Of a stretch of 39,484 nucleotides of DNA, positions 1-39,484 are shown piece after piece. Both the position numbers and the translations under genes were made by a program. Every line of letters starts with the position of its first letter. Positions within the stretch are counted from its first letter, which is position 1. The DNA is from Deltaproteobacteria bacterium (GTDB taxonomy: Bacteria; Myxococcota_C; UBA6777), in contig PCBK01000107.1 in NCBI GenBank assembly GCA_002731275.1, positions 1 to 39,484 of the forward strand, written 5' to 3'. The notes under the pieces are model-generated. The model worked only from the letters and a program-made list of their open reading frames with translations, made no database searches and had not been told where the DNA came from.

Positions 1-462
1 CAAATGACAACCGGATATCTTGCCCGAGCAGTCGAGTATTTGAAGGATGTCGCTTGCGACATACGCATTGCCATGAGGGATTGTAGCGTGTATTCGGGTG
101 CATTTTGCGAAGACACAAGTGCAACTGCGCCTGGATCAGAAATCTAGTTTCCCCCGTGTACACGGTATAAGCCTCCCCCTTCCTTCTCCAGAGGATGGAG
201 AGGAAGGGGGAAGAGCCGAAGGCTCAGGGGGATGGAGAGGTTTGTAGAAGGGGTGGTTGCAAAGTGGCGTCGCAAATGACAACCGCATATGTTGCCCGAG
301 CAGTCGAGTATTTGAAGGATGTCGCTTGCGACATACGCATTGCCATGAGGGATTGTAACGTGTATTCGGGTGCATTTTGCGAAGACACAAGTGCAACTGC
401 GCCTGGATCAGCATTCGAGTATCCCCCGTGTATACGGTATAACCCTCCCCCTTCCATTCTCC
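1..462. repeat. Long direct repeat, two copies, period 272 bp
   Basis: A block of about 190 bp at 1-190 recurs at 273-462 with only scattered differences. Both copies contain the short palindrome gtcgcttgcgac and a near-palindrome at the end; in copy 1 the latter is the perfect 12-mer at 154-165, in copy 2 it has one mismatch. The block lies directly downstream of the minus-strand kinase gene that ends at 474. Frames open through it on both strands, but their peptides have no recognisable family character and the same sequence is open in several frames, so I treat it as non-coding. The left copy may continue beyond the window start. Confidence 0.85.
175..210. other. Long imperfect hairpin
   Basis: Arms at 175-190 and 196-210 are complementary over 15 bp with one bulged base and a 5-nt loop (gagga). 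A small second hairpin, gagcc-gaa-ggctc, follows at 213-225. No T-tract follows on either strand, so this is not a convincing intrinsic terminator, although its place behind the kinase gene would suit transcript-end processing. It sits between the two copies of the direct repeat. Confidence 0.6.
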
Positions 463-473
463 GTCCCCCTGGA

Positions 474-2222
474 TCAACTGGGAAGCGAGGTGAGATTAGG
501 GTGTGTACTCTCGCGTTGAATCCAGCGCTTGAGTTCAGCTTTGGGGAGGGTGATCGTGTCGTTCTCTTGGTCGACTTCCAATATGCCGATGGTTTGGATG
601 TACTCGTGCAGCTGTGTGGCGTTGAGTTTGGTTTTGGGGCCGACGGATTGGCAAAACATCGACCACTTGCCGACGTTGTGTCCCTCTGGAGTTTTTTGTC
701 CGTGTAGCTGGTAAAAAGCGAAGACATGGTTGAGTAGCTGTGATTGATTGAGCTCTCGCTTGAGGTCGAGGCGTTTGTTGTTTCCTTCGCGGAAACGCTC
801 GACGAGCGTCTTGAGGAACAAGCCAACCCATGCGTCGAGTCCAATTTCTTCTGTAAGGAGTTCTTTCTTAAGTACTTTGAGGGTCGTAGGTTCGATGGCA
901 CGGACAGAGGCAGAGCGAGCCATTGTCGAGAAGAATGCCGACTCGCCAAACACTTCGCCTGGCCCAAGTGTCTTAAAGATCTCCTTGCGACCGTCAATTT
1001 CTGTGTAGACCTCACATTGTCCGCGGACGATAATGTAGGCTTCATCGCCATGTTCACCTTCCTGAATGATAACAGTGTCGGCTTTAAATGTTCGGTTGGG
1101 AAATTGGCGCCCCTGCAAGAAACGCTCAATATCGTCCTTCAGCGCACTTACGCTCTCATATCGTTCTTCTGGTTGCAGGGCCATCGCTTTACCAACAATA
1201 TTGCAAAGCCCCTGTGGAAGGTGGATTTCAGGGACGACCATCTGGGGTGGAAAGTAGAGACCATTTTGGGCTTTGTAGAGCAGTTCGTAGTGGTCTCCAC
1301 CACAGTAAGGAGGGCGTTTGGTCAAGATCTCGTAGAGGATAGCACCAAGCGAGAAGATGTCACTCTGCTTCGAGACTTTTTCGAGCTGGCCGAGCGCTTG
1401 TTCGGGGGCCATGTACTGTATCGTTCCCGCGATAGTGCCTTGCTGGGACTCTATCTCTTTTTTGCTCTCACCATTTTGTTTGAGCGCCTTGGAGTGTGCA
1501 TCAGCTCGAATTGAAGAGTCCCCCATCAATAACGAGACCCCCCAATCCATCAAGTAGATCTGTCCATGACTACCGAGCATGATGTTGTCTGGCTTGAGAT
1601 CCCTGTGCAGAACACCTGCTTGGTGGGCGAAAGAGAGAGCATCACAGACCTTTAGGAAGATCTGCAAGGCCTTGTACAGCTCGGCCGAAGAGCTTGGATC
1701 GAAATCCTCCGACTTGATATATTCTTGGAGGGTTGCGCCTTCCACGAGTTTCATCGTGAAGTAATATTGTCCCTGCTCATCTTTACCCACTTCATGGACT
1801 GGGACGATGTTGGGATGCTGCAATTGACCCGTTACTTGCGCTTCTTCGAGAAAGCTTTGGATTCCTTTCTCGTCTTGCGCAAACTGGGGATCGACCTTCT
1901 TCATCGCCGCGTAACGTAGGATGTTTCGGTCAAACACCTTGTTGATGGTGCTCATCCCACCTCTCGCGATAGGCCCCTCGTCTTCGTAGCGAGCTGAGAA
2001 CTTAAATCTCGTGATACTCGGACGTGTCAGCACTTTGCTTGGAGGGTCCATGTGTCCTGCACCGGGTTCTACTGAAAACTCCGGATCTTTGGTGAATTCG
2101 ACTTCCTGGGTGGGTTGTTGCACAAATGTGTCGAAGATAGGCGTGTGGACATCCTGAACTGTGGGCTCGTGTGGACCGATGTCTCGTACTTTTCTTGGCT
2201 TTTTTGACGTGTGATTTGTCAT
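474..2222 (-). CDS. Ser/Thr protein kinase with C-terminal cyclic-nucleotide-binding domain
   Basis: Predicted cytoplasmic Hanks-type kinase of 582 residues. The kinase domain spans about residues 77-370: a degenerate glycine loop (ARGGMS), catalytic HRDLKPDN at 206-213, DWG in place of DFG at 226-228 (common in bacterial kinases of this type), and MAPEQ at 271-275. A cNMP-binding fold follows at about 379-455 with a phosphate-binding-cassette-like FGESAF...ARSASV stretch. The last 125 residues are unassigned. No membrane segment is visible. I chose the ATG at 2222 because GGAAGG lies just upstream; the frame stays open to 2441 but that extension is not kinase-like. The gene is divergent from the M20 peptidase gene. 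Inference: kinase activity may be set by cAMP, cGMP or another nucleotide; the ligand cannot be read from sequence. Confidence 0.9.
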   Translation of the reverse strand: MTNHTSKKPRKVRDIGPHEPTVQDVHTPIFDTFVQQPTQEVEFTKDPEFSVEPGAGHMDPPSKVLTRPSITRFKFSARYEDEGPIARGGMSTINKVFDRNILRYAAMKKVDPQFAQDEKGIQSFLEEAQVTGQLQHPNIVPVHEVGKDEQGQYYFTMKLVEGATLQEYIKSEDFDPSSSAELYKALQIFLKVCDALSFAHQAGVLHRDLKPDNIMLGSHGQIYLMDWGVSLLMGDSSIRADAHSKALKQNGESKKEIESQQGTIAGTIQYMAPEQALGQLEKVSKQSDIFSLGAILYEILTKRPPYCGGDHYELLYKAQNGLYFPPQMVVPEIHLPQGLCNIVGKAMALQPEERYESVSALKDDIERFLQGRQFPNRTFKADTVIIQEGEHGDEAYIIVRGQCEVYTEIDGRKEIFKTLGPGEVFGESAFFSTMARSASVRAIEPTTLKVLKKELLTEEIGLDAWVGLFLKTLVERFREGNNKRLDLKRELNQSQLLNHVFAFYQLHGQKTPEGHNVGKWSMFCQSVGPKTKLNATQLHEYIQTIGILEVDQENDTITLPKAELKRWIQRESTHPNLTSLPS

Positions 2223-2281
2223 AGACCTTCCGTTTCTGCTCCTGGTACGCTTAAGAACGATGAACTGCAAGGTGTGTTTGT

Positions 2282-2310
2282 AGGATAAGGGAAGGCAAGA
2301 CTTTTCGCAA
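2282..2310 (-). promoter_or_regulatory. Putative sigma-70-type promoter of the cNMP-kinase gene
   Basis: On the minus strand TTGCGA (2310-2305) is separated by 17 bp from TATCCT (2287-2282), about 60 bp upstream of the chosen ATG at 2222. Match to consensus is moderate and I assume house-keeping sigma specificity. Confidence 0.35.
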
Positions 2311-2470
2311 TGATCGGTTTGATTCTGCACGTTTGGAATAAAAGAGGAGCCGAAGGGACTTGTCAGTATGCAGGTCTTTCTGTATCCATGTACGTGTTTG
2401 TTTTGTATCATCTCACATGCCTGAACACGTGGTGATGGCATACCTCTTACAATATGGAAAGAAGGCGCGC

Positions 2471-3721
2471 ATGGATATCAAGCAGTGGCAAGAGACGCTC
2501 GAAGGCTATTTTCAACAACATCAAGAGCATTATCTCAACCTCTTGAAGGCACAGGTCGATATCAACAGCTACACCTACTATCCCGAAGGAATCGATCGTC
2601 TCGCTGAAGTGACCGCCGAACAGTTCGCGCCGCTAGGTTTCACCTCTGAGATGATTCGCTCGGAGTGTCCTGGCTGTGGACACCATCTTGTGATGACCCG
2701 AAAAGGCACCACAAAGCACTCCATCGCGCTTATCTCCCACCTCGACACGGTCTACACAGAAGAAGAAGAAGCACGTAACAACTTCTCCTGGCGCGTAGAC
2801 GGAGACCGGATCTACGGACCTGGAACGATCGATATCAAAGGTGGGACCGTGATGATCTATATGATCCTCTCCGCCTTGCAAGATTACGCTCCAGAAGTCT
2901 ACGACGCGATCGAGTGGAAGGTCATGCTCAACTCCAGCGAAGAAGACGACGCGACGCACTTTGGGCAGGTCTGTCTCTCGCGCTTTGATGAACACACCAT
3001 CGCAGGGCTTGTGTTTGAGCTGGGCCACTTCAATCAAGAAGAGTTTCAGTTGGTCATTGCCCGTAAAGGCCGTGGTGTCTACAATGTCCACGCACATGGA
3101 CGTCGCGCACACGCTGGTACACAACACCCAAAAGGTGCCAACGCCATCTTACAGCTCGCCGATGTTATCCAAAAGATCGAAGCCATCACCGATTACTCTC
3201 GTGATTTGACCTTCAATGTTGGTCACGTCGAAGGTGGGACGGTCGCTAACAGCGTTCCCAGCAAAGCCTCACTGTTGCTCGAACTGCGTTCGTTCGATCG
3301 CGAAGCATTCCGCGATGGCGTCGCACAATTAGAAGCACTCGATGGGTACTCCAGTGTGACCAGCGCGGACGGTGAGTTTTCCTGTCGTGTTGAGGTCGAA
3401 AAAGTCCGCGAGACAGGACCGTGGCCTATCAACGATGGAACGGACCATCTGTTCTCGATCTGGGAGCGCGTGGGAGGGGAGATGGGGTTGAAAGCCATTC
3501 GCCAAGAGCGCGGTGGTTTGAGCGATGGCAACCTGATCTGTCATAAAGTTCCTGTCCTCGATGGACTCGGCCCAGCAGGGGCCAACGCACATTGCTCCGA
3601 GCACAGTGAAGATGGTTCCAAAGAACAAGAATACCTCGATGTACCTTCACTGACGCCCAAAGCCGCGCTCAATACAGTTGCCATCATGGAGCTTTGCAAG
3701 GAAGTCCTCGACAAAGAATAA
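2471..3721 (+). CDS. M20-family zinc metallopeptidase (ArgE/DapE/CPG2-like)
   Basis: A 416-residue amidohydrolase/peptidase of the M20 family, which removes an acyl or amino-acid group at a two-zinc centre. Metal and catalytic residues are visible in order: H90 and D92 in HLDTVY, bridging D121 in GPGTIDIKGG, general-base pair E157-E158 in NSSEEDD, E183 in FELGH, and a C-terminal H374 in GANAH. The dimerisation domain lies between, near 195-310. No signal peptide is seen, so a cytosolic location is likely. The start at 2471 is preceded by GAAGG at good spacing; upstream in-frame ATGs at 2417 and 2435 are possible but add no family sequence. Substrate is not predictable; carboxypeptidase-G2-like, ArgE-like and DapE-like members look alike at this level. 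Confidence 0.9.
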   Translation: MDIKQWQETLEGYFQQHQEHYLNLLKAQVDINSYTYYPEGIDRLAEVTAEQFAPLGFTSEMIRSECPGCGHHLVMTRKGTTKHSIALISHLDTVYTEEEEARNNFSWRVDGDRIYGPGTIDIKGGTVMIYMILSALQDYAPEVYDAIEWKVMLNSSEEDDATHFGQVCLSRFDEHTIAGLVFELGHFNQEEFQLVIARKGRGVYNVHAHGRRAHAGTQHPKGANAILQLADVIQKIEAITDYSRDLTFNVGHVEGGTVANSVPSKASLLLELRSFDREAFRDGVAQLEALDGYSSVTSADGEFSCRVEVEKVRETGPWPINDGTDHLFSIWERVGGEMGLKAIRQERGGLSDGNLICHKVPVLDGLGPAGANAHCSEHSEDGSKEQEYLDVPSLTPKAALNTVAIMELCKEVLDKE

Positions 3722-3786
3722 GACTTGCTTTCATCATCGTCTAACACAAAACCCCCGAAATAACCCTGGCAGGGAGCATGTGACTC

Positions 3787-4170
3787 ATGCAAAAAGGTAT
3801 CTTGTCCCGAATGTGTCTTTTGTTATGTGTGTGTGTTGTGTTGTCCGCGGCTTCTTTGGCCTGTAATGTGACGTTGTTACCTTGTGAAGCTCGTTTACAG
3901 AACGCACAAAACAAAATCAACGCCAATCAGGCTGGCTTGAATGAGTGCGAAGAAGACGCTGATTGCGTCGTCGTACCTTCCGCGACGGATTGCCAGGGGA
4001 CATGTCCAGTCCCACTCGCAAAAGATGAAGCCAAGAGTTTCAAACTCGTCGTAGATGACGTCAACTACCGCTTTTGTCAGGGGTACAAAGATAGCTGCCC
4101 TTACATGGCCGCCAAATGTCAGGTTCGTGAGGTTGTGTGCAAAAGCTTCAAGTGTGTCTTCAAAGACTGA
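3787..4170 (+). CDS. Small Cys-rich secreted protein
   Basis: 127 residues with a hydrophobic N-terminal segment (residues 9-26, ending SLAC) that reads as a signal peptide or an atypical lipobox. The mature part carries about ten Cys, including an ECEEDADC motif followed by spaced TDCQGTC, FCQG, SCPY, KCQ and VCKSFKC. That spacing recalls small disulfide-rich extracytoplasmic domains common in Myxococcota, but I cannot name a family. Start ATG at 3787 has AGGGAG about 10 nt upstream. The gene lies 65 bp after the M20 peptidase and could be co-transcribed. A hairpin GGTGAC-6 nt-GTCACC follows the stop at 4176-4193 without a T-run. Confidence 0.75.
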   Translation: MQKGILSRMCLLLCVCVVLSAASLACNVTLLPCEARLQNAQNKINANQAGLNECEEDADCVVVPSATDCQGTCPVPLAKDEAKSFKLVVDDVNYRFCQGYKDSCPYMAAKCQVREVVCKSFKCVFKD

Positions 4171-4294
4171 AGCTCGGTGACTCTTTTGTCACCCTCAATA
4201 GATAGAAGAAGGGGCGGGGGGACCGCATCATCAGAAAATACCTTCATAAAAAGTTGTATGGCAAAAAATAGATATGATACAACGGTTTATCTAT

Positions 4295-4421
4295 GCGGCC
4301 TAAGTTGTCCTCTCGCGAAGTAAGCGGATGAGCATGATGTTACATTTTTTTCCGTAGGGTCGGGCCTTGTGTCCGACCTCGATGTTGTATGTCTTTTTCG
4401 CGAGAGGACCACTTAGGCCGC
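4295..4421. repeat. 127-bp element bounded by 24-bp inverted repeats
   Basis: The arms at 4295-4318 and 4398-4421 are inverted repeats of each other with a single mismatch (a core is tcctctcgcga). The 79 bp between them holds a second hairpin, ggtcgg-9 nt-ccgacc, near 4359-4380. The element fills most of the 345-bp gap between the Cys-rich protein and the glycosidase-like lipoprotein. It has no open frame of note. It could be a small non-autonomous mobile element or a structured leader RNA; I see no second copy in this window. Confidence 0.75.
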
Positions 4422-4515
4422 CGGATTCAAAAAAGAATACGGAAGATGAGCTGTTCGCTTATCTCCAACAGCCCTACACGGCAACAGATGTGTATCCGAA
4501 AGAACGGAGTGTGTG

Positions 4516-7302
4516 ATGAAAAGATGTGTCGGTATATTGGTCCTCCTTATCCTGCTTTTACCTCTTGTGTTTGGAGTCTTTGGTTGTGGCGATACAGTCG
4601 AAGATGTCTCCATTTTATTGGAGGGGAAGGCTGATGTCCTTGTCGTATATGCAGAGGACGCGAAGCCCGGTATTCGTGAAGCCGCAGAGGAGGCTGTTCG
4701 TGCCTTGAGCGCGATGACTGGCGTGACCTTTGCTGCACCTCGCAAGGTCTCACGGGGAAGCTCTATCTCAGATGCATCCGAATCAGTCATCTTGCTTCTT
4801 GGGCACGGTGTGTTGGGTGATGAACCTGCCAAAGAGGAAGACCTGAAGGAGCTTGGTGAAGAAGGTTATCTACGGTGGGGACGCAGTGTCGGTGGTAAGA
4901 AGGTCTTTCAGATCGCGGCCAATGCGCCTGTTGGAGTGCAATATGGTTTATACGACCTGCTGCGCAAGATGGGGGTGCGATACTTTCACCCTGCCAACAC
5001 ATACACACCTACCAATCGCAAAGACCTGACTCTTCATATGGGCGAAAAGATGGTCTCGACGCCATTTTATGCGCTTCGTGGGTTTCACCACCACACACAA
5101 CACCCGATCCCGATGTCCGTCTACCTCCTCGAACCTGACGAAAAACACTTGCCTCGCGTTCGTGAATACGTCCGGTGGCTCGTGCGAAATCGACAGAATC
5201 TGTTGCAGTGGCATATGCTCAAGACAGTCGACATGAAAGCCTGGATTCCATACATGCAAAAGGTCAAGACACTCGTCGATGAGTACGGCATCAAGCTCGG
5301 ATTGACCATCAGCTTTGCCGACCAACAACAAAATAACTTCAAGCTGCTCGAAAACGTACAGGCGAGTGATGACGAGCAAAAGAAGGAGATCGAGAGCGGC
5401 TTGGAGGAGCTACTCAAAGGTGGATTCTCTGTCATCGTCGTGCAATTTGGCACGAGTGAATTTACAAAGGTCAAGGACGAGCAGGCGCTGATGTGGCTAA
5501 ACACTGCGAGCAAGTATCTGACCGCGAAGGGGGTCGAGAATTACGCTTGGGTCCACATCGAAGGCGCGCTGAAGGCCGACGATGAAACGAGTTACTACTT
5601 CCATCTCCCCGAGAAAGCCGATAAGACACTCGGCTCCTACCTTCACACGACGATGTTCTACGACATGAAGAACCCCGCGCCTGTGTACAGCAACAAAAAC
5701 TTCAATCACCAAGCCGATTACCTCAACCGTGTCAACGGAAAACGCAAGGTCGTGTACTTCCCTGAGAGCGCGTGGTGGTTGGGTTTTGATAACAATCTGC
5801 CGCTCGCGCTGCCGATTACAGGGTATTCTCGTGCGCTCGATGTGCTCGACATTATGAAGGGAAAAGAGGTCAGCGGTCACGTGACCTTTACCTCTGGGAT
5901 GGAGTGGGGATACTGGAAGTACGACCACCATCTCACCCGCTTAACGTGGGATGGGAAAACTGATTGGGCCGCGTATTCGAAAGATTTTGCGAGCATCTTT
6001 GGTGAACACGCCAGCAAGGTCGACAATGCGATCCAGGCGTTGACGACGCTGCAAGTCAACAAACTCTACAAGGAAAATCCCGAGCTGATGTTCTATATCG
6101 CCGGTGAGCTGCCACAGGATGAGATTGGGCAGCAAGCGGGGATCTACGCACGTCGTCCCAAGAGGGCGTTTCCTGAGATTATGGATTTACCTGTTGCGGA
6201 CTTCGCGACGTGGGAGAAGGAGGACTTTGCGCGCCTCGAAGAGATGAGAGACGAAGCCAAAAAGATCTTGGATACACTCTCTGCAGACGCGACGTTCGAC
6301 AATCCCGTCGCGAGCAAGCTCTATCTCGAATTGTATTCGACATACAAATTGTTTTGGATGCGCACCCAACACGCGCACCTTCTCTATGATGCTGTGCGTT
6401 TGATGAGAAAGGGTCGTACGGATGGTGGTGTTGGGGCAGATCCCGACAAAGCGACACGTGAGCAGGCGCTCAAAGACGCGGATAAGAAGATCAAGGAGGC
6501 GATGGCGATCACCCAAGAGGTCCTGACCATCGTGAAAAAGATCGAAAAAGAGGTCTATCGTTATCCCCTGGAGATCGTCGCCACCAAGCGCAGCAGTCTG
6601 ACCTCTTTCCCGTTTGGGTATTTGTGGGAGACATCGACGGCGTTTTTCTGGAGTCGTCGGGATGAACAGGCCGAGTTGTTGTGGAAGAAAGCCTCTGGTC
6701 TTCTGAAAGAAGGATGGAATGAGCCGCTCCCTGCTGTCTCATTTCGGGTGGATTCGAAGGATTTGGAGGCTGTGAAGCCGGACAATGGCACGATCAAGAA
6801 TGTTATCTCTTCGTTTATTCCAGGGTTGATGTTGGGGCTGCCTGAGACAAAAGTGGCTGATGGTGTGTTGTCCAAGCCCTGGCGTATGGGGACGGATCAC
6901 AATGACAATGATAAGTCGGACATTGGCGCAGACAGTCCCTTTGATCAGACGGAGATTGTGACGGAGGGGGGCAAGACGTACGCTGTCTCCAAGAGCAAGT
7001 TGTACAAGATGTTGGTCTTTAACGACACTGGCGCGCAGCTCGGCTCGCTGGGGTTGCAGTCCTTGGAGATCAAAGTCGAAATCACTCGCTCCTCCGATAC
7101 AATCAAAGAGGTCAAGGAGGGAACATTGACATGTGAGATTGTCCTTGAGAATCTCATCGCGATCGCGACGCAGGTTTCGGGGATTGAGCGCGATGGTTTA
7201 CTTCAATTACTCGGGCAATTGCTCGGTTTCGATCCCAAAAACCCACCCCCTTCATTGGCGCTGGAGTTGCGCCTGAAAGTCTTCTCCAAAATCGGAGGTT
7301 AA
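4516..7302 (+). CDS. Large lipoprotein with glycoside-hydrolase-like N-terminal region
   Basis: 928 residues. The signal peptide ends in VFGC (C24), close to a lipobox, so the protein is probably lipid-anchored outside the inner membrane. Residues about 40-190 resemble the alpha/beta domain that precedes the catalytic barrel in GH20 hexosaminidases, GH67 glucuronidases and DUF4838-type proteins: an AAEEAVRAL helix, then GVQYGLYDLLRKMGVRYFHP. A barrel-like region with many aromatic residues follows to about 500, then helices and a C-terminal beta-rich part. I cannot identify catalytic acids. Start: ATG at 4516, with GGAG 6 nt upstream; a GTG directly before it is also in frame. Seven bases separate the stop from the MscS-type channel gene, whose ribosome-binding site overlaps this gene's end, so the two are an operon. 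Confidence 0.65.
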   Translation: MKRCVGILVLLILLLPLVFGVFGCGDTVEDVSILLEGKADVLVVYAEDAKPGIREAAEEAVRALSAMTGVTFAAPRKVSRGSSISDASESVILLLGHGVLGDEPAKEEDLKELGEEGYLRWGRSVGGKKVFQIAANAPVGVQYGLYDLLRKMGVRYFHPANTYTPTNRKDLTLHMGEKMVSTPFYALRGFHHHTQHPIPMSVYLLEPDEKHLPRVREYVRWLVRNRQNLLQWHMLKTVDMKAWIPYMQKVKTLVDEYGIKLGLTISFADQQQNNFKLLENVQASDDEQKKEIESGLEELLKGGFSVIVVQFGTSEFTKVKDEQALMWLNTASKYLTAKGVENYAWVHIEGALKADDETSYYFHLPEKADKTLGSYLHTTMFYDMKNPAPVYSNKNFNHQADYLNRVNGKRKVVYFPESAWWLGFDNNLPLALPITGYSRALDVLDIMKGKEVSGHVTFTSGMEWGYWKYDHHLTRLTWDGKTDWAAYSKDFASIFGEHASKVDNAIQALTTLQVNKLYKENPELMFYIAGELPQDEIGQQAGIYARRPKRAFPEIMDLPVADFATWEKEDFARLEEMRDEAKKILDTLSADATFDNPVASKLYLELYSTYKLFWMRTQHAHLLYDAVRLMRKGRTDGGVGADPDKATREQALKDADKKIKEAMAITQEVLTIVKKIEKEVYRYPLEIVATKRSSLTSFPFGYLWETSTAFFWSRRDEQAELLWKKASGLLKEGWNEPLPAVSFRVDSKDLEAVKPDNGTIKNVISSFIPGLMLGLPETKVADGVLSKPWRMGTDHNDNDKSDIGADSPFDQTEIVTEGGKTYAVSKSKLYKMLVFNDTGAQLGSLGLQSLEIKVEITRSSDTIKEVKEGTLTCEIVLENLIAIATQVSGIERDGLLQLLGQLLGFDPKNPPPSLALELRLKVFSKIGG

Positions 7303-7309
7303 TCACTCT

Positions 7310-8542
7310 ATGTTCTCTACTGTCTTCACTACCATTCTGACATACTTGCAGAGCCATACGGCCGGAGCATACACATTGAAGGTGTGTCTCATCCTTGGCG
7401 CGAGTATCTTCCTCTACACGCTGCTCAAGATGGTCTTGTTGGAGCTGATCGACAAACTCGTCGAGAGCACTGATATCACATGGGATAATACCCTCAATGA
7501 ACATGGTGTCTTTATCCAGTTCGCCTATCTGACTCCTGCGATCGTTTGGTACTATGGGATGTTTTGGTTCCCGACAGTGACCCATCACGCACACAGGATG
7601 ATTTCTTTGTACGTGTTGTACAACCTTTTGGTCTTGTTGGAGCGCTTACTCAACGCGGGCCAGGAGATTTACAACGCTTCTTCTCTCTCCGAAGAGCACT
7701 CCATCAAGGGGTATGTACAGTCCATCAAGTTGTTTGTGTATCTCGCGGGGATCTTGATCGCCGTGGCGTTGTTGTTTGACAAGTCATTGCTCACCGTACT
7801 CAGTGGGATTGGTGCGTTGACGGCCATCTTTTTGTTGATCTTTCGTGATACGATCTTGTCGTTTATTGCGAGTATTCAGATCTCGTCACACAATATGTTT
7901 AAGATCGGCGACTGGATCGAGATGGAGAAGTACGGTGCCAATGGGACGGTCATCGATATCGCGCTGCACAAGGTGAAGATTCAAAATTGGGACATGACGA
8001 TTGTCGCGATTCCGACGTTTAAGTTTATCGATGAGTCCTTCAAGAATTGGCGTGGCATGACCGAATGTGGGGGGCGTCGTTTGAAGAGGGCGATTTACCT
8101 GGATCAGGCGAGTGTGCGTCTTTGTGATGAGGAGATGTTGGCGTCCTTTCGGCAAGTCGATCTACTCAGAGGTTACATCGACAACAGACAACAAGAGATC
8201 GATCTATACAACGAAGAACTCGGTATCAAAGGGGATTCCGCGTTGAACGGCCGGTGTATGACCAATCTTGGGACGTTTCGTCACTACGTACGCGCGTATC
8301 TTGAACGCCATCCTGCCATTCACAAGGGGATGCCGCTGCTCGTGAGGCACCTGTCTCCCGGACCTGAAGGGATCGGGGTTGAGATCTATGCGTTCGTCAA
8401 TGGGACCGCGTGGACGACATTTGAGAACACACAGGCTGATATCTTCGACCACCTTCTCGCGGCGCTCCCGGCATTTGGATTGCGTGTGTACCAGCGACCT
8501 ACAGGGCAAGATGTCGCGATGTTATCGGGGCAGCGTTCATAA
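7310..8542 (+). CDS. MscS-family mechanosensitive channel, YbdG-like
   Basis: 410 residues, near the 415 of E. coli YbdG. Several hydrophobic helices fill residues about 20-190; the pore-lining helix and the MscS beta domain follow (SGIGALTAIFLLIFRDTI, then FKIGDWIEM and GTVIDIALHKVKIQNWD). FKNWRGM...GGRRLKR is the stretch typical of the YbdG branch. The role known for the family is release of solutes on osmotic downshock, with YbdG giving the small MscM conductance. GGAGG overlaps the stop of the preceding lipoprotein gene, pointing to coupled translation; why a channel is paired with a glycosidase-like lipoprotein is unclear. Confidence 0.92.
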   Translation: MFSTVFTTILTYLQSHTAGAYTLKVCLILGASIFLYTLLKMVLLELIDKLVESTDITWDNTLNEHGVFIQFAYLTPAIVWYYGMFWFPTVTHHAHRMISLYVLYNLLVLLERLLNAGQEIYNASSLSEEHSIKGYVQSIKLFVYLAGILIAVALLFDKSLLTVLSGIGALTAIFLLIFRDTILSFIASIQISSHNMFKIGDWIEMEKYGANGTVIDIALHKVKIQNWDMTIVAIPTFKFIDESFKNWRGMTECGGRRLKRAIYLDQASVRLCDEEMLASFRQVDLLRGYIDNRQQEIDLYNEELGIKGDSALNGRCMTNLGTFRHYVRAYLERHPAIHKGMPLLVRHLSPGPEGIGVEIYAFVNGTAWTTFENTQADIFDHLLAALPAFGLRVYQRPTGQDVAMLSGQRS

Positions 8543-8685
8543 TGGGCTGAGACGAGGGGCGTCTGTGTGTTTTCTTCACAATTGGGTGGAATGGGATTAC
8601 ACTGTCATCGTTATGTGTGTGTGAATTCAGATCGTTCTAAGGACGCGTCTGTCGATTGTTTGTATGTTTGCGTGGAGTCAGATGG

Positions 8686-9948
8686 ATGCACATCGAAGAG
8701 CCTCAACAACCAGATCCTTCGTCTCAATCACCGAAAACAAAGCCTGTCTCCGTGCCTACACGAGCGTTGAGCCAAAAGACACAGCAACGTCTACGTGAAG
8801 AGCTCAATATACCCGAGCGAGAAGACGATCTTCAGGACTCGATTGAGGCCGAGAAGAGACAGGTGAAGCGGGAGACGATGCGTGCTAGCCAGACGTCCAC
8901 TTACCAACAGCGCTTGGCGCGTGTACAGGCACTTGATGGACTTCACGATGTGCGCGAGGAGATCCCACCGGGGCAAGGTTTTCGCGTCCTGACAGAGCGA
9001 TGGACTGCGCCAAGAGTCGAACACATCGTGATGTTATTGCACCACGGAAATCAACTCGCGTTGCGTGAGTACCTTTATGAACACATCCCGCGACAAGTAC
9101 ACGAGACCGATCCAGCCGATCGTTTAGATTTAAAGGGGTTTCATTTCTCACGCCTTGGATATCGAGTGGATCTGGGAGGTGTACACTTTCGGGATCTCAA
9201 CTTTTGGTCCTGTAATTTCGAAGATGTCAATCTCAAAAATGCCACCTTTGAACGCTGTACACTCAGTGTCAGCAACTTCGTCGATGCCTATCTACGTGGA
9301 TGTCAATTCATCGACTGTGACCTGACAGGGGTCTCTTTTACACGGTGTAATCTGGTGCGTGCGACCTTTCTTCGGACGACGATGCGCTTTGTCTCTTGGG
9401 AACAGTCCAAAGTTGACATTCGTCATTTCCCCAAAAAGCTCGAAGAAGAGAGACGTAAAGATTGGTTTGCGGCGGCAGAGATCTACAAGGCTTTGCGGCT
9501 CAATTTACACTCCGTAGGGGATGAGCAAGGGGCGAGCTGGGCGATGTATCGACAGTGTGTCATGAATCGCAAAGAGCTCTTTAAGAAGAGGCTTTACAAA
9601 CGTTGGGTGATCTCCTGGATGCTCAATCTGTTTTGGGGCTATGGTGAAAAACCATCGCGCCTGTTTTGGTTTTCGATGGTGATGTGTATCTGCTGTGCGT
9701 GTGGGTACTTTGCGTTTGGTTTGTCTCTCGAACAGGATTGTGGGCCCGGCTGGTCGTCTGTTGAGCCTTTTGTGTATTTCGTCAATTGTCTATACTTTTC
9801 GTTCGTGACATTTACGACGTTGGGATACGGCGACATCGCGCCGTGTTCGATGCCATCGCGGATGCTCGCGACACTTGAGGCGTTCACGGGGGTCTTTATC
9901 ATGGGGTTGTTTGTTACGGCCAATGTTCGCAAACTGACGGGGCGTTGA
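8686..9948 (+). CDS. Pentapeptide-repeat protein fused to a two-helix K+ channel
   Basis: 420 residues. After a charged N-terminus, residues about 145-245 are pentapeptide repeats (A/D/N-L/F-x-x-x pattern, for example LNFWSCNFEDVNLKNATF), predicted to form a right-handed square helix. A helical linker follows, then two membrane helices that flank a pore loop with the K+ selectivity filter TTLGYGD (G380-Y381-G382). That matches the Ion_trans_2 pore. The ATG at 8686 has GGAG 8 nt upstream; a TTG at 8656 is open but less likely. Inference: a potassium channel whose gating or localisation depends on the pentapeptide domain. Convergent with the next gene, 17 bp apart. Confidence 0.9.
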   Translation: MHIEEPQQPDPSSQSPKTKPVSVPTRALSQKTQQRLREELNIPEREDDLQDSIEAEKRQVKRETMRASQTSTYQQRLARVQALDGLHDVREEIPPGQGFRVLTERWTAPRVEHIVMLLHHGNQLALREYLYEHIPRQVHETDPADRLDLKGFHFSRLGYRVDLGGVHFRDLNFWSCNFEDVNLKNATFERCTLSVSNFVDAYLRGCQFIDCDLTGVSFTRCNLVRATFLRTTMRFVSWEQSKVDIRHFPKKLEEERRKDWFAAAEIYKALRLNLHSVGDEQGASWAMYRQCVMNRKELFKKRLYKRWVISWMLNLFWGYGEKPSRLFWFSMVMCICCACGYFAFGLSLEQDCGPGWSSVEPFVYFVNCLYFSFVTFTTLGYGDIAPCSMPSRMLATLEAFTGVFIMGLFVTANVRKLTGR

Positions 9949-9965
9949 AGCTCTTCATGTGGAAG

Positions 9966-12203
9966 TTATTGCAGCTGAGATATCCTTTTTCTGTAAAGAA
10001 ACACAAAACACAACACCAACAAAAGCATCCCTGAGCTGCCTTGTTGGGAAGGCTGCTCACAACCACAGCCAGCAGGGACTTCTGGGCCTTCCGTTGGGGC
10101 ACAATTCTTTTGGTATGCGAAACAGTCCAATGTTTTTTTGACGAGCGCGGAGAGGACTGGATCGGACTTTAGCGCCCAAGGGCTCGCAGACGCTCCAACT
10201 GTGAGAGCGTGTCCTCCACCACGATGTTGATAGTACAGAATATGTCCAGAGCGAGTCTGTGGCGTCGCCGGTCCGGTCAAGTTAGAGGGGACTTCCTTTG
10301 GCGGTGTTGAAAAATGAAGGCACGATTTTGATTGGATATTTTCGAGCTTCATGAGCTGCATTGTGTGGGGCTGGCCGAATCGATGGCCTTCCGCGAGCAC
10401 CTTGGGGGTTGTGCCGCTTTTCAAGCCCGGCGGTTGATATGACGGAAGGAAAGAGTCCATTTCATGTCCTACAGTGTATACTCCTGCGGAGGGACTTTCG
10501 CCGAAGTCGCGGCCATTTTTGAGCTTACCTTGTTGCCACAACCAGTGTGAGTTGTCTTTGACGGTCCACTTGCCAAAGCAGGTCGGAGCAGGAGAGCAAG
10601 GTTTGACGCCGTGGTTGACTGTCCCAAACATTGCGAACCAACTGGTTTGTTCACAGAGATCGATGATGCTCCAAGGACCACCGAGTGTTTGGTTTATCGC
10701 CATGTGGCGATCGGGTTCTCCTCTCCAGAGCGTCGCGAGCCACTTTCGCGTCTCCATCACATCGCCTTGTAAAGCGACACTCCATGTGAGGAGATTGCCT
10801 CCTAGCGTTACGTAGCTGCCGCCTTTTTCTGCAAAGGTATGGGTCTGTTGGACCATCTCTCTGGACCAGTATTCACTGTGACCGTGGTTGATAACGACTT
10901 TATAGGAGCCGTCGTTGGGGATGTTGCCTTGGTGAAGATCCCAGTCTGTATAGGCGTCGTAAGGGAGCCCCTGCTGATCGAGCCACTGTGCGAGATAAAC
11001 CGTCATCGTTGAGCGGATGTTGTATCCGTGTTTGTCGACGTTTGTAAACCACGTTCGTCTGTTGGGTCGCTTCCAGCCGTGAAAATGTGCGATTGAGCTG
11101 CCATCACCCATGACATCGTATGCGGAGTTGTTTCCACCGTGTCGAATGGTGTCTCCTGGTTTTCTGGGTCGTGATGTGATGCCTTCGATGGGTCTGTCTG
11201 GGGGATAGCTTCCTGGCCATGCGTTGTACGCGATCCACGTGTTGACTGGCGCGACAATCGCTATTTTTGTTCCCTTCGTTGGTTCTTTGGGTCGTATGAT
11301 TACGATGATGATTTCGCCGGAACTTGGTGATTTGATTTGAAAGTCTGGACCGACAAGCACTTGCACACCGTATATGCCTGAGGGGGTGTTCTTAGGGATG
11401 GAAATCTTTGCAGCGCTTGGCCATTGTGCGTCTACGAGTTGATCGTGATGGAGTCGGAAGCCAACACTATCACGTAGGACGCCATTGACGCGAGGATGTC
11501 CGTGGTTGTAAACGCGGAGCGTGCGTTTTTGAGAGGAGGTGTCCTTGATTGTGCCGTATGGGTCGTCAAATCCGAGATACAGCTCGACATCTTTTGCGGC
11601 TGGCGCGGGCTCTTTTTCTTGGAGGCCTCGTTTCATCCGGGCTGTGACTTCGCTTTCGGAGAGCGCGCGTGGCCAAACAGCCCAAGAATCAATCACTCCA
11701 TCGATGATACCTGTCATGTCTCCAGGTGCTTCGCTCCTCGCACCGATGCGAAAGGGGAGGCCTGTGCGCGCAGGGGGACCATTGATTTGTTGTGTGGACA
11801 CTTTCTTGGCATCGACGTAAAGGATGAGACTCTTTCCATCGAATGTCATCGCGATGTGGTGCCATTTGTCGAGTGTGAGGGGGTTTTGGGCGATGGCTGC
11901 GTGTGATAGAGAGAAGGCTCCTGTTGTCGAGACGATGGCCGCGGCCTTGCCTTCTTTTGTGACAAACAGGCCCGCCGTCGCCTTTGAGCGACTGATCTGC
12001 CCTGCAATCACGACTGTGTCTGTGCCCAGCAATGTCGGATACCACCAGCCTTCAACCGTGAAGCTTTTGTACGATGAGAGTGTCAGTCCATCCACTTCCA
12101 AAAAGGAGCCAAATCGCAGGGGGAGGTTGGAGAGTGTAAAGGGCTGCGTTCGAGCAACTTCTTTGAGCTCTTCACCGTCTATTTTGACGAGGCGCATGAT
12201 CAC
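9966..12203 (-). CDS. Surface protein: LamG-like plus N,N-dimethylformamidase-like domain, MYXO-CTERM-like tail (5' end frameshifted)
   Basis: 745 residues in the open frame. A concanavalin/LamG-like domain covers about 35-215 (FTVEGWWYPT, WHHIAMTFDG, IDSWAVWPRALSESEV). A second large domain resembles the C-terminal part of the dimethylformamidase beta subunit family (YDAYTDWDLH, KVVINHGHSEYWSREM, SYVTLGGNLLTW). The end, CGCEQP then one hydrophobic helix and YRKR, resembles the MYXO-CTERM sorting signal. The frame has no good start: GTG at 12203 lacks family logic because homologous-looking sequence (PGYAQGDTIHIHGSAPS) continues upstream in frame without an ATG, GTG or TTG. The signal peptide sits in another frame (see 12204-12372). 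Catalytic activity should not be assumed; substrate unknown. Confidence 0.8.
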   Translation of the reverse strand: MIMRLVKIDGEELKEVARTQPFTLSNLPLRFGSFLEVDGLTLSSYKSFTVEGWWYPTLLGTDTVVIAGQISRSKATAGLFVTKEGKAAAIVSTTGAFSLSHAAIAQNPLTLDKWHHIAMTFDGKSLILYVDAKKVSTQQINGPPARTGLPFRIGARSEAPGDMTGIIDGVIDSWAVWPRALSESEVTARMKRGLQEKEPAPAAKDVELYLGFDDPYGTIKDTSSQKRTLRVYNHGHPRVNGVLRDSVGFRLHHDQLVDAQWPSAAKISIPKNTPSGIYGVQVLVGPDFQIKSPSSGEIIIVIIRPKEPTKGTKIAIVAPVNTWIAYNAWPGSYPPDRPIEGITSRPRKPGDTIRHGGNNSAYDVMGDGSSIAHFHGWKRPNRRTWFTNVDKHGYNIRSTMTVYLAQWLDQQGLPYDAYTDWDLHQGNIPNDGSYKVVINHGHSEYWSREMVQQTHTFAEKGGSYVTLGGNLLTWSVALQGDVMETRKWLATLWRGEPDRHMAINQTLGGPWSIIDLCEQTSWFAMFGTVNHGVKPCSPAPTCFGKWTVKDNSHWLWQQGKLKNGRDFGESPSAGVYTVGHEMDSFLPSYQPPGLKSGTTPKVLAEGHRFGQPHTMQLMKLENIQSKSCLHFSTPPKEVPSNLTGPATPQTRSGHILYYQHRGGGHALTVGASASPWALKSDPVLSALVKKTLDCFAYQKNCAPTEGPEVPAGCGCEQPSQQGSSGMLLLVLCFVFLYRKRISQLQ

Positions 12204-12372
12204 CTCTGCTGTTGATGGTGCCGAGCCGTGAATGTGTATTGTGTCGCCCTGCGCGTACCCTGGCTTGTCTATGGTAAAAACCCGTGAATGTTGCGTTCCC
12301 TTGCTGTGGGGCCAACACCACCCAACAACATACCATCCAACGCAAACACTTGAAGGTGATGTCCAAATACAT
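12204..12372 (-). other. Displaced N-terminus of the LamG/DMFase-like gene (signal peptide in shifted frame)
   Basis: Reading down from ATG at 12372 gives a signal-peptide-like start (CLRWMVCCWVVLAPQQGNAT) in one frame, while the sequence just after it, ITDKPG-like PGYAQGDTIHIHG, is in the frame of the main gene. The frames would join if the run of five T on the minus strand (plus 12276-12280) had four. So the intact protein probably starts at 12372 or 12336. Either the run is a sequencing or assembly error, or the gene is inactivated or recoded here. Confidence 0.6.
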
Positions 12373-12752
12373 GCTAAAAAATCCTTTTCTCACGGATTGT
12401 CCGAGGTGGACACGGAACTTTCGTGTTCCCTTGCTTTGTTTTGGCGGCTGACGAACTCTTCTGTACAAAAGCTGATGCACGTGATTCTACTCGAAAACCC
12501 AGGGGGAGCAAACCAATCCGTACAAGCACATGTCGATGATGCCACCTCATGTTTGTTGTCTGGGAGGGTGTTTGTGTAACACATGTGTGGGGTCTCGCGT
12601 CTTGTCTATGTGCTTGCAAGCAGAGAACACAGTACGTACGTTGTGTGTCCATTGAAACGGTGAGGCCGCATTCTTTTTCTTCGGCGGCCTATATGGTGCG
12701 TTCGCGAAAGATGCGAAGGTTCCACAACACTCCTTTTTGTCGAGGTTTTGAT
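12373..12752. other. Divergent intergenic region
   Basis: About 380 bp between the minus-strand surface-protein gene and msrA. It must hold promoters for both. I see short palindromes such as acacatgtgt near 12579 but no promoter pair good enough to assign. The frame ahead of msrA is open but has no family similarity. Confidence 0.5.
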
Positions 12753-13502
12753 ATGCGAATCGTCATGGGTTTGTCTCTGATAGTGTCTCTTTTTCAGCTC
12801 AATATGTGCGCGTCGAGTTCTTCCAATACAGGTATCAAAAAGGCGGGTTCTGCGTCTTCTGCACAGCACAACAGCACCTCTAAAAAAGTCGGTAAGGCGC
12901 CCAAAAAGCAGCTCGCGAAGACACCTTCGTCCATCCCTGACGACGCGACGCTGAAGGCCAAAGGGCTTAAGCGAGCGACCTTTGCGGCGGGATGTTTTTG
13001 GTGTATTCAACCTCCCTTCGATAAGCTGCCGGGTGTTGTCTATACATTTGTCGGGTATGCGGGTGGAAAAAAGAAAAATCCGACATACAGAGAGGTCGCT
13101 TACGGCAAGACGACTCATCTGGAGTCCATTCACGTCATCTACGATCCCAAAAAGGTCTCTTACAAACGCATCCTGGAGGTCTTCTGGACAAATATCGATC
13201 CAACCGATCCAAAGGGCCAATTTGTCGACAAAGGTCCACATTATCGCAGCGCGATCTTTTACTACGGCCAACAACAACGTCAGCTCGCGGAGGCGTCCAA
13301 AAAGCAGATCGCGTCCTCCAAGCGTTTTTCTCGCCCCATCGTTACGATGATCCGCAAGGCAGGACCGTTTTACATGGACAAAACCTACCACCAAAAATAT
13401 TATATCTCACACCCTTACCGCTATAAGCGATACCGTCGTGGTTCTGGTCGCGACGCTTTTATCCAGCGCCATTGGGTCAGTCCTGTCTTTCGTATCAAGT
13501 AG
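12753..13502 (+). CDS. msrA: Peptide-methionine (S)-S-oxide reductase, exported
   Basis: 249 residues. The MsrA domain occupies about 74-240 with the catalytic GCFW motif (C81) directly followed by another Cys; downstream lie VGYAGG, PTYREV, HLES and the YHQKY motif. The enzyme reduces methionine-S-sulfoxide in proteins. The N-terminus (FQLNMC, C19) is a signal peptide with a poor lipobox, followed by a Ser/Lys-rich linker of about 50 residues, so this form works in the envelope rather than the cytosol. ATG at 12753 has GAGG 7 nt upstream; longer starts in the same frame would bury the signal peptide. Monocistronic, convergent with the beta-helix lipoprotein 18 bp away. Confidence 0.93.
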   Translation: MRIVMGLSLIVSLFQLNMCASSSSNTGIKKAGSASSAQHNSTSKKVGKAPKKQLAKTPSSIPDDATLKAKGLKRATFAAGCFWCIQPPFDKLPGVVYTFVGYAGGKKKNPTYREVAYGKTTHLESIHVIYDPKKVSYKRILEVFWTNIDPTDPKGQFVDKGPHYRSAIFYYGQQQRQLAEASKKQIASSKRFSRPIVTMIRKAGPFYMDKTYHQKYYISHPYRYKRYRRGSGRDAFIQRHWVSPVFRIK

Positions 13503-13520
13503 GGTCGTCGGTCTTTTCTA

Positions 13521-15812
13521 TCAGGGGGATTTTGTGTTGGGGAGGGGCGTTGCGTCTGTCTTGGTCACTGTGTCTTTGTTTGTGCCTTCCACTTGGGCAA
13601 ATTGACTCACGATTGGATATGGATTGTCACTGAACAAGTTATTGTTTGCTGTGACACTGCTTTTCTCCACAAAGAGACCAGAACGCTGGTTCTTTCGGAG
13701 AATGTTGTTCTCCAGTAGGACTGTCCCTTTGGTGACGGAGCTGATGTTGATGCCATCACCCTCGTCGTCTTTGCTCACTGCTGCGCGTTTGATCTGCTCT
13801 ACGAGGTTGTTATCAAATATCCAACTGGCCGTCGATGTGTGTACCTGTACACCAAAGAACATCCCTGTACGTATGATGTTCTTGGTGATCGCGACCTTGT
13901 AAGCGTCGTTGTTGTTGTCGTGGTGGACGAGACTACGTTGTGGATGTCCTTCAAAGAGGTTTGTGAGGATACTTCCCTTACACGCGCCACTTGTGAACAA
14001 ACCCGCCTGTGCATTCGCAAAGAACGCGTTCTCTTTGATATCAAGCGTAAAACCTGCGCCATCTATTGCGCTCTGTAATGCTACACCAGCCGACGCAAAT
14101 GAAGCTTGCTGTGTGGACTGCAAGTGGTGACCGTTGTGGCTGATGTGGTTTCGTTGGAGCAGCAGAGAGACAGGTGTTCCTTTGCTGTCTGCCATGTGCT
14201 TGAGCTTTACGGCGTGGGCGACGTTGTCGATCATCAGGTTGTACGTCATGGACGCGCTCTTTTGGATGCCCCAGCCGATAATCGCGGGGTGAGCCTCTCG
14301 CAGCAAGTCACTGTCTTTGGCGTAAGCACGCGCACCATTGCGGGCAAATACATTCTCCTGAATGACCACTTCACCTGCAGAGACAAAGAGTAGACCACTT
14401 ATATCGTTGTGAAAGACACTGTTACCACGTAATGTAATCGTTCCCTGTCCCATCAGAACGGCCCCAACACCGAGCAAGCTCTCACGTCCATTTCCGTCTG
14501 TGGAGATGTCGAATGTACCTTGTTGGTTTTTCTTCAGACGTTGCACGAGTTGGGGGATACAGACCCCTGCCTCACAAAAGGATTGCGCTGGACAGGGGGT
14601 CTTACACGTGCCGGAGGGTTGGTTGGTCGCGCGAGCGTACGACGCCGGACCGTTATGGGCGAGTGAGACCTTGTCCATCGTCACGCGATGTTCATTGGTG
14701 ACAGTGACGGCGATCTGGTCATCCGAGAGGATGCGGTGTTCATTGGTGACGGTGACGGCGATCTGGTCTTTGGGGGCGACCCATACACCACCGGCGCCGT
14801 TGTATTCGATTGTACAGGAGGCGATCTGGACAGCGGTCGTTCTATCAAATTGCAATCCAAAGTGTAACTGCGCGAGCTGTGGGGAAGTATCCTTTGCGGT
14901 GACGAGATTTCCGCCATTTTGGGTGACGTTACACTGGCTGATGTCGACCTCTTTGTTGTTGACGAAGAACGCCCCTGTCTGGCGGTTGTTTGTATGTGTG
15001 GTGTGTGTGAGGGTGGCTTTGGTAGCGCCTTCGATGTAGACGCCGTGTCCTTCGCCCGAGAAAACCAGCCGTGTGAGTGTGATGGTGTCCGTATTCACAA
15101 AGCGCAGCGCGGCGTGTGTTGCGTCAGCCTGTGCAGGGACTGGTGCCTCGATGCGGACGCCTTTTTGTGGGTCGTTTGATTGGCCTTCGAGGATGAGGGG
15201 GCGTTTGATATCTTTGAATGTCACGCTCTCTTGATACAAGCCGGACTCGATCAGCAAGGTGTCGAGCTTGCTGTTTGTCTGGAGTTGTTTCAGCGCGTCT
15301 GTGAGGGTCTTGGTCGTCTGTGTGGGACCAACACATAGTACATTGGTGTCTTTGCAGCGGTCAAAGAAGTCACTCGCCGCGTCTTCTGCTTTGGGAAGAC
15401 CGGCGGGAAGGCATCGTTGCGTGTCTTCTAAGCACTTGTCACGTGGCTGTGCTGGATCACAGGGCTTCCCTGTAAACGATGAGAAGGGGGTTGTACGTGC
15501 TTCGCTTGGACAAAACCGCTGGCGGACGAGATTGGGGAGCGCTGTCGGTGGAACAGGGGGTTTGGGGGAGGTGTTGTCTGGTTGTTCTGGTTGTATTGTT
15601 GACTCTGGTGTCTCGGAGTTCTCCGTGGGGACGTCCTCTTTGGATTGTCCACCATCCGTCAGGACTTCCTGGGTGGGTCTCTCGTACGGAAAACCTTTGC
15701 TCGTACAACCGGCGACCAAAAGGCAACATACCAACAAGAGAGCATTCATGAGGAGGACAATGACATTCTCCAGTTTGCTTTCGGGTTGGGAGCGTTTGAT
15801 TTGTTGATTCAT
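13521..15812 (-). CDS. Right-handed beta-helix lipoprotein
   Basis: 763 residues. The N-terminus carries a good lipobox, LVAGC (C36), then a Glu/Pro/Thr-rich linker to about residue 90 and a Cys-containing segment (FCPSEART, KPCDPAQPRDKC). From about 170 onward the sequence is a run of short beta-strand coils with Asn ladders (ITLTRLVFSGEGHG, VDISQCNVTQNG, IQENVFARNG, LLQRNHISHNGHH), as in parallel beta-helix proteins of the pectate-lyase/NosD type. Such folds bind or cut polysaccharide, or act structurally; no catalytic site is apparent. A 16-residue segment is tandemly duplicated (see 14685-14768). The next start, M22 at 15749, would also keep the lipobox. Confidence 0.85.
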   Translation of the reverse strand: MNQQIKRSQPESKLENVIVLLMNALLLVCCLLVAGCTSKGFPYERPTQEVLTDGGQSKEDVPTENSETPESTIQPEQPDNTSPKPPVPPTALPNLVRQRFCPSEARTTPFSSFTGKPCDPAQPRDKCLEDTQRCLPAGLPKAEDAASDFFDRCKDTNVLCVGPTQTTKTLTDALKQLQTNSKLDTLLIESGLYQESVTFKDIKRPLILEGQSNDPQKGVRIEAPVPAQADATHAALRFVNTDTITLTRLVFSGEGHGVYIEGATKATLTHTTHTNNRQTGAFFVNNKEVDISQCNVTQNGGNLVTAKDTSPQLAQLHFGLQFDRTTAVQIASCTIEYNGAGGVWVAPKDQIAVTVTNEHRILSDDQIAVTVTNEHRVTMDKVSLAHNGPASYARATNQPSGTCKTPCPAQSFCEAGVCIPQLVQRLKKNQQGTFDISTDGNGRESLLGVGAVLMGQGTITLRGNSVFHNDISGLLFVSAGEVVIQENVFARNGARAYAKDSDLLREAHPAIIGWGIQKSASMTYNLMIDNVAHAVKLKHMADSKGTPVSLLLQRNHISHNGHHLQSTQQASFASAGVALQSAIDGAGFTLDIKENAFFANAQAGLFTSGACKGSILTNLFEGHPQRSLVHHDNNNDAYKVAITKNIIRTGMFFGVQVHTSTASWIFDNNLVEQIKRAAVSKDDEGDGINISSVTKGTVLLENNILRKNQRSGLFVEKSSVTANNNLFSDNPYPIVSQFAQVEGTNKDTVTKTDATPLPNTKSP
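14685..14768 (-). repeat. 48-bp in-frame tandem duplication inside the beta-helix gene
   Basis: A 36-bp core at 14685-14720 recurs at 14733-14768 with two mismatches, period 48 bp. In protein this gives DQIAVTVTNEHR twice, 16 residues apart, about one coil of a beta-helix. It looks like a recent coil duplication. Confidence 0.85.
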
Positions 15813-15895
15813 GGCACATTCTCACACAAAAAAGGTCCATACATACATACGTGACAATTCATTCACTGATTTGTGGCCTCACATCTTTGTGAGCA

Positions 15896-18574
15896 TTACG
15901 TTTTTTTCTTCGCGCGGGTGCTCTTTTTCTTGGCGTTCTTTGTTGGTTTGAGTGGTATCACGACGCGAAAACCAGAGTTGTAAGAGCGCGAACCTTCCGG
16001 GCGTGGGAGTCGTGAACCGATCCGTATTTGTTTCTCCGTTGAACAGATCCAACCGCCGCCACGTTGAATGGGATTCCACTTTGGGTCTTTTTTGAGCGCC
16101 GCGAGTGCCTCAATATCTTTGTGTCGGGTCCACTCACTGATCGTTCCCACCATATCACACACACCGTAGGGAGACTCATCAAAGAGAAATGTCCCAATAG
16201 GCTCTGGTTGGAGCTCTTCTGGTGGTCGCGAACGTCCCATTTTACAGAAGTTTGCGTCAAAGTGGTTGCCCCAGGGATACATGCGTTCATCCGCGCCTGC
16301 GGCAGCTTTTTCCCATTGGTGTTCTGAGGGGAGGGTGACGAGACGACCTTCTTGTTGTGTTCGCCAACGGCAGTACAAAACCGCCTCATACCACGTGATC
16401 CCAAACACCGGCAGCGTCCACTCGTGACCTTGGCCTGCAGGGTAGCGTTTTGTAATGGGGCCACTAAAGAGGGTATCGTAATTGGGGATGTATTGTCCAT
16501 CCTGAAGTGTGACGTAAGTCTCCTGTTGTATCCTTGGTGCGAGGCTTTTGGCGCGTTTGGGCGATGTCTTATGTATTTCATTTAAATAGACCAGATACTC
16601 ACGAAAGGTCACTGGGTAACGTGATATCAAGAAGTCTGCCTCGTGCTGAAGGCTTCTCGGCTGGTGCATTTGGGCCTCTGTGTCACCACCTACGTAAAAC
16701 GAGCTCTCTGGAATCAATACATAGCGTTCATCCCAGGAGTCTTTGGGGTAAAGAGATACATTGAGGGAGACATCTTCACAGCGCCCGAGACGAAAAGGTA
16801 GCTTGAAGGATTGGTAGCCTTCTTTTTCGATGTGAAGGAGGTAGGAGCCCATCGGGAGCTTGCTTTTTCGCGAACGTTTGGGGAGCGTCTTGAGTTTGAA
16901 GGGGGCGAGTCTTCCGTCCTCTTCCTCGTAGCGAAAGAGTGTGATGTTGGCGCCTGACGGTTGGGTCTTGATCTGAAATGTCCCGTCCCCTTTGAGCAAC
17001 GCGGTGAGTGGACCATCATTGTAGGATGCGGCAGCGTCGCGGTAGTAAACCTGTCCAAAGGTGTCGTGAAGGCGCTCGGCTTCGAGGAACTTCTCCCAAT
17101 ACAGTTGCGCGAGGCCCTCACGTGCGATGGGGTTGCGCGCTTCGTGTTCAAGGGCTTGTTCGTAGGTCTTAATGATGGAGCGGAACAGCTCAATGCTCTC
17201 TTGTTTGGCTTGTGTGTAACGTGTCTTCATCTGCCAGACGGGGCGCTTCTCTGGAAGCGGTGCCCAGGGCTCCTGGTCGCGTTTGGCCTCTCGCCACAGA
17301 TCGTAGAAGCGCTCGACTTGTTTGAGCTGTTGGTGGTAGCGTTTGGTGAGCTGTTTGGCCTCTTTGATGCGCTGCTTTGCAGCGCGTTGTTTGCGCTGCT
17401 TCTCCTTGGTCCCTTCGATGAACTCTTCGAGCTTGTCGTAGACAGCACGACATGAATCATATCGGTCTTGTGGTTGTTTGGAGAGGATGTTCATACAGAT
17501 GGTCTCAAGGTCTTCTGGGATGTCACGCGCTGGTGCGCGTTGTGAAGGGGTGATGGGGACCTGTGTGCAGATCTGGTTCATCAACGCGTAGAGATTGGGA
17601 CTCTCGAAGGGGAGGGTGTGTGTGAGGACCTCGTAGAGGATGACACCGAGCGCGTATTGGTCTGTGAGAGGCGTGACGTCTCCATGTTGAAGAAGCTCCG
17701 GTGCCATGTAATTGGGGGTGCCTTCGAGCGCTTCTGTTTGAAAGTTGACACCTTTACCTTGCTGTTTGTCGGCTTTGGCGAGTCCCCAGTCGAGCAAGTA
17801 GACCTCGCCAAATTGGCCGAGGAGGATGTTGGCGGGTTTGACATCTCTGTGGATGACGCCTTGTGAGTGAGCGTACTCAAGGCCCATACAGACTTGTTGA
17901 AGGATCTTGATTTGTTCGAGGAGAGAGCGCTCTTCGTGATAAATGGCCTGGTCTAGATCACTCGAAGGGAGCAGGCGCATCGTGTAGTAAAGTTGCTCAT
18001 CAGGCATGATCCCCAATTCGTAGATTGGGATGATGTTGGGGTGTTCGAGTTGTCCTGTGAGACGGGCTTCCTGAATGAAACGTTCGAGATCTTTGGGCGA
18101 GGCGGCGTCTCCTTTGAGGAGGGTCTTTCGTGCGACCTTGCGACCGAGGTTTCGATCGACGACCTCTTTGACGATGCCGAGGCCACCGCTGCCGAGACGC
18201 ACGCCCTCTGTGTAGCGTTTGCTGACATCTTCTTCGGGGTGCCATTGTGCGTCGATCGTGGGTAGCGGCTCTTGTTCATCCGTCGGTTTGGCGGAGAAGC
18301 TGTCGGAGGTCGATTGCATGGCGATCGTTCTGATCGGGCGCTTGGACTTGCTCGATGAGGAAGGTTTTTTGGAGGGGGGCTTTGTCTGTTTGAGTGCTTG
18401 GAGACAGGCTTGGATATCGGCTTTGGAGAGCCACTGTCGCTCGGTCCAGAAGGACGTAAGTTGTTGCAGATCGCCATTGACCCCGAGTTGCTGGCTGCTC
18501 AGGAGGGCCTGTTCTTCTGTGATTTTACCCTCTTGCATCGCCTGCGCGATCAGCTTCATCGGGTGCAACGCCAT
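15896..18574 (-). CDS. Ser/Thr protein kinase fused to a formylglycine-generating-enzyme-like (SUMF1) domain
   Basis: 892 residues, no membrane segment. Residues 1-65 form a small helical domain. The kinase domain spans about 120-390: LGSGGLGIVK glycine loop, K150 in VARK, HRDVKPAN at 242-249, DWG at 262-264, APELL. A charged coiled-coil region (about 390-540) leads to a PEGA-like beta segment (TQPSGANITLF, GSYLLHIEKEGYQSF) and then a FGE-sulfatase-like domain to the end (YVGGDTEAQ, YPVTFREYLVYLN, LPSEHQWEKAAAGADERMYPWG, GVCDMVGTISEWT, RGGGWIC, NSGFRVV), with a Lys-rich tail. The FGE fold often serves as binding module in bacterial kinases rather than an oxidase. GGGAG lies 8 nt before the ATG. 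It follows rpsA by 105 bp on the same strand. Confidence 0.93.
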   Translation of the reverse strand: MALHPMKLIAQAMQEGKITEEQALLSSQQLGVNGDLQQLTSFWTERQWLSKADIQACLQALKQTKPPSKKPSSSSKSKRPIRTIAMQSTSDSFSAKPTDEQEPLPTIDAQWHPEEDVSKRYTEGVRLGSGGLGIVKEVVDRNLGRKVARKTLLKGDAASPKDLERFIQEARLTGQLEHPNIIPIYELGIMPDEQLYYTMRLLPSSDLDQAIYHEERSLLEQIKILQQVCMGLEYAHSQGVIHRDVKPANILLGQFGEVYLLDWGLAKADKQQGKGVNFQTEALEGTPNYMAPELLQHGDVTPLTDQYALGVILYEVLTHTLPFESPNLYALMNQICTQVPITPSQRAPARDIPEDLETICMNILSKQPQDRYDSCRAVYDKLEEFIEGTKEKQRKQRAAKQRIKEAKQLTKRYHQQLKQVERFYDLWREAKRDQEPWAPLPEKRPVWQMKTRYTQAKQESIELFRSIIKTYEQALEHEARNPIAREGLAQLYWEKFLEAERLHDTFGQVYYRDAAASYNDGPLTALLKGDGTFQIKTQPSGANITLFRYEEEDGRLAPFKLKTLPKRSRKSKLPMGSYLLHIEKEGYQSFKLPFRLGRCEDVSLNVSLYPKDSWDERYVLIPESSFYVGGDTEAQMHQPRSLQHEADFLISRYPVTFREYLVYLNEIHKTSPKRAKSLAPRIQQETYVTLQDGQYIPNYDTLFSGPITKRYPAGQGHEWTLPVFGITWYEAVLYCRWRTQQEGRLVTLPSEHQWEKAAAGADERMYPWGNHFDANFCKMGRSRPPEELQPEPIGTFLFDESPYGVCDMVGTISEWTRHKDIEALAALKKDPKWNPIQRGGGWICSTEKQIRIGSRLPRPEGSRSYNSGFRVVIPLKPTKNAKKKSTRAKKKT

Positions 18575-18679
18575 CCACTTTCTCCCTTTGTATGTGGGTG
18601 AGTGACGACAGTGTAGTGATTTTGTGTGAGGTTGACAATGGAAGGGTGGGTGGGAGGAGCGTTGAGAGGAGGAGGGGGG

Positions 18680-20251
18680 TTATTTTTTCATTTTGCTGAG
18701 GAGGTCACCAAGTGTCCCAAAGACAGGTGTGTCTTCATTCTTTTTCTTGTTGGATTTGACGTACTCTTTGTACTCTTGTTTCTCTTTGTGTGACTCCATC
18801 GCCTTGATGCTGAGTCGGATACGTCCGTCACGTTCGATACGTTGGATCATGACTTTGACGCGGCTCTCTGCAGGGAACTTGCGACTGAGGTCAGCTTTAG
18901 AGGGTGCGTCGATCTCTTTGTTGGGGAGCAGGCCACGTTTGTCGTTGGGCAGACGCATGAAGATTCCAAAGGTTTCGACTTTGTCGACGATCCCTTCGAC
19001 GATCTGTCCTTGCTGAAGTTCACCTTCAACAGCTGCGGGGAGTCCTTCACTGTCGAGCTCTTTGAGGCTGAGACCGATGCGTCTCTTGTCGAGGTCGATG
19101 TTGACGATCTTGCAATCAACTTCATCGCCGACGTTGACGACCTCTTTGGGATGATTGACGCGCTTGTGGGAGAGCTGAGAGATGTGGATGAGGCCATCGA
19201 CGCCAGGTGCGATCTCTGCGAATGCACCAAATGGTTGAAGGCGCACAATCTTACCTTTTACGACATCACCTTCGTTGAACTCTGTGACCGCGCTGTCCCA
19301 GGGGTTCATCTCGAGAGCTTTCATCGAAAGAGAGATGCGTCCGTTGTCTTCGTTGATCTTGAGGATCTTGACGCGGACTTGTTGGCCGACACTCAACACA
19401 TCTGCGGGGTCTTGGACTCTGTGGTGGGAGATCTCGGAGATGTGAAGGAGACCTTCAACACCCGCGCCGATCTCGATGAATGCACCGTAATCCTTGAGTG
19501 TACGGACTGTCCCTGCCCACTCCGAGTCGGGGACGATCTGCTCTTTGAGTTTCGCGGCTTTCTCTTCCATCTCTTCTTGGAGGAGGGCTTTGCGGGAGAC
19601 GACGACGTTGCGTCCATTCTCTTTAAACTCGATGATACGGAAGCTGTAAGTCTGTCCGACATGTTGCTCGGGGTTCTCACAGTATCTGTATTCGATTTGC
19701 GAGATCGGGCAGAAGGCGCGCTTACCGGAGACCATGACCTCAAAGCCACCTTTGTTGTGGGACTTGACCGAACCTTCGACAGGGACGCGGCTGTGGTAGG
19801 CTTCTTCGAGCAGCTCCAGCGCGTTGTCGTGTCCAGAGAATTGTTTGCCAAGCTCGATCCCGCTTTGGTTTGAGAGGACGTATGCTTCGAGTTTGTCACC
19901 GATCGCGGGCAACTCACCTTCGGCTTCGAGCAGGACCTCTTTGGAGATGGAGGCTTCGCTCTTGGCGCCGATGTCGAGGAAGACATACTGTGTGTCGATG
20001 CTCACGACTGTCCCTGTGACCTTCTCACCAACCTGGAACTCTTGAGGGCGCTCAAAGTTCTCCAGGAAGCTCTCCATCAATTCGGCAGCTTCGTCAGCTT
20101 CCTCCTGAGATAACTCAGGGATGGTGGAGATGTCTTGTGGTTTGGTCTCTGGCTCTACAGAAGATGTCTCCAGAGCTTTCTCTGCCTCGTTCATGAGGTC
20201 GTTCATATCTTCTGTTTTGTCGGTCTTTGCGCTCTCTGTCGAATTCGTCAT
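18680..20251 (-). CDS. rpsA: 30S ribosomal protein S1
   Basis: 523 residues with five S1 (OB-fold) repeats that I can separate: about 71-140, 155-240, 245-325, 330-415 and 420-500 in order, including the classic GAFIEIGAGVEGLLHISEISHHRV and GAFAEIAPGVDGLIHISQLSHKRV. E. coli S1 has six; five is usual in several other phyla. It binds mRNA upstream of the start codon on the 30S subunit. A Glu/Ser/Thr-rich acidic N-terminus precedes repeat 1. Start choice is uncertain: ATG at 20251 fits a promoter-derived leader and a GAAGAG-like site; ATG at 20287 and TTG at 20332 are also in frame. The only clear housekeeping gene here, useful as a phylogenetic anchor. Confidence 0.92.
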   Translation of the reverse strand: MTNSTESAKTDKTEDMNDLMNEAEKALETSSVEPETKPQDISTIPELSQEEADEAAELMESFLENFERPQEFQVGEKVTGTVVSIDTQYVFLDIGAKSEASISKEVLLEAEGELPAIGDKLEAYVLSNQSGIELGKQFSGHDNALELLEEAYHSRVPVEGSVKSHNKGGFEVMVSGKRAFCPISQIEYRYCENPEQHVGQTYSFRIIEFKENGRNVVVSRKALLQEEMEEKAAKLKEQIVPDSEWAGTVRTLKDYGAFIEIGAGVEGLLHISEISHHRVQDPADVLSVGQQVRVKILKINEDNGRISLSMKALEMNPWDSAVTEFNEGDVVKGKIVRLQPFGAFAEIAPGVDGLIHISQLSHKRVNHPKEVVNVGDEVDCKIVNIDLDKRRIGLSLKELDSEGLPAAVEGELQQGQIVEGIVDKVETFGIFMRLPNDKRGLLPNKEIDAPSKADLSRKFPAESRVKVMIQRIERDGRIRLSIKAMESHKEKQEYKEYVKSNKKKNEDTPVFGTLGDLLSKMKK

Positions 20252-20296
20252 GCTCTTCTCTTCAGACTCAATTGTCTTTGAGGCCATACCTATAAT

Positions 20297-20326
20297 AGGA
20301 TACAGCCTCGTTTTCGTGGGTGTAAA
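20297..20326 (-). promoter_or_regulatory. rpsA: Putative rpsA promoter
   Basis: Minus-strand TTTACA (20326-20321), 18-bp spacer, TATCCT (20302-20297). The same -10 hexamer is seen ahead of the cNMP-kinase gene. If used, the transcript would begin near 20290, which favours the ATG at 20251. Confidence 0.35.
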
Positions 20327-20473
20327 CGTCAAACATACTCGTGCTCTGGATCCAGAGACACCTAAAGGAGATATGTTGCTACAACAGTCCCTCTGTGTAT
20401 GTCAACATCCCTTTTGATTTTCTGCTTTTTGGGGAGCCCATTCTTTTTTTGAATCTTCTGGCATTTTTTGCGT

Positions 20474-20490
20474 CTGATAGATACTATCAG
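20474..20490. promoter_or_regulatory. Perfect 7-bp inverted repeat, possible operator
   Basis: CTGATAG-ATA-CTATCAG in the 420-bp gap between rpsA and the triple-repeat lipoprotein. The symmetric 17-mer looks like a dimer-binding site, but no regulator gene is adjacent and it lies 250 bp from the nearest downstream start. The rest of the gap shows no gene. Confidence 0.35.
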
Positions 20491-20703
20491 CCATGTATGT
20501 TGTGTCTTGCTTGGTATCGCTATGTACACGAAGGATATTCCAAAACACTCGCCCGCCCGCATTTGGTTTTGGCTCTTTCTTCCACCAAAGCACAGACACA
20601 GCGCCCCCGAGGTTGTCAGTTTTGGTCGTGTCTATCCCGTAAAAACACGACCTCTTTACTCGCCTCTTTTCAAAGCCCCAATGTCAATCTGTTTCACCCA
20701 TGC

Positions 20704-20718
20704 GCATCCTTAGGATGC
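20704..20718 (+). other. Hairpin just upstream of the triple-repeat lipoprotein
   Basis: GCATCC-TTA-GGATGC followed nine bases later by a run of six T and then the GGAG ribosome-binding site of the gene at 20746. It could attenuate transcription or shape the leader. Confidence 0.35.
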
Positions 20719-20745
20719 ACCCTTACGTTTTTTGCGGAGTAAGCG

Positions 20746-21783
20746 ATGAAAAGAGTTATACGTTGCTGGAAAGTGTTGGCCCTGATGTTTGTCCTCTTGA
20801 GCACACAAGCCTGTCTCATTGGCCCCATCGATAACAACAACAATAACAACACGAACACAAACAACAATAACAACACGAACACAAATACAAACAACAACAA
20901 CAATAACAACCAAACGACAACAGGCTCGTTGTTGGTGAAGTGGGACTTTGAGGGGAACACTGCGTGTCCGGCTGATGTCGATGAGATCGTCGTTCAGCTG
21001 CAAGGGCAAGATGATCAGATCGCTGAGTGTAGCAAGGGACAACTGGGTCTCGATGGTCTTGAAGCAGGGACATACACCCTCGTCGTCAAGGGCATTCGCA
21101 AGAACACAGAGGGCAAAGACGAGGTGACATGGGAGTCACAAAGCGAGTCTGTCACCATCAAAATAGACGTGGAGACCATCGCAGAGATCGAACTGAAGTC
21201 GATGGCTCCGGCGGTCGGTTCGATGACTATCAAGTGGAGCTTTACAGAGGTCACAACATGTGGCAACGAAGTCTCCGGTATCGTCGTGAAGATCAAAGGG
21301 ATGGATGACCGAACGCTCGACTGCGCCAAAGGCGTCGCGACCTACGTCGATCTTGCGCCCGGTGAATACTTCGTCACATTGCAAATGCTCGACGATCAAG
21401 ATGGCATTGTTGGCGAGACGATCGAACAAAAAGTCGTCGTAGAGGCTGGAAACGAGGCCGTTCTCGACATCCCCCTCACGGTCACACCTCCCACAGGGAC
21501 GTTGACCATCGACTGGGATTTTGACGGCAGCACAACCTGTCCTGCAGATGTCGAAGAGGTCGTCGTCAAGATCAAAGGCGAGACAGATCGCGTCCTGAAG
21601 TGCGAAGACGGGACCATCACACTCAATGATCTACCTGCTGGTGAATACTTCGTCATTCTCGAAGGGATCGAGCGCGATGTCGATGACACACCGATCGTGA
21701 CGTGGATCTCTTCGGAGCAAACAGTTGAGGTCCTCGCAGACAAAGAGTTGTCCGTAGACATTACACTCTCACCAAGTAACTGA
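20746..21783 (+). CDS. Lipoprotein with Asn/Thr linker and three tandem disulfide-type domains
   Basis: 345 residues. Signal peptide ends STQAC (C23), a plausible but weak lipobox. Residues about 29-58 are only Asn and Thr (plus Gln), then three homologous segments of about 90-95 residues follow (about 61-150, 157-245, 250-342). Each begins with a WxF strand and TTC/TAC, then IVVxIKGxxDR, a second Cys (AEC, LDC, LKC), an LxxGEY/LxAGTY turn and a final beta strand. Two conserved Cys per copy suggest one disulfide each. The pattern suggests an Ig-like or carboxypeptidase-regulatory-like beta sandwich; I do not recognise a named family. GGAG sits 6 nt before the ATG. Confidence 0.8.
   Translation: MKRVIRCWKVLALMFVLLSTQACLIGPIDNNNNNNTNTNNNNNTNTNTNNNNNNNQTTTGSLLVKWDFEGNTACPADVDEIVVQLQGQDDQIAECSKGQLGLDGLEAGTYTLVVKGIRKNTEGKDEVTWESQSESVTIKIDVETIAEIELKSMAPAVGSMTIKWSFTEVTTCGNEVSGIVVKIKGMDDRTLDCAKGVATYVDLAPGEYFVTLQMLDDQDGIVGETIEQKVVVEAGNEAVLDIPLTVTPPTGTLTIDWDFDGSTTCPADVEEVVVKIKGETDRVLKCEDGTITLNDLPAGEYFVILEGIERDVDDTPIVTWISSEQTVEVLADKELSVDITLSPSN
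20831..20921 (+). repeat. AAC-type microsatellite in coding sequence
   Basis: About 90 bp of near-pure (AAC)n with ACG, ACA and AAT variants, encoding the Asn/Thr linker. Slippage in units of three would change the linker length without breaking the frame. Confidence 0.9.
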
Positions 21784-21854
21784 TCGTGTCACCGCTCTCT
21801 TATCTACGCTGCTCTCCAATCCACAGCCCCAAGCCCCACTAAACCCGAATATAT

Positions 21855-21904
21855 CCCCTCACTCCTCGAACATATTCCCCTCACTCCTCGAACATATTCC
21901 CCTC
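21855..21904. repeat. 22-bp tandem repeat, just over two units
   Basis: The unit cccctcactcctcgaacat (+att) starts at 21855 and 21877, with a partial third start at 21899. It lies between two converging lipoprotein genes. Confidence 0.8.
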
Positions 21905-21933
21905 TCTTCTCTTCTATTCTCATCTCTCTCTTT

Positions 21934-21964
21934 GCATCGGCCTTCGCGTTGCGAAGGCTGATGC
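21934..21964. other. 14-bp stem hairpin with GTT/AAC loop
   Basis: Arms 21934-21947 and 21951-21964 pair throughout with one G-T pair and a 3-nt loop. It follows the 22-bp repeat and adjoins the dispersed repeat at 21971-22072. No clean T-run flanks it. It could end transcripts from the converging genes. Confidence 0.6.
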
Positions 21965-21970
21965 GTTGCA

Positions 21971-22072
21971 GCCAGACAAGCGGAGCGCGGCAGCCAATGG
22001 AGGGGGAGGCAAGCGAAGCGCGCTTGGGGACCGCCTCCGGTCCCCGGTAGCCAGGCAAGCGGAGCGCGGCAG
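21971..22072 (-). repeat. Dispersed repeat module (GCTGCCGCGCTCCGCTTG family)
   Basis: On the minus strand the module ctgccgcgctccgcttg occurs twice (about 22072-22050 and 21993-21972) with a related copy between (around 22014-22030) and a hairpin ggggacc-6 nt-ggtcccc at about 22026-22045. The first module begins only a few bases after the stop of the small lipoprotein gene at 22079. The same module forms the tandem arrays at 29682, 31073 and 39324 on the plus strand. Confidence 0.8.
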
Positions 22073-22078
22073 TCCTAT

Positions 22079-22369
22079 TTACAACGCATGAATAGAGTTG
22101 TGGAGTTTTTTTCTCCAGTGACTACGTAACTTGAGGAGGCTACGAAAGCGGGTTGGGGGACGGCCTGTGAAGATCTCACCGCCTGGATTGTCTGTGGCAC
22201 CACGGATGGTCCTCGTATCGAATGTGAAGATCGTCTTTTTGGCGTAGACAGGTTGAAGTGTCTCGGACGCCTTGTTGTTTGTGGTTTGTGCTGACGCGAT
22301 GCTTGCACCGCAGCCTAAGAACATAAAACAGAGACACACACTTAACATGATTCTTCGAGTTGTTTGCAT
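22079..22369 (-). CDS. Small lipoprotein or secreted protein
   Basis: 96 residues. Signal peptide ends FLGC (C20), a reasonable lipobox; an alternative signal-peptidase-I site, ASA, follows at 26-28. The mature part of about 70 residues has a basic, Arg-rich second half (TIRGATDNPGG, GRPPTRFRSLLKLRSHWRKKL). I do not recognise a named family. AGGAG lies 9 nt before the ATG. It is convergent with the triple-repeat lipoprotein and its 3' flank is a dispersed repeat. Confidence 0.75.
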   Translation of the reverse strand: MQTTRRIMLSVCLCFMFLGCGASIASAQTTNNKASETLQPVYAKKTIFTFDTRTIRGATDNPGGEIFTGRPPTRFRSLLKLRSHWRKKLHNSIHAL

Positions 22370-22602
22370 GGGAAAGGCTCCTGTATAAGGTCTCTTTGAC
22401 CTCTGGTCGTTGGATGAAAAAAAAGAGAAGTGTGTGGTGTGGAAGTCGCAGGGGATAACGTGGGGTCGTTACGTTTGGGGGGATGTGGGGTGTGTAACGT
22501 CTGTGCGTTGTGGGGAGGGCATATCGTGAATGGGATGTGCTGTGGTGGTGTGAAGTCATTCCCAAAATCGTGTGACTTGGATATATTGGAGCGGTGGTAA
22601 AG

Positions 22603-23487
22603 ATGAATGGACTGGTTGAAGTATGCGTCTCAGAGAGTCAAGCCTCGTTGCCTGCGTGTTCGTTTCCATCACACGCAACACAAGCTCTACAGAAGGCTCC
22701 ACAAAAGACGCCTCAAAAGGAAGTGAGAGAGTACAAGCTCGTGGGTGCGTCCGTTGATGAAGCTGAAGTCCACCGCCGATTGTGTGCGTTGTGGCTCGAA
22801 GATTTTATGTTTGACCTGAAGGTGATCACACACAAACCTCTCGCGGAGGCATCCAAACAGGGAGACTATCCTCTCTCCATCGCCTCTTCGCGATCGATCT
22901 TTGAGAAAGAACTCTACGCTTATGCGTGGCGACGATTGTTGCGCTATGCGACCTCACCTGCCCGAGGTTATACGCTTGGACAACGCGCCGAAGATTGGGT
23001 CTCTGAAGCCTGCCAAGAAGGGACGCTGCGCTTCATCAACAGGCTCAAAAAGCGCTGGCCTGATGTCGAATTCCCGAGCTTTATGCACGCACGCTCCTAC
23101 TTTTTTGTGATCACACGCAATTGCCTCGTCGACTTGATCCGCAAAAAACAACGCGAACAACAACGACGTGAACAACCCAAACAACAAGCCCTGATCGATG
23201 AGATGAAAAAACTCTGGCCCGATGTGGATTCCTGGGAGTGGGAGTCCATGCAGGTCGCTGTCGAACGCTGGATCGCGCTACGTTGTAAACCAATCGATCG
23301 GACGTTGCTCATCGAACGTTTCTTTTCCTATCCACCGCGTTCCTACCGTGAGATCGCGGAAGAGATGAATGAATCCAACAACAACACGCCCAATAAACGC
23401 TATTCAGCCGGACAATTGAGAGTACGCAAACATCGACTTGTGCGCGATCTCGTCAAGTGGCTGAAAGAGGAGCTTGAACATGCGTGA
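22603..23487 (+). CDS. ECF-like RNA polymerase sigma factor
   Basis: 294 residues. A 90-residue N-terminal extension without known domain precedes sigma region 2 at about 95-190 (FEKELYAYAWRRLLRYA, DWVSEACQEGTLRF, SYFFVITRNCLVDLIRKKQRE) and region 4 at about 225-290 (RTLLIERFFSYPPRSYREIAEEMN, then VRKHRLVRDL). This is the minimal ECF arrangement and directs RNA polymerase to specific promoters. ATG at 22603 is preceded by GGAG; a GTG three codons earlier is also open. The 3' end overlaps the next gene by 8 bp, so its product and that one are translated together, typical of a sigma factor with its control partner. Confidence 0.8.
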   Translation: MNGLVEVCVSESQASLPACSFPSHATQALQKAPQKTPQKEVREYKLVGASVDEAEVHRRLCALWLEDFMFDLKVITHKPLAEASKQGDYPLSIASSRSIFEKELYAYAWRRLLRYATSPARGYTLGQRAEDWVSEACQEGTLRFINRLKKRWPDVEFPSFMHARSYFFVITRNCLVDLIRKKQREQQRREQPKQQALIDEMKKLWPDVDSWEWESMQVAVERWIALRCKPIDRTLLIERFFSYPPRSYREIAEEMNESNNNTPNKRYSAGQLRVRKHRLVRDLVKWLKEELEHA

Positions 23488-24166
23488 TGAATATGCCTTC
23501 TGCCGTCGTCTGCTACAGGAGGTCGCCGAGCAAGCCGAGCAAGATCGTCGCCCCTCCGAGGATGATTTTGCCTACTTCGATGCGCTCACATCAGATGAAG
23601 AGGAGACCCCTTCAGACCTCCCGACACAGGTGAGACTGGAGCTTCATCAGCTGCTCGACGCGATCGCTGACGCCGAATCAATCGAGAGAACAAGCGCAGT
23701 TGTCGATGTTGTGACACCACAACCTGTTGTGTCTGTTCCCGTCTCCATCGATGAACCAGAAGAAGAGAACGATGCTTTTTGGGCGAACGCTTCTTTTGAC
23801 ACTTCGATGTTGCAAGAACCCGATTGGTTAGGACCACAACGTGAGATCCAGTGGCCTGTTGCGTCGACACATTGTCTCGAACGTGGAGCTTTTGATTTCT
23901 TCGATCTAGGCGGGCGTTTGCAGTGCGATATCTTCTTGGAGCGCGAAGCCGAAGGCGGTCTGTTGCGGATCAAATGGAAATCTGACGGTGTGACTGCGGG
24001 AGGATGGTGGTTTGCCGCCTTCTTGTCCGATGAGAAGCAGCCCGACTTTGACGATCTGCTCGGGACTGACGCACAAGGGGAGGTCGTCTTTGATGCCGAG
24101 CTGCTCGGCTTTGACCCTTCAACACAACCTTTTCGCTATGTGATTTATCCCAAAGAAGACATCTGA
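23480..24166 (+). CDS. Unknown partner protein of the sigma factor
   Basis: 228 residues, acidic, no membrane segment or signal peptide. Residues 1-45 are helical (RDEYAFCRRLLQEVAEQAEQ), 45-120 low-complexity, and about 130-228 a beta-rich domain with Trp and Phe (FDFFDLGGRLQCDIFLE, LLRIKWKSDG, GGWWFAAFL, FRYVIYP). The start at 23480 lies inside the end of the sigma gene. By position it is a candidate anti-sigma factor, but it has no HxxxCxxC zinc motif and I recognise no family, so this is inference from location only. Confidence 0.7.
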   Translation: MRDEYAFCRRLLQEVAEQAEQDRRPSEDDFAYFDALTSDEEETPSDLPTQVRLELHQLLDAIADAESIERTSAVVDVVTPQPVVSVPVSIDEPEEENDAFWANASFDTSMLQEPDWLGPQREIQWPVASTHCLERGAFDFFDLGGRLQCDIFLEREAEGGLLRIKWKSDGVTAGGWWFAAFLSDEKQPDFDDLLGTDAQGEVVFDAELLGFDPSTQPFRYVIYPKEDI

Positions 24167-24209
24167 AACGCCCCATTCATCCACATCTTACCCTACGCGA
24201 GTGGCTCCC

Positions 24210-26471
24210 ATGCGATTTGTCTTTCCATGTACAAAAGGGCACACACCGATCGGCACTGGCGAAGTTCTCATCGATCAAACCGAGGGAGAACGACTCCCCA
24301 AGGCGTTTTGTGTACGAAACGCTTCGATGGTGTGGGAGTCCATGTTCTTACTGGGACGCTTTGAGAACAACTGGCCTGGGATATCGTGGCGTCCTCACGC
24401 CGAACAAGGTTACAAACAAGCACAATTGACCCGCGTCGGTTCATCTGCCAACCTCACAACGCTGCTCGCGACCCTCTACGCACAGACTGCTGAGACAACA
24501 CATCTCCATCACGTCGATGAGATCTGGGCATCTGGTACGTTAAGTCCCTCCACACCCGAACTCTTTCTCAGCCCTGTCGCTGAGATCGAGACCAAGCTGC
24601 GTTATTTTTACGAACAATGCAAAGGCAAAAAGAGCGTCTTCTTTGCGCCCATTGGAAACTTCGCTGAGGTCGATCAGCTCCGACAAGACCTGCCTGACTT
24701 TCGTGACATTCGTTTTACACCCTCGATGGACACACTGCCTCTTCACGATGGACCTACCGTTGTGTGGGTCGGCTGCGAGAAGGAAGCGTGTCTGGCCTTT
24801 TTGGATTGGTACATCCGCTACGAGACACCGACACAAACCACATCGTCTACATGGACCTCTCCACAGCAGTTGATGTGGATGGCTGTGACGCTCGCGTTGT
24901 TACTCGTGATTGGCGTGTTATGGGATCGATATGACCGCTTACAAAAACGAATGGAGCGTGTTCAGGATGTCGCGAGGCGAGAGCGGGACGCTCACACACA
25001 GACGAAGATCTGGATGAAGCGGATGCAAGGCGTCTTGTCCGAGCTTTCAGGGACGATCAAGAAGCAGAAGGCACATGACGCAAGACGACGTAAGGAACTC
25101 AAACATCTGTGGCGTCGGGCCAAAACGTTGGAGTCTTCGTTGCAACGTTTTGTGCAAAAGAGGCGTCTTGTCCCAAGGCGTCAATGGCGGCGTGCGCGCA
25201 AACAAAAGCCTCTTCAGGCGAAGCACTCCCGAAAGTCTACAAAAGTGGCGCTTCGTGCTGTGAAGCGCCGACCTGCTCCTACGAAAAGACGGATTGTGGT
25301 CGCGAAAGTGCCCATCAGGGTCGCGCCCTCTGTGGAGAGACCCAAAGAGCGCGCTGTCCAGCCTCGTGAAAAAGGGACGCGACCTGCGATCGTATCGAAA
25401 GATCCCAGACGTTTGATCCCACTCCCACCTCTGAACAAAATGAACTCACCAAGATGTCAGGCGCGTCGCAGAAAGGCGCTGCGGTTTCAGAGCTTCTACA
25501 TCCGCTCACGTAGATCCTATGCAAGTCGGCGAAGACTTGAAGTCGCTGTGCCAGCAGTCATCAGAGGGATGCGTTGGGAGAGCCTTAAACAGCTCGAATC
25601 GTCTCCTCATTGGAACCAGAGCCAGGGGATCGTGAAGTCGGTCTTCTCGCCTGATAGTCAGCATATTGTGACGATTGATGAGACGCCAAATGCTCGCATC
25701 TGGCACGCGAAGTCAGGGCGCTTGTTACATCTGCTCAAAGGCCATAAAAAACCCCTCTCGACCGTCGCGATCTCACATGATGGACGCTATGTCGCGACGG
25801 GCAGCTTTGATCGGACCATTCGTCTTTGGAAACGCAAAACGGGCGCTCTGCACGCTGTCTTAAAGGGACACAAAGGGGCGCTCCTGACGTTGTCTTTTCT
25901 ACAGGACGGGAAGACGTTGGTCTCAGCCGCGAAGGATCAATACATCTATCGTTGGGATCTCAAGACAGGGGCGCTGCTCTCGAAGTTAAGGGCGCGTTGG
26001 AGCTGGGCGATCTCCGCCTCATTCAATCGGGATGGGACACAGCTCGTGACGACAGGCCTCGATGACCACGCTCGCATCTGGAACGCTGAGACTGGACAGC
26101 TTCACGCGCTCGTCAAAGGCCACACACAACGAGTGACCTCAGCGTCATTCTCGTTTGATGGGAAGATGCTGATCACGTCGAGCTTTGACCAGACTGTCCG
26201 TTTGTGGAAGACAAAGGACGGCAGCGCGCTTGGGAAACCGCTGCGTTCGTATCGAAAAGGATTCCAGTATGTGACGCTGTCATCGGACGCGACGTATGCG
26301 ATCGCGACGAGCGGTCGCCGCGTCTCCTTGTGGGATATTTGTGATGGAAAGCATCTCGCGACGTTCATGGGGAAAGCTCATAAAGTCTATGCGGCGGCCT
26401 TTTCACAAGACAGTCAATTTCTCGTGACAGGGGACTCTTTGGGGAACATTCGTTTGTATCGCTCTTATTGA
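24210..26471 (+). CDS. Membrane protein: Lon-like (S16) domain, transmembrane helix, coiled coil, seven WD40 repeats
   Basis: 753 residues. The N-terminal 200 resemble the Lon proteolytic fold: VGSSANLTTLLATL matches the serine motif (G-x-S-A, S79), IWASGTL the second strand, and LSPVAEIETKL places a Lys (K129) where Lon has its catalytic lysine, followed by KSVFFAPIGN. One membrane helix lies at about 221-240, then a coiled coil and a strongly basic Arg/Lys linker to about 460. Seven WD40 blades (about 470-753) form one propeller, with repeated GH...D...IRLW/ARIW signatures. Start at 24210 (ATG) or GTG at 24201; neither has a strong ribosome site. It lies 43 bp after the sigma-partner gene and forms an operon with it. 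Peptidase activity and membrane orientation are inferred. Confidence 0.8.
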   Translation: MRFVFPCTKGHTPIGTGEVLIDQTEGERLPKAFCVRNASMVWESMFLLGRFENNWPGISWRPHAEQGYKQAQLTRVGSSANLTTLLATLYAQTAETTHLHHVDEIWASGTLSPSTPELFLSPVAEIETKLRYFYEQCKGKKSVFFAPIGNFAEVDQLRQDLPDFRDIRFTPSMDTLPLHDGPTVVWVGCEKEACLAFLDWYIRYETPTQTTSSTWTSPQQLMWMAVTLALLLVIGVLWDRYDRLQKRMERVQDVARRERDAHTQTKIWMKRMQGVLSELSGTIKKQKAHDARRRKELKHLWRRAKTLESSLQRFVQKRRLVPRRQWRRARKQKPLQAKHSRKSTKVALRAVKRRPAPTKRRIVVAKVPIRVAPSVERPKERAVQPREKGTRPAIVSKDPRRLIPLPPLNKMNSPRCQARRRKALRFQSFYIRSRRSYASRRRLEVAVPAVIRGMRWESLKQLESSPHWNQSQGIVKSVFSPDSQHIVTIDETPNARIWHAKSGRLLHLLKGHKKPLSTVAISHDGRYVATGSFDRTIRLWKRKTGALHAVLKGHKGALLTLSFLQDGKTLVSAAKDQYIYRWDLKTGALLSKLRARWSWAISASFNRDGTQLVTTGLDDHARIWNAETGQLHALVKGHTQRVTSASFSFDGKMLITSSFDQTVRLWKTKDGSALGKPLRSYRKGFQYVTLSSDATYAIATSGRRVSLWDICDGKHLATFMGKAHKVYAAAFSQDSQFLVTGDSLGNIRLYRSY

Positions 26472-26659
26472 GAGGGCGTGCTGTTCCATGTTTCAAAACG
26501 ATCGGATGCTTTTGGTGGATGACTTGGAGTGACTTTGATCACCTTCTGTGGGAGAAGTGTGGTAAGGTGTGTTCTCGTCGAAACTGGTAGCAGAACACGG
26601 CATCTGTTATCTCGGCGTGTATGTCTTTTTGCCTTCTTCTTGCGCAAGGATATCGTGCT

Positions 26660-28855
26660 TTGAAAGATGTATTGCTGATCACCCCTCCCTTCACTCAATT
26701 GAACACACCCTATCCTGCAACGGCCTATCTGAAGGGGTTTCTCCGCACAAAGGGGATCGATGTCTTCCAAATGGATCTGGGGATCGAGGTCATCCTGAAG
26801 CTCTTCTCGTCGTCAGGTCTGGACGCTTTATTCGATGTGGCCATTGATGAAGGCAACATCACCTCCGAAAATTCCGAACGGATTGTGCTTCTGAGAGAGG
26901 AGTACGTGCGGACGATCGACAGCGTGATGCGTTTTTTGCAGGGAAAACAGCACACACTCGCCAGACAGATATGCAGTGGTGGGTTTCTTCCTCAAGCGCA
27001 ACGTTTCAACGACATCGAAGAGACGGAGTGGGCGTTTGGTATGATGGGGATGCAAGATCAAGCCAGATATATGGCGACGTTGTATCTAGGGGATCTCTCC
27101 GACTTTATCATCGAATGTATCGATGAACACTTCGGGTTCAGCCGATACGCCGAACGTCTTGGACGTAGCGCCAACTCATTCGATGAGCTACATGAGCATC
27201 TACAACAGGAGTGCGGATACATCGATCGTATCGCGCTCGACCTCTTACGTGTTCAGATGGAGCGGTGGACCCCCAAACTCGTGTGTCTCTCCGTTCCCTT
27301 TCCTGGCAACTTGTTCGGTGCTTTTCGTTGTGCGCAGTGGATCAAAGCGCACTTTCCAGACAGTCAGATCGCGATGGGAGGGGGATTCCCAAACACTGAA
27401 CTGCGCTCTCTGAAAGAACCTCGTGTCTTCGATTACGTCGACTTTGTCACGCTGGATGATGGCGAATTACCTCTTGAGCTGCTCTTGTCCTATATCTCCA
27501 ATCCTTCGGCTGATGAGCGTGTCTTCAAGCGCACTTTTTTACGTGAGGATGGTGAGGTCCTCTACGAGAACACATCGACACGTTCGGATTACAATCAGTC
27601 TGATGTTGGGACACCTGATTATTCCGACTTGCTGCTCGATCAATACATCTCTGTGATCCAGATGCCCAACCCGATGCATAGTTTGTGGAGTGATGGTCGG
27701 TGGAATAAGCTGACGATGGCACATGGATGTTATTGGGGGAAGTGTACATTTTGTGATGTCTCGCTCGATTATATCAAGCGTTATGAGCCTGTGAGAGCGA
27801 AGTTGTTGGTCGATCGGATGGAGGAGTTGATCGAGCAGACAGGAGAGACGGGGTTTCACTTTGTGGATGAGGCTGCGCCGCCGGCGTTGATGCGTGATGT
27901 CGCGCTTGAGATCCTTCGTCGTCAATTGGTGGTGACGTGGTGGACCAATGTGCGCTTCGAGAAGACCTTCACAAAAGCTCTCTGTCTCTTGCTCAAAGCG
28001 TCTGGATGTGTCGCGGTTTCAGGCGGACTGGAGGTCGCATCCAATCGGCTGCTGAAGTTGATCAACAAGGGGATCTCTGTCGAGCAAGTCGCGCTTGTGA
28101 CGCGCAATCTGACAGAGGCTGGCATCATGGTTCATGCGTATTTGATGTACGGTTATCCTACACAGACCGAACAAGAGACGATCGACAGTCTTGAGATGAC
28201 GCGGCAATTGTTTGCGTTGGGGATTTTGCAGTCGGGGTTTTGGCATCAATTTGCGTTGACAGCGCACAGTCCGATTGGATTGGATCCTGATGCGTTTGGT
28301 GTGATTCCACAACGTGCGGAGATAACATTCGCCGATAACGACGTGATGTTCGAAGACTCAACGGGGATTGATCATGACAAATTTAGTCAGGGCTTAAAGA
28401 CATCGTTGTACAATTATATGCACGGTGTGGGGTTTGACCTGCCGCTCAGCTCGTGGTTTGATTTTCGCGTACCGCGGACACAAGTGAAGCAACACTTTAT
28501 TGAATCTTGTTTGGCTGCGGAGGGGTTGCCTGCCATGAAGTCTGGTGCGCGTGTCCTCTGGCTCGGAGCGCCGCCGATGTTGATACATTACACAACGATG
28601 AAGAAGGGTGTTGAGTGTGAGATGGTGCAGTTAATCATCCATGACAAGACGCGTTCATTTGGGTTGGATTTTGAGCGGACGTTGGGGGAATGGTTTGCGG
28701 ACTTGTTGGAGCGGTGTGCTGTGACAGCATCGCGGCCCTGTTTTTTTGGTCGGGTGAGAGACGAGTACGAGGAGCAATTTGAAGATTTTGAGGGATTTTG
28801 GTATGCGAGGTCTATCATGGGACTTCGTGATGCAGGGGTCTTGTTGGTTTTTTGA
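26660..28855 (+). CDS. B12-binding-domain radical SAM protein
   Basis: 731 residues. The N-terminal part (VLLITPPFTQLNTPYPATAYLKGFL..., then LVCLSVPFPGNLFGAFRCAQWIK and IAMGGGFPN) is the cobalamin-binding Rossmann-like domain. The radical SAM barrel starts near residue 350 with GCYWGKCTFC; Cys 357, 362 and 365 would bind the 4Fe-4S cluster, spaced CX4CX2C rather than CX3CX2C. Downstream FVDEAAPP, GGLEVASNRLLKLINKG and LMYGYPTQTEQET fit the family. Reaction unknown; relatives methylate or rearrange varied substrates. I chose TTG at 26660, with AAGGA 9 nt upstream and directly before the conserved LLITPPF; ATG at 26621 is in frame but lacks a ribosome site. Confidence 0.85.
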   Translation: MKDVLLITPPFTQLNTPYPATAYLKGFLRTKGIDVFQMDLGIEVILKLFSSSGLDALFDVAIDEGNITSENSERIVLLREEYVRTIDSVMRFLQGKQHTLARQICSGGFLPQAQRFNDIEETEWAFGMMGMQDQARYMATLYLGDLSDFIIECIDEHFGFSRYAERLGRSANSFDELHEHLQQECGYIDRIALDLLRVQMERWTPKLVCLSVPFPGNLFGAFRCAQWIKAHFPDSQIAMGGGFPNTELRSLKEPRVFDYVDFVTLDDGELPLELLLSYISNPSADERVFKRTFLREDGEVLYENTSTRSDYNQSDVGTPDYSDLLLDQYISVIQMPNPMHSLWSDGRWNKLTMAHGCYWGKCTFCDVSLDYIKRYEPVRAKLLVDRMEELIEQTGETGFHFVDEAAPPALMRDVALEILRRQLVVTWWTNVRFEKTFTKALCLLLKASGCVAVSGGLEVASNRLLKLINKGISVEQVALVTRNLTEAGIMVHAYLMYGYPTQTEQETIDSLEMTRQLFALGILQSGFWHQFALTAHSPIGLDPDAFGVIPQRAEITFADNDVMFEDSTGIDHDKFSQGLKTSLYNYMHGVGFDLPLSSWFDFRVPRTQVKQHFIESCLAAEGLPAMKSGARVLWLGAPPMLIHYTTMKKGVECEMVQLIIHDKTRSFGLDFERTLGEWFADLLERCAVTASRPCFFGRVRDEYEEQFEDFEGFWYARSIMGLRDAGVLLVF

Positions 28856-28882
28856 TGTTGTGAAAGGAACAAGGGCACATCG

Positions 28883-29662
28883 ATGAAAGCAAAAAAAAAG
28901 AGTGTCTTGCTGAGGTTGTTGGGGATTGCGTTGTCGTTATTTGTGCTCTTTGGTTTGTCAGTCGCTGGAGGTCTACTTTGGTGGGTGATGAAGAAGCCCG
29001 GAGGAACAGCATTACCTCTGGATGCGGCGTTGATTTCGCTTGAGAGTCCTCGTGGTAAAGCGCTGCTGGCGTCGAGCACAGCAAAGGGGGATTGGCCTCG
29101 ATTGAAGCGTCACTTTGTGCCACAAAGTAAACGTTCCTTTTGTGGCGTTGCGTCGAGCACGATCGTACTCAACGCGCTCGCTGTGAGGTCGCCAAAGATA
29201 ACACAGGAGACCTTCTTTCAACAACGTGGGAAGGGGACGGTTTCTTTTTGGAAGGTCCTATTCACGGGGATGACACTCGAACAGCTTGCGAAGCTGCTCC
29301 AAAGACAGAACATACAGGTGAAGCATTTTCATGCAGATCGTTCGACACTCAAGGACTTTCGCACACATGCGCGCAAGGTGTTGACAAAGGAGCGCGTGTT
29401 CTTGGTCGTGAATTATGCTCGAAAGGCCCTCAAGCAGGTTGGTGTCGGTCATATCTCTCCTATCGCAGCGTATCACAAGAAGAGCGACAAGATGCTCGTG
29501 TTGGACGTCGCTTCACACAAATACCCGCCTGTGTGGGTGGACACAAAGATGTTGTGGAAGGCGATGGCTACGGTGGATAAAGAGAGCAAACGTTCTCGTG
29601 GCTGGGTGCATGTCGGAGTCAAGTCGTTGGCGATAAGAAAGCGCCCGCAAAAAGGCAGGTGA
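28883..29662 (+). CDS. Membrane-anchored phytochelatin-synthase-like Cys protease
   Basis: 259 residues. A single N-terminal helix (about 8-36) anchors the protein with its bulk outside the cytoplasm. Residues about 75-235 match the phytochelatin synthase domain: FVPQSKRSFCGVASSTIVLNAL with C87, VGHISPIAAYH with H190, and LVLDVASHKYPPVW with D208, i.e. the papain-like Cys-His-Asp triad. Bacterial homologues usually cleave glutathione to gamma-Glu-Cys rather than make long phytochelatins. The first codons include a run of nine A (28891-28899) where slippage could shift the frame. Follows the radical SAM gene by 27 bp on the same strand. A repeat array starts 19 bp after its stop. Confidence 0.88.
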   Translation: MKAKKKSVLLRLLGIALSLFVLFGLSVAGGLLWWVMKKPGGTALPLDAALISLESPRGKALLASSTAKGDWPRLKRHFVPQSKRSFCGVASSTIVLNALAVRSPKITQETFFQQRGKGTVSFWKVLFTGMTLEQLAKLLQRQNIQVKHFHADRSTLKDFRTHARKVLTKERVFLVVNYARKALKQVGVGHISPIAAYHKKSDKMLVLDVASHKYPPVWVDTKMLWKAMATVDKESKRSRGWVHVGVKSLAIRKRPQKGR

Positions 29663-29681
29663 TGGAGCAGGCACGCCCTGG

Positions 29682-29897
29682 CTGCCGCGCTCCGCTTGCC
29701 TCTGGCCACTCTCTCTATGGGCGAGTTGCCACTCTCGATGGGCGAGTTGCCACTCTCTACGGGCGAGTTGCCACTCTCGATGGGCGAGTTGCCACTCTCT
29801 CTACGGGCGAGTTGCCACTCGCCCTTACTGACGCGCTCCGCTTGTCTCTGGCTGACGCGCTCCGCTTGTCTCTGGCTGCCGCGCTTTGCTTGGCATA
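29682..29897 (+). repeat. Tandem array 5' of structured element E1
   Basis: One unit ctgccgcgctccgcttgcct at 29682, then five units gggcgagttgccactctc(gat/tac) starting at 29719, 29740, 29761, 29782 and 29805 (21-23 bp apart), then units of 24 bp, ctgacgcgctccgcttgtct, at 29828 and 29852 and a variant at 29876. The array runs straight into stem 1 of E1. Frames are open across it, but unit lengths that are not multiples of three argue against coding. Confidence 0.9.
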
Positions 29898-29991
29898 GTG
29901 GGCTGGCTGCCCACACCCGCCTGGGGTCGTTGCCCCCAGACCCCTACGATACTTCGTATCGTTTGTGTTCCGACTGCGTCGGTTTTTGGAA
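29898..29991 (+). other. Structured repeat element E1 (four hairpins)
   Basis: Four perfect hairpins in series: GTGGGC-5-GCCCAC (29898-29914), CTGGGG-7-CCCCAG (29921-29939), ACGATAC-3-GTATCGT (29946-29962) and CCGAC-3-GTCGG (29970-29982), joined by ACCCGC, ACCCCT, TTGTGTT and ending TTTTTGGAA. Stem 4 plus five T could work as an intrinsic terminator in this copy. It lies between the phytochelatin-synthase-like gene and the next gene. The linkers recur in E2-E5 while the stems change with pairing kept. Confidence 0.85.
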
Positions 29992-30206
29992 TACTCTCTT
30001 GGCTTGTCGGTTTTGGGTTGGGGAGAAGCTGTCGTGTATGGCTTGGTGAGAATGATATCCACTGGACAAGCACACTTTTGTGCTGATGTGTTGGACTTCT
30101 CTTCTTGTGTCGTGGCTGTGATAAGTTTTGACGTGTCTTCCAACTATGCTGGTCTCTATCACACAGAGCCAATGTTTTGCTCTTTACACGATGGAGAATG
30201 ATAGAC

Positions 30207-30890
30207 ATGTCCACACAAACAAACAAACAGACAGATATCCTCACACAATTTGAAGCCATTGGCGTTGACAAGGAAGAAGCGCTCTCAATGATGAGCAGAT
30301 TGCTTTACGAGATCGTCTCCTTTGAAGGGGGAGAATATAAAGGAGAGAAGTATCTTGAGCTTCCAAATCCTTGGGGGATTGATGTTGACAAGAGCGCTGA
30401 TAAGAAACTGCACTGTAACCACACCTTCTACGACGCCGGTGAATGTCCGCTCGCATCTGTGAAGAGGATTCGTGCGCCTTCAAGTGAGATCAAACTCTTG
30501 TGGTCGTGGAGGGGTATCAACCTCGAAGATGAAGTGGAGGTCCTCCTTGATCGATTCGAAGTCGATAAGGACAACAAGCGCGAAGCGATCAAGGCATTGT
30601 TTGTGTCTTTGCCCCAAAAAGCGGATGAGGTGCTGTTTGATGGTGCACTACTTGTCGAGAACTTCTCCGGTGTGAACTCCGATCACAGGGGCTCGGATCA
30701 TTGTTTGCTGCGACTTCCCTTTTTGTCGTCAGTAGAGTGCGCGTCGCCCACTTTGAGAGACTTTGTCGACACGTTGTTCTTGGTTAAGTCACACAAGTTC
30801 GATCGCTGGTACGAGATGTTTTCTTCGTGTCGTGTGGTTGGGGAGGATGGTTATTATACGCTGACGATGGGATTTGACCACGGCTCTTGA
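30207..30890 (+). CDS. Unknown protein flanked by structured elements
   Basis: 227 residues, soluble, no signal peptide or membrane helix. It starts with a polar TQTNKQTD stretch and a short helical region (LTQFEAIGVDKEEALSMMSRLLYEIVSF), then a mixed alpha/beta body with an HCNHTFYDAGEC segment and WSWRG. I do not recognise a family. ATG at 30207 has GGAG 10 nt upstream; ATG at 30198 is too close to it. E1 lies 215 bp upstream and the next tandem array begins 20 bp after the stop. Confidence 0.7.
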   Translation: MSTQTNKQTDILTQFEAIGVDKEEALSMMSRLLYEIVSFEGGEYKGEKYLELPNPWGIDVDKSADKKLHCNHTFYDAGECPLASVKRIRAPSSEIKLLWSWRGINLEDEVEVLLDRFEVDKDNKREAIKALFVSLPQKADEVLFDGALLVENFSGVNSDHRGSDHCLLRLPFLSSVECASPTLRDFVDTLFLVKSHKFDRWYEMFSSCRVVGEDGYYTLTMGFDHGS

Positions 30891-30911
30891 GCGCTAGGCC
30901 TGGAGAGGACT

Positions 30912-31190
30912 TTTGCCACTCTCTCTACGGGCGAGTTGCCACTCTCTCTCTACGGGCGAGTTGCCACTCTCTCTGCGGGTGAGTTGCCACTCTCTCTCTA
31001 CGGGTGAGTTGCCACTCTCTCTGCGGGTGAGTTGCCACTCTCTCTCTACGGGCGAGTTGCCACTCGCCCTTACTGACGCGCTCTGCTTGTCTCTGGCTGA
31101 CGCGCTCTGCTTGTCTCTGGCTGCCGCGCTTTGCTTGCCTCTTGCTGACGCGCTCTGCTTGTCTCTGGCTGCCGCGCTCCGCTTGGCATA
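30912..31190 (+). repeat. Tandem array 5' of structured element E2
   Basis: Units gggcgagttgccactctctc start at 30929, 30954, 30977, 31002, 31025 and 31050, with spacing alternating 25, 23, 25, 23, 25 bp, i.e. a 48-bp higher-order repeat. They are followed by 24-bp units ctgacgcgctctgcttgtct at 31073, 31097, 31121, 31145 and 31169, which also alternate between ctgacg and ctgccg forms at the end. Same design as the array at 29682 but longer. Confidence 0.9.
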
Positions 31191-31284
31191 GTGGGCTGGC
31201 TGCCCACACCCGCCTGGGGTCGTTGCCCCCAGACCCCTACGATACTCCGTATCGTTTGCGTTCCGACTGCGTCGGTCTTTGGAA
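31191..31284 (+). other. Structured repeat element E2 (four hairpins)
   Basis: Nearly identical to E1: stems at 31191-31196/31202-31207, 31214-31219/31227-31232, 31239-31245/31249-31255 and 31263-31267/31271-31275. Differences from E1 fall only in the loop of stem 3 (tcc for ttc), the linker (TTTGCGTT) and the tail (TCTTTGGAA), none inside a stem. Confidence 0.85.
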
Positions 31285-31316
31285 CATCAGGAGTGTGTGA
31301 TCTGTATTGAGTGGGG

Positions 31317-31369
31317 CTTGCTTTCAAAATGAAAACCCACCCACGATGAGATTGTCTTTTTGAGAGAGA
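31317..31369 (+). repeat. Short direct repeat R3, copy 1
   Basis: About 53 bp starting cttgctttcaaaatgaaaac and containing cccacccacgat, similar with scattered changes to 35445-35498. It sits 33 bp after E2 and 40 bp before the pentapeptide-repeat gene, so it may hold that gene's promoter. Confidence 0.6.
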
Positions 31370-31408
31370 AGTGTCCGGTTATGAGCTCATTGAAAAAGGA
31401 GGAGCGTT

Positions 31409-32071
31409 ATGGGAAATCAATTCCATTTGGACAAATTACAAGAGGCGTTGGATGCGAAAGACATCGGCATCTGGAACGATTGGCTTGATGAACAGACTGA
31501 CAAAGAACCTGACTTCAAACCGGATCTTAGAGAGGCCAAATTGCAAGGGGCGAATTTGGAACATGCGAATCTCGATGGAGCCAACTTATGCAAAGCCAAC
31601 CTTTGCAACGCGAACCTTATGGGTGTGAATTTTTCTGAGGCAAATCTGGAAGGAGCGGAGCTCAAAGAAGCCAACCTCGTTGGCGTCAACTTCGAAGGAA
31701 CCAATCTCTGTGAATCCAATCTTTCTGGAGCCAATCTTTCGATGGCTGAGTTCCTTAATACAAAATTGGCAGGAAGCAACTTTGATGGGGCCAACTTTGC
31801 GAATGCCCACCTTGGAAATGCAAATTTTTCTGGAGTAGACCTTCAAAGTGTGAACTTCTCTGGAGCGGATCTTACTAGAGCTGATCTTACTGGAGCATGT
31901 TGTACAAAAGCTCGATTCAAAAGTGCTATCCTGTACGAGGTCACTATAGAAAAGGCTGATCTGTCAGGTGCTATCCTTGACCAAGCAACCATTGATAGAA
32001 GCTTTTTGGAAAAGGCTTTCTTGGAAGAGTGGGAGAGTAATGGGGGCATTCTTGCCGATGACGTAGAGTAA
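31409..32071 (+). CDS. Pentapeptide-repeat protein
   Basis: 220 residues. After a 38-residue helical start, about 31 pentapeptides of the A(N/D)LxG type run from residue 39 to about 195 with few breaks (LQGANLEHANLDGANL, LTRADLTGACCTKARF), predicting a right-handed square beta-helix. No membrane segment. Family roles vary, from DNA mimicry (Qnr, MfpA) to unknown; nothing here points to gyrase binding. The ribosome site AAAGGAGG is the strongest in the window. It lies between E2 and E3. Confidence 0.9.
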   Translation: MGNQFHLDKLQEALDAKDIGIWNDWLDEQTDKEPDFKPDLREAKLQGANLEHANLDGANLCKANLCNANLMGVNFSEANLEGAELKEANLVGVNFEGTNLCESNLSGANLSMAEFLNTKLAGSNFDGANFANAHLGNANFSGVDLQSVNFSGADLTRADLTGACCTKARFKSAILYEVTIEKADLSGAILDQATIDRSFLEKAFLEEWESNGGILADDVE

Positions 32072-32112
32072 AGCCAAGGTCTTGACTTGATTATCTTTCT
32101 TTTTTGTAAATA

Positions 32113-32233
32113 CGCGAAAACGTCGCGTCGCGACGGTTGAGCACATGTGTTTCCAAGCGCCGAAAGCGCAACACAAACAATGCGTGAGCATTGTGGGGTT
32201 CGGGGTGAACCCCCCGAGCGGGTGTGGGCGGCA
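32113..32233 (-). other. Structured repeat element E3
   Basis: Minus orientation. Going down from 32233: linker CACACCCGC, a stem-2 region where GGGGTTC/GAACCCC (32195-32213) and CGGGG/CCCCG (32201-32216) are alternative pairings, stem 3 ACAATGC-4-GCATTGT (32177-32194), linker TTTGTGTT, stem 4 GCGC-5-GCGC (32157-32169), TTGGAA, then an extra hairpin CGTCGC-3-GCGACG (32121-32135). Stem 1 is lost in this copy and there is no tandem array on its 5' side. Confidence 0.75.
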
Positions 32234-32362
32234 AATGTCGAATGTTCGCTCTTTTGAGAAGTTGGATGTTGTTTTGTTAGGGGTTTGGTGGTTGTTTGGG
32301 TTCTGTGTATTTTGGAGGTTTTTTCTTCAAACAGCAAAGGAATTTATTGGCAGCGATAAGCG

Positions 32363-32391
32363 TTGAGAAAATGCAAGGTTCAAAATATATC
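32363..32391 (+). promoter_or_regulatory. Putative promoter of the membrane pentapeptide gene
   Basis: TTGAGA (32363-32368), 17-bp spacer, TATATC (32386-32391), 31 bp before the ATG at 32423, in an A+T-rich stretch after E3. Confidence 0.4.
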
Positions 32392-32422
32392 CGGTAGATT
32401 GTAATTTCACAGGTGATGCTTC

Positions 32423-34321
32423 ATGACGGAATCGAATCGTTTGAAAGACGAGCAACAACTCGAAAATGAAAAGTCACTGCAGGCACAGTGGCGTTTTTTT
32501 ATTTTAGGTTTTGTGTTTTCTATGACATTGGGTGTTCCACTTGCGATGTGGGGGATATATACACTTGCCGACAATGTTACATTCCTTACTTTTTTGAGGC
32601 TGTTGCTCATCGGACTTGTCGTCTTTGTGATGGTGGTGCTTGTTTGGTTTCGTAAGTGGGTATTCAAAACGTGGAATATTCCAGGTAAGCAGAGCATTCT
32701 TGAACTCCTTAAACATCTCAAAAACCTCCTTCGTGCGATACAACAGGAGGATGTGCAGGGAATGAAAGACGAATCGACTTTGCTTGCAAAATCCGTGATT
32801 GCAAGCTATGGGTGGTGGGTGGTTGTTGGCGTTGCTATCAGCACTGTCTTTGGCCTTGTTATGGCATTTGGAAGTCTCCTTAACTCGGCTCTTACTTGGA
32901 AAGGTAACTCTATCGCCAAAATTCAAAACGTCAAAATCCAAAGACAAAATGAGCTCATTTCTCAACAAAACAAAAACCTTATCTTGCAGTTACAGTCGCA
33001 AAGAGAGGGAAATATTAACTCGGAAGTCACCAAGTACATCGATATGGCGTTTAGTGGGAATAGAGAGAAGTTCTGGGTTGCTGTCTCTTACTTTAAGGCA
33101 TTTTCAGAAACACTCCAAAACAGTGAAAAAACCATTTCGTCAAAAGGGAAGTCAAAACAAAAGCAAAAGGACGCGCAAGATGAATCCAGAAGAAGGAGAG
33201 TTGAGGCGAAGAGTGTTCTGATTCGACTCACGGATATGTTGCAAACGATCAGAGGGAAAGCCTCATGTCGTATGTTGGAGCTGATGTATCATGTTGCTGT
33301 CAAACACGACGTATCGAAGCTGTTCAGAAAGCTGAATGCAAAGAAAGGTATACATACGATTCGAATTACAAATTTGGATTGTTCGGCAAATCATATGCGA
33401 AAAAATAAGGAAGGCAAAAAAGCAAAAGGCGGAGGTCTGAACCGTTCAATTGATCTTCGTGGTATTGTGCTTACGAATGCAATCCTTGTGAATGCGAAAC
33501 TCAAAGGAGCTGATCTGAGAGGGGCGAACTTTGAAGGTGCGAATCTACAGGAAGCCGACTTGGAGAGAGCATATCTTCAGGGTGCAAATTTACAGTACAC
33601 TCATCTCCAAAAAACCAATTTGCAACAAGCTAACTTGCAAGGGGCATGGCTCCGAAAGGCTCGTTTTCAGAGGGCTGATTTGCGTCGAGCAAACTTACAG
33701 GACGCTCAATTGCAAGGAGCTCAACTTGGTAGAGTTCCAAGAAAACCTGTCGTTGTTGCTATTTCAACCAAAGAACCCCCGAGGTTTACTCCCTACAGCG
33801 AAAGAGAGAGCGATTTTGAAAAAGAGTATGTACAAGGAGCCGATTTGAGAGGTGCAAAGCTCGAGAGAGTTGATCTTTCAGGTGCCAATCTTAAAGAAAC
33901 AGACTGTCGACTCGCCAATTTCAGAGGAGCGATTCTCACTGGCGTAGACTTTTCAAATTCCCAACTGCAAGGTGCGATTTTTTGGGAGAATAAGCTTCGA
34001 AAGGCTGTGTTTAAGAATGCAATGTTGCGAGGTTCAACGTTTTCGATCGATGCCATCATTTTCTTACTTAAGTCTTCTGGCATGCAAGCAAATCAGCTGG
34101 GAAATGCTGCTTGCATACCAGGGGGAGGAGATAGTATGGAATCCTGTTTCCTATGGCATAACAGGGGAGTAAAGGGCATTCGTGAAGTCGGGAGCATTCC
34201 CCAAAGTATTCCGAAAGGATGTCCTCGCGTGTTGGATGGTCCTATCATTTCCATTCGTTCCAATTCCCGCAAAAATAGCCTTGATGGAGTATGTCCTCGT
34301 TGGACAATCAAAGGCAAGTAG
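32423..34321 (+). CDS. Membrane protein with coiled coil and two pentapeptide-repeat blocks
   Basis: 632 residues. Membrane helices at about 25-47, 53-76 and 129-152, then a Gln/Asn-rich coiled coil (165-195), a basic charged helical region (200-315) and a first pentapeptide block at about 340-440, a 28-residue break, and a second block at about 468-540. The last 90 residues are Cys/Gly/Pro-containing and unassigned. The reading frame is more A+T-rich than the left part of the window and rich in Lys, Asn and Gln, which suggests acquisition. The ATG has AGGTGA upstream. The 293 bp after it hold no gene that I can see. Function unknown. Confidence 0.85.
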   Translation: MTESNRLKDEQQLENEKSLQAQWRFFILGFVFSMTLGVPLAMWGIYTLADNVTFLTFLRLLLIGLVVFVMVVLVWFRKWVFKTWNIPGKQSILELLKHLKNLLRAIQQEDVQGMKDESTLLAKSVIASYGWWVVVGVAISTVFGLVMAFGSLLNSALTWKGNSIAKIQNVKIQRQNELISQQNKNLILQLQSQREGNINSEVTKYIDMAFSGNREKFWVAVSYFKAFSETLQNSEKTISSKGKSKQKQKDAQDESRRRRVEAKSVLIRLTDMLQTIRGKASCRMLELMYHVAVKHDVSKLFRKLNAKKGIHTIRITNLDCSANHMRKNKEGKKAKGGGLNRSIDLRGIVLTNAILVNAKLKGADLRGANFEGANLQEADLERAYLQGANLQYTHLQKTNLQQANLQGAWLRKARFQRADLRRANLQDAQLQGAQLGRVPRKPVVVAISTKEPPRFTPYSERESDFEKEYVQGADLRGAKLERVDLSGANLKETDCRLANFRGAILTGVDFSNSQLQGAIFWENKLRKAVFKNAMLRGSTFSIDAIIFLLKSSGMQANQLGNAACIPGGGDSMESCFLWHNRGVKGIREVGSIPQSIPKGCPRVLDGPIISIRSNSRKNSLDGVCPRWTIKGK

Positions 34322-34614
34322 AGCAACGGCATTAAGTTCAAATGGTAGGGGAGGATGGCAATACTCTGTAGCATAAGAGGAAAATATATGGTATAAGCCT
34401 TTTCAAGCACACTCTTGATGGATTGTAGAGTCTTTTTGTCCAAATCGTACCTTGGCTTGGAAAAAGATACTTGACTTGCTTTAACTGAAAAAAAACATTG
34501 AGGATTTATCTCTTGCAAAGCTGCTTTTATCACTAAGCAAATGGCGCGAACCTGAAATCCATTAAGAGCGTACAAGTAAGTTGGTATGTTCAGTAACCCA
34601 CAAAGGAGACCCTA

Positions 34615-35250
34615 ATGTCCGAATACGAAAAAGCTGCGATGGAATGGCTTGGAAAGCATCACTACGAAATTGTAGGGGAAAACGAGAAAGTGAAAGGGCA
34701 AGGGAAGGAACACAAAGTTCGTGTTCATGCGTTATCTGCAAATCGAGAGTACATGAAGTTTGCAAAGATTGCGACTTTTGTTGGTGTCGTTTCATTTCTT
34801 GCGTTGTTTGCTGGTGAGTCGATTCCTGCACTTGCTGGATTGATGAGGGACTTGGGAAGTATCTTTGGTATCGCAGGAAAAAGCTTTTCGTTGATACTTT
34901 TTTTGGGGGGGGGGTTCTTTTATACCAATGCAAAGGGGAAAATAGACGAGCACGTTTGGGTTGAATTCAAAAATTACAAAAGAAGGGTCAACTCGAATGA
35001 GATTGGGAAATTCTACTCTACTGTGGAGGATGTGAGTAAAAAGTCGAAAGAAATAAGTGACCAATGGGAAGCAAAGTATATGATGCTGTTTTCATCAACG
35101 GGATTTAGCGCACAAGCTCTTCAACTGGCGGAAAACTATGGGATAGATTGCTTAACTTGGAAACAAGGTACAGATCAATTTGAAAGAGAAGTGTGGAGTC
35201 AAGCTGATCTCGAGACACAAGAAGAAGTGGAAGATAACAGTGACTCGTAA
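34615..35250 (+). CDS. Mrr-like (PD-D/ExK) protein split by a transmembrane hairpin
   Basis: 211 residues. Residues 7-42 read like the first half of an Mrr/type-IV restriction-endonuclease domain (AMEWLGKHHYEIV...GKEHKVRVHAL); 110-182 read like its second half (VWVEFKNYKRRVNSNEIGKFY, MLFSSTGFSAQALQLAENYGIDCLTW), with E117 and K119 as the ExK pair. Between them two hydrophobic helices (about 48-67, 84-104) are inserted. The Asp expected at position 36 is Arg, so cleavage may be lost. GGAG lies 7 nt before the ATG. A T7-G10 run falls in the second helix (34898-34914). Family call is from motif similarity only. Confidence 0.7.
   Translation: MSEYEKAAMEWLGKHHYEIVGENEKVKGQGKEHKVRVHALSANREYMKFAKIATFVGVVSFLALFAGESIPALAGLMRDLGSIFGIAGKSFSLILFLGGGFFYTNAKGKIDEHVWVEFKNYKRRVNSNEIGKFYSTVEDVSKKSKEISDQWEAKYMMLFSSTGFSAQALQLAENYGIDCLTWKQGTDQFEREVWSQADLETQEEVEDNSDS
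34898..34914 (+). repeat. T7-G10 homopolymer in the Mrr-like gene
   Basis: Seven T (34898-34904) directly followed by ten G (34905-34914), coding for LFLGGG in the second membrane helix. Gain or loss of one G would truncate the protein before its ExK half. Confidence 0.9.
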
Positions 35251-35444
35251 ATAGGGTGAGTAAGTGGATCAACGACCTTGTTCCGATTTACCAGGTGGTA
35301 CCAATCATAGAACGTTGGAAGGCCTCTTCGGATACCTTGCAAAATGTACAAATATCCCAACATCGAATGCACTCGCTATCTGTTATGGGGTTGTTTTTGC
35401 TGTGAGAGAATGTCATCGTGATGATGCTCCGTTTTGTGTGTGGT

Positions 35445-35498
35445 CTTGTCTTTAAAACAAAAACCACGCCCACGATTAGGTTGTTTCTTTTGAGAGGA
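35445..35498 (+). repeat. Short direct repeat R3, copy 2
   Basis: Similar to 31317-31369 (shared cttg...aaaac, ccacg/cccacgat, ttgtttcttttgagag). No gene starts soon after it, so it may be a relic. The 194 bp before it, after the Mrr-like gene, show nothing I can name. Confidence 0.55.
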
Positions 35499-35548
35499 GC
35501 CTGTCTTTGTTTGGTGGCTGGGTTTACGGATTGCTCCTCTTGTGTTTA

Positions 35549-35676
35549 CGCGAAAGCGTCGCGTTGCGACGGTTGAGCACATGCTCTTCCAAGCGCCGAA
35601 GGCGCAACACAAACAATGCGTGAGCATTGTGGGGGTCGGGGTGAAAACCCCGAGCGGGTGTGGGTGGCAAACCCAC
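35549..35676 (-). other. Structured repeat element E4 (most complete copy)
   Basis: Minus orientation, from 35676 down: stem 1 GTGGGT-5-ACCCAC (35660-35676), stem 2 CGGGGT-4-ACCCCG (35637-35652; the plus strand has a GAAA loop), stem 3 ACAATGC-4-GCATTGT (35613-35630), TTTGTGTT, stem 4 GCGCC-3-GGCGC (35593-35605), TTGGAA, then extra hairpins GAGC-4-GCTC (35575-35586), CGTCGC-3-GCGACG (35557-35571) and a small CGC-4-GCG (35549-35558). It lies between the ends of two converging genes. Confidence 0.85.
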
Positions 35677-35757
35677 ATACAAAAGGCAAACCCACATACA
35701 AAAGGCAAACCCACGTACAAAAGGCAAGCCCACATACAAAAGGCAAGCCTACATATA
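35666..35757 (-). repeat. 19-bp tandem array 5' of structured element E4
   Basis: Five units ggcaaacccacatacaaaa at 35666, 35685, 35704, 35723 and 35742, the last partial, with few changes. The first unit supplies one arm of E4 stem 1. The array ends 15 bp from the stop of the CobW-like gene. No spacers, so not CRISPR. Confidence 0.92.
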
Positions 35758-35772
35758 TCCACTTTCTTTGTG

Positions 35773-36780
35773 TCAGGAACTTGAGGAGACAACACAGCCA
35801 AGCAATGTTTTTTCCCACCCTTCACCAAGCTCGGTCGCGATCATTTCCACACGACTCTCCAAGCAGTCGTCCAATTCGACCTCAGTTAAGCCATCTGACG
35901 TCAAGTTGTAGCCATAGACCCCTTCATCTGTGATAAACACACCTTTCAATCGTTCGACATCAAGGCTGTAAAAGAATGTTCGTAGCTTGTCGCGGTCGAA
36001 GACTTTGTGTGGTGTGATTCGCCAACCAATGCTCTTGAATCCTTCGCCCTCATTCACCGCTTTGACATATCCACATGCAGGGATAGGGAGGTCGTAGAGC
36101 GAAGGCTCATCTTCTTCGTGGTGATGGTGAGCATGACCCTCTCGTGCGACAGAAGAAGTCGGACCCTCCAACCAGGATGGCTCTAAGCGTGCTTGCTCTG
36201 TGATGAACACCTGTGCGTTTGGAGCCCGCTTTTTTGTGTATGCCTCCAACGCCTCCACATCCCCTTTCTGGTAGAGGTCACGTTTGTTTCCCACGATGAC
36301 ATCTGCGATCGCGATCTGTTGGTTGAATGTCTCGTGTTCTGTGTAGCGACTATCCGCGAGCTTACGTGCATCGACGAGTGTAAGGAGCTTTTGCATCGAT
36401 AATACGTCGCGGTAATATTCGCCTGTGAGGACTTGTAACACTTCTACGGGGTGACCGAGTCCTGTCGGCTCGATCAACAACCGATCTGGTCGTGCTCGTC
36501 CGAGCAGTATGTTCAGCGAGACACGCATCGAAAATCCTGCCGTGCAACACATACAACCACCAGGAAGTTCGCGAATGAAGACCCCATTCTCTTCGTTTTG
36601 CTGGCCTTCAAAAAGACTCCCGTCCACACCAATCTCACCAAACTCATTGACCAAAACAGCCCATCGTTCGTGCTTTGGCTTATGTTTTAGCAGGTGTAGT
36701 ATCGCTGAGGTTTTTCCAACACCCAAAAAGCCCGTGATGATGTTTGTCGGGACATTCAAGATCTTCTTCCTTGCGGCCAT
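35773..36780 (-). CDS. COG0523 (CobW-type) metallochaperone GTPase
   Basis: 335 residues. Walker A GFLGVGKTS at 17-25, the metal-binding GGCMCC motif at about 74-79, IEPTGLGHP, and NKRD as the guanine-specificity motif. A His cluster HAHHHHEEDE precedes the C-terminal domain. COG0523 GTPases insert or deliver metal ions, most often zinc; cobalamin-related members exist but no cobalamin gene is near. AGGA lies 7 nt before the ATG. It follows the His-tailed transporter by 36 bp on the same strand and shares its promoter, so zinc or a similar metal is the likely cargo. Confidence 0.92.
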   Translation of the reverse strand: MAARKKILNVPTNIITGFLGVGKTSAILHLLKHKPKHERWAVLVNEFGEIGVDGSLFEGQQNEENGVFIRELPGGCMCCTAGFSMRVSLNILLGRARPDRLLIEPTGLGHPVEVLQVLTGEYYRDVLSMQKLLTLVDARKLADSRYTEHETFNQQIAIADVIVGNKRDLYQKGDVEALEAYTKKRAPNAQVFITEQARLEPSWLEGPTSSVAREGHAHHHHEEDEPSLYDLPIPACGYVKAVNEGEGFKSIGWRITPHKVFDRDKLRTFFYSLDVERLKGVFITDEGVYGYNLTSDGLTEVELDDCLESRVEMIATELGEGWEKTLLGCVVSSSS

Positions 36781-36816
36781 TTTTCGTCCTTTTCCATGAT
36801 GGTGTATTGGCTACTT

Positions 36817-37329
36817 CTACTCATGATGATGGTCATGGTCATGTTGATGTCCATGCTCATGGTGTTCATGGTCATGAGTGTGTTCGTCACAAGTCCCGTG
36901 TTCATGGTCATGGTCATGGTGATGCTCACGGTGTTGATGGTCATGAGTGTGTCCGTCGCAAGTTTCGTGTTCATCATCATGATGTTTGTGTTCATGACTG
37001 TGGCTTTTGCAAGTCCCGTGTTGATGCTCATGATGTTCATGGTCATGAGTGTGTCCGTCACAAGTCCCATGTTGATGGTCGTGCTCATGTCCATGATCGT
37101 GATTGTGTCCGTCACAAGTCCCATGTTGATGGTCATGATCGTGGTCTGAGTGGTGTGCATGATCATGTCCGTCACGAGTTCCATGATGATGGGAATGTTT
37201 ATGTTCATGAGCATGGTGTTGGTGGCCATGACTGTGGTCATCTTCGTCATTTTGGTGGACGTGAAAGTGGTCGTGGCTGTGGCTATGTCCGTGGCTATGA
37301 TCATGGTCGTGGCTGTGGTCGTGGTCATG
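36817..37329 (-). repeat. Coding repeats of the His/Cys tail
   Basis: The tail is built of imperfect units of 17-22 residues that each begin HGTCDGH/HETCDGH and continue as His-acid pairs. Five such units end the protein. Long open frames on the plus strand here are by-products of the biased sequence. Confidence 0.88.
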
Positions 37330-39129
37330 TCCCGCGATCTGAAACACCTGTCCAATCATAAAGCGAGGGCCACACCGCCACAAGGACATAAGCACGAGGA
37401 CACCAAGGATGACGAAGCTGGTGATGTTGATGATGCCAGGGGATTGATGGGCCGAAGTGTGTAGCGTTTTTGCATGTTGAGCGATGGGGAAGAGTACATT
37501 GACACCCCAACCCAGGCTACAAGAGACTACAAACATCGCACCTGCAAAGGCAAAGGCGGCACGGGGACCATGCAATGAGCGCAACAGTCCGAAGGTCGTG
37601 ATATTGGTCGCAGGACCTGTGAGCAAAAAGGCGATCGCGGCACCTGGAGAGAGACCTTTATGAAGGAGGATCGCAACCAGTGGCGTTGTCCCTGACGCAC
37701 AGACGTACAAAGGCATCCCGGCAATGGCCATCAGAGGGACCTGTAACATCGATGGGAGTTTTGATAATGAACCTAGCGGCATCGCAGGTTCAAGCAGCGC
37801 TGCGAGCAACAATCCAAACAAAATCCAGGGCATGATGTGATCAAACATCTCCCCAAACCCATAGTGAAGTCCTTCTCTCAAGCGCATCATAAGAGGAGTT
37901 GTCGGTTGCTCCTGTGTCTCGCTTTGTACTTCTTTGTCGGGCATACAGAGCTGTCCTACAAGAAGCGCGACGACAACAGCCGCGATGATCGCTGTGACAA
38001 GTCGAAGTGCCGTCAGCTCGACACCAAGTAGAGGTAGAGAGAGTAAGATCGCGTCAAATCCCAACTCCGGCGTCGCGATCAAGAAAGCAATCGCTGCTGT
38101 ACCCGGCGCACCTGCACGAATCAAACTCTGGTAGAAAGGCACAACCCCACACGAGCAGATGGGAAGTGGGAGACCAAACGCCATACCACGAAGACTTTGA
38201 CTGAGTGAGGAACCACGCCACAACCAGGCCATAGAGGCCGGACGGATGAAGGCGTGCAGCGCACCAGCCCCCAGAAACGCCAACAACAAAGCAGGCGCGC
38301 TCTCTAACGTCAGCCACAAAAAAGTTTGCTCCATCGTCAGGACATTCATTTGTGGGTGTGCTGATGAATGGTTCCACGAGATCGCCACCAACAACACAAT
38401 CCCCAACATGACACCCCCAAAAGACCAGCGTCTCTTGTCTGATGAGTGGATATCCACTGTTGGTGGTTCATGCCCAAACAGGACGTGCAACAACATCCCC
38501 GCCATCATCGCCTGAAAGACCATAAGCCATTCCTGTTGGAGCTTGGAGAATGTTTCGTGCCCAAGCAGATATCCCAACGCTGTGAATAGGCTGATCGAAG
38601 AGACCGCGAGCCATGCCCCACTTCTTTTTTTGCCAGGATACACGAACCAGGCCAGCGCAATCCCCACAGGAACGCGATGAAGCACTACTCCCAATGCCAA
38701 CATGTTCCAGTCTGTGTGTTTGCTCCCCACGAGAGATAACGCCATGCCGTCGAGCATCGAGTGGATCGCGACGGCGAAGAAGACCAGCCATCCCAAAGGT
38801 TTTGTCGCGCCTCCCTGCCAAAGTCCCTTGGAAGCCCCCCATTCCAATAGGATGGGCAAAAGTAACCCCAAAAAGAGCGCGAAGACTGCCCATCCACCAC
38901 CTCTTCGGAGACTGTGTGGTAGTACGTGTACAAGCACCAACCCCCCAACTGAGACCAAGACAAACCCATCAAGTAAAGCCAACCATTCACCACGTCGACG
39001 CAGCAATGGAAATGCCAAGACACCAATACATAACGATACAATACTGAGAACAAACAACCACACAGACAACCTCCAATCTGTCGGACTTGTTTCCTCGTCC
39101 TTTTCTTCCCGGATGATTGTCACGCTCAT
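36817..39129 (-). CDS. ZIP-like module fused to an SO_0444-type metal permease with a His/Cys-rich tail
   Basis: 770 residues, about 16 membrane helices. Residues about 20-222 resemble ZIP transporters, with the metal-site helices AIHSMLDGMAL (H123, D127) and VVLHRVPVGIAL (H151, P154). Residues about 270-595 match the permease family that includes SO_0444 (PICSCGVVPFYQSLIRAGAPG, IATPELGFD, VCASGTTPLVAILL, LLTGPATNITTFGLL). The tail 601-770 is almost only His, Asp, Glu and Gly with repeated HGTCDGH. ZIPs import and SO_0444-type permeases are linked to export, so the joined pair is odd. ATG at 39129 chosen; the frame is open to 39285 but crosses the promoter. Confidence 0.88.
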   Translation of the reverse strand: MSVTIIREEKDEETSPTDWRLSVWLFVLSIVSLCIGVLAFPLLRRRGEWLALLDGFVLVSVGGLVLVHVLPHSLRRGGGWAVFALFLGLLLPILLEWGASKGLWQGGATKPLGWLVFFAVAIHSMLDGMALSLVGSKHTDWNMLALGVVLHRVPVGIALAWFVYPGKKRSGAWLAVSSISLFTALGYLLGHETFSKLQQEWLMVFQAMMAGMLLHVLFGHEPPTVDIHSSDKRRWSFGGVMLGIVLLVAISWNHSSAHPQMNVLTMEQTFLWLTLESAPALLLAFLGAGALHAFIRPASMAWLWRGSSLSQSLRGMAFGLPLPICSCGVVPFYQSLIRAGAPGTAAIAFLIATPELGFDAILLSLPLLGVELTALRLVTAIIAAVVVALLVGQLCMPDKEVQSETQEQPTTPLMMRLREGLHYGFGEMFDHIMPWILFGLLLAALLEPAMPLGSLSKLPSMLQVPLMAIAGMPLYVCASGTTPLVAILLHKGLSPGAAIAFLLTGPATNITTFGLLRSLHGPRAAFAFAGAMFVVSCSLGWGVNVLFPIAQHAKTLHTSAHQSPGIINITSFVILGVLVLMSLWRCGPRFMIGQVFQIAGHDHDHSHDHDHSHGHSHSHDHFHVHQNDEDDHSHGHQHHAHEHKHSHHHGTRDGHDHAHHSDHDHDHQHGTCDGHNHDHGHEHDHQHGTCDGHTHDHEHHEHQHGTCKSHSHEHKHHDDEHETCDGHTHDHQHREHHHDHDHEHGTCDEHTHDHEHHEHGHQHDHDHHHE

Positions 39130-39168
39130 GACATGAACTTGATTCTCCGGAATCTTTTTAGCCTGCTT

Positions 39169-39197
39169 TTGATAATGAATTGTCATTAGCATGTCAA
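39169..39197 (-). promoter_or_regulatory. Promoter with Fur/Zur-like operator of the metal operon
   Basis: Minus-strand TTGACA (39197-39192), 17-bp spacer, TATCAA (39174-39169), 40 bp before the ATG at 39129. The palindrome TAATGA-CAAT-TCATTA (39188-39173) fills the spacer and overlaps the -10. Its flanks (GATAATGA on the plus strand) resemble Fur-family boxes. A bound repressor would block RNA polymerase, as expected of metal-sensing Zur, Fur or Mur. Confidence 0.65.
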
Positions 39198-39323
39198 GCA
39201 TCGTTTTGAGGAAGGTCGGTGTCTGGAATGTCAGGATTACGCGTGTTTTTTGTGAGAGGTCAGTTCTCCGTTTTACCTGTCTCATCAGGCGAGAAAGCAG
39301 GGCAAGTTTCCACTTGTCCCTGT

Positions 39324-39432
39324 CTGCCGCGCTTTGCTTGTCCTTGGCTGCTGTCTTTTTGGGCGAGTTACCACTCGCTCTCTACGGGCGAGTTGCCACT
39401 CGCCCTTACTGACGCGCTCCGCTTGTCTCCTT
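39324..39432 (+). repeat. Tandem array 5' of structured element E5
   Basis: ctgccgcgctttgcttgtcc at 39324, two gggcgagtt(a/g)ccactcgc units at 39361 and 39385, and ctgacgcgctccgcttgtct at 39409. Same modules and order as the arrays at 29682 and 30912, but shorter. Confidence 0.85.
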
Positions 39433-39443
39433 GTGTTGTCTAT

Positions 39444-39484
39444 GTGGACTTGCCGTCCACACCTGCCTGGGGTCGTTGCCCCCA
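39444..39484 (+). other. Structured repeat element E5, cut by the window end
   Basis: Stem 1 GTGGAC-5-GTCCAC (39444-39460), linker ACCTGC, then the left arm, loop and most of the right arm of stem 2 (39467-39484). Stem 1 differs from E1 and E4 on both arms together. Confidence 0.8.

Follow-up and report, generated by a model that had tools for sequence, protein, structure and literature searches.

Strings of covarying hairpins in a deltaproteobacterial genome: a modular intergenic repeat that fits palindromic DNA better than selected RNA

We analysed a stretch of 39,484 nucleotides (hereafter the window; positions 1 to 39,484 of contig PCBK01000107.1, assembly GCA_002731275.1) from a Deltaproteobacteria bacterium (GTDB lineage Bacteria; Myxococcota_C; UBA6777), in which a first-pass annotation, made from the sequence alone, had described five copies (E1 to E5) of a new repeat built of serial hairpins. 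All five were found, E1 at 29898 and E2 at 31191, E3 and E4 on the minus strand at 32232 and 35676, and E5 at 39444. Two details depart from that description: in E3 stem 1 has no 5' arm, and E5 is truncated. The repeat-bearing part of the window contains the following features.

29701 to 29897, plus strand: module array 5' of E1, with GGGCGAGTTGCCACTC modules followed by GACGCGCTCCGCTTGTC / GCCGCGCTTTGCTTGGC modules
29898 to 29982, plus strand: E1 string, with stem 1 at 29898-29914, stem 2 at 29921-29939, stem 3 at 29946-29962 and stem 4 at 29970-29982
30913 to 31190, plus strand: module array 5' of E2, with the same two module types as 5' of E1
31191 to 31275, plus strand: E2 string, four hairpins
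31298 to 31366, plus strand: composite-centre fragments (ACCCACCCACGATGAGATTGTCTTTTTGAGAG) joined to E2, with 75-94% identity to composite centres elsewhere in the genome
31409 to 32071, plus strand: pentapeptide-repeat protein gene, between the halves E2 and E3
32112 to 32234, minus strand: E3 string, second half of the composite, of the seven-hairpin type, with no 5' arm in stem 1
35406 to 35539, minus strand: centre of the composite of E4; composite homology starts here or inside, and the other string is missing
35540 to 35676, minus strand: E4 string, of the seven-hairpin type, with stems 1-4 plus GAGCATGTGCTC, CGTCGCAACGCGACG and ACGCTTTCGCGT
35666 to 35760, minus strand: tandem array of 19-nt stem-1 5' half-hairpins (GTGGGTTTGCCTTTTGTAT), outside E4 (family D9)
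39354 to 39443, plus strand: module array 5' of E5
39444 to 39484, plus strand: E5 string, comprising only stems 1-2 before the contig ends

Genes of a metal-handling neighbourhood lie in the same part of the window, namely phytochelatin synthase (28883-29662), a CobW GTPase (35773-36780) and an 822-amino-acid protein (36817-39285) with ZIP-like and ArsP_1 permease domains and a long histidine-rich stretch.

The string reads, in order, stem 1, ACCCGC, stem 2, ACCCC, stem 3, YTGTGTT and stem 4, the linkers of E1 being ACCCGC (between stems 1 and 2), ACCCCT (stems 2 and 3) and TTGTGTT (stems 3 and 4). Stem 1 occurs as GTGGGC, GTGGGT or GTGGAC, each with the matching arm; stem 2 has CT, TC or TT 5' of GGGG and AG, GA or AA 3' of CCCC; stem 3 is ACGATAC, ACGATGC, ACAATGC or ACGATGT; and stem 4 is GCGCTC, CCGAC, GCGCC, CCGCC or ACGCC. 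The compensated stem changes among E1 to E5 were seen as first described. Diversity values of the linkers were 0.07 for ACCCGC, 0.04 for ACCCC and 0.16 for YTGTGTT, with about 0.14 for the stems and 0.20-0.42 for the loops. Relative to shuffled sequences, folding gave z = -3.8 for E1 and z = -6.6 for E4.

The window turned out to show pieces of a larger unit, a composite of two strings placed head to head. Of the 17 neighbouring pairs less than 600 bp apart, 13 had this head-to-head arrangement (p about 1e-5) and the tail-to-tail one did not occur; ten head-to-head pairs aligned across both strings, most of them also across a shared centre of ~200 nt. E4, together with the centre next to it, makes up the 3' half of one such composite (35406-35676); another is made up of E2, the centre fragments at 31298-31366 and E3, with the pentapeptide-repeat gene, which may be cargo or a later insertion, in the middle. 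The outer ends of the composites in the window genome are palindromic hairpins. The left boundary is ragged because arrays of hairpins and half-hairpins lie to the left of stem 1 (the GGGCGAGTTGCCACTC modules 5' of E1 are mostly half hairpins, with only the final one complete), and the right boundary, past stem 4, is sharper. A separate dispersed repeat of ~111 bp was also seen in the window (4301-4411), 92% identical to a segment that has been inserted into a composite centre (C177:40276-40900) and is bounded there by the inverted ends CTCTCGCGAA / TTCGTGAGAG; this repeat is possibly a MITE.

Further copies were sought using a covariance model of E1-E5, which gave at least 125 in the 10.75 Mb genome, a lower bound because 150 of the 965 candidates were scored. 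In the 1.42 Mb of sequence examined, mostly around hits, there were 127 matches with contig-end duplicates counted, and nine control stretches picked independently of the hits contained no string copy. Gene context, based on gene calls from a simple hexamer script rather than a standard caller, was available for 103 copies, all of which were intergenic (0 of 103 inside genes). Convergent gaps were enriched (31 copies, against 14% expected by length) and divergent gaps depleted (14 copies, against 33% expected by length). No flanking gene family recurred across phyla, or clearly so in the window genome. The repeats appear to break the assembly, because the right end of the window (39401-39484) matches both ends of contig C15 (L090), identical over 54-84 bases, and 24 of the 127 copies lacked a gene call on one side owing to their position close to where a stretch or contig stops. 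Two frequent CRISPR-like repeats were noticed in the examined stretches, one with TTTTAATCTCCGTTGGAGCGACGTTGGGGTGGGAAG (about 60 copies) and one with CGACCAATCCACTACAACAAGGATTGAAAC (about 50).

We then analysed the covariation in this larger set and found it significant in all four stems. In a structure-fitted alignment of 123 distinct copies, 18 of the 23 stem pairs had changes on both sides, and 255 double-changed cells were counted compared with 66 +/- 6 after shuffling (0 of 500 shuffles reached the observed value) and at most 27 when the partners were slid. A MAFFT alignment of 81 intact copies, made independently of the structure, showed that the top five covarying column pairs of 4,186 were all stem pairs, one each in stems 1, 3 and 4 and two in stem 2. 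Each exceeded every value of a tree-based null, a result to be read as support rather than as an exact probability because the null presumes tree-like descent, a premise that recombining copies break. Hairpin alleles are shuffled between copies, with 63 copies carrying 32 combinations of the four stems in partial linkage.

The covariation had originally been read as strong evidence that folded RNA or single-stranded DNA is under selection, with an RNA motif at transcript ends as one possible role. Selected RNA helices usually contain many G·U pairs, and on the functional strand G·U far outnumbers A·C. When the 81 intact copies were aligned without fitting to the structure, stems 1-3 contained 1,523 Watson-Crick, four G·T and eight A·C pairs, and stem 4, read from the copies by a script, contained 495, two and three respectively. 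For the four stems together the numbers were 2,018, six and 11, with G·T not exceeding A·C. The alignment fitted to the structure, which is biased toward pairs and takes in degenerate copies, had 38 G·T versus 19 A·C among 2,542 cells, so that G·T made up 1.5%. At co-directional gene pairs the string ran along the genes in 31 cases and against them in 27, showing no preference, and the related strings of a sister genus were balanced as well (10 versus 10). Of the hallmarks of a structured non-coding RNA, helix covariation was present, whereas G·U tolerance and a consistent orientation to genes were not. A terminator-like or mRNA-stabilizing RNA at transcript ends, kept by selection on the folded molecule, would agree with the location of copies downstream of genes and in convergent gaps, with the strong folding and the near-invariant linkers, and with the sister-genus strings that finish in a G-rich arm followed by T-runs. 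We nevertheless consider it rather unlikely, in view of the lack of a preferred direction, the lack of a G·U excess outside the structure-fitted alignment, the T-run that is mostly absent downstream of the strings of the window genome itself and the lack of a matching Rfam family. Palindromic DNA fits better than selected RNA because there is no wobble excess in the unfitted alignment, no orientation and a shuffling of alleles; it was the covariation, not the selection on RNA, that stood. None of the outcomes named beforehand as refuting the original observation occurred, since further copies, significant covariation and the absence of an Rfam match were all observed. Arms matched by a DNA-level origin, combined with hairpin exchange, fit the observations better than slow compensatory RNA evolution does, and a function of the fold may be compatible with such an origin.

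The repeat is unnamed, with no paper or Rfam family found for it. An Rfam search of the window yielded no match at the gathering level, in agreement with the original remark that no named element like it was known, and a permissive search of related loci gave sub-threshold matches only; a literature search by printed sequence and keyword, in which subscription papers were thinly covered, retrieved no description. The nearest Rfam likeness was the Clostridiales-2 RNA (RF02937), with which a Synergistaceae unit, GGGGTGCAGGGG...CCCCTGCCG, aligns at 28.4 bits, far under the gathering threshold of 58.6 bits, and with which the window has no match. The RF02937-like Synergistaceae strings form a pair at L193 7815-7892. 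From this sequence likeness, the RF02937 family may include a unit of the hairpin-string repeat class. BOX elements of Streptococcus pneumoniae are also modular intergenic structured repeats, in which the number of internal modules varies, and the strings would be similar to them in modular build.

Evidence for transposition came from the same family. Searching four other genomes of the family by pattern revealed a related string in two, with at least 40 copies each. This sister-genus string (GTGGGG..CCCCAC ACCCC GCAAGGGG..CCCCTTG ACCCC plus a third domain) is the body of an element of ~170 bp with the terminal inverted repeat (TIR) AGGACTTACGCAGTTG, only some of the strings being so bounded. 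For one copy in genome G002 there is an empty site in its congener G004, and the 7-bp sequence ACCAGAT flanks the filled site on both sides, in an alignment complicated by local tandem duplications beside the filled site in G002. This one TIR-bounded copy, inserted with a target-site duplication, is the direct demonstration of insertion, and it concerns the sister genus only. Target duplications of 6-7 bp were found at nine of the 14 TIR-bounded copies (five with a string), compared with 1.4 expected by shuffling. Because TIR elements free of strings, ~114 bp in length, are also present in the sister genus, a MITE family may carry the string along. The likeness to MITEs (~170 bp, the TIR, target duplications of 6-7 bp and one empty site) was seen only in the sister-genus version. 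In the window genome the TIR AGGACTTACGCAGTTG is absent, a search around the strings revealed neither TIRs nor target duplications, flanking inverted repeats were no commoner than in the control, and the composite ends are hairpins. The suggestion that the hairpins are a substrate of a transposase or recombinase gained indirect support from the TIRs, target duplications and empty site of the sister genus, but not from the window genome, where transposition would be inferred by analogy. G004 also contains another short repeat (C372:19123-19243, L387), which measures about 115-120 bp and is bounded by TACGATATCCGC / GCGGATTTCGTA; it is missing at the orthologous place in G002 and has many similar copies in the sister genus.

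Similar strings were also found in other phyla. A pattern consisting of the 3' arm of stem 1, the linker, the core of stem 2 and ACCCC matched at least 109 stretches, and the matches listed included Clostridia, Turicibacter, Synergistota, Desulfovibrionales, Myxococcota, Magnetococcales, Alphaproteobacteria, Chloroflexota and Actinomycetota. Among the matches listed, 89 of 112 had the 5' arm GTGGG, which lies outside the pattern, and in 92 of 112 stem 2 spanned 7 bp or more and ended at ACCCC, compared with 21 in the shuffled control. Counts for a hairpin-unit pattern (control in parentheses) were 309 (8) in a Turicibacter MAG, 115 (0) in an Oscillospiraceae MAG and 86 (0) in a Clostridiales MAG. 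Stem 2 across phyla had 768 Watson-Crick, two G·T and ten A·C pairs; pair counts made for the sister genus, in which stem 1 was out of register, were set aside. In the Oscillospiraceae MAG, essentially the only difference between two copies in the region of stem 1 is a compensated T-A to C-G change, and the same MAG contains mirrored elements of ~400 bp ending in TTGTTCCTCCA, with no target duplication. As for mobile replicons, neither E1 nor a Desulfovibrionales string had a plasmid match, the latter had no phage match, and IMG/VR gave three matches to the pattern. The likeness across phyla may reflect homology or convergence, the pattern search itself selecting for likeness, and the GC-rich actinobacterial matches are the weakest cases. 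It is conceivable, as a tentative extension, that the strings of hairpins spaced by ACCC linkers all belong to a single widespread superfamily of mobile palindromic DNA with a patchy occurrence in several phyla; these would move free of Y1 transposases by a mechanism that reads the folded strand or a cruciform, with arms matched by co-conversion at the DNA level in a way that mimics RNA covariation.

The closest kinds to the hairpin strings are BIME/REP/REPIN elements and MITEs. REPs are intergenic palindromes that occur in inverted pairs and avoid promoters (Di Nocera 2013, PMC3733652; Bertels and Rainey 2011, PMC3116915), and the strings resemble this group in being numerous intergenic palindromes in inverted pairs with a mosaic make-up, which prefer convergent and unidirectional gaps over promoters. 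As a mosaic of opposite palindromes and other motifs in intergenic DNA they are organized like BIMEs, a likeness of organization and not membership because the palindromes are not REPs. Membership fails on the tag and on the REP-associated Y1 transposase, RAYT (PMC3733652): the unpaired GTAG/CGTC tag is absent, the GTGG at the start of stem 1 being paired with CCAC in nearly all copies, and no RAYT was found. The strings differ further in their four to seven distinct hairpins separated by fixed linkers, in their long shared centre and in their several fully compensated stem alleles. A REPIN/REPtron would need a RAYT (PF01797 without TnpB) flanked by the palindromes, whereas the intact Y1 genes of the window genome adjoin TnpB in IS605-type elements, and none of them lies between two strings. 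One such element, with divergent tnpA and tnpB (L144 1465-2240, contig C11), ends about 100 bp from a string; its second copy (L148) adjoins none. Moreover, Y1 was undetected in seven of ten other carrier genomes searched, MAGs being incomplete, among them those with 115 and 86 copies. Movement of the strings as REP/REPIN elements by a RAYT, which their general look and the GTGG start of stem 1 would otherwise invite, is thus largely refuted and in our judgement extremely improbable, and the strings apparently do not depend on a Y1/RAYT transposase.

Two further explanations dispense with transposition or place the function in the cell. Purely mutational palindromes, generated locally by quasi-palindrome correction and slippage without transposition or function, are suggested by the tandem arrays of half-hairpins, by an orthologous copy that has one extra 5' half-hairpin in G004 relative to G002 and by arms that change in concert. 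This account is quite unlikely, as it leaves unexplained the similar strings at more than 100 unrelated places, the conserved linkers, the composites and the empty site with its target duplication. If the strings were instead chromosomal sites that serve the cell (through gyrase, a nucleoid protein or replication, as in some roles proposed for BIMEs), this could explain the many intergenic copies and the conserved spacers; we regard it as very unlikely, since the occurrence is very patchy (two of 121 genomes in one order, and two of the four other family members by pattern) and there is no candidate protein.

Taken together, our results suggest that the strings are probably a DNA repeat comparable to BIMEs and MITEs, modular, intergenic and non-autonomous, with arms that would be kept matched at the DNA level. 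Each string consists of short palindromes lined up with conserved C-rich linkers between them, and two strings facing each other across the centre of ~200 nt make the larger unit of the window genome. Copies would spread by transposition in trans; between such events, template switching between arms during replication would keep the palindromes perfect, and gene conversion between copies would exchange hairpin alleles. With arms matched in this way at the DNA level, both would change together without wobble intermediates. New copies would be able to persist 3' of genes but be removed by selection from promoter regions. Several points count against this explanation: the strings of the window genome itself showed neither TIRs nor target duplications, only part of the sister-genus strings sit between recognizable TIRs, G·T outnumbers A·C in the structure-fitted alignment, the mirrored elements of the Oscillospiraceae MAG have no target duplication, and the near-invariant linkers could also reflect selection on a function.

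These repeats fill much of the intergenic DNA in several uncultured lineages and sit at many contig ends. They also carry a caution for RNA discovery, since strong covariation in all helices is possible in palindromic DNA that lacks the wobble and strand signature of RNA. The strings offer a testable system for the upkeep and spread of perfect palindromes in genomes where no RAYT was found.
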